Shown piece by piece: positions 1 to 64,000 of a stretch of 64,000 bases of DNA. Position 1 is the first letter of the stretch; each line of letters begins with the position of its first letter. The position numbers and the translations under genes were made by a program. The stretch comes from Sistotremastrum niveocremeum HHB9708 (lineage: Eukaryota; Basidiomycota; Agaricomycetes; Sistotremastrales; Sistotremastraceae): NCBI GenBank assembly GCA_001630475.1, contig KV419439.1, positions 107,155-171,154 on the forward strand. The letters are read 5' to 3'. Below the pieces are notes generated by a model that saw nothing but the letters and a program-made list of their open reading frames with translations, searched no databases and was not told where the DNA came from.

Positions 1-1564
1 TCGTCGGGGAATTCAGAATCTGAGGTTTCGTTGTTCGAGCCGGTGGAACGAGTCCACCACTCGAACGCTCCGGGATCAGGTCCGAATCCTTTTGCAATCC
101 ATCTCTCCGAGAACTTCAAAATAATCATTTCATAGTCAGGAACGACTCCCCATTCTAGTCCTCTGGCGAGATCGAACAGCCAACGGTACACTGGATCCAT
201 CCCTCCGAATAGAAGCTCTCCGGGTGCCTTCTGTTTCGAGGCTCGCTGTTGGAAAAGGTATCTGTTTTTCGGCCCGCTGTGCCAGGGTAATTCTCCCTTG
301 CTCAAATAAGCCAACACGTAGGTAAGGGCCTCTAAATCATCCCTAGGTGAGACGCCTATGAGATAAGATTTAAACCAGGATTCCGTAGTACGCTGTCGTC
401 TATCGATAACGAGGGAGACTTACTGAAGGCATCCTCACTCCTTAAAGACCGAAAATTCCCATTTGCAGTAGACCGATCTTTTTCTTTCTCGGCGCCTTCA
501 GGCGGTGGTGTATACAATGACGAGAAACCAAAGTCGATCATAAAAATCGGGTCGCTAGAGTTGTGGCCGGAAGAATCACGAGGGAAAGGAGGGAGACAGA
601 AATTTGCTGGTTTCGCGCCGTTGTGAATTAAATTGACGGAATGTATAGCTTGATGGCGACGAAGCTGTATAGTCATGAAGCAATGCATGAACACGCACAT
701 CGTTGATGCTAGAACAGAGAAATTGACTGACTAGCTGAATTGCTACTGCCATTGTCATCCTTGAAGTGAATCTTGTGTAAGCTGAGTCCATCAGAATATC
801 GTGCAATGTGGGACCGAGGTATTGCAAGACGAGATAGTGGACCACATGCGTGCGCGGGTACTGAGAATCAACACGTTCGATAAACGCGAAGTCACCACAA
901 TCAAGCATTTCCGGGAATCCAGATGAGAGATCTGCCCTGATAACCCGTCGTATAGCCATGTAAGAATCACATTCCGAAGTGTATGCTTCCTCATCTTCGA
1001 GAACCTTGATGACCACGATGGGCATTTTCGCTTTATCGCACCCAAAAGGTGTTCCCGTGTCGTACGCGACAGAACATCCTTCTACGTGTTTATCACGTTA
1101 CAGCCATCTAAGACGTTAATCGGAAAAAGCGTACCACTGTAGCCACAATATCCAGCTAAGACAGAACAATGTCGGTATCTTCCTTGGAAGTGTTTTGCCA
1201 TCACTACTGATTCCAGCCAGTGCCTGTCAGAAGGATTCCACATCTTGGGCCACCAAGTCTCTTCTATGGTGTATTGTGGGAAAACGATTCGACACATCGA
1301 GTTGAACGCATGACAGACTAGCCGCAGCTGAATAAACGAGCGTATCGCAGGACGAGCAAGACAGCACGGATGTCTAGGAGAACAGAAGTGTTTCCGATCT
1401 CGATAAAGGATCACTGATGGCGAAAGATAACGGATTATCTGCCATAGAGCTGGCATAGGGAGGGCGCATTCTCTCAACATTTGATGAGAATTTCGTATGA
1501 AGTTATGACCTCCATCATGATCGAAGGGGTGAGCATTTTCTGACAGAGAGCAAAACGACCTCAT
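1..1564 (-). CDS. F-box-like domain fused to a CK1-like pseudokinase (3' partial)
   Basis: The coding sequence starts at ATG 1564 and runs off the window at base 1. Exons are 1135-1564, 732-1081, 424-664 and 1-355; each splice keeps the frame. The first ~100 residues contain an F-box-like stretch (LPMPALWQIIRYLSPS, then LRLVCHAFNSMCRIVF). A CK1-type kinase fold follows: a degenerate glycine loop (LAGYCGYSEGCSV), the lysine strand VVIKVLEDE, the catalytic-loop region IHNGAKPANF, IDFGFSS for DFG, and RDDLEALTYVLAYL in the C-lobe. The usual HRD Asp is replaced (H-N-G), while the lysine and the DFG Asp remain. I therefore infer a pseudokinase or an atypical enzyme. The kinase relationship is secure; the F-box label rests on pattern only. 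A fusion of substrate adaptor and kinase-like domain would suit a ubiquitin-ligase scaffold. Confidence 0.7.
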
Positions 1565-2187
1565 GAGCTCGGTCTTCTCGGAGAAGATGGAATGATTGGA
1601 GGAGACTCGGATTAAGCGACATGTGTTCGAGGTGTGTACTTTTGTAGGTCCTATTCCCAAACTGAGCCTCCAATGGACCAGAATCCGGATTCAAAGTCCG
1701 GTCCGATGTGAGTCATGACTATAGACGCGCAAAAACGTGCTAACTCAGCGCTCAGCTGCTGCGTATCTTTTATCGCTCTTCTAGTTCTACAGGTCAATCT
1801 TGTCGGTCAATAGCGAATTCATCTGGTTGTCTGGTCAAAGCTCAACGCAAATCCGCAGACGAGATTTCGAATTCCTGTCCCTCAGTTTTCATGAATGAGT
1901 CAACATACCAGAATTTATCACCACTTCATCAGTTCGTGATAGAAGATGATTTGACATGAGGTTGAATTGAGGGGCTATAAGCTCCGTTCCTGCATTCCTG
2001 CGTTCCGCAACTCCCGCTCAAGCTCCCGCTATCACTTTCATGACTCGGTTTCTCCATGAACGACTGAGGTATGGTGCGCAGCTCTTATCTTGCAATACAA
2101 ATCTTGTCTACGTCCTGCAAGTAAGTGTAATGATGCTTTCGGTGATGAAGTTGCTCCGAGTCTTCGATCTCTATTTGAGGCAAGGTT
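1565..2187. other. Intergenic region, no gene seen
   Basis: About 620 bases between the kinase-like gene start and the TIR element. No ORF with family resemblance was found on either strand. It should hold the promoter of the minus-strand kinase-like gene. Confidence 0.5.
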
Positions 2188-3370
2188 CACTGTGAGACCT
2201 AGGACGGCTAAAAATCAGCCGTCTGTCCTCTGATCGACCTAAAATAGCGATCGCGTGTCTTGTTTGGCCAAGTCGCGTCGTGCCAGGCGCCCGCTGATTT
2301 TCCTTCAGCGGTTTCGGGATCGCTGTTTCGGCTCGCCTGGACGACGCGACTGGGCGAAAACTGCTAAGTCCAACCGTGCTCAGATTCAAAGTCCGACATC
2401 ATCCTTGCCCTCAACCCTCAACGGCATCGACCCTCACCTGTTCACACCTTTAGCTCGCCTCAATCTCTCGACATCGTTGAACGCATTGCTCATAGACGAG
2501 CTTCATCTAGACTACGTTGGTCTCCGGAGGTGAGTTTATCTCGCTCTCCTATCAAATTTCTCTCATGCAGCGCTGAGTCCCAGGCGCGGTATGTTGAATC
2601 CCGTTCACTATAACTCTCCCGGCCCGCTGTCAGACTTGTGTGGTCTATCAGGTACGTTGATGAACCAGTTTTCTTGCATCAATACAGTGATTAACCTTGG
2701 TATTGTAGACAAAATGGGCTTTTTCTTATCATCCTCGAGGTTCGTCTTTGTCGCCATCATTCTATATCCTCCCTGACGCACTGTTTATTTTTGACAGTAT
2801 ATCTTCCGTGTTTGCAAGTCCCAGAAGGAGCGGGCTGAGATTGTAGGAAAGCAGATATCGCGAGTCGAGTGGTTTTTGGATGCAGTTGATGAGGATTGGC
2901 AGAGGACAGATCTCAAGAAGATGGGGACGAGTAGAGGATATGGGAGAGGGGCCGGTGCGTGAAGCTGGCCTATGAGCACCACCGCGGCGGCGCTCGGTGT
3001 ATCACCAAAATGGCTCGGTATGTATCAGTATGGTTCTATGAATGTATATACTATTTGCTTCAATACATATTCATTTGCATCAAAACAAGAGTGTCCTGAA
3101 GCACGCGTGCAGCAATCTAGAGTCCGGATTTACATATGAAAGAGCAGCGACGAGTACACGCAAAAAACAGCGAAACCCGCCTACCGTCGTGCTTGGTGGT
3201 GCGCTGAAGTGGGCACTTTTTCTTATAAATATTCAGCGGTCTGACTTAATGATGTTGATCGCTGCTTTTTTTTCAGCCCACCCGAAAAACAGTGTTCCGT
3301 ATAAACAATAAACAGCGATTCGATCGCTGTTCTGTTCCGCTGAAATTTAGCCGTCTTAGGTTACACAGTG
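2188..3370. mobile_element. TIR-bounded element (~1.18 kb), probably non-autonomous
   Basis: The left end CACTGTGAGACCTAGGACGG and the reverse complement of the right end, CACTGTGTAACCTAAGACGG, match over 17 of 20 bases. The match continues inward through GGCTAAA and TCAGC with few mismatches. GATCGCTGTT-like motifs recur inside both subterminal regions. I found no convincing target-site duplication: the flanks are GCAAGGTT on the left and GTTGAGGA on the right. No transposase motif is visible. The interior looks like exons and introns of an ordinary gene (see the separate entry), so this may be an element that captured host sequence. The superfamily is not assigned. Confidence 0.55.
2591..2959 (+). 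pseudogene. Spliced-gene-like fragment inside the TIR element
   Basis: Several donor/acceptor pairs of host type occur here: gtgagt...gcag near 2530-2571, gtacgt...gtag near 2652-2708, and gttcgt...acag near 2740-2797. The last open segment (about 2798-2959) reads YIFRVCKSQKERAEIVGKQ and ends after a GRGAGA tail. It has protein-like composition, but I do not recognise the family. No complete start-to-stop model could be built, so it is best seen as a gene fragment carried by the element. Confidence 0.3.
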
Positions 3371-3800
3371 GTTGAGGACGTTTTGCGGATAAGCGAGGAG
3401 CTCCATGATTATGTAATGAGTTTTACTTTTGCTTCGTGCCAATATCGACGCAGAGATTCAGATTCTGTGCTGCTTATGAAGGGTGATACATCTCTAATTT
3501 CTCTTAAATTGGGTCTAGAAACTGATTTGGGCAATCTAGCATCCAGAACGAATATTCTGTCGATTTATCTTTAACGATCAGGAAACTCGGGCATCGGCAA
3601 GGGCATCGGGGAGTTCGCTAGCATCTCCTGCTTCTCGGCCGCCCTTTTGCTGGGAGTCATGATGAAAAGTTGATAGCCACAACCATGAAGATGCAGCATT
3701 GCGCTGCGCCGCAGAAATGTCTTCCGTCCAGCCTGTCTTTCTGAGTATAAAACCAACAAATGGATCCGTCACAATTATCAACTCAAGGTTGAAGACCAAC
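3371..3800. promoter_or_regulatory. Upstream region of the His-rich conserved gene
   Basis: About 430 bases between the TIR element and ATG 3801. There is no separate gene with support. The ATGs at 3699 and 3717 are in frame with the main ORF, but the sequence between them and 3801 does not resemble the rest of the protein, so 3801 was preferred. Confidence 0.4.
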
Positions 3801-5000
3801 ATGAGCAACAGCCACCACCACCATCATCACCGCGACGTATACGAGCAAGGTGTACCGTACACGTCGATGCCTTCTCCGACGCCATCTGCGTATCCGGGCT
3901 TTCTGCCTCCTCCACCAGGAGCTGAAGGCGCACAGCGCTCTCATTCTCCGTCGCATCCATACCTCCATCCCGGCGACATGAGAACTTCGCCCCCTTACCA
4001 GCAAATATCCAGCAGTCGACCTACCTCGCCGTCTGGCGTCGGTAGTCGGGGTGTCTCCCTATACGCTGGCGCATCTCAGGCAGCTTCAGCCTCTGATCCC
4101 CAAGACGCCTCTGCCTCGCCCTCCCGCACCGGTGGAATCCTCAGCAAACTCATCAAGCGTGATCCGCTCAATCCTCCGCCTCCATCCTTCTCTCGCGCTG
4201 CCGATCCTCGATTCCCTTATCCCGCATTCCAGCCTATTTGGCTGCACGGATTGCATAAGAAGCATCTCGAAGCGTGTTTCTCGCTCATCCCTCCGACTTC
4301 GTTCGTCAACCCTCATCCTTTCGCGACGCACGATGTCGGTGAGGTCGATTGGGTCAGGTACGTTTTCCCGCCTTCCGAAACGATTTTTTTGCTCATTATG
4401 TACTAGGTTCTTGGAAGATATTCAGATTGCTGGAGCCCTCACTGGTCAACAGCGCCTCATATCCAACATTGCGCCTATCAGCATGCACGTGGGTGCTACG
4501 GGATTTCTGATCACTAAGGCTATCGAAGGTCGTATGAAACGCAAGAAAGAACAGCCAGTGACTGAACTCATCGAAATATGGAATGATGTACGTTAATCCG
4601 CGATTACTTTTTTTCTTTCTGACTAATTCGTTAATAGCATTTCTTCCGACCTCGTCGAATGTACGTGATCCTTTTCAAAGGATCTGAGCCCCTCATGGGT
4701 CCCCCGAATCAAACCCTAGCTCCGCCTGGATTCGATGCGCCTCTCCGTCGCACGAGATCCGGTTCCTCATCTTCCAGCTCCAGCTCTTCCTCCAGCAGTT
4801 CCAGCGATGGCAGGAAAGGCAAGTCGAAGGCTGAGAGAAAGGCTCATAAGCAGATGAAGAAGGGACAGAAGGAACAGCGACGCGCTGACAAGAAAGCGAA
4901 ACGAGCTCAAGAGAAAGCGGATCGTTCGGCTAGTAAGAGGGAGAAGAAGAAGGAGAAGTCCCTTAAAGATACATATTCTCTCGCTGTTTGTGCCTTGTAA
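3801..5000 (+). CDS. Conserved basidiomycete protein of unknown function, Ser/Lys-rich tail
   Basis: Exons 3801-4357, 4407-4587 and 4638-5000 give 366 residues. The N-terminus starts MSNSHHHHHHRD, followed by about 130 Pro/Ser-rich, probably disordered residues. The central conserved part contains FLEDIQIAGALTGQQRLISN, GATGFLITKAIEGRMK and EIWNDHFFRPRRMYVILFKG. The C-terminal third has a run of about fourteen serines and then a strongly basic Lys/Arg/Glu region likely to be helical or coiled coil. I believe the central part belongs to a widespread uncharacterised fungal family, but I cannot give a function. Splice sites are clear (gtacgt...actag, gtacgt...aatag). Confidence 0.85.
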
Positions 5001-5549
5001 ATTTTTCATCGAAACCTGTATGATCTCCCCATTATTAGATAGACATGTAGCTACTTGGAACGCATTGTAGGAGGTAGGGGATCCCCCTAGACTTCAAGAG
5101 AAATTTGATCCGGAATAAATTATATAAATCAAACGAATTTCGAAGAGGAGAAACTCAAGGAATCCCCCCCAAAAGGGCATGATATTTTCAACGTAAACTG
5201 ACAATCTCTTTCTTCTCTTTCAAAGGTCAGATGAGCGTACTTCGAAACAAGTCCTTCGGAAGCCCGCTACCGCTGTTCTCGTGCCGAAGTATGCGGCGAT
5301 AAGGTTTAACTCCGCAAATACGGCTTGATGGAAAGCGCGCTGGAGCACAGCTCAGCCAGCTCAACTTACCCTCCATCCTCGTCGTGTCTCGCCATCTTCT
5401 AACTTTCTGGATACTCGACTGGGATCAGAGGGTTACTTTGACGGCCTCGCCGACCAATCAACGAGCCCTGGCGAATTCCCTGCTGACGATCATCAAGAAC
5501 TACCCACGCACATAAAATCGCTGCTCGCTGTACCAGCCATCACGACGAC
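5001..5549. promoter_or_regulatory. Intergenic region upstream of PMR1
   Basis: About 550 bases between two same-strand genes. It holds the 3' end of the upstream gene and the presumed PMR1 promoter. No ORF of note was found. Confidence 0.4.
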
Positions 5550-9178
<3,629 letters not shown>

Positions 9179-9337
9179 GATATTAGTACTGCTTATATAT
9201 ACTGATGTTGGATCGCTCTACTATACTTGGATCGACCTGGGGCACACTGACGTTAGAGGCGAATGGGCTTCTTACAGAGCAGTGCGTGCATGGCGAACGG
9301 TGCCACGTATACTGAGTCATGCTCTCCGATGCTCGCA

Positions 9338-10365
9338 TCACATTCCGAGCATAACGGCCTCCCGTCGCAGATAAGAAACATCAACGAGAGTCGTAACGCT
9401 ATCTGTGGGAAGAGCCGGGGAAGGCTTATTCTCCACATCGTGACTCTGACTTTGACGCTGAAGCCTGCGCTTAGCATCCCGCCTGCCAAGTCTGCAGCCC
9501 CATACGGCCGTTGCTATGAGGGATAGGAAGACAATCAACGTGATGATGGACCAAGCTATGGTCCCTCCGCTGACCCCCGAGTGAGAAATATTGGCGAGAG
9601 GAGCGGCAGATGGGTCTGGAGAGAATACGGCGGCGGCGGCAGGTGTCGAAGAAGGTAAAGGAGAAGCAGTGGAGAATATCGGTGGAGGAATGGGAGCGTC
9701 TGGGAATGACATGTTTCCGGACGAAGAGAAACTAAAGACGACATAATTAGCTGAGAAGAACAAAAGAATGCGGTCGGCCGTACATTATTGAATCGAGAAT
9801 CACGCTGCCATCACCTCCACTCCCGGGCGATACAGTCAGAGTCAAAGCTTGGTCAACGCCGGCTCCTACGTCGAGAATTTCGGCGCAGGTGGCATTGGGC
9901 TGGGTAGTGCTCATGTATGAGGCATCCTCAGATCCGAGGATTACAGAGAAGTTGACGTTAGGGATGAGGATGCAATTGACATATATATTGAGTGACTCTG
10001 GGGGGTATAGATGAGTATACAGAGTGACCGACTAGCAGCTGTGACCGCGACATACCTGAGTTGGAGAACCTTAGAATCGCGGAACCAGCGGGTGAAACAG
10101 AATATGTTCCATTGTACGAGTCCTCAAGGTCAAGAATCGTGGATACCAGCTGCTCTATCGGCATATCTGGATTCGTTGCCGACGAAGGGATGAACATCCA
10201 TGAACCAGAGAAGCTGAAGAGCCCGGACTGATCATCGACGGTTAAATTATGGGCCGTCATATGAGGGATGTAGCTTGTGGCATCCGCAAGACTACCGCCG
10301 GCCTGTGGTAGACATCGTCCAAGTCGCACGTAGAACAGAATATATAGAAGCAGGAGTGCGCCCAT
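9338..10365 (-). CDS. Single-pass type I membrane protein, unknown function
   Basis: Exons 10056-10365, 9784-9997 and 9338-9731 give 305 residues. It begins MGALLLLYILFYVRLGRCLP, a clear signal peptide. An ectodomain of ~170 residues follows with several N-glycosylation sequons (NLT, NGT, NFS, NAT, NMS, NIS). After a Pro/Ala/Ser linker comes one transmembrane helix (IAWSIITLIVFLSLIATAVW) and a basic cytoplasmic tail of about 60 residues. This layout is common in secreted-sensor or adhesin-like proteins of basidiomycetes, but I do not recognise the ectodomain. It is convergent with PMR1; the stop codons are 160 bases apart. Confidence 0.75.
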
Positions 10366-13079
10366 GAGGACGTGCACGCCTGTCGTCCAGGGTCATCTTC
10401 CCTGAAGTCTGCCTTATAAGAACGAGAATTTCAATGAAAGGGTGAGACGATACCTTCATTCCTCCAGCTCCTTTCAGCGATCTGGCTGACTCCTTCAAGA
10501 TGCTGCCTCGGTCGAGAATAGCTGCTGCTGTGAACCGTGGCTTGAGCGGATCGGGGTTTGAATTTCACTTTTTCTCCAGTTTACCATCATGCTGAACCAT
10601 TGCGCACCAATCGTTGGATGTATCGGGACATGAGAGAACTCCGACGACCATGTCAACTTCTGTGTCTTTATTCGCTTTCAAGTCTTCTGGGAAACTACGC
10701 TTTGAGAACGCCATCATTTTTTTTTATTGCTCGCTCCTTTCAGGCTCCAGTACGACCGGTCCCTGATGGTTCCACGACACTATCTCATGACGCACTACGG
10801 ACTGAAATCCAGGCTTGGAAATCTAGCATCGATTTCAGGAACAATCCGAAGATACTGTTCCAGTTTTTAAAACGTTTTTGAGCTCTGAAAGGTCGTCCTA
10901 GTTTTGACGTCTATCAAAGTGAAGGAGCTTCCTTTAATTCCGGAAACGAATATCTAAGGTCTCTATGCGCTACACTATCGTCAATCTGGTTCAGCTCCGA
11001 AGCCCTCTGGACCCGTCGGAGGTCACAAGGCGTCATCTTCTTCGCCCTCTTGCTTCTCGAGCGTTCTCCGAAAAACTGCATTGCATATCGAGGTTCGACC
11101 CCTGCACTTCGCCTCAGTTCACATCCGGGACTACTGTTATCTCCGGTATATATCCCAGCTGCAGGGCCGGAAGATGAGGTCGGTCAGAGCTGCGCAGGGC
11201 CCCCATGCTCCAACAATCCACATCCCTTCAAGATCGCCTTAGACCAAGATCACCCTGACTCAAGTCTTTATAATTCTGAGGTCCCTAAGAATCAAGAACT
11301 TGGATTGATCCTTCAGCTAAAGATGCCGACAATTCTTTTCGAACTCGAGCTTTGTTGAGCAGCAGGATTTTGGCAGTCACCAACCACTACGCTCTGTCTC
11401 CCCATCGTCGGCTTATGGCTCACAAGTATGAATTTCCGTGAAAACGCTGTGCTCGTCTATACATACTCTACTATTGGCTAAACATGGTATATCGGACTGT
11501 GTCATCCCCCCTAAAGAATTCCAGTTATGAATGCTATTATCTCTTCCTCATAGACAGAAAATTCGACTGACGAGACGAACGAGAAATCTCCAATCTGTTC
11601 GTCCTACTAATATGTAACGATGAAGTGAAAGATCGTGGGGAAGATCAGCCTTAAAGGGCCTGAGACATGAAAATGAAAGGCCCGCTCTTTGTATCAGGAA
11701 GTCAGCCTCAACTCAAAAATAGAACACAAACTCTAATTCGTAGGACATAAGGCGGTGTCAATGTTATCAGAAGCCAGTGCAAGAACCAGTCCGATCCGCC
11801 GTGGCCAAGCTTTAAGACTCGAACTACGGAAGTACCGCCACTCCAAGTACAAAATTCTTGGCCAGCTGAGGATCGGACCTGTACTCGTAGTGGGCATCAC
11901 ATCGACATATATAAGCTCTCCCCCGTCAATCGGTGACTTCTCAATCCGCTCGGAGAGCCATATGCTTTATATCCTTCGGCTTGAGTATCCTCAATCTGAC
12001 GCCTTCCCTCTCTCAGCCCGGGTCTTCAGTGATTGCGTACGTCTTTTAAGGCGCAGTAGTGGGACCCGCAGCTTCAAGCGACGAAAAACAAGGCTTTGAG
12101 ACGAAGCCAGAAGATTTTCCGCACTGCGCAACTCAGACATTCGATTACAAAGCCGGTATTATAGCTTTAGCATAATTTTTCTCGGTTCCGCAGTCTGCTA
12201 TAGACCTATTCGTACGAAGGCATGTTCCTTACTTCCGTACCTCTACATGTGCTCCACAAGTCAAATTTAAGGGCGTCCGATCATGCGCAGGAAGTCTAGC
12301 TTAAAGCAGGCCATTTCATGCCCGTTCGTTCTATTCAGTCTGTTCGTCTATCTCTGATGTGACGTCTTGGAGTAGGCTAGCAACCCTAGGGCGTGTCTCG
12401 GCTATGTGAGGTTGCAAATGCGTACTACTATGTAAATGTTCGTGCAAGCCAATGAAGAAATTTGTTGGCCCGACGTTCCCGAAAGACTTTCGTTATTGAC
12501 TCGATGGGCGATATTTGTCTCAGTCCCGAGTCAGAAATGGTGTGCTAGAGGTGGTTGACTCATCCTTCGGCTGACGGCTTGATGACTCGGAGTCTAGAGC
12601 GCCTGACTAGGGCAAGGGCAAGAATTTGAAACCCGAAAAAGCCGATAGAAAATTTATTGACGCGCTTTCCGAGTCCGCAGCGCTCAATGTTTGTTGAACG
12701 TTCATGGCGACAATGGTGTGCGGCGCAGCTTGGTCTTGTGGAAGACCTCGTGAACATGGCTGCCTGATCTGAAAAAATATGGCGCAATCTGAGAGATTTC
12801 TGCTTGCTGCGACTTCCATTCTCAGAAACATGGAGAGTTTCTGAGTCCGAGGATCTTGGAAGAACTATCCCTCAACAATGAGATGGAATACAAGGTGTGA
12901 GCCAGTGCTTCAGAAGTTGTGTCCTTACGAGCCCGAAAGGATATTGCTGGGGACTGCAAGTGTGAGTTGGAGCATCAGTATCTCCTGCATATTTTGCAAA
13001 AGGCCTGCGGAATGAAATTCTGAATGAATAGGTGCAAGACAGCATACGAAAGCAACGTCACAACAAAAAACCCAATGTC
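10366..13079. other. 2.7 kb region without a supported gene
   Basis: I read both strands and found only short ORFs of random-looking composition, without consistent splice sites or family motifs. A possible minus-strand remnant around 12,607-12,831 ends in an Ala/Ser-rich stretch, but it could not be extended. Promoter sequence for the gene ending at 9338 lies at the left edge. Confidence 0.4.
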
Positions 13080-13876
13080 CTAGAAACCGCCAGACCACTG
13101 CCTCTGAGGCTCCTGCCATTGTCTCCAAGCTTCGACTCTATGGATCTCCGCTTGTTTTCTCGGACTCTCCACGTATGTTCGCACGGAACTCTGAGGAGGA
13201 TTGAAACTCTGTACAGGCTTTCGTCCATGGTTCACGGGAGGCTGAGGAGGATTTCCCAGGGAATTAACCGGATGAGCTACCGGCAGAGCAATTGGTTTTC
13301 TTGGATCGGCAGCTTTTCGAGGAAGAGTAGGCGAACGTGACCAACGCATGTGCTCATCCTCCTCAGTCTCCTTAGATCCCAGTTCATGGACCTTAATGCT
13401 TCGACCACGTTCCTCAAGCCGTCCTCTCCTAGCATCGCTAGCCGGAGGCGTGGAACTCAGCGACCGGTCGTCGCCCACGTCATCAATATCGCCGCTATTC
13501 GCCGATCCGGGACTTGACCCTCTCGGGAAGTCAACGGAATCAATCTAGCGAAGCTGTTCAGAATAGCGATAAGCACAGATAAGCGGTTGACCTACCAACG
13601 CTATATGTTCCCCGATCGACCTGAATAAGGTAGGAGACATTTGCCTCAGTCTGCCCAGTCCGCGGAGGGCATCTCTTGTTTGTTTATCATAGGAGGGAAC
13701 CTTTTGGTTTTTCTCCGAATGGTCGACTAATAGGATGAACGAAATTTGATGAGCAACGGCGAAGAAGAAGAAAATCCAGCGCACTGACGTGAATAGGTGT
13801 CGGAGACGCGAGAGGAGGTTTCAAGATCGTAAGCAGCAACAAGCCATTGTTTCACGACGGGATTGGTCGAAGGCAT
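13080..13876 (-). CDS. Hypothetical protein, 227 residues
   Basis: Exons 13789-13876, 13596-13726 and 13080-13544 join in frame. The start MPSTNPVVKQWLVAAYDLET leads into a helical basic segment (DKQTRDALRGLGRLRQMS, TLFRSIGEHIAL). From residue ~75 the protein is low complexity, rich in Ser, Pro, Arg and Asp/Glu, consistent with disorder. I do not recognise the family. Three frame-consistent exons and a composition change typical of real fungal proteins support it as a gene. Its role is unknown. Confidence 0.6.
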
Positions 13877-14420
13877 TACTTTTTATCCAGTCAATAATCA
13901 AATGACTGGTGGAGTTGGCAGAGTGATAGCGGGGAACGAGAAGTTGCAACAGTGTCTATGGTCGGGCGACTGATAACTACAGGTGCCTTATCCGTTCCCC
14001 CATATCCCTCGTGGGAGTATGGCGAGCATGAGCGTCACAAATAGCCAAACGTTCGTTATCGCAACGATAGGAATTTGTTAATTCGACACATGCCCGGGCT
14101 TCTGACTTCCACCCGTTCTGATACGACTACGATAAGGCTACCTTCGAGGATAACAACAACCTCCGCTGATAACAGTGAACCCGTGTACTCCATTACACGT
14201 TGTAGTAAACTACACTCCACAATAGTTCAGAATATTCAACAACTACAGTGGTGCCATCCTCTTGACTCGACGAAAATCATACGATAGGCGTTCGGCCTTG
14301 ACGCGTATGCAAGGGACCTGTGCAGTCACGAAATTAATGAAAGATAAGCAAGGGCGGAAGAAGCGCTTCGTACCCCAACGATAAGCCGCCGTCCCACCAT
14401 GGAGTAAATCTCACAAGAAT
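13877..14420. other. Intergenic region, nothing recognised
   Basis: About 540 bases between the hypothetical gene and the pseudouridine synthase. The only plus-strand ORF (14,075-14,287) is short and compositionally random. It presumably includes the promoter of the gene starting at 13,876. Confidence 0.4.
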
Positions 14421-16573
14421 TCACCAGGTGAAACCCTCCACAGCCCAGTGCGGCATCTCAGTCTCGAACGCGCCAAGTGTCTTCGTCGTATAACGCAGAG
14501 CATGAAGAAAGATATACAGTTTCTCAGGGTCCGGGTCAGGGTGAAGAGGTAAATAGCATTCAGGGCAAAATCGCGCGGCTTCCTCTGGATCCAGGACAGC
14601 CACATCGAGCCCCACGTTCTTCGCCAAGGTAACGCCGTCCACAATTTGCTCCCGTTCGGCCTGTAATGTAGTTGTCGGCGAAGGCTCTGTTGAAGATGAG
14701 GCCGTGTCGTTGACGAAGGTGACGATGCCACGCTGTCGGTCTTTGAATGTCTTTCGCATGTTCTGCTGGACTTTTCGCGGCTTCCCTCGTGCTCTTATCT
14801 CCTCACAAACGTGCTGAGGAACCAGCCCGCTCTTTGCCCGGAATATTACATCTCTCCACCGTGACCAATCGTCCTCCTCGTCCTATTCAATCTCAATGAG
14901 TACGAAGGAAACCACTCGATAAGCGGACTTTACGGACCTTCATGTTCCGGAGCTTCGTGATTACTTCAACTGCCTCGGAACTCAGAGGTACCGGCGATCC
15001 CATTCCGATATCCTCGCCCGTCTCTCGTGGGAGAAGTTTCGGTCTGGGTGTTGCCTCTTCCGTCGTACGATCATCGGAATGCGATATTGGCTGCGGCGTT
15101 TCCGAAGACAGCTCCACGGGCAGCGTGTCTGGCTCGTCTTTCTCCCGGGCGGTTGGCTCAGAGTCAGGGGGAGGAGATGATCGCCTGAGCTGAGCAGGTG
15201 GCACGGGTGGAGCTCGCAGATCAGAAGGCACGGATGATAGACCCCCCTTTCCCACTCCTTTCCCCTGCTCCTCATCTGATAAGTTCTCGAGCATAGCTTA
15301 GGACGAGATATTTACGTACCCATATACTTTCACTCGAGTAGATGGGATCATTCGCTATCGGATAACCAAGATATTGAAGGTGCACGCGGATCTGATGTGC
15401 TGCATGGCTATGTGTGAGAATCGGAGCGGTATGAAAGGAGATTCGACGAACATCGTCCTGTGAGAGGCTGGCCTGGATGTAGTGTGAGTATATGAAACGG
15501 CATATATCGAGTTACATACAATGAAGAACACTGGTGTCCGTCGCGGCATCGTAGAACATTCGATTGAAGATCGTCTTCGCCGGCTAGAAGATGAGTGTTG
15601 CGTAAGTAGAGCTCATATAAGAAAAGGCAACGAGTGACACCTTTCCCTCCGGGTGGACGATATTCAACCCCATCTGTCGGTCCACAGTAAGGAGAGGCTC
15701 CTCACATATCACAGTTTCTCTACAAGCGAAACATGAGTCAAGAGATACCGGGTAGGGGGCACATGAACTTGGACGCACGTACGCCGGGAATTCAAATCTG
15801 CACCGAGCAATGTATTCTTTGCGGATAGTCCCGCTTGTGAATTCCTCGGTGAGTCCGCGTGCGCGACTAGATGAGAGGGCGAGAATCATCAAGCCCGAAG
15901 TCAATCGATCTAGCCGATTAACAGCTGGAAGGCGGTGATATATATGAGTGTGATTTCGAGATGAGGATTCTTAGAGGACGCACTGTAGATCTTTGGATAT
16001 CCAAACTCGTTCTTCAGAGTCTCCACCAAGCTCTGTCTGTGATACCTCCCTGTCGAATGAACCGGGATGCTCCCAGGTTTGTCAATTACGATGTACTCTC
16101 CGGGAACTTCATGGAGGATTCTGATAGGTATATCGGTCACTGGAGGTTCATGGCGGTGGACAATATTTCTGTTAAAGAGAAGAAGAGAGATGATCAGTTG
16201 AAGTACGGAGAAGCAAGAGAATAGACTATTCGACTGACTCACTCGAGGATATCGCCGTTTTGGATGATGGTACCAGGAAGCGCGATCTTCCCATTTAAGG
16301 TCGTAACTCCTGACTCTAAAGCATATCTCTGTCCAAAAGAGACTGCCCATCAGAGTTTATCATGGCTTTCGTGGTATAATAACTCACGTAGTATTCTAAT
16401 GAACGATCTCGAAACTCGGTGGAAACCATCTCCAATATCTCTCTTCCATACCATCGACCTTTGGCCATCGTGATATATGGATGCCAGTATGATGGAATTT
16501 TCTTGAGCCCGGCCTTTCGTTTGACGGCCGGTTTAGGTGGTGTAAACGAGTGATCGTCGGCTGACGCGGCCAT
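14421..16573 (-). CDS. PUS9: RluA-family tRNA pseudouridine synthase, Pus8/Pus9-like
   Basis: Ten exons: 16388-16573, 16243-16328, 15984-16168, 15783-15924, 15641-15719, 15520-15583, 15452-15472, 15320-15399, ~14938-15270 and 14421-14882 (545 residues). An S4-like RNA-binding part ([12 protein letters not shown]...[10 protein letters not shown]...IIQNGDILE) comes first. The RluA core follows: [34 protein letters not shown] with the catalytic Asp, and [19 protein letters not shown]. The family isomerises uridine 32 of tRNAs: Pus9 in mitochondria, Pus8/Rib2 in the cytosol. There is no Rib2-type deaminase domain, so Pus9-like is favoured, although no clear mitochondrial presequence is seen. The C-terminal 250 residues are acidic and Pro-rich with a Cys pair ([11 protein letters not shown]). 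One exon is only 21 bases. The acceptor of exon 9 is the least certain boundary. Confidence 0.93.
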
Positions 16574-17113
16574 TCTCGTCCAAAATTCTTGGTATGAAGA
16601 TGAATGGCTTCGCTGGAAGACACTAGGACGCTTGACTAGGATTCTGGCGTAACACACACGACCCAAGACGAGAATCGTGGCTGGTGGGTGACTGCAGCAG
16701 GTGGACAATTCTAACTCCGATACTACTCGAGAAAAATAATCACGCGACGGGAAAGATTGAAAGGAGACGGCAATTCATGTTCTACACTGTCTATTTCTGC
16801 AGCCAAATCGTCAAGCCCCATTGGGAGCTGAACACTCGATCCTCGCGATATATAGGCAATGCACCGGCGAGGTAGCATATGGCAAATGACGATCAGCCGC
16901 ATTGTAGCTACGAGATTAGATGACAGAAACTTGAGCGTATGACACCACGTAGGACTGGCTATCGTGGATAGATGAGAAGAGAATTTAGATGCTGTTGAAA
17001 ACAGATGGATGGCGAGATGGGCGTTAGACCAGCATCTCAGTCGCAGAAGAGAGCAAAGCTAGTTGGAAAGATAGCAAATGATGCGTTACAGCAGGTGGGA
17101 TGGACGACAGGCT
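16574..17113. other. Intergenic region between the PUS9-like and CHY genes
   Basis: 540 bases with no supported gene. The reading frame upstream of ATG 16573 stays open for 45 codons (starting from a TTG) but lacks an ATG, so it was not used as the start. Confidence 0.4.
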
Positions 17114-17633
17114 TCAGCCTATTCGATCTGAGAAATCTTGGAATCTGGCTGCACTGGAAGTCACGGCCTTGACTCGTTCATCCTTCAGCATGCTATACAA
17201 CACGGTAAGATTCCCGTCATGTACTGAGAGGATAGCCACGCACCGAGCATCCTTACGAATATCTTCTCCCTCTACTTCCAAGACAGCCTGCGGTGTCTTC
17301 GCATCGATGACCTAGGATACAGATCAGCAAGAGATCAGAAGCACGAGATAGTCCCTTACATAGTGATTATCACAATGTGGACAATATTCGTCGCTTTCTT
17401 CGTACGTGTTCATATCTTTCCGGAAAGCTTTCTTGCACTTCTTGCACATGAATGCCATCTCCATCGTCTTGGCCAACCTGTGCGATTCTGACTCGCCGTG
17501 GCATTCCGCGCAATCAAACCATTTCTTGCAGCAGGGGGCGCGAATGGCCACTTGAGCGTTGACGATGTGTTTACTTCAATCCCTCTGTATCATCAGATGA
17601 AGATTCTAGACCATTTGTATTGACTGACCACAT
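17114..17633 (-). CDS. HOT13: CHY-type zinc-finger protein (Hot13-like)
   Basis: Exons 17629-17633, 17360-17573, 17244-17311 and 17114-17192 give 121 residues. The protein starts MCKHIVNAQVAIRAPCCKKW, then has FDCAECHGESESH and CKKCKKAF...CPHCDNHYV, the Cys/His spacing of the CHY zinc finger. Yeast Hot13 acts in the mitochondrial intermembrane space, keeping Mia40 in a zinc-free, oxidisable state for disulfide relay import. The start codon sits in a five-base first exon (ATGTG): the first two bases of the Cys-2 codon are joined to the rest across a 55-base intron. That start is the only one giving the expected Cys-Lys-His opening. Function is inferred from the family. Confidence 0.9.
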
Positions 17634-18034
17634 GTTGGAACGTCGGCGGACAGGAGCAGTCGTTGACTGAAAGTTCGGATGCGGTGATCGGAATCATCGG
17701 ATGCCATCCAGCCTCTTTGTTCCAAGCTTTGTTCACCCCAACTCCGGACAAAAATATTCTTTCTCAAGTCGAATGACTGGTACAATTTCTTGCTGTTAGT
17801 TCGGGCGATTCAAACATTCTTGGGAAGGTGAAAAATTATACCGCATCATACTTTCTCACCAATAAACTGAGAAATGGTACATCCCAAGGTACCTCCGCCT
17901 GAGTCTGATGTTTCAGTTTTTCGGGTTGGATCTGGATGGACTGCTTGATGGCTACTAATGCTCAGAAACGTCTCGCCGATTCCGACCCTGAATTCACCTT
18001 CCTGTTTCTCATCATGTATCGACGCGCTCTTATT
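17634..18034. promoter_or_regulatory. Upstream region of the CHY gene
   Basis: About 400 bases. A short open stretch on the minus strand next to the CHY start (around 17,635-17,745) reads protein-like with two Cys, but it is in another frame from the CHY start and is probably leader sequence. Nothing else was recognised. Confidence 0.35.
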
Positions 18035-19240
18035 CTACCAAGCCTCAAAAAGCCGATAAATTTCACAGCCCCACTGACACAAATCCCCTGAACCGGGAAA
18101 ATCATCTGATCGCTCTATATGCGCATGAGCTTCGCGACCCCATTTACGCGTTTGAACGACCTCTGGGACCCATAGTACGACTTCTCTGATAATATCATGA
18201 CACCCTGATTCAACGTGGGAGAGTGCACCGCCACCGTGCAGGAGCACCAACACTTCCTCACCCTTTACATTTTCTGTTATTGGGATCGAGCGGTATGGAC
18301 CTTCACTCTTCTCTAGTATGATGTGCGTCATTTCGTTTCTGATCTGCTCGAGGTTTGATCTAGATGAGGGACTTGTCGATGATTTTCTTGTTTCGGGGTT
18401 CTTTCTCATCAGAGGATTTGCTTCCATCGCTGTGCATGATCATCACCATCATCACTTCCTATTGAAATACCTCGCAGCTTGAAAACCTCCGTTGACAAAG
18501 CTTGCATCATTCTCTCATAGTCTCGACAGGAAACATCCCAGGCTACGTCGATCCCATGGCAAGAAAAGTCACATTTCGGACAGGACTCACTGCCACTTGA
18601 CCCGCATGTCCCATTCCGTCCTGAAAGACTTAACACTATGTGATCGCAATTGGGGTATGATCGTAGGTACAGGGCGTATATTCGATCTCGGAAACAATTC
18701 TCGATATCTCCTCGAAATCACCGATATGAAGGCGCGTATGTCGGAAGCAAACGGACACACTCTGTTATGGCAGAATCAATCGCCTCCGCTGCCCGAGGTT
18801 CGAGATCTTCACATGCCGACTTGCACATGAACCCCGGATCGTCATCACAACCCTCACAGTATCGCACTGGACTTGGCCCTGAACTGGAAAAACCTTGGTC
18901 TTTCAGGACAATGGACCCGGATCGCAGCTGTAGTAATCGACCCACTGATTCTAACAAAAATGTGACTTGATCCTCGGCTTCTCAAGTTTGCATAATGGGC
19001 ATCTGGATGAGATAATCATATCGTCAACAACTCTCTTCTCCCTAGCCAACCACGTCTGTTGTTCTAGAACTGGAGATCGCTTCCCATCCTCGCTGATGTT
19101 CCAAGATATGTCGGAATGGAAGAGACAGCCGCGTGTCGTGCAAGGGTCATGACTCACATCAGTGTATGTGTCCTTTGAAATTCCTCGTGACAAGTTCCAC
19201 GCTTGGCTCCTTCAATTTCGGACGCACCCATAATGCAAGT
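18035..19240 (-). pseudogene. Cys-rich locus, apparently decayed gene
   Basis: Protein-like segments follow each other on the minus strand in different frames. One is near 19,193-18,961 (GKRSPVLEQQTWLAREKRVV, then CPLCKLEKPRIK). The next is near 18,957-18,718 (RYCEGCDDDPGFMCKSACED). A third near 18,720-18,637 reads GDFEEISRIVSEIEYTPC. A fourth (18,636-18,409) has CPKCDFSCHGIDVAWDVSC, and a last one (18,427-18,035) has no motif. Joining them needs at least two frame changes not explained by introns; one falls at a T-run near 18,957-18,964. The Cys pairs suggest a zinc-binding protein. It could be a real gene whose sequence carries small errors, or a pseudogene. The family is not recognised. 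Confidence 0.35.
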
Positions 19241-19468
19241 ACAGTTCCATCGAACGGCCGGAAGTTGTCGTATAGTCAAGGCAGAACCTGATCACTAGAC
19301 TTCCTTGTACATAAGAGGTCGATATTATTTTACGACGGATTGGATGATGAGAGACAACAAAAATATAAATTAGATAATGCAAATGTGACCGTTTTGAGGA
19401 GGTGCGGAAGCATTGCCAAAGCATTGACCAACATACGGAGAACGATATCATGCCGACAATGGAGGTAA

Positions 19469-20444
19469 TTACTGTATCGCATCAGGACACTGTTGATAGG
19501 CGCAGAACTCCAACATACCTTGATGAACTTTGCCATGAACTTGCGGTGAAATTCAGTGCGCAAGAGGTCGTTCACAAACTGGCCCTTCGGTTTATCTGAC
19601 GTGCCCTGAGCCTGATTCTTGAAGATGAGATCTTGAAGAAATACGCTGAGTGAACGTAGAATAAGAGGTATAGTGAATACTCACCATCATCCCATCGGCG
19701 CTTCACGGCGAATGTACTTGCTGTCCCTGTCCCGACGGGACCTGTCGATTGACCAAGAGCGGCAGCGAGATTCAATAAAGGGTTTCCTGAGGCAATTTCT
19801 TCTTCTCTCTCCTGCTGACTCTTCTCCGCGTTTTCTCGGTCCTGCCTCGCTTTCTCCTCTGCTCGCTCCCGTTTAATTTTTTCCAGCTCTCGTAGAAGCT
19901 CGGCGGTGTCATCTTCGTCGTCGTCGTCATCATCATCATCTTCGTCCTCCTTCTCTTCGTTTTCTTTTTCCTCTCCGTCTTCGTCTGATCCTGCCTTGCC
20001 GTTGGTCTTGTCTTCGACCTCGGCGTCAGCGTCGCTTTTGTCGTCATCGTCATCGTCGTCTCGGTCGAGCTCCAGAGCCTCTTGAAGAAGTTTTCGTCGC
20101 TTATTAGACTCTTCCGATGCTCCATTCTCTATTGACAGAGATGTCGAGTCGGCCGAGGGAGGAAGTCCCTGCGCCTTGCGCTTCTTCTCTTTAGCTTCAG
20201 CCTCCGCAGCCAGCAGCTCCTGTCGTAAATCCAGTCTCGCAACTTCTCCTGTAGACGATTGACCAGGTTGCCTAAATTTTTACGCCACGAATGAGAATAT
20301 AAGGGTGTGGCACGCGATATTTCTGACTGACCGAAATTTAAGCTTCGTTTGCGCTGCCATGTCCCTCGCCGAGAACTGACGCGAACCGCCTTTAACCTCT
20401 TTCGCCTGGGCGGGATCCCATGTCGGTCTGTGTGCTGTAGACAT
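19469..20444 (-). CDS. CWC15: Pre-mRNA splicing factor CWC15
   Basis: Exons 20332-20444, 19685-20271, 19519-19631 and 19469-19471 give 271 residues. The N-terminus [20 protein letters not shown] and the C-terminal block ([18 protein letters not shown], preceded by [20 protein letters not shown]) are diagnostic. The middle is a long acidic Asp/Glu region followed by a charged coiled coil, as in other fungal orthologues. Cwc15 is part of the Prp19/NineTeen-related complex in the catalytic spliceosome. The stop codon TAA lies in a separate three-base terminal exon, reached by a 47-base intron (gtatgt...acag). Without that splice, translation would continue past the conserved C-terminus. Confidence 0.95.
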
Positions 20445-23400
20445 GTTGGACGACCAAAATGATCAATCTAGAAAGCGAGTGACGATATACGTGCGCGGAG
20501 CAGCGACAATGAGTTGCAGTCGGAGTTTGAAGGTTTCGGCGCTTCTCCTCTCTCTCCGAGTCAGGCCCACTGGCATTTGCCAGGAACTGGACGTCGCGCT
20601 GCATGCCACGAGCGTGATATCGACGTGATCTACTGAGTGGTTATTTTGTTGACATACAGACATGATTTCTTCTGCTCGCCGACCATTAGAAGCTTGTATC
20701 TCTTGATCAGGCCATCCGGCTGGGGCAATGTCCGGGGCTTCCAGCGTACGAACGAAGGTTATTCGCCTGCTGAACCAGTGCATCCACCGAGCCTCCTTAT
20801 TGTGTTCTCAATGCGGATACGACTTTACTGCTACAGTTTTTCTCTGTTATAGGGCTATGGGCTTCGCTTCAGTTGGTTATCCTATCCTTTGATGACATCG
20901 CTTGCGGTTGTCTTCCCCGCAAAAAATCAGCCATCTGTATTTGCCGGCTGAAGATTAGGGAAGTTGATACTCTAGTTCCAACCCCAAAACCCCGCGATGT
21001 TGAACCGAAGCTTCCCGATCTCACGCTGAGGACCAACAACTCTGACAAGCTCAAAAATGGCACTTCCTACCCTAAGACACTCGAGCTCGATTCTGCATCT
21101 CATGGGAGTGACTTCACCGCGTCTCGTCCTGACGGCTCTTTATCCTTTCTTGCATTGATTGCTCGTAGTTCGTTTCCAGTTCGGATGCCTGTCTCGATGG
21201 TGCCACAGTGACAGTATTCATTTCCCTGAATCACCCGGTCCTGTCATACGATACTGCAATCGAGTCAGCATTCTCGTCAGGCCCGGCGGAGGTCATCCAT
21301 ATGGACTGAGATCGACTCTTCGGTATTCTTTGCTCTTCCCAGCGCTTTTTGAGGCTGAACTTTTTTCAGACGGCGATCTAGACTCTCCACAGACTGGACT
21401 TGCGGTCTCCCTGGAGTCCAAGAATCTCTGCGTTCTTGCTCTGCAAACAGCAAACAAGATGTTGTGGGGTGTATTTTCCCTAGTTGACTACGAGTGTCAT
21501 GAAAATTCAAAGTCCGGTCGACGCCGAGCAATGCCGAATATCCGACTATGTAAATGGCGAAAACTTCTGGCGCCACGATGGCGACCGCTTCGGACTTTCT
21601 GAAAGCCTCTCTCTTCGCCTGTCGACCTCCGTTCGGAACCATACGCTAAGGGCGATTTAGGCAACCTGCCGCTCCCGAATACCTGGCCGAATATCCAAGT
21701 TGGTACAGCCGCGATGCGGAGTTTTTCTCATCCAATTGTATGAGGTAACCGCTGTCACCCTAAATCAAGATCTTAGCTCAGGCTCCGACGTGAAGTCAAT
21801 TATCGTACCAACAGAGGGCGAAATCGGGAAACGGAGTCGCTCAACTCGGCCCCAATGAGTGCGGACATACGTAGCTGATAAGACTCGAGAAGTGCAATGC
21901 GTCTATCACAACGTCCAAATCGTGTGAGTTCTCTGGGTTCACTTCTCCAAATCCTTATTCAGCCGAATATAGAGCGCTAAGCCGTCAATCGAGTTCATGC
22001 ACGACATGGACGAGATTGGCAGTCCCCTTCATCCTACTACTGGAATCGTTGAGCAATTTCAATTTCTCTCTGTTCTGTTCATAGGTTGAGCATACCTTTG
22101 GTCGTAGCTTCACGCTTTCCGCTTCGCTAGATGTTGATGCACCAGCGTTCTCATGCCGCCGAAAATCAACGGAACCGTTACGGATCACTGAGACTGGAGA
22201 TTGCAAAGTCTGGAAGGGAAGAAAATGCTCCGTCAAACGGCAAGCGCTTCTTCCTCGAGGATCCGAATGGCTGTAGAAGAGCGTACGGCAAGCACTATAG
22301 GGCCATGAGACCATCGGCGGAGGACGACAGACTAGTTTAAGCTTCAGGGATTCGTCTGCTTGTGAGCATCGCTGCTTTTCATTTCACTATGGGAAGACTG
22401 ACGGGACGTTGGCCTGTCAGTGTCAGCCACAAAGGCTTCACCCTGATCGCAATGTCGCATACGGTACACGGCGTGACGTCATTGGCCGGCAGCACCGGAG
22501 ATGCGGATCCGGCGCTTCAGCCGGTGTGTCGATCGCCGGCAACAACGACAGTGAGCTTGAGCCATGTGATGCTTTGACCCAAAACTTCTGAAAATATTAC
22601 ATGTTAATAACGCCCGGCCATGGCGGTGAGAGATGGACAGATCGCGAGATGTGGATGCCGGGTCTAGTGTTGCCCCACCTACTTTAAAAATTCAAAGCTC
22701 CTCTCAAGCGCCTCCGTGATCCTCACGGGCCCGGGTCGGCATGCTCAGACCTAGTGCTTTCGTTGACATGACAGGGAAGATTGAGCGACGATAGGCGGAT
22801 GCTGGTTTAATTGGCTGAGCATCGAGAAGAGTCGCATTCACTCCAATTTACGTCCTACGTGTCCCGGTCACCGATTCTCATACATATAGACACGAAGGAA
22901 CTTGAATCAGACGGAAGGCGGAGGCGAAGAAAAGTGTTTAGCCATATGGCCTGAGACGGCTCCCGTTGAACCTAGCGTTGTGAGCGTGTCCATTTTTTCG
23001 GGATCTGCTCGTTCGGGCTCGCGGGCTTGTAGCACTTGTGTGACGTATTTTAAGTCCACATGAATAGATCTTCCAGCATCAGGTCGCTAATATCTTAATG
23101 GGTTGGTGAGATGCCGAGGTTGATAAGGAAATGTTCATGAGGAGATTCGTCAAACTTTGACCGTCCCCGATCGACGTTGTCAAGCCCGAGTCGAAGCTTC
23201 TGAGTGCTATCGCATAAAAAGAAGAGAAGGTTCGAAGAGAACCGAATGCATCTTTTTTTTACTTGAGCCCGTATGTCAGCCATATGGTTCCTGGTTTTGT
23301 CCGATCCGACTATCTCCATCTCCCTCGCTATCCCCAAATTTTGTCGCAAATATCAAAGCACAAAATTGGCATTTCAGTGATTCAATCGCAGAATCAGTGG

Positions 23401-23995
23401 TGTAATTGATCTGCCGAAGTTATGTACTCAAGTTGATTGCAGTTTGTGTTTGTAATCGTGAGTCAATGTGTGTACTCCGGGCTGTGGAGTGTGTCCAATC
23501 AGGAAGGCACGGGAAGATCCCCAGTGTGGCACTGCCGAATTTGGAGCGCTCATCACAGATTTTGCAAAGATTCGAAATGCATTGATAAGAGGCTGATCGT
23601 AGATCTATACATGGACACATGGGCTTCCAGGAATTCCAGGGTCGACATCGACGCGGCAAGAGAGCGAGCTGTCACAAAATTTTAAACTCAACCTAGAAGA
23701 CCGTAACGAAGCTTCGCTCCGTCCTTCACCTTCATACTTTCTGTTCTTGAAAGCTGATACTCCCATGGATGCCAGGTGTCAAAACAAGTTCCGGAAGGGG
23801 AATGATGACTCTGGACTTCCGCGCAGTCCTGGTTTGATGTGGCGCACGGACTCACGGACTCATTTCCTATAAAACGGCCAAGAGGTCCGAGGGTTGCCCG
23901 TTGTTTCAGATTGCAGTGCCTGCAATTGAGGTACAACCCCGTATCATCCTGTTTCTCAACCCACCCTTCCCAAGTCCTCCACCCAAAGCATCCTC
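20445..23995. other. 3.5 kb gene-poor region
   Basis: The largest gene-free interval. ORFs on both strands (for example 20,873-21,211, 21,159-21,602 plus, 21,277-21,642 minus) are under 150 codons, overlap each other and show no family motif or flanking splice logic. I saw no TIR, LTR or transposase motif. It includes promoter sequence for CWC15 on the left and for the aminotransferase gene on the right. Confidence 0.45.
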
Positions 23996-26004
23996 ATGGG
24001 GAACACTAGCTCTACCCTTCCTCCAGACCATCATCCTTTCCAACACCCCCGACGTCTCAGGTCCGAGGCACTCAAGACAAGCTCTCGGACACCAAGATCT
24101 CTTCGCTTGAAGATACCGGCGTTCTTACATCGCCCAACATCCACCCGAACGCATCCTTCTGCATCCGAGGAACTCCATTCCGAGCGATCAAGCTCTGATG
24201 TTGGTTCGCCCTACGATGATGCATCAAATGTCGACACCTCGAGTATCGAGACTCGAGCCAGCATCTCTCCCGATTACGAGCGATTTCTGGCTGCCTTCCC
24301 TGAATACGCTCTCACTGCGAGTCTGGACATTCTGCGCTCCACCGAGCTCACACGCCTGGACAAACCAGAATCTGAAACCTATGTCGACTATATGGGTGGT
24401 TCCCTCTTCCCCGAACGCCTAGTCAAATGGCACTCAGGGTTTCTCCAAGATAACATCTTAGGAAATACTCATTCGATCAGTAGCAGGTTCGTCGTCCATT
24501 GCCGCTGAAATGACTCACGACTAACTTTTTTCAGTTCTCAGCTCTCGGCTCGTCATGCGTCCGAAGCACGAAAGGCTGTTCTCGACTTCTTTGATGCTCC
24601 TGCCGATCAATACACGGTAGTCTTCACATCTTCGACAACAGCGGCAATCAAACTAGTAGCCGAGAGCTTTCCCTTCGGCTCTACGAGTTCTTTAATACTT
24701 CCAGCCGATGCCCATAACAGTGTTCATGGCATCCGATGCTTCGCGAAGCATAACGGGTCTCAAATTCATTATCTCCCTACACTCCCACGTGGTGGGGTTC
24801 TCCCTGACGAAGTTATGGTAAGTTTGACATTTGATCTCTCGGGGTTCCCGAAAGCACGCCATTCTGATCTCTTTTCCTAAAGCGGTTCTTGGAAAGCCGA
24901 TCATCTTCAGAACAAGCACTCGATGCAGCTCCTTCGCTTTTCGTTCTCACCGGACAGTCCAATATTTCAAATTCGAAGACGCCTCTGTCTTTGTTCAAGA
25001 ACGCCAAAGAGAGCGGGTTGTATACCCTGCTGGATGCGGCAGCACTCGCGCCGACTAGCATTATTTCTCTTCAGAAGACGCCTGTCGACGCCGTGGCTAT
25101 CAGTTTTTACAAGATGTTTGGCTATCCTACCGGTGTCGGTGCATTGATCGTTCGAAAAGATTTTCTTGAGCTGCTGAGCAAGAACAGGCCTTGGTTCGCT
25201 GGAGGCACGGTGGACGTCGTACAAGTTCCTGGCTCCATCGTAAGCTTGGCTGAAGAGCTTCACGAACGATTTGAGGTACGCTCGTAAAAATGAAATACTT
25301 CGATGATACCATATTAATTAATTTACATCAAGGATGGCACCATTAATTATCTTGCCCTTCCAGCTATCACAGAAGGCCTTCAGACTCTCAAACCCCTACT
25401 CCCAATGCTCCCGTTACGACTGTCTTCGTTAACTCTGTGGCTCGTGAAAGCTCTCGAAGACATCAAGCACCCGTCTGGTGTACCTTGTGTCCAGATACTG
25501 TCTCGGACGCCTTCTTCCCGACTGACCAAAATCGGAGAGCAGTCGGACGTAGGATCGGTGATTTCCCTGTTATTCCACGATGTGAGCAATTTGCCGCCCC
25601 TTTTCCATATTTTGTCCGTCAACTGACCTTTGTTCTAGCCCCAGGGAAATATTCTTCCCCTGTCTTTTATCTCGTACTGCGCATTCAAGCACCGGATTTC
25701 ACTTCGCACCGGCTGCATGTGTAATCCAGGCGGTGCAGCAACTCTGCTTGGGATTAACTCTTACATGGACGCTCTGACAGAGGGAGCGACTCTTCGCGAA
25801 CTTGAGTCTCACGCCGGAAGAGAACTTGGGGTCGTCCGAATTAGTCTCGGTTTGGGCTCCAATTTCAATGACGTCCAGCGTGTTATTCAATTTGCGGAAT
25901 TCATTTCGGATGAATTCGAGCGACAAAAGGCGTGGACTGATTGGATGAACCTTCGGGATCGGGAGGAGCTAGGGCCTTGTTGCAATACGGCGAGTCGCGC
26001 ATGA
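23996..26004 (+). CDS. Molybdenum-cofactor-sulfurase-like class V aminotransferase
   Basis: Exons 23996-24486, 24535-24817, 24883-25275, 25333-25581 and 25639-26004 give 593 residues. After ~95 disordered residues comes a PLP fold of the NifS/MOCOS group: YVDYMGGSLFPERLVKWHSG, TVVFTSSTTAAIKLVAESFP, the PLP lysine in ISFYKMFGYPTGVGALIV, and RTGCMCNPGGA with the persulfide-type Cys. Cofactor sulfurases transfer sulfur from L-cysteine to Mo-cofactor to activate xanthine dehydrogenase and aldehyde oxidase. The C-terminal MOSC half of MOCOS/HxB is absent; the gene ends after the aminotransferase part. It could therefore be a stand-alone desulfurase or a paralogue with another substrate. It is convergent with the ABC transporter gene. 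Confidence 0.88.
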
Positions 26005-26338
26005 TTTATTTTCGAGATCGATCGATCTTACTCCAAAACCGAAAACTCGATATGAGAGACTAGTTTCGTACCTACTTTTCTCCCCTCTTTTGGACTTGTA
26101 CTTTTAGTCGTCATCTAAGCTCATCTTCTGCTGTCTTCTCCAACTTGCATTGTTTTCGCTCCTTGTACCTCCTTGTCTCGCATTTGTTGTCTTTGTTTTC
26201 GCACCCTTGTAATTGTACACGTGCTCGATCGAACGGATAAGGTCCTGGGCGATATTGGCGAGGCACATGGTTCTAGCACGCTCAGGCCTCCCCGAGAACA
26301 TCTCTAGATCTGTGCCTGGGCGGCAGGCGCGTGGTGGT
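26005..26338. other. Convergent 3' region
   Basis: About 330 bases between the stops of the plus-strand aminotransferase and the minus-strand ABC transporter. No gene; it should contain both polyadenylation regions. Confidence 0.4.
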
Positions 26339-29300
26339 CTAGACTTTCAGTCCCGGTATTTGCCGATCACCCACGCGACGCCACATTTTGGCGTACAAAC
26401 TGAAATAATTCGTCGAATAAGTATGCTCAAACGAAACCTCTACATACCTTTCCGGATTCTTGAGTAATATCTGAGGGTCGTCGAACTCCATGATCTGTCC
26501 TTCCTGAAGCACCATCACTCGATCATAATGGAGCGTCGATTTCAGTCGGTGGGCGATAGCGATGATCGTTGCTTCTCGGAGGTCTTCTTGAATGATCGTT
26601 TGTATCTAGATCAAGGTTCAGGATGGCTATCTCGCTAAATACGTAAAGTAATCAAACTTGTTCGTCCAATTCATGGGACATATGAGAAGTTGCTTCGTCG
26701 AGAATAATAATCCGACTACGACGAAGCACCTAGAGTTATACAGAGCATATCGTCAAAGAAGCACTCTGAAGGTGTTAAAACTTACCGCACGAGCAAGAGC
26801 CAGAAGCTGTCTTTCCCCCGCGCTGAGTGATCCTTGAGCGCTTATCTGGGTTTCCAAGTTTTGAATTGGACCCTGTTGATTCGAGTTTGAGGTAACAAGA
26901 TGACACCGTTTCAGGATCTCCCAGCAATCATGATCTGAAACCTCCGCAAGAGGGTCCAGGTTGTCACGAACACTTCCTGAGAACATGGATACGTCTTGGC
27001 TGACAAGCGTCTAAGTGATAATGCATATGAGCGCATGTTAGTAGCGGTCATCATACTAATACTGTAACAGGATGGAATACTTACCACACTGTTCCGTAAT
27101 CGTTCGAGGCTGATTTTCGAGATGTCGATCCCATCCATACTACATCGTGACTGTCAGTCGATAAACGAGGGATTGAAAGCCGCCCTTACGTTATGCTTCC
27201 CTTTGCAGCCTCGACGATCCGTAAGAACGATAGCGCCAACGTAGACTTGCCGGACCCCGTCCGCCCCACCTAAATAAATCAGGACTGTACATAAGTTAGT
27301 TTAAGATAGACGTACCAACGCCACTTTCTCGCCTCCACGAAGTCGGAAATTAATATCTTTCAAAGCAGGGCTTGCTTCTGGAGAGTAAGAGACTGTCAGG
27401 CCCTCTACACTTATTTCTCCCGAGCTCGATGGCCAGTAGGCTGGTGGATCAGAACCATGGGCCTCGCGTTCTTGCTCTACGTGAAGATACTCTGCGACAC
27501 GTTCCACTGCGTTGAAATCAAGTTCAACCTGAGCCCCCACCCTGTGGTGCATTGATTAATAAACGAAGTGAACACGAAGATAGCACTTGCTTGACAAGTT
27601 GTCTAGAGGCCTCGGCAAATATTCCTGCCTGGACAATCACCAAAGCCGCAAGGCTATCTGGTAGAGCAGCCCATAACGCAAAGAAGGTTGTCGCGAATAC
27701 GATGATGGATCCTAACCCTAATCTGTCTCAGTAAATCGGGTGAGTCATTGAAGGTGAGCTCTTACAATCGTATCGGAAGCGAAGCCAACCACTAACTTGC
27801 CACTACAGGACTGATCTCAGTTCCCATGGGACGATATGATCGTAAACGTGCACGTACGTAGACATGGTCGAAGTTCTGAAATTTGTCTACTTTCTTGTAG
27901 AATTCTTCCTGATAACGAAATTCCATTGCGAAGGCTCTGATGTGACTGAGCCCACGGAGAAGTTCGTCGAAGCCCGAGAACGCGGGAGAAAGTGACAATG
28001 ATTCTAATCGACGTAGATCTCGTGACGTCTTGATGAACCCTGGAGCGTAATAGACGTAGAGCGAGGCAATGAAAAGCGCAGCTGGAGAAAATAGAGGAAG
28101 AAGAGCGATGATCACCCCGAAAGAAACCAGAAAATTTACAGCTCCCGATAAAGCTGCTCTGGCAGAGCCTTGGATAGCTCCGTCGATCGTTCCTATATCC
28201 GTGGTAAACCGATTCAATACTCTTCCCAGAGGAGTTGTCTATACACAAGTGAGCTTCGAGGCAGGGAGAACTGAGCCCAACAAACGTACGTCAAAGAAGC
28301 TCACAGGAGCCCTCGTGAGTCTCGTCAGCATGCGCATGAAAAGCGTTCGGGATGCGCGTAGACTAGCATAATAACCGAGCGCGATATACAGGAGTAGCAT
28401 GAGCGCAGAAGATAGGGATATGATGAGATATAAGAGGAGCCAAGGAGACACATCCTTATTAGGAGAAGGTAGATTCACGCCAGCCTGTGACACGAGGACC
28501 GTCATTCTGAGGTAACGAATGCCTGTGACCATCTGTTCGTATGCTTCTCCCCATTTTGCTAGGAAAAACTGAAGACCACTTTCGTTAGAATTTCAACATG
28601 TCATAGATCGAAACGTCTCACTTGTTCGCCGAAAGCCATTCCCCGAATCAACAGCACCAGGATAAAACTGAGAATCCAAGCTGGCCACCCGGCCGCTCGA
28701 ATGTAAAGGAGATAAGTAGACAGTGATACACGACCTTCGGCCCGGCTTTCTGCTTTAGTGATTCGTCCATCCACCTCATGTTCTGCCACATTATGCTGAG
28801 GATCCTCGGTTTCTAGTTGTGTGTCCTCGGACTTTTCCGGATCCCTTTCCTGATTAGTAACGAATGCCTGCAAATCCCCTGTCCGACGCATTTCTGCAAC
28901 CCATCCCTGTCTACTAATTCGACCTCTCTCCATTTCAACGAGATATGATGCACGTGGAAGGCATAGATCAACGTGGTGAGTTACTAAGATAATCGTTCTG
29001 CCAGTCGCCAAGTCGCCGCACAACGCGTTTTCGTAGATATGCTGAGCAGTATGAATATCAACCGCTGCTAATCTGAGTAATAGAGGGAGTGAAATGAGAA
29101 AAACCAGACATGTCCTGTGAGGTGATTAGACCAAAAGAACTTACGGATCATCTAGTAATAAAGTCTGAACTGAACTGGTCAATAAATAGCATCTATCGAG
29201 TAAACAATGGAACGAACCTGGGCTTCAGAGTAGAAAGCTCGTGCCAGTGCAACACGTGCTTTTTGACCGCCACTCAACGTCACGCCTCGATCGCCAATCT

Positions 29301-32166
29301 CTGCGAGGGCATCAAACTAAGTACATATTACGTAATTGCGGGGTTACCGGTTTTGTCTCCCGCTTCGAAAATTCTCAGATCCTGTAAAAGGGCACAAGCC
29401 GCGAGAACAGCATCGTATCTTTCCTGGTCAAACCCTCTCGGAGACCCAAAAACTATATTCTCCCGGATAGTGGCATGTTCCAAGAAGGGGTGTTGAGCAC
29501 AATATGCTACGGCATGGTTACTCTTCTGAAGATGGATGCTGCCGGTTACCAATCTCATTTCTACACAGTGTGAGAAGGATTGGACGCATGGAATAGAATG
29601 ATATACCTCCGAGTAGTGCGCGCAGAAGAGCCGTCTGGAAGAGTAAGAATGTTCAATTGATAGCCGTAGCGTGAAAGGGTCCCAGCCGATGCATACCTTT
29701 CCAGAGCCAGTTCCGCCGCTGACAAGTGTTAAGCCCTTAGGGAACTCAACAGTAAGATTAAGCTGAAACTCAGGCGAGCCATCGGCGACGTCTGATTTTG
29801 CATGCCATCCTACAACAGCGTCTTCGAAGCCCACTTTGTCCTTGTCCGAATGGACAGTTCGTTTCAAGGAGGACACCCAAGACTCCACTTCTTCTTCTTG
29901 CATGTATTTTTGAATGCGCTGCATGCTCACGTATGCTACGGATGTACGTCAGAAAATGCACCAAATCCCTAAGAAGCCATTACCATGGAGCAGAGCGAAT
30001 ATCTGATCCGGAAGGGAGCGCATCGGTTCCTGTAGTTGAGCGAAGAGCGCGAGTGAAGTGAAGGCCTTGGACACCGTCAAAGGTTGCCGAGCAATCACCG
30101 TGTATGATACAAAGGCAACCAACGCAACCGCGGAAGGAACCCATGTCCTACAGGTTATGTCAGAATGCAAGGCTCTAACTGTAATCGTCGAGTTGGGCTC
30201 ACCACATAAATGATATAATCGTGTCAACAATGTTTTCCTTGACTCTCCAAGCCAGTTCCGCTTCACGCTTTTTCTCGATATTGATGGCCCATCGTGTTTC
30301 TATGTAATCGGTTTAGAACGAAAATATAGGCATATCCGGGCAAGTTCGTACCCCAGCCGTAGTACTTGAGAAAGCGGATGTTCTGGAATAGTTCATTGAT
30401 CGCATTCATACGAGCGTCCTTGAGGCGCCATTGTGTCCGAGTTATCTATCCGATCGTCATCTCAGTCGCGTTCGAAAGGCTTGGAGAGAAGCGGGGAACC
30501 TTGATATTCCACTGCGCCAGAGGATACGACAGTCCGCATGCTACCAGAAGTACAGCGGCCCCAACGAAAGCACTCCATCCCAAGATTCTTTTAAAAGTTA
30601 GCCGATTCTTATAAGGCGAATATGACGTCACTTACTGATAAAGAAAAATCAGAGCCAGGACAAGTCGAACAGGAGCTCCAAATAAGTTGGCGAATTCCCA
30701 GAACCTATGGGACACCGCGTATGCATCACCCCTTCCGAAATCGGCATTCAAGACGCATCCTATGGTAATCATAAAAAATACTGACTGCATGATATTGACG
30801 ACTTTGCCGAGATCAGCAGGAGCGTCTTCATCCGTATCCAATGATTGACCGCTGAGGTCCAATCTATTTAGTGCCTTATAGTGTATGGCGCAGAACAGTT
30901 GTCCCCGAGCTCTTTCGTAGCAGCGACGAGAATGATAGTTCTGAAACAGATCCGCTTGAGCAAAGGATATATGAGCCACGAAGGTTAAAAGAGTGTAGAG
31001 GTACGCGGCCGATGTGTCTTGAACCGTGGAGTCTCCGATTATCGCGAGGATCCGGTTTAATGCATATGGAGGTACAAAGCCTGCAATCAAATTATTAGGG
31101 AGGAAACGATCGGCAATATAAGAGACATGCCAACAACAACGACCCATAGTTTCAGAATGACGACAAGGATCAGATCAAGCGAATTGGAAGTAATCAAGAA
31201 CCACAGTAGACTTTTCTCCGGATATCTGTCAGAGTTTAAGAAATACCGAGGGAAGGGACCGAATGAATATCATACTGTTTTCGATACTGGAGTTGCTTTT
31301 CGAACAATATTTTCTGCTGAAAATACGGGGAAAGCTTCCAGACGTCGTCTTCATTGATAGTTCGGTGCGATCCTAATGTGATGATGGGGTTCACAAACGT
31401 CCAGAGACACCATTGCCAAAGACTGGCTGTGTCTTCGGGATTAGGGTATCTCTCATTGGGAATGGACGGAGAGGTTCGGAAAGATTTGTTGGTCTTTTGC
31501 ATAGGAAGCATTCCCGTGATACATATAACGATAAACGAAAGGATTGCGAGTGCCGAGCTGAGGGGCAACGAAGGCATGGCGGCTTTGCCTGTCCATTTTT
31601 CGTGAAAGAGTCCCAAGGAGGAAATGAAAGTCGCCAATGAAACCCAAATAAGTCTGAGGGAGGCTGAAGATAGGGACGTTGAAGTGAGATATGATGAAAT
31701 TACGATCTGGAAAAGAAATGAACACGAGCATGGGACGGAAGATGAAAAATCCCGGCACCCAAATTAAAACGGTAAGCCACGAGAGGGAGAGGTGTGTGAT
31801 ATTTAGTGATCCTAAGCGTAGCTGCTCTGTTGTGAATTCTATTCCTAAGAGCAACAGTGTCGCCGTGTTGGTCCAAGTGACTGCGATCAACAGCTTCGGG
31901 GTTCGGGCCGGCTGTAGTTGGTCTGACAGTTCAAAATGAGGCTCGGTGAGAACATCCTCTGGGGTTATGAACTGGCGGAAGGGATAGGAGAGGGCAATCC
32001 ACAGTCTTCGTATAATTGGTACTCTCAGAAGGTGTTCGAATCCCTTGTGAATGAGGATCACGACGGCTGACAATAAAGGTAGCGCCAGCAGAGCGAGTTG
32101 TTGCAATTTGGGATTCGTTCCCATACCTATGAAAGGTTCAATAGCATGGTTTTCATCATGGCCCAT
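26339..32166 (-). CDS. ABCC (MRP-type) full ABC transporter with N-terminal TMD0
   Basis: A long multi-exon gene, start ATG 32166, stop at 26339, about twenty short introns. The N-terminus has several hydrophobic helices ahead of the core (TMD0 plus linker), then TMD1-NBD1-TMD2-NBD2. NBD1 has Walker A SGGTGSGK (~29,700), signature LSGGQKAR (~29,260), Walker B TLLLDDPLAAVD and H-loop VTHHVD. NBD2 has Walker A GRTGSGKS (~27,260), signature LSAGERQ (~26,820), Walker B IIILDEATSH and H-loop IAHRL. Asp instead of Glu after Walker B in NBD1 is normal for ABCC and implies asymmetric ATP hydrolysis. Related proteins (Ycf1, Bpt1, Yor1) export glutathione conjugates, metals or drugs, often into the vacuole; the substrate cannot be read here. 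Individual exon ends, especially near 31,640-31,730, were only partly resolved. Confidence 0.95.
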
Positions 32167-32627
32167 CAATTGCGCCTTGAAAATCGCACGGATCTTTTAG
32201 GCAGCTAACTGGCGTTTGCGTTGAGTGAGACCAAAGGTTCAAAGTCGCTGCCACGTTGCCTTTGCCGAGCAGGGACCGACGGCTGAACAAACCGAAAACG
32301 CCGAATTGGGTCGATTCTGTACGCCGAGCCGGGCGTCTATTCGCAAGCCCGAGGCATCACAATGCGACGACCAGCCGTTTGTACCATCGTGGGATGTTTG
32401 CTCTCATGAAATATTGATCGCCTTGCCAACAGCAGCCAGTACGCCGACCTCGCAATTCTCAACTTTTGCGCAGATAATTGAATCGAGGCTGTTGAGCTGA
32501 ACACTCCAGTACTAGTCCGCGGGGTTGACTGAAGTGTGCATGGGTGAAGGGTCATCGTGTCCTGGACATCATATCCGACATCCAATCCAAAATTGTTACA
32601 CCCACGACTCCTCACAAGTTCTCGAGA
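32167..32627. promoter_or_regulatory. Divergent promoter region, ABC transporter / F-box gene
   Basis: 460 bases separate the start codons of two divergently transcribed genes, so this should contain both promoters. No regulatory motif was recognised with confidence. Confidence 0.45.
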
Positions 32628-34462
32628 ATGAAAGGCCCCACTTTTCCATTCGTACATCATTTGCGGAGCGCTTCCCACATGAAACGCGAAACTCCAGAGA
32701 CTGAGACGATCAGCTTTACCGAGTATGATGTTGACTTGGATTATGTATGTGCCTGAGTATCATTCTCTTGAAAAAGTCGAATTTGATGAACGATCAAAAT
32801 CCAGGTTGAGGCAGAAGCCGCAGAACACTTGAACGAAAGCCATCGTCCAGGAGGATCACCTATGATCACCCCGATTCTTCGTCTCCCACCTGAACTCATA
32901 GCCAACATCTTCCGTCATTTTCTGGCGCTAGTACTCCAACAATCAGATGTCCGGGATGTTTTCTGCCAACTGGTGGTCGTGGCTCATTTGTGCGTCCTCA
33001 GCAGACTAAATATTCGTGATACGCTTTGCTAATACCACATAGATGCCGATATCTTCGGGAAGTCGCTCTTGACGTGCCAGATCTATGGATCTACGTTGAC
33101 GGGCTTTGGACTCCCGAGATCTTGGATGAAATCCTCCCTCGTTCCAGAAACGTCCCGCTAATCATGGTCGTCGATTTCGAGCATGCGAGAGTCGATGGTG
33201 ACTCATCGGACAGTGATCATAGTACAAGTCACCTGTCGCGACTCTCTCGTCGAGCTCAGAAGCGCAAAGTCAACGACACACCCATGGCCGAACAGAACAT
33301 TCGAAAATCTATCGCTAAAATTGGAGCTCTTCATATGAAGGGTTTCGTACATTCAAAGCATCCTACCATGAACTTTTCTCCCCTGCCCATCAAGGACGCT
33401 AATCTCCTGGAACTCCTATACATCTCAACGCCCAATCTGACCATCCCTATCGACATCGAGAACGCGCCTCCCAAATTACGTAATATTCATTTGGACCACG
33501 TGGACATCCGATCTACGTTCCCCATCTTCAAAAATGTGACGACGCTCGCGCTGTTGGAAGGGCCCATGACAGCCATTCGATTATCCGAACTACTCGATGT
33601 CATCTCAGGAAGCCCTAATATCGAATCTTTGTCGGTGTGGCGTTGTCCTGAGATGACAGGAGAAGAAAAGCCCGATATCCTTGCCAGGACCGTAAACTGC
33701 AAACGTTTATCCAAACTCGATTTGCGGAAGTGGAAGGACCCACAAGTCGAATGTTTCCTCGCCGCTACACGGTTCGAATCACTATCCGAAATCCATCTCA
33801 ACTACCCCTTCATTCCCGGGTTCTCTGCAGTGAGACCCTTCCCTAGGGCGCCGTCATCTTTCCATGATGTATTACAACTTGGGGATACGCTCTCAATTGC
33901 CACAGCTCTTAGCAGAGTGATAACATTGGAGCAGAGCGTGATGATGGATTCCGACATAGCTTGCCCATTTTTCCTCGAAGCATCGAACCCGGATAGTGGC
34001 CGTCGAGAATTCGAGATATCTATTGATCTCACTCTCGGGGATCTTTCCCGAAGCTTTCCTGTCGACAACCTTCGTCACTTATACCTATGCCTTCCACAAC
34101 ACATCCCCGCCGAAGAGATCTTCGTGACACTATTCGTATCATGCGTGTCGTTGATATCTCTTCGCATCGATCGCTGTGATGCAAGGCGGATCGTCACGGT
34201 CTTAGGCAGTCAGCCAGACTTATGTCCTTGCCTGCAACGCCTTGAGATCTGGTATTCATCGGTGGACCTCAACGCGCTTCTCCAAATGCTGCGCGATCGG
34301 AAGCCTTTCAATCCTTTGACTTCCTTAGATCTCAATCACATTGAAGCGTTAGGGGGAGCGACCACCATTGAAGAACTTAGGGCTGAGATTCAAGATATCG
34401 CAGTCGCCCCTCACTCGATTTTGGATGGTATCGAAGCCTCTCAGCGTCCAAGGGCAAGGTAG
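32628..34462 (+). CDS. F-box protein with C-terminal LRR-like region
   Basis: Exons 32628-32744, 32805-32989 and 33043-34462 give 573 residues. The F-box lies at residues ~65-120: ILRLPPELIANIFRHF followed by LCRYLREVALDVPDLWIYVD, the usual fungal F-box tail. A long region with irregular leucine-rich spacing follows (for example LLELLYISTPNLTIPIDIEN, RLSKLDLRKWKD, LYLCLPQHIPAEEIF, LQRLEIWYSSVDL). Such proteins are expected to be substrate receptors of SCF ubiquitin ligases; the target is unknown. ATG 32628 is the first in-frame start. A second at 32,862, just ahead of the F-box, could also be used. Confidence 0.88.
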
Positions 34463-35201
34463 TTTGCAGGAGGAAGTCCAGTTGAAACTCGTAAACATGA
34501 TGACTCTCTACCGTATATCGCGGTCTCGAATCTTTCTCTCTCGCTCTCTAGCCATAGGTACAACTTTGCTACGTCATTGTTCTCGTCTTATGTCAACACT
34601 GTATCATTCTCTCACCGGATCTCGCTACATGGACTTCTTTGCTTATGTGTCTGAAACACGCGCTCAGGCCGGCCTCTCATTACTGCTTTCGTTCAATTTC
34701 TCGGATTTTCCCCTGCCTTTTGCCAAGCATAAGCGAAATAGAATAAGCCAAGGGTGCTTCTCAGTGTTCTACAGGGACTGCTCGTGTGACCTCCATAGAC
34801 TGAACCTCCACAAACGTTATTTCGGATGCTTAAAACTGAATTGAACATAGGCGCCGAAGAGCGTCCTCCCGATCACCCGGAGCTAACCTTATCTAATCTA
34901 TTAGACCGCAAGACAGAAGGACTCCCGCGAAGGCACAGCGGAATGGCACGTTGCTTGGAAATGGGGTAATCCCTTCACCTAAAGCTCGATTTGACCTCCT
35001 AAACCCTGCTTCTCGAAAGGTATTCCGCGGAAGATCTACCCGTGTACTAATCTTTGGCCCACGGTTGACTACTTAGGCTGTTATCGTGCATGCATTTTAT
35101 CTGAACACATGATGGGTAGCCCCTAGTACTCCTATTTGAAGATGATAAAAAGAGACCTTGGACGAGTCGAAGGGGTCGAACGGCACCCATAGTCCTTCAA
35201 C
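34463..35201. other. Intergenic region
   Basis: 740 bases. The plus-strand ORF 34,368-34,844 overlaps the F-box gene end and has no family resemblance. Nothing else was recognised; it holds the promoter of the Rieske oxygenase gene. Confidence 0.4.
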
Positions 35202-36921
35202 ATGGAAACTGCACTCACCTGGCTCACCGGAACTCAGCAGAACTCGTCGTCCTCAGCTCCTGCCTCCGTGCGCCTCTTCGGAGGCCTCAACCGATGGACA
35301 GACTCGTTCACGAAGGGTCCAAAGTCTACCCAGTCGTCATTGTCCTCATTCTGGAACCGATCTGAGGAGGTATACGAACTCGAGAGACGTGCCATCTTCA
35401 GCAAGGTCTGGCTCCTGGTTTGTCATAAAGCTCGGTTGCAGAACATTGGCGACTACGCGTCATTCGAGATAGCGGGATTTCCGTTCTTCCTCGTCAAAGA
35501 TAAGGAAGGAAATATCGTGAGTACTCGTGCATACATACCCTTCAGACATTCTCCACTAATATTTCCCGCTCAAAGAACGCTTTTCACAATGTTTGTCGTC
35601 ATAGAGCTTTTCCAATCGTCACGAAAGAGAGCGGCAATGCTCCTATCCTAGGTGAAAGGTTTCCTCCGAGCTTGCATACTTATCTCTCGCTAAGCGAGTA
35701 CGGATCAGGCTGTCGCTATCATGGCTGGAGTTATTCCCATTCTGGCTCTTTAATTAAGGCACCCAAGTTCGACGAGGTCCCAGCTTTCGATAAATCGACT
35801 CAAAGCCTTTTTCCGATTCATGTGCATGTTAATGAACATGGGTTCGTGTTCGTGAACTTCGACGCGGCCGAGACTCCGATTAGCTACGAAGAACATTTCC
35901 GAGGAATCGAAACAGTGAGTCATTCAGCAGGGTAAAGTTGCGAAACTAATCAGTGTACAGCAATGGATATCATTTAACGAATCAGAATATAATTATCTGT
36001 GGTCTTGGAGTCTAGAGGGTGATTTTCATTGGGTGAGTAATATGGTCCCCTTTTAATCAGGACTTACAGTGACGCTGAACCGATCAGTCTACATTCATGG
36101 ATGGATATCAAGAGTGCTATCAGTAAGCGAGCCAACTGATGGTGGTATAGCCTTCTGATTTTGCTCAGTTGCCGAGTTGCGCATCCTGGATTTGCTCAAA
36201 CGCTCGAGTTGGAAACATATACAGTTTCTCCCGGAAGCAATTTTGCGAGTCATCAAGTACAGCAGAAAGGCTCCGCAGAACCAAAGGAAGATGGCGCTGA
36301 GAAGACCGGAACTGAATCCCCCAGCTTTACATTCGTATTTCCGAATGGAGGAGTGACAGTGAGTGAAGAGCTTTAATACTGGATTATATTGAATGTTTTA
36401 TTCGCAGATCACTTCCGGAATTTGGTATATGATGCGATGTGTCCCTGTGGGCGCTCATAAGACACGGCTTGAATATGACGTATACGGCCGCAAGGATGTG
36501 CCTGAAGAACGCATCCGGGAGGCCTATAAATTCTTTGAGCAAGTCGAACGGGAAGATTGGGATTTGTACGTTATTCTCTCTCTTATCAGATTAATCTCTC
36601 TGTGATGAAGAATATCTGTAGATGCCAGAAAACTCAGAAGAACCTCAATGTCGGCATATATGATCGTGGATTTTTGCACCCTCAGCGAGAAAATGGGGTG
36701 CTTTACTATCAGAGTCTTATTCGTGATATGGTGATGGAGCACTTCGAAGCCGAGTTAGAGAAAGGAGAAAAGATATTCCCGGCCCATCCGAAGTAAGCAT
36801 TCGATCAGGCTGGTCATTGCTGGATAGTGTCTAACTTTGTTCGATTAGGGGACCACAGGGTGGCTGTAACAGAGATTCTGATCTGGTTTGTAAGACCTTG
36901 AGCGCAAAGCTTGACTGGTAA
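35202..36921 (+). CDS. Rieske-type mononuclear iron oxygenase (choline monooxygenase-like)
   Basis: Nine exons: 35202-35516, 35576-35651, 35709-35914, 35961-36032, 36088-36122, 36169-36358, 36408-36565, 36622-36792 and 36849-36921 (431 residues). Rieske [2Fe-2S] ligands are CRH in NVCRHRAFPIV and CRYH in GCRYHGWSY, i.e. C-x-H and C-x2-H. The mononuclear iron motif spans exons 5 and 6: GYQECYHCRVAHPGF gives E-x2-H-x4-H. The C-terminus DSDLVCKTLSAKLDW matches the end of fungal homologues, which supports the last small exon rather than the in-frame TAA in the intron. The family hydroxylates aromatic or quaternary-ammonium substrates using an external reductase; plant choline monooxygenase makes betaine aldehyde. 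The substrate here is not determinable, and no reductase gene lies nearby. Confidence 0.93.
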
Positions 36922-37214
36922 TATTTAGTGTTCGGTCCGTAAGCTATGCTCCCTCGACTGGATCTACTATGATTACTTCTCCTGAATCGGAATCGCGCTC
37001 TCAGACTTTGTTCAGGTCGAGCCAAATAATATGCCCTGCGCAATGTTGTATCTGGAAATACGAGTAGTGCAGTATATCGTCATCGAGAAGGCATCCTGAA
37101 GATCTCGCGGGCGTTCGCATCCAAGGGCGCCGCTAAGGCGGTCGCAATGATTGCTCAGAAGGACTGGTATATAATGCCTCAAAACAAAAGTGAGAGAAAA
37201 TGCAGGGCTACACA
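36922..37214. other. Spacer between the Rieske gene and the duplicated arm
   Basis: About 290 bases with no gene, containing the 3' end of the Rieske oxygenase transcript and running to the edge of the left duplication arm. Confidence 0.35.
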
Positions 37215-37227
37215 TTGAATCTCAAGA

Positions 37228-38544
37228 TCAAATTCTTCCGAGTTGCTCAAGCCGCGCTCTCCCATGATACCAAATGCCTCTGCGTCCTCTAGCATTCGCT
37301 TCCCAACACGCTCGAGAAGTACCCTTCTTGAAATGGTTCACCAGTTTGATGAACGCGACTCTATTGTCGATCGCCTCATATTTAGAAGGTTTATCCTTTG
37401 GCAACTCGACGTCTGGAGCGTCAGATCCCCAACGCCCCAGAGAAGCAGCCACAACGATCATACGAAGCGACGCATGCTTCTTGCAAAACTCTCCCAGTTT
37501 GTCGACCTCGGCGAATTGGAGGCTTGTAGAGTATATTCCGAGGTGTGTCACGCTGGGAAGACGCTCGATGAGGGAGGAGAAGGTAGGAAAATCGATCCAA
37601 ACGAATTCGAGGGCGAGATGTGTGCATTTGGTAAGGATGGAGGGAGTAGGGAGTCCATAAATTTGCACTATGCCGCACTCTGCATCGAACACTGTGACAT
37701 GGGAAGGATAGATATCCCCTGACCAGAATGTGTTGTCATTGTAGCCCGTGGGTGGAGGGCCCTCCCAATTATCGGATCCTAGTCCTACTACGGCTATGTC
37801 TTGAAGAGATGTACAGTGGCTTAGAAGTCCGGTGTCTATCTCCACCGGGGTTTCGAGATATAGATGCTTCACCAGGGGGAACAAGGACTGCTCGGTGGAC
37901 AGTACGGATTGAGCTGTTGACATGAATGAACAGAGTTTCGTGTACTGTACTAAAAGGACCATAGCGGATGGTCCCTTGTCCCCAGGGTCTGCAGCCCCGC
38001 TATATTTTGCGGTTTGTCCCTTGTCCCTTAGCATGTATTTAGACCAATAAATAATAAATATATTCCGAAAAATCACAAAAATATTCTATAGTGTGCAGAA
38101 TCACTACAGACTCACAATAGACATCCATCCGAGCCCCCAACAACCCTAAAAGACAGAGAATATTGCAATTTATTGTATTTTAAGTCGATTATTTACAAGT
38201 TGTCCCTTGTCCCCGACAGTCCGGCCGCATCACCGCAACGTAGTTTTCGCTGTCCCCTGTCCCCACCCGCTCCGCAATGGTCGTTTTAGTACAGTATTTC
38301 ATAATCTTCACGACGGAGTATAGGACTGGTTTAACCCTGCAAATCATGTATTCAGAGTTCATATTGGAGTGCTCAACGTGAGTGGAAGAGAATGGATGAG
38401 GACGGACCATGCTGCGAAACTTTTCGATACCAGGCTGAGATTTAGGCAGGCTTTTGTTCCTCTCTGAGCTGCACATTCGACTATGAGTCTTTGTACGTCG
38501 ATTGCAAGATCGCTGAAGGTCTCTGCGCGAATATTCGTCGACAT
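37228..38544 (-). pseudogene. F-box gene B, left-arm copy, disrupted by a MITE
   Basis: Exon 1 starts at ATG 38544 (MSTNIRAETFSDLAIDVQRL) and ends at a conserved splice after SLVSKSFAAW. Exon 2 continues KPVLYSVVKIMKY and is then interrupted by a 350-bp element at a TA. Reading into the element gives about 30 foreign residues and a stop. On the other side the frame resumes with TKLCSFMSTAQS and stays open to the stop at 37228. The right-arm copy shows the uninterrupted sequence. The remaining exon is intact, so the insertion is probably recent. A truncated N-terminal protein, or one starting at an internal Met (37,923), cannot be excluded. Confidence 0.88.
37945..38294. mobile_element. 350-bp MITE with TA target duplication
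   Basis: The terminal inverted repeats begin CTGTACTAAAA and continue with GACCAT and GCGGA; about 23 of 25 bases match between ends. It is flanked by TA on both sides (37943-37944 and 38295-38296). The undisturbed paralogue reads ATGAAATACACAAAACTC at the same point, giving a clean empty site. TA duplications point to the Tc1/mariner superfamily. Inside, GTCCCTTGTCCC-type motifs occur four times. There is no coding capacity, so it must be mobilised in trans. Confidence 0.92.
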
Positions 38545-38939
38545 GTTGACCGTTTTGACTGTACAGTCGTTTCGCTTACGGGTTGCCGGCCTCGAGTAAC
38601 CGTAAGCGCCCACCATCGGCCTTGATCGGAAGGTGAAATCTGGCGCAAGTCGTCGAGGTCTATAGCAAGTAGCTCAGAAGGCGGAGTTTTGAGCACAGAG
38701 AAACATAGGACGCTCAGTACAAGAATTCAGAAAGAGAATATGAAGTGTTTAATTTTTTGCGAAGGGAGAACACCAGGGGCGGTATCACAATATTACTAGT
38801 ATGCACTACACGCCGTCAATGAAACTGTACACTCGATTGCCAGACTAAAGCCAAAGCCATTCGTGCGCATCATACAGAGAAAAAATCATTGCTATCACCA
38901 GAAATATAAAAGTTTGAAAAAGAATGAGTAACAGACGAG

Positions 38940-39380
38940 AATCCCGACTTCCCTCACCTAGTGGTCCCACTACCCCAATCCCCACGGATCAGGCGTCACC
39001 CCTAAGGATGAGATGGTCCCAGTTCGGCGTTTTCAAGGAGAACCCGTGACTCGTCCACCGGCAGACGGTCTCGCATAGGACAGTCGTCGGCCATGTATCA
39101 GCACCTCCCCACGAAGGCTTGACGGAGTTGAACCTGGGTCGCGACATCCAGTTACTCTGCCCTGTGATACATGGCGTTCTTCCACCTAAGCTACCTCGCC
39201 CGCCGTTAGGGTACATATGTGCAGGAAACCTATAAACAGGTTTTTCGCCTCTTTATGCTATAATTCCCTTGTGTTTGGAGAGGCAGTGCATTCCGGTTTC
39301 CGACATCTGCTTCCGCGATAGTGAACCCAAGTATAGAATTCTAGAACGAAAGGTAGCGCTTTGGTGAAGAGATACTTATT
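38940..39380. other. Hyperconserved spacer block, left-arm copy
   Basis: This spacer between the two duplicated genes is about 97% identical to 58,545-58,960 by hand count, including two 60-base stretches without a difference. It contains a 75-codon minus-strand ORF at 38,989-39,216. See the right-arm entry for motifs. Confidence 0.6.
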
Positions 39381-39566
39381 GGACCGATCTGCTCGCTCGA
39401 AATTCTTTGTGAGCTTCAGCTACAATTTATATGTACAGTAATTAGAACAGACTCAAGATTACAGATATCGCGTATAAATACAACTTAGCAAAGCTTCGAA
39501 CCAAACGACAGGTCGAGAAAGATACAGGCGTGATATTCTGGAGACCAAAACCAAGATTATCGTATA

Positions 39567-41023
39567 TCATGAACATAGTGTGAGTTGCTTCAGAGTAACG
39601 TTCCGCAAATCAGGAGGCCACTTCAACGATGATTTCGGAAACGGTTTCCGTATTTTGAGATCACCCTTCCCAACGGGTTTCGTTCTTGGAAATCTGTAAG
39701 CTCAATTAGCCGAAGTCGACATTGGTATGGAAGTCGATCTCACGCTCTTGAGTTAACATCTTCGCACTCCTCAGTTCCGGCTTCAGGGCATACACGCCGG
39801 CGACTCGATCCTGGCAAGCGGGCGGACAAGCGGTTCATACTCTAGTCCATTGATGTTCGCCGATGAGATGATGCCACCCTCCTCTGAGAGTGGCTCAAAA
39901 TTGGACAATTATCCGGTTATCCTATCATCGAGTTAGCTCTCTGCAACCCTCTATTCGGGAAATATAGACGGACAATAGTACGACCCAAGAAGGACTCAAT
40001 CGAATTCAGTTCGAAGACGAGAGGATGTTCGAGCCATGCTACTACGAGGGAGACATCGTACGGTCTGTTGGGACCGAAGCCATCCAGGTCGAAGAGCACA
40101 AAGAACGTGTTTCCTTGCATCTCAGGATTGCGAAAATGGGGAGGTAATGAAGCTTCGAAGGGTTCGCGTTTGACTTTTTGTTCTTCCATCTTCACAACGC
40201 CCGTAGTCGCCGGAGAGGCTTGCGCTTCTTCGCTAGAAGCCATACCGTCGATCCCGATGAGTTCACGTGGACCGCTGCTCATGAAGCTCCGGTAGGGAAC
40301 GAACGTCTCTTCTCTTCCTTCGTCTGATGCAGGAGGGTGCTGGTGGTGCTGGTGGAGGTCTTCTTGATTCCGGCAACGCGTTTCCCCAAGATCTTTGACC
40401 CATGATTTTCGGAATTTCGGCCCATTATGCACAGGGGTATGAGTATTGCGGTCGTATTCGGGGACGAGGAGGTGGGTTGTATCGACGGGGGTATACGTCG
40501 ACCAATTCTTCATATTCCAATTTAAGATCGACATGTCAAGATAAGAAGGAGGTCACGTACGGAGACTTGGGAATACGAATGAAGACCAGCTGAATTTGAA
40601 TATATACGATATTTGATGTCTTTCCTCCGGACGACATAGATCGAGGAATGAAGACCAGGGATGTGTGCCGAGTTTATCATCTACATCGAGTTCTCAGGGA
40701 CTTCTATGATGATGTTAGGATTTTCTTTAAAAGTTGGCTTGTATAAAGAACAAGAGAGATTAAGAGGCGCACGGTTTTCTTCGCATAGATCGAGAGTATG
40801 TTGTCTTTTCCGACGACAGATCCAAGCCAGGCGAGAACGTTCGACGCGTCTCGTTCATATTTCTATAGCAGTGCGAGTCGTTGAGTTGGAATCTTAGATC
40901 GTCATTCATGAGCGCAACGTAATGCCTACGAACAATAGTGCCTCGTGGACCCAAAGGCGTATAGACAACTAATTGGGCGTTATCCGGTTCTTCAGGCTTT
41001 TGTGGCTTTCGCTTTTGTAACAT
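39567..41023 (-). pseudogene. Gene A, left-arm copy, decayed
   Basis: It aligns exon by exon with the intact right-arm gene (56,822-58,298). It starts MLQKRKPQKPEEPDNAQLVV, and the segments ERDASNVLAWLGSVVGKDNI and ASLPPHFRNPEMQGNTFFVL are preserved. Disabling changes include a one-base deletion in the segment matching EVPKELDVDD (near 40,691), which shifts the frame into TAG. Two further in-frame TGA codons occur in the fifth exon, one at the codon for Arg in QFRAS and one at the codon for Trp in KVWTAC. The exon-3 acceptor is also changed. The equivalent of the final stop is at 39,567. Confidence 0.85.
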
Positions 41024-41218
41024 GGCACGTCTATAAGAGAAAATAAGTCCTTGAAGACCAAGATTCGACAAGAGCTTCCGACTTTCGAGAGTGCCTCACC
41101 AACGAGCGAGGCGCGAGAGCAAAGAAGGATTTCCGAATGTCGATCGTTTGATCCCATTGGACGCTTTGAACGAAAATGTGTTTCTGGTTTCTTTGTTGAT
41201 GCTTCAGATTGTTACCCC

Positions 41219-41514
41219 GCCTATTCTAGACGAGAATTCGAATACCGGTGCCATTTCAGTCCTTCGAGCGATACTAGTATATCAGAGCAGAGAGTGTCCT
41301 CATGATGAACAATCAAACAGACTACATATTTGCCTCCATTGTACAGTACGACATACATGTACCCTATGCTATGGTTGACATTAACATTGTAACCTATCAT
41401 CGCTATTAACGAGATCGTCCGACAGAAACCAAGAGAAATGAGAAATGTCCGATGGGATACAAGTAATGCAAGTATGAGCCCTAAACTACTACAAACCCGA
41501 AGTATAGATCAAGG
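41219..41514. other. Spacer between left duplication arm and glycoprotein gene
   Basis: About 300 bases, no gene, mostly the 3' region of the glycoprotein gene. Confidence 0.35.
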
Positions 41515-42747
41515 CTACGCCAGCATAGTCCCGAAGACAGCAGCGACAACGAAACTGATTGCGAACACAGGGTTTGCCTGCATGTTGAGGGCACCGTTCG
41601 ACGAACCGGTCGGGGAAGGAGTTCCGGAAGAACTGGAGCCGGTGCGGGAAGAACTTCCACTGGTGTTACCCGTGGTAGTGCTCTTCGAAGAACCACTCGT
41701 CGTCGTGGCAGTGGACGACCCTGATGTAGTAGTAGTTGTCGGGAATGCGGTGGCTGCAGCAGCCCACAGGTCGGTAGATTGATAGGTGACACAATTCGAG
41801 GATGATGGGATGCTCGTCGTATATGGGATACTGAAAGTACCGGTGAACGGTTGGGTCCACGTGGTGACGATGCCGTCGGACGTGTAGACACCAGGGTCAA
41901 GCATGTCGTCCGAATCGCAGACGGTGAACGATCCGTTGATGGCTCCGTAATTGGCGATGGCATTGTAGTTGCAGCCTATCTCGTCGTATATGTGGGCGCA
42001 AAGGTGGGCAGCGTCGGAGCCAGCTGGATTGCACATTTTGAGGCAGAATACACCAGTGCCGATGAAGCTGGTATCGCACGTTAGATTCCGGCTTCACTAC
42101 CAGTAGAACGTTCGAGAAAGCACTTACTCAACCCATTCGACAACTTGAGTAAACGATTGAGAACCATTGGAACCAGACTTGAACTGGCTTTGGTACGACG
42201 CAGAATTCAAGCCAAACCCGTTCGTGAAGACAATTCCACCTAGCGGGTTTCCTTGCTCATCATCTCCGTGTGGATCAAGTTCACCTCCGTCGTCCTGCGC
42301 ATCTATGTTCACCTTGGTCTGATCCAAGAATCCGACCACCTGCAGATAATCCTTCGCATAGAGCCACTGAGCACCAGTTATAGTTCCTGGAGGGATTACA
42401 CGCGTCCCATGTCCGGGCTGTGTGCACCACGCTACTTCCCTCGCTTCACTCTCCGGGATAGTGTCATCCACCTGCGAAGAACTCCACATGCAGAAATCGT
42501 CGAGACCATTGACGAACATGGTCTGACATAACGATTGCTGATTCTGTGTGGTACTGTTGCAGAGATTATATCCGAATTGAGGGCCACGTTCACCACCGTT
42601 GTCTCCTGTGACCTGATATGGGATGTTTGGCCATGTAAATTTTTTTGAGGAGAGGGGTTCGAGAGCTGTCGTGCTTGCCGATGAAGCAGTGACGAAAGCA
42701 GCTGAGAGAGCGACTGCGATGAACGGCAAAAGAGCGATGTGAGACAT
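41515..42747 (-). CDS. Macrofage-activating-glycoprotein-like GPI-anchored secreted protein
   Basis: Exons 42128-42747 and 41515-42067 give 390 residues. It starts MSHIALLPFIAVALSAAFVTA, a signal peptide. A cysteine-containing ectodomain follows: FGYNLCNSTTQNQQSLCQ, DDFCMWSSSQ, AWCTQPGHGTRVIPPGTITG, LDPHGDDEQGNPLGG and CNPAGSDAAHLCAHIYDEIG. The last ~100 residues are Ser/Thr/Gly-rich, ending in a hydrophobic tail (NPVFAISFVVAAVFGTMLA), i.e. a GPI signal. This pattern fits a basidiomycete family annotated as macrofage activating glycoprotein. It is probably at the cell surface or wall; the biochemical activity is unknown. Confidence 0.85.
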
Positions 42748-44197
42748 CTGTTCTGAAGACGAACAGAGTCGTTCGTTGTAGACGTTTACAAAGTGGGGAA
42801 ACAAGAAGTGCTAGGGTTTTGATACAACTGAGAGCGAGGTGTTTAAACACGCCTGAGGTACAAGGCTGACCGCTGAACAAAAACCGAAAGAATGTGGTTG
42901 GCTCGATCAGAAGCACGGCCCCGCCGCAGCTCACGCTTTGCCGAATCGCTTTAGCCGATATAGCCGGTGCGAGGTCAAATCTCCGGACACACCACGGCTA
43001 ATTTTACGATGGGCGAATCGTACGGCGTTCTGAGACTTCTCACACATACTATATGCTTTGCGCTAAGCCGTAGTGACGCTGGGCTCACTGGAACCTTTTT
43101 TAATGATTTGAAACACAAAAAGGGGTCGCCCGGATGAGCCGAAACTTGGGTGTCGCATTGGTACCGGTCCGGCGAACAATGGCCAGACGCCTTGGGCGCC
43201 AATCAGCTTTCAAAGCAAGAGAGTAAAAGATATAAAGATATATACGATGGAGGGCAGGTATGTATATCGCTATAAACACTACTAGTACTGAAAACACACA
43301 AGCTAACACATGAGTCTCTGACAGCGCAACACAACCCTCAGCTTGAGCTCAAACACATAAGAGATTAGTGCTAATGAAGCATACCTCGGCTCCTAACTTT
43401 TCCTCTCAAAATTACTGGTGGCACTAAACGTGAAACAGACAGAGGGAGGGGACGGAGGAAGAAGAAGAAGAGAATATGACAGATCAATCACGACAACTAC
43501 TAGAGTAAGTTTTGATAAGAGGCCGAATCGAACGAAAACAGCTGATTAAGTATTTTGTTTGATATAGGACACGGAAAGGAGAATCGAAAGAGTTGTCGAG
43601 TCGAAAATGAGTGTGGTGCTTTGGGAGCAAACGAGCTTTTGGATATGAAGATCAAATACCGAGTCACGGGAATATAAGCAGTCCTCAGGAAGAGGGCGCA
43701 AGAAGGAAAGAAGAAAGGCAAAGAGAAGAATGTCCAAGGAAAGGATATAATAAGGAAAAAGTTAACATATAATGACAAACGAAACGAAGGAAGTGGAATT
43801 CAACGATCGGAAGAAGCAAAGAAAGAAAAGAAGAAAGAAGCGAAAGACTTTTGAATCATATAAAGATAGAGCTCCCGAGTCGAATACTGCCGCTCAAAAC
43901 GGTCAGCAACGATCCCAGTGTGCCAGTCTCACGATCCTTCCAATTATACGGCGATTTGAGAGAGAGAGCCAGAAAGACGACGAAGATAAGGATAGGAACG
44001 AGGGGCCCGAGTCCTTGACTCGTCTTTTGGATTATACAGATAGCAATGACAGCGAGAGTGCCATATAGCGAGGAGGGTATCGATTAGCGATTATCGGCAT
44101 GATTATGCGCAGAGGCGATGATACTGAAGGAGTGACGGTGGAGGTGGCAGAGGACGCCACAGCGTAGGAGAGTTGAAGAGAAGGATGAAGGCCTAGA
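42748..44197. other. Intergenic region with strong purine/pyrimidine strand bias
   Basis: 1.45 kb between the glycoprotein start and the NRD1 stop. The left part should hold the glycoprotein promoter. From about 43,435 to 43,870 the plus strand is strongly purine-rich (GAAGAAGAAGAAGAG, AGAAAGAAAAGAAGAAAG). This lies downstream of the NRD1 gene and probably includes its 3' UTR. No gene was accepted. Confidence 0.45.
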
Positions 44198-46532
44198 TCA
44201 AGCGCTGATGACTTCTTCCTCAACGATATCCTCCTCTTTTACGACTCGATACTGCTCAACACCGACATCCTCTCCTTCTTCCGGTCCGAGAACGACTGCG
44301 TCGCTGTCTTCTCCGACATGCCCGTTCTCGTGAAGTCCAAGGGCGTGAACTTGGTCGGTCGGGCTCAAAGCATTGCCGTTTGCCCCTGTGCCATTAGCTC
44401 CGCCGGTGCTGGTCGTATTACGGCGTCCAGTGCCACCTGGTCGCGGAGGATTCGCGCATCTGTCCTTTCCATACGAGATGCGAAGTGAAGTGTAATCGGG
44501 ATGATTCTTGACGGCCTCGATAGCCTTGATCGCATTTGCAATGTTAGTGAAGTTGACGAACGCGCAGTTCCTATAGCGGAAGAAGAAGAAGGTACGTCAG
44601 ATTAAGAGAAAGATGAAGCGTATGAATGGGACGTACTTCTCCTTGAGGAAGTTAATCAATTCGATCTCGCCGTACTCCCCGAAATCCCTCCTCAATTTCT
44701 CCTCCGAAAAGACATCAAAGTCCTCGATATTGCCGACGTAGACATTACGCGTCGCGCCCGAATGGACAGCCATGGCCACGGCCGGCGGGAGAGGTCCAGA
44801 GTTCTTGCCCCAGCCTATCTTCAGTCGGCGATTGTTCAAGGTGAGTCCTTGATACGACGAAACATGGAAGAAGGTGTAAGCAGCGGTGGGATCCACGAAC
44901 GTGACGAACTGCAAACAGAGCGATCAGTACTACAGATGGAGGAAGGAAGAGAGGACATACAGCGATATGCTTATCCTGCATATATCGCACGCTCTGCAAC
45001 ACGCCCGCTCGCACGCCGTTACACAGGTCTTCGGTCGTCGTCTCCGGGTGGATGTTGCCGATGTAGACCGTCCTATTCATTCCCGTCCCAACAGCCGCGG
45101 CAGCCATGACTTGCAGGTTCGCATTTTGAGGAGCAGTCGGGTTCCCAACCTCTCCAAAGGTCGCCGTATACGGAGAAGACGTAACGGGATACTGCTGAGC
45201 GACTAATGATTGCGCTGCGGCAGCTTGAGCAGCAGCTGCCTGCTGCTGTTGCGATTTCGGAATATAGGCACATCGGTCCTTCCCGTAATTGATGCGCTTG
45301 CCTGCCCATGCTGGTTCGGTAGGAAGCTGTGCGACGACCTTCGTTGCGACGCTGATAGATAAGAAGTGGACGAATCCGATATTCTTATCCCGGACGATCT
45401 TGACTTGATCGATCAAACCGAATCGGCTGAGGTCGTCTCGAAGCTGCTCTTCTGTCATGCCTTCGTCTAATCCGCCAAGATAGACGTTTCGACTTGCATT
45501 GCTCTGAGTGATAGCCAGCATGACTTGTGAAGGGACCGGCGAAGCCTTTCCCCAACCAACTTTGAGCTCTTGGCCATGGAGATTTAGCTTCTTGATCGTC
45601 GCGTCGGCGTGGAAGGCTGCCGCGGTTGCGCCGTCGAGGAAGGAGACGAACACGCATGATTTCTCGGGCAAGACGCGCACATTTTCGATAGGACCGAAAT
45701 GGACGAGATTGAGGAGCTCGTCGACAGACGCGGTGGGAGGTAATGAGCCGATGTAGACCGTGCGACCTGTAGCGTTGTTCGCGGCCGCAGCTATTCAAAA
45801 ACGCGGGGAAAAGAATGGTGGAGTCAGTGAGTTGGCAACTAGACGCGAAAAGGAGAATTTGTCTCACCGGCAGCGGCAGCTTGCGGGGTGCTATACGACA
45901 CCTGGAGGAGGGGAGATTGGGGGAAAGTCGCAGTTGGAGGGAACGATGCCATCTGCGGAGAATATTGAAATCCTCCCATCCCGCCGAATACGTTCATCCC
46001 CATGCCCATATTTCCCATACCTCCCATTCCACCCATATTAGCCATGTTCGCCATGTTGTTCATCCCGTTCATGCCATTCATGTTGGCCATGGCTCCCATC
46101 CCATTCATTCCGTTCATCCCATTCATGCCCATCATTTGATTATACGCCATATTTGACATGCCTAAGCTGTTGTGCATTCCAATATATGGGGAGGGAGGCG
46201 CGCCGTTGTTGGCTGGCGCTGAGTTGGGCTGGATGGTCTGGGGGTTCGGGGTTGAGTAGAGGGGTGTTGGCTGGGGCTGGGGGTGTTGTGGAGGGCCTGA
46301 ACCGCCGTAGCCGTAGTTTTCGAAGGTAGCAGCCGACGCTGTGCGTGGCATTGAGAGGGAGGTGCCATTTGACAAGCCGTATCGTGGCTTTTTGTTCATT
46401 TCGAAAGGACCGGGCTGCTCCATGGCGCGCTGGACGTCGATTGATGGGAGAAATAAGGAACCGAGACGACAGATAAGAGATGGAAAACCGTACCTTCATC
46501 ATGTCGAGATCAAACTGGTACTGACCGTCCAT
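44198..46532 (-). CDS. nrd1: Four-RRM RNA-binding protein Nrd1/Msa2 type
   Basis: Exons 46494-46532, 45868-46429, 44961-45790, 44637-44908 and 44198-44570 give 691 residues. The first ~200 residues are Pro/Gln/Asn-rich and contain a Met-Asn-Gly repeat ([31 protein letters not shown]). Four RRMs follow, opening with [32 protein letters not shown] and [13 protein letters not shown]. Each has its RNP1-type strand ([32 protein letters not shown]) and the hallmark ending K-x-GWGK or IxYGKDRC. An Ala/Gln-rich linker separates RRM2 and RRM3. In fission yeast Nrd1 binds UCAU-type RNA sites and delays sexual differentiation, and it stabilises a myosin light-chain mRNA. A similar post-transcriptional role is inferred. 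Confidence 0.93.
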
Positions 46533-47745
46533 AGGAGCAATGGAATCGAAACGAAAAGAAGGAGAGTTAAGGATGTAACGAGTGGAACGATGTGATAGGA
46601 CACAAGTGGGAATTCGAACGGGAAAAACGGCAGAAAAAAAGACAGAAAATAAGTCAGAGAGAGAGTAGCGAGTGTGGTAGAAAAGACGACTCTAATGAAA
46701 GAGTCCGACGGAATGGAATGGCAAATGAGACACGCACAACAAGTCAAAGGTAATGTCTGAACACGAACTGATAGAACAACAAACAGTCAGTCGTATTCCA
46801 GTGCGAGCCAAATCCAATCGTCAAGCCAGAACAACGAATAGAGGAACAAAAAACCCTGGCAATTCCCGCGCCTTCCGCTCGTCGTCTTCGTCTTTGCGCT
46901 CAACGCTATTCTACATTCTTGGGCTACCTCCCTCTATCGTCCTTCGCGCACTCTATTCCCATCAGCATCATGCTCTTCCATCAACCCGTATTCTCATTTC
47001 TTGAAAATTTCAGACAGCAAGCCGGGCGCTGCCGAGAAGAGTGCACGGGGTCTTGACCGTATCCGGCCATCAGACGATATTGATGTTCTTCCAGTTCATT
47101 CTATCATAAATAATCCGCTATTCGACGGACCCAGGTTAGAGAAATACTCTTCGTTCCGCTGGTGTACTCTCAACATAAAAAGCTAGAGGAATCCTCAGAC
47201 AAGGGCTAATCCAAATACGGAACAACAATTTAGATAGCCATGCGCTCAGGGTCCAGGAGGCATTCGACCTCCTATAAATGATGGCTAACAAGGAGCAAGG
47301 CACATGGCTTGTCAGGAGTTGAGACGATCGCGTCAGTTCAGTCTAACGCCAGGAAATTATAGGAACCCGAGATCAAACAGATGAATCATTTCCTCTTTGC
47401 GGCCGCATTCACAATGGTCTGTTGTCATGACTGATTGAGTGGTCTTGTGGACGCCTGGAGATGAAAGGAGGCAACAGGGAAGAATAGGACAATCGGTGAA
47501 TAGACTCTCCCACAGATCTTGTCCGTTGTCGTCCTGGCAAATGTTTCAGAGAATTCAGATCGATGCATGCCGCTATGCCGACAGCGTGCCGAAAGTTTAG
47601 CGGCTCGATTAGACAAGCCTTTTTTGGAAATCGCCCCTTTATTCCTATCCGCCTGAAGCCAAGCCCGAAGCAGCTCGCAAGCTCACAAAGCAGAGTCAAC
47701 TTCTCGTCAAATCTCGGGCTCTATATATAAAGAATAAAGCGCACT
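46533..47745. other. Intergenic region, NRD1 promoter side
   Basis: 1.2 kb between divergent genes. Directly upstream of NRD1 (46,550-46,760) the transcribed strand is pyrimidine-rich, common in fungal promoters and 5' UTRs. ORFs here are short and unsupported. Confidence 0.4.
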
Positions 47746-48227
47746 ATGCCCCCCATCAAATTCAAGCTTATATTCTTCACACCGCGGGCGAATACCAAAG
47801 CGATTCTCGACCATTTATTCGATACCCAACCCCAAAGCGTAGGAGGATACGATAAATACTCACGCTGTGCTTTCGTGTCTCCGGGAATAGGCGAGCTAAA
47901 ATCTCTCTCGATTGTATCTATATCGCCATAACTCCTTTGTTCTATGTCCGAGTCTTTAGGTCAATTTCTGCCAGGTCCGGGATCTAACCCGACGATTGGA
48001 GAGCCTGGAAAGATGGAATATGTAGAGGAAGATCGCGTAGAAGTGCAAGTCGTCGATAAGGGAGAACGGATAGAATTAAAGAAGGCAGTTGAAGAACTGA
48101 AAAAGGTTAGCTTCATTCGGCGATGAAAGACTGAGCTCTGATTATCACGATTCTCACTGATTGATATCATTAGGTTCATCCTTATGAGGAAGTAGCTTAC
48201 GAGGTACATCGCCTAGAAGACATCTAG
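47746..48227 (+). CDS. NIF3/YqfO-like small protein (single ferredoxin-like domain)
   Basis: Exons 47746-47890, 47960-48105 and 48174-48227 give 114 residues. The start KFKLIFFTPRANTKAILDHL, the segment GIGQFLPGPGSNPTIGEPGK and the end KKVHPYEEVAYEVHRLEDI match the inserted domain found in YqfO/NIF3 proteins and in short stand-alone proteins. The metal-binding NIF3 halves are absent. Function is unknown; homologues have been linked to metal binding or regulation. The first intron begins with GC (ATAG|gcgagc) rather than GT, the only placement that keeps the conserved G-Q-F. ATG 47746 lies just before the domain. Confidence 0.82.
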
Positions 48228-48501
48228 CAGTGGCCTTTTGATCTGCCCCACAAGCGGTGATTGCTTATTTACAAGATATGTACGGTAGGTCTAGATGATA
48301 GAACAGATTGTATGATGTTTGATTGATAGACAATCGCGATAGCAGAACTAAGAGATGACAGTAACAACAAGACAGATGAAAGCAGTCCAGTACAAATGCA
48401 TATGTACAAAGAGAGAAAATCACGATTTTAGACAACGAGGACGGCAGGCTCGAAATTCAAACTCCACCCGACACAGTGACAGATCCACATCAAGCGGGTG
48501 T

Positions 48502-51500
48502 CTAGAAGAGAGTAACAAAGTTACTGGGGAACACGGTGCGGCCTGGCATGCGACGAGTGTCATCCAGAAGAACTCCACTCCACCATCCGTCTTCTGGCGT
48601 TTGAGTCACCGCGATGACGTCACCAGCTTGGAAGTCGAATTCTTCATCAGTCGTAGCCTGATAGTCGTACAACGCTTTCACTATCCAACCAATCAGAGAC
48701 GGACGGGGAACAATACTTGAGTTGAACGCTTACCGTAAAAGAGAATGCCCTGTCCCTCGTCTGTAAATGCTCCAGTAGGAACAGTCGGGTTAGTGTCAGG
48801 CTGAGCGTAAGGTGATGGAGATCGTTGAGGTTGCGGTGGTGGTTGCGCTACTTGAGTTGCGGGCGCAGGGCTAGGAGCGCGTTGTTGTACAATATTGTTG
48901 TGGACAGGTTGTTGGAGACTTTGAACTACAGTTGGTTGGGGAGGGCCGTAGCTCGCAGGAGGGTAATGGGTGACAGGATTCTGATATCCAGTAGCCGAAG
49001 GTGCGCGATGGATGCCATTAGTCTGGGGCTGCTCATATCCATAGGGAGGCTGAGCGGCAGGATATGCAGGGTATTGAGCTTGCGGGGGTTCTTGTTGCTG
49101 TGGCTGCATCGGCGCCACATAGCCAGACGAATGAGGATTACTGTACGTCGGTCGACGAACAGGACTGTGCTGAGGCGGCCACCTTCCTGCTACTTGTGAC
49201 TGAGTAGGTTGAGGATACGTTGATTGAGATGGAGCCGCGACTGCTGCGCCGGGATATGCCTGGGATCCCGCAGGATTTTGAGGGTAGTAACCCGAGGGTG
49301 CTTGACCTGGCTGTTGTTGTGGAGGTCGTTGTTGCAAGATCGGGTTCGACATTTGAGGCTGCTGTTGCTGCTGGCTCGTGTATCGATCTCTCATCGAGTC
49401 AACGCTCACTCGACCATCAGCGCTAAGAGCGATGCCGAGGCTGGACACCGAGGCAGATTGAGATGGACGACCACCGGCTGAACTGGGTTCGCTTGCGCCA
49501 GGGTTAGCGTAGCCCATCGAATTTGCGCTAGCGGGGCGATTTTGAGGAGGTTGGGGGCTTGTTGGTCTGAACACAGGATGTTGCGCCGGTTGCGGACTGG
49601 AGCTTCGTCCGTGGGCGCCTACTCCGACATGCCCGCCTGGACTAACGGGGCGATCGAGCGTAGCAGGACCAGAAGATTGACCAATGACTAAGCTATCTCT
49701 GGTCCGTGAGTTACGGCTTTGAGATCTTTGTTCATCAGGGAACCGTTGCCCATATGAGCTAACGACTTCTTCGACGGGAACGGGCGACGATGAGACTGGA
49801 CGTGCGGGTTGCATCATTACGGCCGTGGGAGGAGCTGGAGAGGTAGGTCGTGATGTAGTTGCTGAAGATGGATGAGGACCGACAATGGATTCCGCCGATG
49901 CCGAATAATCCACCGAATTCCGCGATCTCAAGTTCGAGTTGATCGAGGACGATGTACTGCTGGGAGCAACGAGATTCGACGAAGACGAAGACGATGCAGC
50001 GGGCGTTTGTTTCCCAAGTGTCGGACGTCTATTCACGCTACCGTCCTTCTGCAACTGCTGCATCGTTTGGAATAAGGGGTCATCTTGACCGCCTACGTTC
50101 GATGCTCCCGGTGCGGGTGCAGGTGTCGGTCTACCTCGGGAAGATGAAGCCGGAGTTCTGACGCTGGTCGTTCTTCCAAGGCTGCCTTGAGGATCCTTCG
50201 ATGGATCTACTTCATAGGCGTTGGAGCCGATCTTCAGCTTGGTCCCGGATTTCGCGTCCAGGGGTTCGGTCTGGGTCTCATTCACAGGCGTAAAAGAAGA
50301 GCTCCCGGCAGCTGTAGTTGGTTGTACAGGGCCTCGCGATGGGGAAGGGTCGCGGGCATATGATGGAACATTGACAGGCGCCGCCGTACTGGTTGAGGGA
50401 GGGAAGATAGAAGAAGGGAGTACACCATTCACAACCATCGAGTCGGGGACTAAGCTAGCCCGGCTTTGGCTTCTGGAGGGAGTAGAGTCCCTATAAACAC
50501 CCCCGGCTCCAATTCCTGCGTTTCCGGCTGTTGGGGGTTCATCATCTTCCGGCTGAGCTCCTCTGCCGCTAATCATGAGACTAACGGGCCTTTGAGTAGA
50601 TCTGGCGAAGTTCGCGTTCCGAGGTCGCGAGGCCGCCGGTCGTGGTTCAGGGGATGAATGATTGATGAAGGGTGGAGGTTCGGGGATATTTGATCCTGTG
50701 CCATAATCACGCACAAAATTCTCCATATCGCGTTCCGTCTCGAGTTGCTCCAGAGCAACGCGGGTGTGTTCGCAGGACTAAGGACGGGTCAGAGAATATT
50801 ATTTGAGAATAGAGGGAACTCACTTCGTCATCGGCGACGCAAACGGTTGAGATCGCGTTCGCGTAACTCCACAGATTATCCTTCATGAATTCAATCCTCT
50901 CCTCCTCGATATCCTGACAGCGATCACAGAATTCTTTCCACTCCTTCTCCCATTTTCCATAGGTATCCTTAAGGACGCGTACAAAGTTCGCGTACTCCTT
51001 TTCGCTGGTTTTGACAGCAGCCTGAGCCTTCTCGAGCTTGAGTTGGACTTTATCGAGCTCCTTCCCTTGGATATAGGAAGAATGGGCCGTATGGGCGTTA
51101 ATCCTCGAGCACTCCAGTTCGTATTTCTCTTTGGCCTTGGCGACGTGAGATTCTTGATTCTGCTTGTTCTTGAACATGCGCTCGATATTCGCAACGAACG
51201 TTTTCTTGAAGTTGACCTGCTTCGCGACGAAAGCGGCAGTCGGAACTTCCATATCGGCCTTCAATTTGGCCGCGAGTTCGAGATGTGAGGTGGCTTGCTT
51301 GTCAGTTTCCAAGCGTAGTGTGTCAATCGAATTTCGGAGGTCTCTGTGATACTTTAGCACGCAGACAGGGCAGACGACGTGAAGTTACCGACCCGATCTC
51401 ATCACGACCAAACTGCATCTTCGCCAACTTGTTCAGCTTCTTCGAGTACTCCTCCTCAATAGACATTCGCTCCTTCCAAAATGATCTCAGCTCCTCCATC

Positions 51501-51670
51501 GTCCTGCTGGACCCTCGCATGCGCGCAAGCAGCACATCAACGCCCCCATCGCCCAGGCCCCAGAAGGCATTGCAAAAGTCCATTGATCGATTCTCCAAAG
51601 ATGGTTGATCTCTGACATATTTCGATAGAGAAGTCGTTGAAGCTTGTCGTCGAGGAGCACCTTCAGTCAT
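48502..51670 (-). CDS. F-BAR and SH3 cytokinesis protein (Imp2/Cdc15/Hof1-like)
   Basis: Exons 51393-51670, 50824-51343, 48734-50777 and 48502-48680 give 1006 residues. Residues ~25-290 form an F-BAR domain: SMDFCNAFWGLGDGGVDVLL, ERMSIEEEYSKKLNKLAKMQ, a long coiled coil (KLEKAQAAVKTSEKEYANFV) and FMKDNLWSYANAISTVCVAD. Then ~650 disordered residues are rich in Pro, Ser and Gln. The C-terminus is an SH3 domain (VKALYDYQATTDEEFDFQAG, EDGWWSGVLLDD, FPSNFVTLF) split by one intron. Such proteins bend the plasma membrane at the division site and link the actomyosin ring to septum formation. Glutamine-rich tracts near 49,080 and 49,370 come from CAG/CAA repeats. Confidence 0.94.
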
Positions 51671-52977
51671 AGCGTGAAGAGAGGTGCGAGAGGTGCGCGA
51701 ACTCGAGTTCCAGAAGACTCGAACCTTGAGGCACGTCGGAGTTTCAAACCCGGGCGCTTTCGCCGTGCTCTATGACCGCTTCGCGACTGCGCTGCATTGC
51801 TATGCTCGAAATGCAATGTTCTATAGACTTTTCATCGTTATCTCTGATGCGTCTGGGGCCTCATTCCAAGAGAAATTTCTCCAAACTGCCTCGCGGTCTC
51901 AAAGCCAGCATCGCCACACCTGCCCATTCATTGACTGCAGCGATACAGGCACGGGGCATTGGCGGCCGTAGCACCATTACGATGCGTGGCATTCGCCTGA
52001 ACCATGAACCAGACGGCGATACATTCTCCAGCTATCATATACGTTGGATCTTCCCGTACCTACACCCGAGTTATCTTGGCCTTGCAGAACCATTCGTCTT
52101 CAGAGCCACTTCTGCTGTGTCGAATTTGAAGATTAAACGCCAAGCTGAGAAGACGCATGGCAATCTCTGCAGGCCTCTGTATACATGCGGATTTGCATCC
52201 GACACCCCCTACTCGCGCGATAGCGCTTCTGCTCTGGTGAGGTGATGACTTGGACCCGCAGATATTTGTCTTTGAAGCGATGATCGATCATAACTGTCAG
52301 TACTCATTTGGATGATATTGGAAGACCATACACGCTCTATACCGCCTTCCCATTCCCTTCTTCGATGCCACCAATGACACATCCGTCCAGGCCCTTCGCC
52401 GTCTCAACAGTGGAAGCTATCTAGATTGTGAGCTGAGATGGACGAGCCGCTTTCGACGGAGCCAGATCTGAAGCTCTACATGTTCTCAGTTCCAGAATCA
52501 GTTCTTTTCAAAGTTCATGAATAGAAGATCCTTGGAGTCAGCGACAACAAATTCAGGATATCTTTCGAATCCAACGGTTGGCGTCACATCAGTATCTTCA
52601 TCCAGCGACAGACAGACAGGACTTGGCAAGGTGGTCGATCATCATCATTCAGTTCCGATGCGACATAGTATACCTCACATCCTTCTACAGAACTAGAAGT
52701 AATCAGCGGGGTATTCGAACCTCAACTCCTTGCTCAGCCTCAGTGCCGCTCACTGCTCGTCATGCTCATATAGGCTTTCGTTTACTGATCTGGATGATCC
52801 AAGACCACTCCGCCGGGTGATTTCGTAACGAATATCTCTTGAAATGTACGACAAGAAATCTATTGATTTTCATACACAAATTTTATTCAACATATTTCAT
52901 CAACAACGAGCATATATCAACTAACCAAAAGTCCACGTCTTTCGACTTATTCTATCACTAGTACGAGCGATAGCAAT
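51671..52977. other. 1.3 kb region without a supported gene
   Basis: Between the F-BAR gene start and the INO1 stop. Plus-strand ORFs (51,772-52,245 and 52,578-52,820) have no recognisable domain and no start context. Short protein-like fragments around 52,320-52,480 are interrupted by stops and may be a relic. Confidence 0.4.
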
Positions 52978-54819
52978 TTACCAGATCCTGGTCTCAAGCA
53001 ACAAATCACTGCTTCCTTCCAAGCCAACGCATGCCTTCAAGAAAGTCTCCAACGCATTCCTCTGCCTGTTGAGCGAGTTGACGACGTCCGTGCCAGGCTT
53101 GACAAGAGGAGCCTTGAGCATATAAGAAAGAAGTGACAAAACGGGATAAAGAGGCTTGAAATCTCCGCTTTGCTCGGTGACGGGACGATATTGGATGCGA
53201 GTCAAGAGCTCGGTGAGGATGACGAGATCGAGGATGAGAGGAGTAGCGAGGAGGGAGTCTTCGCATTCGTTGAAGATGTTGATGGTGGAACGACCGCCCA
53301 TGAGGATCTCGGAGTGGTACTCGTCGATCGCGCGCTTGGAGTCGCCGACGGCGGGAACGTATTTGATGACGACGATGTGGTCGGGGTGTTCGCCCTTGGC
53401 GGCTTTCTTGTCTACCTTGCTACCTGCGGCGACTGTAAGGGAGTATGATCAGGATGATATTCATGAAGAATGAGGAAGGGAAACGCACCAGCGGAAGCAG
53501 TAGGGGGCTTGTAAAGCAAGCGATTGCTCTCCACCATGTCGTCGACGACGCTACTCTTACTAATCTCCTTGCTCTTGAACTGCGCCTCCTGGCTCAAGTT
53601 GTAACCATCGTTGTTACCGAGATGGTTGTAGCTAGCGATGCTGAGAGGCTTGATACCGGCGTTGACAAGGAACTCGGCGAGGACACTCTTGAGTTTGGTC
53701 TGACCACTCTTCAAGTCGTCACCACCGATGAAGGAGTTGTGACGCTCGGCGAGATCGATGACACCGGGAACGAAGGTGTTCTGAGGAGCGCCGTTGACGA
53801 AGGGGGCGTTCTCGAGGATGGAAGCTACGGCGAAGACGGTAGATGGGGAGACTTCGGAGTGAGAGTCTTTGATAGCGGCGAGAAGGTTATCGGCGGTATC
53901 GTTGACGCCAGCGATGATGTCGCTGTAGCGCTCGGTGTTCGCAGTCCAGAAGACAACAACACGATCCAAATCGTGCTCAGCCTTGAACTTGCGGATATCG
54001 GCCCGAATGTGCTCCAGATGAGCGAGCTTATCGGAACCTGAGATAAGGTTATCCGCACGGGCTTCTTGATTGGCGGCGATGAAATCGGGATAGTAGATGG
54101 AAGGGAGAGGCTTCCCGAGATCCTTCATCAACGGCATAACCTGTCTCTGGAGATCCCAATCGAGGACTTCGGCGCGAACCATAGCCTCGTCCATGGGGAG
54201 GCCGGAGATGTCCCAACCTCCAAGGACGAGGTCGTTGGGGTGAACCATGGGGAGGATGTTGGAGATGGGGACGTGAACATCCTTGAGGGTGGTAGGATCG
54301 GTACCGAGGCGAACGGTGGATGCGCGGAGGAGAGATCCGATGTAGTTGGGGGTTTGAAGGCCGGACTTGGTACGCCAGGTGATGCCGTGACGGTTGGCGA
54401 GAATGGTAGCACAGAGAGTGGAACCATTGTTGCCTCCCAAGCCGATCATCATGAGACTATACAAAGAAAGATCGAGTAAGAACGATGTCGCATACGTAAA
54501 AGAGATGAATGACATACCCAGTCTTCTGAACCTTGACTTCGGTCTGGAACTCGTACGGCTTGACGGTGGGAATGACGTTGAGCTCGCCATTGGGACCTTT
54601 GACGACGTCAGCACCGCGGTTGCTGAACTTTGAGATGATGTGCTCGGGAGTGTACCGAGTGTTCTCGGAGTGCACAGTGATAGGTGCAGTCTGTCGAACA
54701 GAGGTGGGGTGGATGGGGATAATAGACTCGAGCTCAGAATCGGGGGTATTGAGCCCAGAGGAATATGCTACGCCGCTGCCGACGGTGTTGATGGTAGGAC
54801 CAGTAGCGTGAGGTGCCAT
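52978..54819 (-). CDS. INO1: Myo-inositol-1-phosphate synthase
   Basis: Exons 54518-54819, 53489-54456 and 52978-53432 give 574 residues. Signatures include the NAD-binding [84 protein letters not shown] and [14 protein letters not shown]. The enzyme converts glucose 6-phosphate to 1D-myo-inositol 3-phosphate using NAD, the first committed step to inositol and phosphatidylinositol. Length and motifs are normal for the family. A 30-residue low-complexity N-terminal extension precedes the catalytic fold. No clear inositol-response element (CATRTGAAAT) was seen in the ~800 bases upstream. Confidence 0.97.
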
Positions 54820-56627
54820 GGTAGTTGGATGGATATATCAAGTGGATTTAATTGACGAAGGTGTTGGTGGATATCAATTCCGATTCAAAGGAGCAGCGGC
54901 GTGCTTCTTTCCTCTGTGCGTATTGTGGGTGCTTGAAAGCTGGTTCGAGTACATACAACGATGGAGGAGTATGTAGCAAGAAGGGGTTTGGGTTTACGAA
55001 GAGCGGTGCGATACGCGACTTGGAGGCAAGAGCAAAGGCAAAGTTAACTGGGGGCGCGATGGAAGGGGCGAACGAGGAGAAAGGCCGTTGGGGGCAGACT
55101 TTATAGCAACACGAAGGAAATGGAACGATCACCCCGAATATTTGTTCAAACTCCGGTCTTTATCGATGCCCGGACCCGGCCGATCTGCCGGGCTCAAACC
55201 TCCAGAAAAATTGCCAGAAAAACGCAAGTTCAGGGCGACGAAGACAATTCGAGGACTTCCACAAAAAATTGATAAACGCTAGCTCGATATAAAAGGAAAG
55301 AAATTGAGCGTTTGGGTTCACGGATGAAGCAGCCGAGCGCCGGTGCGCTAGCTCCCTGAACCGGCCCGAAGATTCAGCATACGCGGACCCACGAGGGTAC
55401 ACGAAGCCGAGCCTCTTCTTTTCTTGGGCCTTCCCCCGAGCATCTTATCGCACGAAACAATACTTGCCAGCACTCGCGGAAGCGCAGCTTTGTCGATCAA
55501 ACCCTCGTTTTCTGAGGCCGAGGGTCGAGGATCATCAGGGCCGCAGGAAAGCCTTCCTGGTGCTCGGTGAACGGTGAGCCACAGTGTCAAAAAGGTATTC
55601 TGTTGCTGCGTATCTCTGAGCTCGCTTCGAAGTGAGGCACCGATTGAACGAAGGACACAAGAATCAGGTTTTATTTCTCACCAAAGATTCAAGCTGGTAT
55701 TACTTTGACTATATTAGTATTTCTTCTGCGAATTGAGAACAGGGACGGGGTTCCGACACGATGCCACTTATTACGCTTGCATTGATAAAAAACCAGCACA
55801 CCATATCAACTAATGATGTTTATCGGGTAATCGGCAAGACCGAAAGCCTCGAAACTTCACGTTGCCGCCCTATAGGCGAAGAAGACAGTCTGAAGACTCC
55901 TATTGTTGCTCAGGACCTGTAACACGCTGTCAACTCATTCTGGCTACATCCTTGATCGATGACAACGTTCTGACCAAAATGCGTTAATCGGTTAATGTCC
56001 ACTCAATAGCGGCCCCTGAAAGACGTGACATGTAGATCGGCAAACAGCCTCGTGCTCTTGCCTGGCTGTTTTGTTCACGACTCAAAGACCCCCATTTGAT
56101 GAAAGTTCGTATGTGAGTTATCCTTCCTTTGTGGTTCTCTTATCTATAGCGGATAACAGCATCGTCGATAACTTATTGCGTCCTGGCATGGCAAAGCAAG
56201 CTTGTGATTCTCAAAGGCCTTAAGGCGAACAATCAACTTCTTGCGTAAGGTTTGGCGTAATCGGGGTGCATAGTCCATCAAAAAGCATCGTACGGTGCGG
56301 TATAGGTACATTCCTCACTCACTAATTCCGAGGTCAGATCGGCGTCAAATAGATTACCCGGCTCGAATATACAGTAAACCCGGGACCACGTCTGAGTAGC
56401 TGATCATTTAGGAATCAATATCATCCTACAAGACTCGGAAAGACGGTGTTGATTGGTTTGAAATTTGGAGATTATCAGAAAGAATGAGGGCATTTGAAGT
56501 TTGAAAGATGTTTACAGCCTGAGCGGATCGAGATACCGGGGGATTTGTATTGTAGGCTTGCGATCATGTGATCAATCAAGAATTCCCTCAGTACGTTCAT
56601 CAAGTAGGAATCGCATCGTTCAGAGAG
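54820..56627. promoter_or_regulatory. INO1 upstream region and spacer
   Basis: 1.8 kb. The part next to 54,820 is the INO1 promoter. ORFs inside are short and unsupported. Beyond ~55,600 nothing was recognised up to the edge of the right duplication arm. Confidence 0.4.
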
Positions 56628-56821
56628 GCAACAATCCGATGCATCAACAAAGAAACCAAAAACGCGTTTTCGTTCAAGGCGTCCAATGGGATCAAACCGT
56701 CGGGATTCGGAACTCCTCTTTTGCTCCCGCGCCTCGCTCGTTCGTGAGGCGCTTTTGAAATACGAAGCTCGTCGAAACTTCGTCTTCAAGGACTCTTCCT
56801 CTCTTCTCAAAGGAACCTGCG

Positions 56822-58298
56822 ATGTTACAAAAACGAAAAGCACAAAAGCCCGAGGAACCGGATAACACGCAATTGGTCGTCTATACGCCTTTCGGCCCAC
56901 GAGGTCGTACTATTGTTCGTAGGCATTACATTCCGCTCATGAACGACGATCTATGATTCTAACTCGACTCGCATGGCTTTAGGAAGATGAACGAGACGCG
57001 TCCAACGTTCTCACTTGGCTCGGAAGTGTCTTCGGAAAAGACAACATACTCGCGATCTACGCGAAGAAAACAGTGCGCGCCTCACTCTCTCTCGTTCTTC
57101 CACCAAGCTGATTATTCAAGAGGATCCTAACATCATCATAGAAGTCCCTAAAGAACTCGACGTAGATGATAAACTTGGCGCACACCCTTGGTCTTCATTC
57201 CTCGACCCATGCCGTCCGGAGGAAAGACATCAAATATCGTATATATTCAAATTCAACTGGTCTTCATTCGTATTCACAAGTCTCCGTAAGCTACCTCCTA
57301 TCTTGACGTCTCGATCCTGAATTAAAATGTATAGAATTGGTCGACGTATACCCCCATCGATACAACCCACCTCCTCGCCCCCGAATACGACCGCAATCCT
57401 CATATCCCCCTGCGCAATGGGCCGAAATTCCAAAAAGCATGGGTCAAAGATCCTGGGGAATCGCATTACCAGAATCAAGACGACCACCACCACCTCCACC
57501 TCGTCTACCACCTCCTTCAGATCCACCTCCACCTCCATCAGATGAACCCCGCGGAGAGATCTTCATTCCTTATCGTAGTCTGATGAGCAGGGGCTTGCGC
57601 GAACTCATCGGTATCGACGGTATGGCTTCTAGCGAAGATGCGCAATCCCCTACAGCCACTATTGTCAAGAAAGAAGAACAAGAAGTCAAACGCGAACCCT
57701 TCGAAGCTTCATTACCTCCCCATTTTCGTAACCCTGATATGGAAGGAAACACGTTCTTCGTGCTCTTCGACCCGGTCGGTTTCGATCCCAACAGGCCATA
57801 CGATCTCTCCCTCGTCGTTGCATGGCTCGAACATCCTTTCGTCTTCGGACCGAATTCCATTGAGTCCTTCTGGGGTCGTATTCTTGTTCGTTTATGTCTT
57901 CCCGTATTGAGCGTTACAGCGTTGACTAAATTTAACGACAGGATAACCGAATAATTGTCCAATTTCGGGCTAGTCGTGGAAGAGGGTGGCATCATCTCAT
58001 CGGCGAACATCATTGGAATAAAGTATGGACTGCTTGTCCACCCGCTCGCCAGGATCGAGTCGCCGGCGTGTATGCCCTGAAGCCGGAACTGAGGAGTGCG
58101 GACATGTTAACTCGGGAACGTAAGCTCCATTTCTAAACGAGTGTCGAACCCAGCTGATCGTGCTCAACAGATTTTCAAGAACGAAAACCGGTCAGAAAGG
58201 CTGAGATTGAGATTCGGAAACCATATCCGAAACCATCTCTCAAGTCGCCTCCTGATTTGCGGAACATCGCTGTCAAGCAAATCACGCTATGTCCGTGA
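56822..58298 (+). CDS. Gene A, intact copy: lineage-specific protein of unknown function
   Basis: Six exons: 56822-56914, 56983-57072, 57123-57285, 57335-57885, 57942-58119 and 58171-58298 (400 residues, phases consistent). It begins MLQKRKAQKPEEPDNTQLVV, followed by DERDASNVLTWLGSVFGKDN and a Pro-rich part with runs of six and five prolines near residue 165. A conserved core follows: EIFIPYRSLMSRGLRELIG, ASLPPHFRNPDMEGNTFFVL, NRPYDLSLVVAWLEHPFVFG, IIVQFRASRGRGWHHLIGEH. The C-terminus is basic. I do not recognise the family. Two divergent copies with the same exon structure show it is, or was, a real gene, with this copy under constraint while the other decays. Confidence 0.8.
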
Positions 58299-58544
58299 CA
58301 TACAGTAATATTTGTCTTGGGCTCCCCTATATTCAATTTTCGTACACCTGTATCTTTCTTGATTTGTTTCTTGGTCTAAAGCTCAGCTACATTGTATTTA
58401 TACGCGATATCTGTAAACTTGGGTCTGTTCTAATTACATCTAAATTAGAGCTGAAGCTCACAAAGAATTTCGAGCCAGCAGATGGGTCCAATAAGTATCT
58501 CTTCACCAGATCGACACCTTTCGTTCTAGAATTCTATATTTGGA

Positions 58545-58960
58545 TTCACTATCGCGGAAGCAGATGTCGGAAACCGGAATGCACCGCCTCTCCAAACACA
58601 AGGGGATTATAGCATAAAGAGGCGAAAACCCCGTTTATAGGTTTCCTGCACATATGTACCGTAACGGCGGGCGAGGTAGCTTAGGCGGAAGAACGCCATG
58701 TATCACAGGGCAGAGTAACTGGATGTCGCGACCCAGGTTCAACTCCGTCAAGCCTCCGTGGGGAGGTGCTGATACATGGCCGACGACTGTCCTGTGTGAG
58801 ACCGTCTGCCGGTGGACGAGTCACGGCTTCTACTTGAAAACGCCGAACTGGGACCATCTCATCCTTAGGGGTGACGCCTGATCCGTGGGGATTGGGGTAG
58901 TGGGACCACTAGGTGAGGGAAGTCGGGATTCTCGTCTGTTACTCCTTCTTTTTTAAATGT
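58545..58960. other. Hyperconserved spacer block, right-arm copy
   Basis: Lies between genes A and B and is ~97% identical to 38,940-39,380. It includes a 75-codon ORF (58,654-58,881) starting MYRNGGRGSLGGRTPCITGQ. Between arms that ORF has 7 base changes, of which 3 alter residues. A pol III A-box-like TAGCTTAGGCGG (58,677) and a perfect B-box GGTTCAACTCC (58,736) are spaced about 60 bases apart, but no cloverleaf forms. The hairpin TAGTGG-GA-CCACTA occurs near 58,898. It could be a small coding gene, a non-coding RNA, a SINE-like repeat or recent gene conversion. Confidence 0.5.
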
Positions 58961-59327
58961 TATATTTCTGGTGATAGCAATGATTTTTCTCTGTATGATG
59001 CGCGCGAATGGCTTTGGCTTTGGTCTGGAAATCGAGTGCACAGTTTTGGTGACATTGTGTACTTGGCAGGCGTAAATATCGTGACACCGTCGCTGGCATC
59101 CCCCCTTCGCGAGGAATTTTACTTTGGATCTTATATTATTCGAATTCATGGAACCACAAGCCTATGATACTCTACGCCCAAGATCACCTCATGAGCTGCT
59201 ACAGACGTCGCAACCTCGAGGACTTTTGCCGAATTTTAGCTTCCGATCAAGGCCGATCGCGGGCGCCTACGGCTACTTGAGGCCGGCAACCCGGAAGCGA
59301 AACGACTGTACAGTCAAAACGGTCAAC

Positions 59328-60283
59328 ATGTCGACGAACAGTCGCGTCGATACCTTCAGCGATCTTCCAATCGACGTACAAAGGCTCATCGTCGAATCTG
59401 CCGCTCAGAGAGGAAACAAAGCTTGCCTAAATCTCAGTCTGGTATCAAGAAGTTTCGCAGTATGGTCCGTCCTCATCCTCTCTTCTGTTAACGTTCAGCA
59501 ATCCAATATTGATCAGAATAAATAATGCCCAGGGTCAAACCAGTCCTATACTCCGTCGTGAAAATCATGAAATACACAAAACTCTGTTCATTCATGTCAA
59601 CAGCTCAATCCGTATCATCCACCGAATCGTCTTTGTTCGCCCTGGTGAAGCACCTATATCTCGACACACCAGTGGAGTTAGATACCGGAATCCTAAGTCA
59701 ATGTACATCTCTCCAAGACTTGGCCATCGTAGGCCTAGGATCCGATCATTGGAACGGCCCATCACCCCGAATGGATAATACATTCTGGTCGGGGGATGTA
59801 TATCCTTCGCATGTCACAGTTTTCGATGCAGAGTGCCGCGCACTGCAAATTCATAAACTCCCTGCCCCCTCCATCCTTACCAGATGCACACATCTCGCAC
59901 TCGAATTCGCCTGGATCGATTTCCCCTCTTTCTCCTACCTCATCGAACGTCTTCCCAGCGTGACACACCTCGGGATTTACTCCACAAGCCTCCAATTCGT
60001 CGATGCCGACCAGCTTGGAGGGTTTTGCAAGAGGCATTCTTCGCCTCGTATGGTCGTTATAGCTGCTTCTCGGACGCGTTGGAATGCTCAGGATGAAGAT
60101 GTTGAGTTGCCGAAGGATAAGCCCTCAAAATTCGAGGCGGTAGACAAGAGAGTCGCGTTTATCAAATTGGCGGACCATATGAAGAAGGGTGCTTCTCGTG
60201 AATGTTGGGAAGCGAACGCCAGAGGACGAAGAGGCATTTGGGAGTACGGGAGAGCGCGACTCGAGCAACTCGGAAGGACTTGA
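59328..60283 (+). CDS. F-box gene B, intact copy
   Basis: Exons 59328-59464 and 59533-60283 give 295 residues. The start MSTNSRVDTFSDLPIDVQRL, then ACLNLSLVSRSFAVW, has the shape of a short F-box. The rest is a conserved module: SSLFALVKHLYLDTPVELDT, LQDLAIVGLGSDHW, ILTRCTHLALEFAWIDFPSF, LPSVTHLGIYSTSLQF, ACWEANARGRRGIW-type ending. These are degenerate leucine-rich repeats as seen in large lineage-specific F-box families of mushrooms. A role as SCF adaptor is inferred. It is the only undamaged one of three copies in the window. Confidence 0.85.
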
Positions 60284-60678
60284 CTTCGAAGTTCATGCCG
60301 CTTCGAATTCTTTACAAGTGCCCTCATGCGCATGACTCATGTACCTCCTTCTATTCGAGCTGTCGTCCTGAACGCCGCAGTTGTGACTTACGATGCCTGG
60401 CGGGTTAAGCCTTGGGTTAAGCATTTTCGAGATACACTCTTGATCGTCATCGTCTTCGATGCATCATCGAGATTTACGACCGATTCCATTACTTGTTCTT
60501 CCTGCTATAAATGCTGTACATCATAACCTGCTTGAGACTTCGCAAATAAACCGTTCAAATTCTGTCGATTGATCAGCGCTGATCACGAGCGCCTATGGTG
60601 CCGGCTGCTTGAAGCCGGCCATTTCGGGAGCGAAATCACCTTAGAAACGACCGTACAGTCGAAACGGTCAACGTGCCC

Positions 60679-62602
60679 ATGAACTGCCATGTAGAAACGT
60701 TCAACAATCTCCCAATAGACGTTCAAATGCTCGTCGTCGAATGTGCCGCTGAGAGAGGAACAAAAGCCTGCCTAAACCTCAGCTTGGTATCCAAGACTTG
60801 ATCCAAGAGTTTCGCAGCATGGTTCGTCTTTATCTATTCCCTGCTCTTCGCATTCAGTGATCCAACAATGACTCATAATTATCGATGGTAGGGTCAAACC
60901 AGTTCTCTATTCCGTCGTAAAACTGCTAAAATACACCAAACTGGGCTCATTCATGTCAACAGCCCAAACTGTACCATCGTCCGATCCCTCTCTATTTGCG
61001 TTCGTCAAACACCTCTACCTAGGTACACCGGTGGATCTAGATCAACAACTCCTCCGCCAACTTCCATCTCTTCAAGACCTCGCAGTCTTCAGCTTCGGAC
61101 CCGAGCATTGGGGAGGCGGTCCTCCTCCCCCAACCGATAACGCATTCTGGTCCGGAGAAGACCTACCGGCATACCCGCCCCATGTCACGATATTCGATTC
61201 TGAATGCCGTCTCCTCCAATCCTATAAACTCCCTGCCCCGTCCATTCTTCGAAATTGCACACATCTCCAAGGGGCATGCACCAGCAAATGCCGATACACC
61301 GGGTCAATAGGGTATAGGGCTGGGAGCTCCTTAAAAATATTTTCTGACATCAAAATTTTATTTGGTTCCGAAGGTCTCAACATGCATTTCAGGACAACCA
61401 AACAGTTTAGAGACCGGGCCATCGACGTTATCCATCATGGTATCAATTACTTGAGTTCTCCGGCTTCAAGGTCTATTGAGCCTGCTGACAAATTACCTTG
61501 CCCCAGCGGAAAGACACCGAATCGCGACTCGGACACTCCTTTGCATACCTTCAGATGATCAGCATGACGCACCCAACCAATAGTGACAATGATAAACTGC
61601 AATGAATTATGAGTGGGACTTCCTCCGATAGACACTTTACAGAGACACTCAGGAAACCAATGGATGAAAAAAAAATCGACCGGACAGTTGCTTCGACAGT
61701 TCTCAATATTCGCAAAGTAAGCAAGCAACAGATTGAGGCCTCCTGTCGACGTCCAACCGGAACAAAGGCTTGTGAACTCGGCACATGTATGCTCGAATGG
61801 CCTTACGGTACGAGCCGCGGCCAAGACAAAATTGATCGTTCACTTGTTGATCATATTTATTTTGCGATTTCTGTGAGATTAACTGGTATTGCCAATACCC
61901 TATCTTCTACACTAAACAACACTGCAAGCACACCCTACAATCAACTAGAAAAGCCCGAAGGCTGACTGATTCCAGAGCCTCGCTTTCAGCCTTAAAACAG
62001 CTGAGAACTGTCAAATCTCATTCAAAAATAATCATTTAGGACTTGTAGACATCTGTGGTATGTCTGGGGGCCGCTAAGGAAGTGTAAAACGCAGAAAATA
62101 ATATATATATTGATTTACGGAGGTTTTAAAATAGGTCATAGGGATTTGGAGCCCTTAAAAATATTTTCTGACATGGTGTCGGAATATTTTATTCTGCATA
62201 CCCCTTGCACATCTCGCACTCGAAAACACTTACCTCGACTTTTCGTCTATCTCTTACCTCATCGACCGTGTTCCCAGTGTCACACATCTAGGACTATACG
62301 CTCCATATCCCAGTCGCATTGGCCTTGATAAACTCGAGATTTTTGCGAAGCGACATGGGAAGCTTCGCGTGATTGTGATAGCTGCTTGTCGAATATGGTG
62401 GCATGGACGCGAGAGAGATGTTGAGTCGCTGAGAGATGAGCCATGTATTTTCGAGGCGGTGGACGAGAGGATTACATTTATCAAATTGACGGATCATTAT
62501 CGAAATGGTGCTTCTCGTGCATGTTGGGAGGCGAATGCTAGAGGACAAAAAGGCATATGGGGTCACGGGAGAGATCAGCTTCAACAACTTGGAAGAATTT
62601 AA
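60679..62602 (+). pseudogene. F-box gene B, third copy, doubly disrupted
   Basis: It is in tandem behind the intact copy. Exon 1 starts MNCHVETFNNLPIDVQMLVV. A 12-base insertion repeating TCCAAG brings in TGA at 60799-60801. Exon 2 (from ~60,894) is open with FVKHLYLGTPVDLDQQLL and LQDLAVFSFGPEHW up to RNCTHL. There a 940-bp element is inserted (61,268-62,207). The sequence resumes after the element as LALENTYLDFSSISYLIDRV and is open to the stop at 62,602 (GIWGHGRDQLQQLGRI). Apart from these two lesions the copy is well preserved. Confidence 0.9.
61268..62207. mobile_element. 940-bp non-autonomous hAT-type element
   Basis: Flanked by a perfect 8-bp target duplication CACATCTC (61260-61267 and 62208-62215). 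The paralogous F-box gene carries the single-copy empty site. The ends CAAGGGGCATGCA and (reverse complement) CAAGGGGTATGCA form 13-base inverted repeats with one mismatch. A direct repeat, TTAAAAATATTTTCTGACAT, occurs inside both ends (61,331 and 62,155). Eight-base duplications and short TIRs indicate hAT. No transposase motif is visible in the short internal ORFs. Confidence 0.9.
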
Positions 62603-62709
62603 TTTCAGGATTGATGAAATAACCTAATAGTTTATCTCGTAATCAATTTCAGGCTGGATTTCAGGTGTTATATATTGTTCCATCTGAGCAACTACTGTAC
62701 TAATTCTAT

Positions 62710-62945
62710 CTTAAGGCCCGGTCACGCGTCACACTGCAAAATTTTGGGCCCAAATTAAGGCCCAGTCACGCGTCACAAGGACTTTTGGGGCCTAAATTTT
62801 GGACAAAAAATGATATAAATATTATTTTTTCGCCCAGAGAGGAGATTTGGGCCCTAATTCTGGGTCTTGTCACGGCAGATTTTGAGCTTGGGCCCTTGGG
62901 CCTTAGCGTTCAAATTTGTCACGGTCACACCTCCAGGGCCTTAAG
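62710..62945. repeat. Small inverted-repeat element with nested GTCACGCGTCAC motifs
   Basis: Begins CTTAAGGCCC and ends GGGCCTTAAG, perfect 10-base inverted repeats. TTAAGGCCC followed by GTCACGCGTCAC is duplicated at 62,711 and 62,756. It is AT-rich in the middle with no ORF. No target duplication was found. Confidence 0.5.
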
Positions 62946-63131
62946 ATTCAATTAGTACAGTATTGCAATTATTGTGTATGCCGTAGCAGCTCCCTTAGTC
63001 GCGGACGCGAAGGCTAGTATCATTTGAGACATCTTGTCGATAATGTTATAGAACACTACTCGTTGTCTCAGGTACAACATTGCATATAGTCTGATTGCTT
63101 CCTCGCCCTGAGCACCGCCTGAGATCGTGAT

Positions 63132-63592
63132 TAGTGTTTGCAAGTCAGGTCACTTAACCGCCAAATAACCGCGACTTAGCCGTAACTTAACCATTTGTGA
63201 CCTAACCATGGTTAATGGTCATGGCTCAGAGCTGGTGGTCAAGTCACAGTCATAGACCTCCCCGGAATCCTTAACCGCTTGCCTTGACCAACATGGGTAG
63301 ATCCTTGTCTACAGCCTTCCCCAGGCCTTCTGGTGTGTTCTGCTTGTCATATACATCATATATGAGGACCAATAACCTAGATTAAGTGGTAAAAAGTGGA
63401 GATTTATGACTTTTTTGAGGTCATAACCGCAGTAACCGGTCAAAGTCAGGTCATGGTCACCCAATTTTGGCTTAACCGTGACCGTTGGTGGTTATAGGTT
63501 ACAGCAAAACCTGTTAACCATAACCGTGGTTTGGTTACGGTTCGGGCCTCCGAGGGGCCCATAACCTAACTTAACCTGACTTTCAAACACTA
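63132..63592. mobile_element. 461-bp MITE with 8-bp target duplication
   Basis: Flanked by ATCGTGAT at 63124-63131 and 63593-63600. The inverted ends are TAGTGTTTGCAAGTCAGGT and TAGTGTTTGAAAGTCAGGT (18 of 19 match). The interior is full of AACCGTGACC and TAACC-like short motifs on both strands and lacks coding potential. The TIR start TAGTGTT and the 8-bp duplication fit the hAT superfamily, but the ends differ from those of the element at 61,268. Confidence 0.85.
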
Positions 63593-63733
63593 ATCGTGAT
63601 TACGGTTCAGGAGAAGCAACCAAATTAAATTCGGTTGAAGGTCCCAGAGCTTCATCAACAAGTACACGAGCGCCAAAATATGGCCAGAAAGTGATTTACG
63701 TAAATACAGTATTCTATTACAACAGCCAAACAC

Positions 63734-64000
63734 TAGTGTTCCAAGGTCCAGTTGCCGTGACCGGTGGCAACCGGCAGTCGTGACCGGACCGTGACCGGAC
63801 CGCAGTTGCCGGTTGCCTAGGTTCTTGGAAAATCAGGCAACCGGCAACCGCAGTCATGACCGGTCGTGACCGTGGTCGCAACCAAGGACCCTTAAGGGTC
63901 CCCAACCAGGGTATCCAGAGGGTATTTTGGGTCCCAAATGGGTGTTTATAGTGACATAGCTGGTATATATTGGTCTCTATATGCATGTACCACATCATAT
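63734..64000. repeat. Possible left part of another repeat element, cut by the window edge
   Basis: Begins TAGTGTTCCAAGGTCCAG, similar in its first bases to the TIR of the preceding MITE. It continues with dense CCGGTGGCAACCGGCAG, GTGACCGGACC and GGTTGCC motifs that repeat in both orientations. No right end lies within the window. Confidence 0.35.

What the first reader, a model, noticed from the sequence alone, without database searches (positions are those of the whole stretch)
58545..58960. Spacer more conserved than the genes beside it
Between the arms, the block 58,545-58,960 vs 38,940-39,380 differs at only about a dozen positions by hand count, with two 60-base runs identical, while flanking exons of genes A and B differ far more. 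It contains a constrained-looking 75-codon ORF, a perfect pol III B-box with an A-box-like motif upstream, and a hairpin. I regard this as the best candidate here for an undescribed functional unit (small protein or non-coding RNA), or else a patch of recent gene conversion or a repeat.
Basis: partly seen in the sequence, partly recalled or inferred. Interest (0 to 1): 0.75.

Follow-up and report, generated by a model that had tools for sequence, protein, structure and literature searches.

The report
Undescribed 31-copy fungal structured RNA family
The conserved spacer is one of 31 copies of a short gene that seems to make a folded, non-protein-coding RNA without a match in the RNA family library, with its own start and stop signals of the kind RNA polymerase III uses.

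Summary
Window 58,545-58,960 differs from its inverted partner at 14 of 416 aligned positions, inside arms about 83% identical. The block is a gene-like unit found 31 times in the 34.7-Mb genome, 19 of them in about 215 kb of contig C5. Each copy has a ~285-nt core, a tRNA-type B box (10-11 of 11), TTTT at its 3' end (31 of 31) and none inside (0 of 31; shuffle mean 10.6). A 24-nt upstream element with a TATA motif hits the genome 22 times, always 99-101 nt before the family motif. Covariation backs the fold: 32 of 83 pairs change on both sides against 16.3 in shuffles; G-U cells outnumber A-C 401 to 7, so the + strand is the RNA. A 29-base hairpin motif is identical in 28 of 31 copies. Rfam gives no match; SRP-like, RNase MRP and RNase P matches lie elsewhere. 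The 75-codon ORF is not conserved. Retroposition is disfavoured, not excluded. Best reading: an undescribed Pol III RNA gene family, probably an RNP scaffold. Expression, function and other species are untested.

The parts
58617..58640 (+). upstream promoter-like element; TATA-like TTTATA at 58,634-58,639, about 27 nt before TAACG
   Evidence: information profile of the 14 of 18 hand-chosen representatives that could be anchored; pattern made from it hits the genome 22 times, 13 exact, all at family copies. This window copy has more than 1 mismatch and is not among the 22
58659..58943 (+). ncRNA core, copy 1 (TAACG at 58,662, presumed near the start of transcription)
   Evidence: 28-copy alignment A1, fold, pair counts
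58663..58812 (+). 5' structural domain (model R1)
58813..58939 (+). 3' structural domain (model R2)
58677..58687 (+). A-box-like motif TAGCTTAGGCG
58717..58745 (+). 29-nt hairpin motif (overlaps the B box)
   Evidence: genome pattern search: 28 exact and 3 one-mismatch places, reversed-pattern control 0
58725..58732 (+). self-complementary loop GTCGCGAC inside the hairpin
   Evidence: read from the sequence; its columns are invariant in the 31-copy alignment A6
58736..58746 (+). B box GGTTCAACTCC
58949..58954 (+). T6 run, Pol III-type terminator
38927..39211 (-). ncRNA core, copy 2 in the other arm
39125..39153 (-). 29-nt hairpin motif of copy 2
39230..39253 (-). upstream promoter-like element of copy 2 (1 mismatch)
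38917..38921 (-). T5 run, Pol III-type terminator of copy 2

Best explanation
The block is a gene for a ~285-nt structured non-coding RNA, one of a 31-member paralogous family. Shown by sequence: an upstream element with a TATA motif found only at this family, an internal B box and (in most copies) an A-box-like motif, a T-run at the 3' end, a two-domain fold kept by compensatory changes, and a nearly invariant hairpin. Inferred: RNA polymerase III (TFIIIC on the A and B boxes, helped by the TATA element) transcribes it from near 58,662 to the T run at 58,949-58,954. Inferred: the RNA works in trans as the scaffold of a ribonucleoprotein, with the hairpin (loop AUGUCGCGAC, holding the palindrome GUCGCGAC) as docking site for a partner common to all copies: a protein, another RNA, or a second copy of itself by loop-loop pairing. 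The family grows by DNA-level duplication out of the C5 cluster. My odds: functional Pol III RNA family about 0.8, RNP-scaffold mechanism about 0.5, loop-loop dimerisation about 0.25.
For: 29-mer at 31 genome places, 28 exact, 3 with one mismatch, none with two or three, reversed control 0. TTTT in the 25 nt that start 12 nt before the core's end in 31 of 31, against 142 of 1488 background windows; internal TTTT in 0 of 31 (first 5 nt of the core, before the presumed start, left out), shuffle mean 10.57, minimum 3 in 500. B box 11/11 in 3 and 10/11 in 28 of 31; best A-box match (10-11 of 11) at the same place in 22 of 31. Upstream 24-mer: 22 hits in the genome, 13 exact, each 99-101 nt before a family 29-mer, reversed control 1. 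Covariation: 32 of 83 pairs with both-side changes (shuffle 16.3, sd 2.2), 96.5% of cells paired against 39-46% when slid by 1-3 columns, no measure reached by any of 500 shuffles. With the three divergent copies, 23 of 41 pairs of the 5' domain change on both sides, three of eight in the stem round the invariant hairpin. Strand test 401 G-U to 7 A-C cells. In 14 of 17 compared pairs with alignable upstream DNA the core is more identical than the flanks. No Rfam match at E up to 5; SRP-like, RNase MRP and RNase P matches elsewhere.
Against: No expression data. One genome only, so all comparison is among paralogues, which gene conversion can homogenise. The structure was predicted from the alignment on which it was scored, and alignment A6 was fitted to the model. 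Folding energies are only moderately below shuffles (mean z -2.4, one copy +0.2; this copy z -2.0, 5 of 200 shuffles as good). The last base of the B box departs from consensus in 28 of 31 and the best A-box match lies elsewhere in 9 of 31. In one compared pair (the two copies in L015) the upstream match is more identical than the core, 94.9 against 93.3%, though that slice overlaps the other copy; two further pairs tie at 100%. The TATA motif is TTATGG in the three C12 copies. A degenerate copy (L025:2447-2690) and a 3' fragment (L026) look dead. Function is not shown.
Confidence: 0.8

Rival explanations
1. A tRNA-derived SINE or other non-autonomous mobile element: a Pol III-transcribed repeat spread by retroposition, whose copies are selected only through mobility.
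For: 31 copies on 9 contigs; internal B and A boxes and short length; a degenerate copy and a 3' fragment. Several copies carry two or more ATTTT units after the core (four in L013), which could be read as a simple-repeat tail. One copy, L027:1792, has a 10-nt direct repeat in its flanks.
Against: A conserved element lies 22-45 nt upstream of the presumed start, which retroposition of the transcript would not carry. Longest exact flanking direct repeat averages 4.5 nt (under 6 counted as 0) against 4.8 in mismatched pairings, 151 of 200 controls as high. No A-rich tail. Some related copies on different contigs share upstream DNA, up to the full 700 nt compared for L018 and L020. 28 of 31 copies keep the 29-mer exactly.
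Confidence: 0.12
2. A patch of gene conversion between the two arms, with no function of its own.
For: Identity stays high outside the family-wide unit (58,401-58,611 at 89-97%; 58,955-59,010 at 96.4%).
Against: In 13 of 16 other compared pairs with alignable upstream DNA the core also exceeds the flanks; two tie at 100% and one is lower. The paralogues show compensatory changes; conversion gives identity, not covariation.
Confidence: 0.03
3. A conserved small protein of about 75 codons.
For: The ORF is open in both window copies.
Against: ATG in 3 of 31 copies; open stretch 2 to 101 codons, no value for one copy; indels within the core.
Confidence: 0.01
4. A chromatin boundary or TFIIIC-binding DNA element in which the RNA is a by-product.
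For: TFIIIC B-box sites act as boundaries in fission yeast (recalled); the B box lies in the invariant 29-mer.
Against: Helix covariation and the G-U over A-C bias act at the RNA level; a boundary needs no ban on internal TTTT.
Confidence: 0.04

Closest known systems
Pol III RNAs with upstream plus internal promoters (fungal 7SL/SCR1, RPR1, vertebrate vault RNA; promoter layouts recalled, not looked up)
   Same: TATA-type upstream element, A and B boxes inside, T-run stop; small structured RNA
   Different: no Rfam match; this genome's SRP-like, RNase MRP and RNase P matches lie elsewhere; 31 divergent copies; upstream element found only at this family
tRNA-derived SINEs (features recalled)
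   Same: B and A boxes, dispersed multi-copy
   Different: no general target-site duplications, no A-rich tail, upstream element kept, shared upstream DNA between some copies, nearly invariant hairpin; the ATTTT units after some copies are ambiguous
Structured RNAs found in fungi by comparative genomics: 'Discovery of 17 conserved structural RNAs in fungi' (PMC8216456) and 'Identification of 15 candidate structured noncoding RNA motifs in fungi' (PMC5640933); passages only were seen
   Same: structured RNAs found by covariation
   Different: the first survey used only Ascomycota genomes; in the second the terms 'basidiomyc' and 'copies' do not occur in the main text; sequences were not compared

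Membership tests
Pol III gene with internal (type 2) promoter | B box GGTTCRANTCC | tested here: met
   11/11 in 3 and 10/11 in 28 of 31
Pol III gene with internal (type 2) promoter | A box TRGYNNANNNG near the start | tested here: inconclusive
   best match at the same place in 22 of 31; in 9 it lies elsewhere; start site unknown
Pol III gene with internal (type 2) promoter | T-run terminator and no internal one | tested here: met
   31 of 31 and 0 of 31
Pol III gene with internal (type 2) promoter | transcribed by Pol III | not testable with these tools
   no expression or ChIP data
SRP RNA | match to Rfam SRP models | tested here: not met
   no hit in the block; the one Fungi_SRP match in the genome is C1:209287, 51.4 bits, below the 65-bit cut-off
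RNase MRP / RNase P RNA | match to RF00030 / RF00009 | tested here: not met
   matches only at C35 (MRP) and at C6 and C45 (RNase P); none in the block
tRNA | cloverleaf found by ARAGORN | tested here: not met
   0 in the window and in 23 loci
SINE | target-site duplications | tested here: not met
   mean 4.5 against 4.8 nt control; one copy has a 10-nt repeat
SINE | A-rich or simple-repeat 3' tail | tested here: inconclusive
   no A-rich tail, but two or more ATTTT units in several copies, four in L013
SINE | promoter wholly inside the transcript | tested here: inconclusive
   conserved upstream element, but the start site is unmapped
small protein gene | conserved start and frame | tested here: not met
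   ATG in 3 of 31

The most novel reading that the evidence does not exclude
The founding family of an undescribed class of Pol III ribonucleoprotein: a dosage-amplified scaffold RNA that pairs with itself through an invariant palindromic loop, with a partner among the unnamed all-helical proteins encoded near it (8 of 9 such genes lie within about 4.2 kb of a copy), the whole forming a self-expanding cluster on C5.
Probability: 0.12. Interest if true: 0.88.

Novelty: new variant of a known kind. Interest (0 to 1): 0.7.

Why it matters
The Pol III RNAs known from fungi form a short list (recalled). A 31-copy, covariation-backed family with its own upstream element and no match in Rfam would be a new RNA to place, and the invariant hairpin gives a handle for pulling down its partner. 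It also shows that a structured RNA can be recognised from paralogues inside one genome when no related genome is at hand.

Tried and rejected
Small protein: rejected. Known RNAs: no Rfam match in the block at E up to 5 or in the window at gathering scores; no tRNA; SRP-like, MRP and RNase P matches elsewhere. Five other loci scanned at E up to 1 gave only three sub-threshold microRNA matches, all on a CG-rich inverted stretch of L025 at 2,336-2,443, taken as chance. Hitch-hiking with neighbour genes: among the loci held then, the F-box gene and gene B matched only beside the two window copies and, for the F-box gene, in the adjoining tandem at 60.6-62.6 kb. Relatives elsewhere: exact patterns are absent from genome contigs and viral contigs, and a 16-letter stretch from the papers held; those sequence collections are bacterial, archaeal and viral, so this says little about other fungi. 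Literature: searches listed no such family; PMC8216456 and PMC5640933 were seen as passages, every other paper as a listing or start of abstract. Neighbouring helical proteins: no Pfam match but a weak STAG hit at E 0.065; AlphaFold models all-helical, mean pLDDT 72.1 and 63.7; only the first was searched in the PDB, best E 0.17.

Full report
Observation. The two arms (37,227-41,216 against 56,627-60,283, inverted) align at about 83%. Between them 58,545-58,960 has 14 mismatches in 416 columns, with identical runs of 69 and 112 nt; the F-box gene at 59,321-60,283 is at 83.8% and 59,061-59,200 at 63.8%.

A family. A DNA search of the genome holding the window (G000, 34.7 Mb, 111 contigs) gave 34 matches: 28 main places and 6 short pieces. 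A pattern search with the conserved 29-mer gave 31 places: 28 exact, 3 with one mismatch, none with two or three, none for the reversed pattern. Nineteen lie at C5:619-834 kb, three on C12, two each on C37 and C46 (the window), one each on C3, C9, C11, C14 and C27. I aligned 28 and left out the three most divergent (C3; C5:833.4 and 834.0). The covariance models find the 5' domain in all three (63-73 bits) and the 3' domain at 47 and 51 bits in the two C5 copies and, in part, at 23.7 bits in the C3 copy. A degenerate second copy (L025:2447-2690) and a 3' fragment (L026) are not counted among the 31.

Gene anatomy. For the upstream profile I picked 18 representatives by hand to thin out shared flanks (not all are independent); 14 could be anchored on the TATA motif and 4 (L007 and the three C12 copies) dropped out because the search expression missed theirs. 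Information is 0.2-0.3 bits per position at 31-60 nt before the TATA motif, 0.8 at 16-30 nt, 1.2 over the 15 nt before it and 1.9 in it. A pattern made from this element hits the genome 22 times with at most one mismatch, 13 exactly, every time 99-101 nt before a family 29-mer (start to start); the reversed pattern hits once. The nine copies not hit, copy 1 of this window among them, differ more. At the 3' end all 31 copies have TTTT in the 25 nt that start 12 nt before the core's end (background 142 of 1488 windows). None has TTTT inside, leaving out the first 5 nt, which lie before the presumed start (one copy, L027:1792, has TTTT there); mononucleotide shuffles give 10.6 on average and never below 3 in 500. 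B and A boxes.

Structure. RNAalifold gives 83 pairs, 32 with changes on both sides. On 27 distinct rows 96.5% of cells are paired and 32 pairs change on both sides, against 16.3 (sd 2.2) in shuffles; none of 500 shuffles is as high on any measure, and 39-46% of cells are paired when the partner is slid by 1-3 columns. The structure came from the same alignment, which favours it over the slid controls. The stem round the invariant hairpin does not covary among the 28, but with the three divergent copies three of its eight pairs change on both sides, for example CTGAGT/ACTCAG against CTAGAGT/ACTCTAG (that alignment was fitted to the model). G-U cells (401) far exceed A-C cells (7); on the other strand this would be reversed. 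Folding energy alone is modest: mean z -2.4 over 31 copies, one at +0.2.

History. I compared 19 pairs of copies, chosen because most share flanks. Core identity is 87-100%. Of the 17 with alignable upstream DNA the core exceeds the flanks (69-91%) in 14, ties at 100% in two recent duplicates, and is lower in one (the L015 pair, 93.3 against 94.9%, where the slice overlaps the other copy). The segment just upstream (-45 to 0) is 62-100% identical in the 19. The window pair (97.8% core, 77-82% flanks) is in line with the others. The tree places C37, C46, C27 and C9 copies among C5 copies (midpoint root, one long branch), and some copies share upstream DNA across contigs, which suggests DNA-level duplication out of the C5 cluster.

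What it is not. No Rfam family at E up to 5 in the block; no tRNA; SRP-like (below cut-off), RNase MRP and RNase P matches lie elsewhere. No conserved ORF and no general target-site duplications. Against this, several copies have ATTTT units behind the core, so a mobile origin is disfavoured rather than excluded.

Neighbours. Two searches find the same nine genes of an unnamed helical protein family; L011 may hold a partial tenth (E 3e-4 to 1e-3). Eight of the nine lie within about 4.2 kb of a copy; the ninth (C29) has none in the 7 kb examined. Four have a copy about 1 kb upstream of the matched exons on the same strand. Seven of the nine share the C5 cluster, where nearness is partly expected, so this is a lead only. 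The window copies precede F-box genes instead.

Mechanism and limits. I commit to a Pol III RNA that serves as an RNP scaffold with the invariant hairpin as docking site. The invariance goes beyond the B box, and the loop is a palindrome, so dimerisation is a cheap test. Not shown: transcription, start site, partner, presence in other species. That the organism is a fungus, probably a basidiomycete, is inferred from gene style (recalled) and the Fungi_SRP match, not tested.

Noticed in passing
C5:617-837 kb, C12:772 kb, C29:437 kb (L028, L012, L015, L022, L086): Nine genes of an unnamed all-helical protein family without a Pfam match above cut-off; eight lie within about 4.2 kb of an ncRNA copy.
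   Followed up: partly
window 59,299-62,606: Tandem repeats of the F-box-type gene (about 71% DNA identity) next to copy 1.
   Followed up: no
window 37,945-38,293: About 350 nt present in the left arm and missing from the right one, between two parts of the F-box gene copy: an insertion or a deletion.
   Followed up: no
window 59,061-59,200: Only 64% identical between the arms, below the segments measured on either side.
   Followed up: no
L025 2,447-2,690: Second, degenerate tandem copy of the ncRNA on C3, beside a CG-rich inverted stretch at 2,336-2,443.
   Followed up: partly
G000 C6:92550 and C45:86143: Two RNase P matches above the Rfam cut-off in one genome.
   Followed up: no
window 53,415-54,767 (-): Myo-inositol-1-phosphate synthase gene between the arms (Pfam E 1.3e-109).
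   Followed up: no
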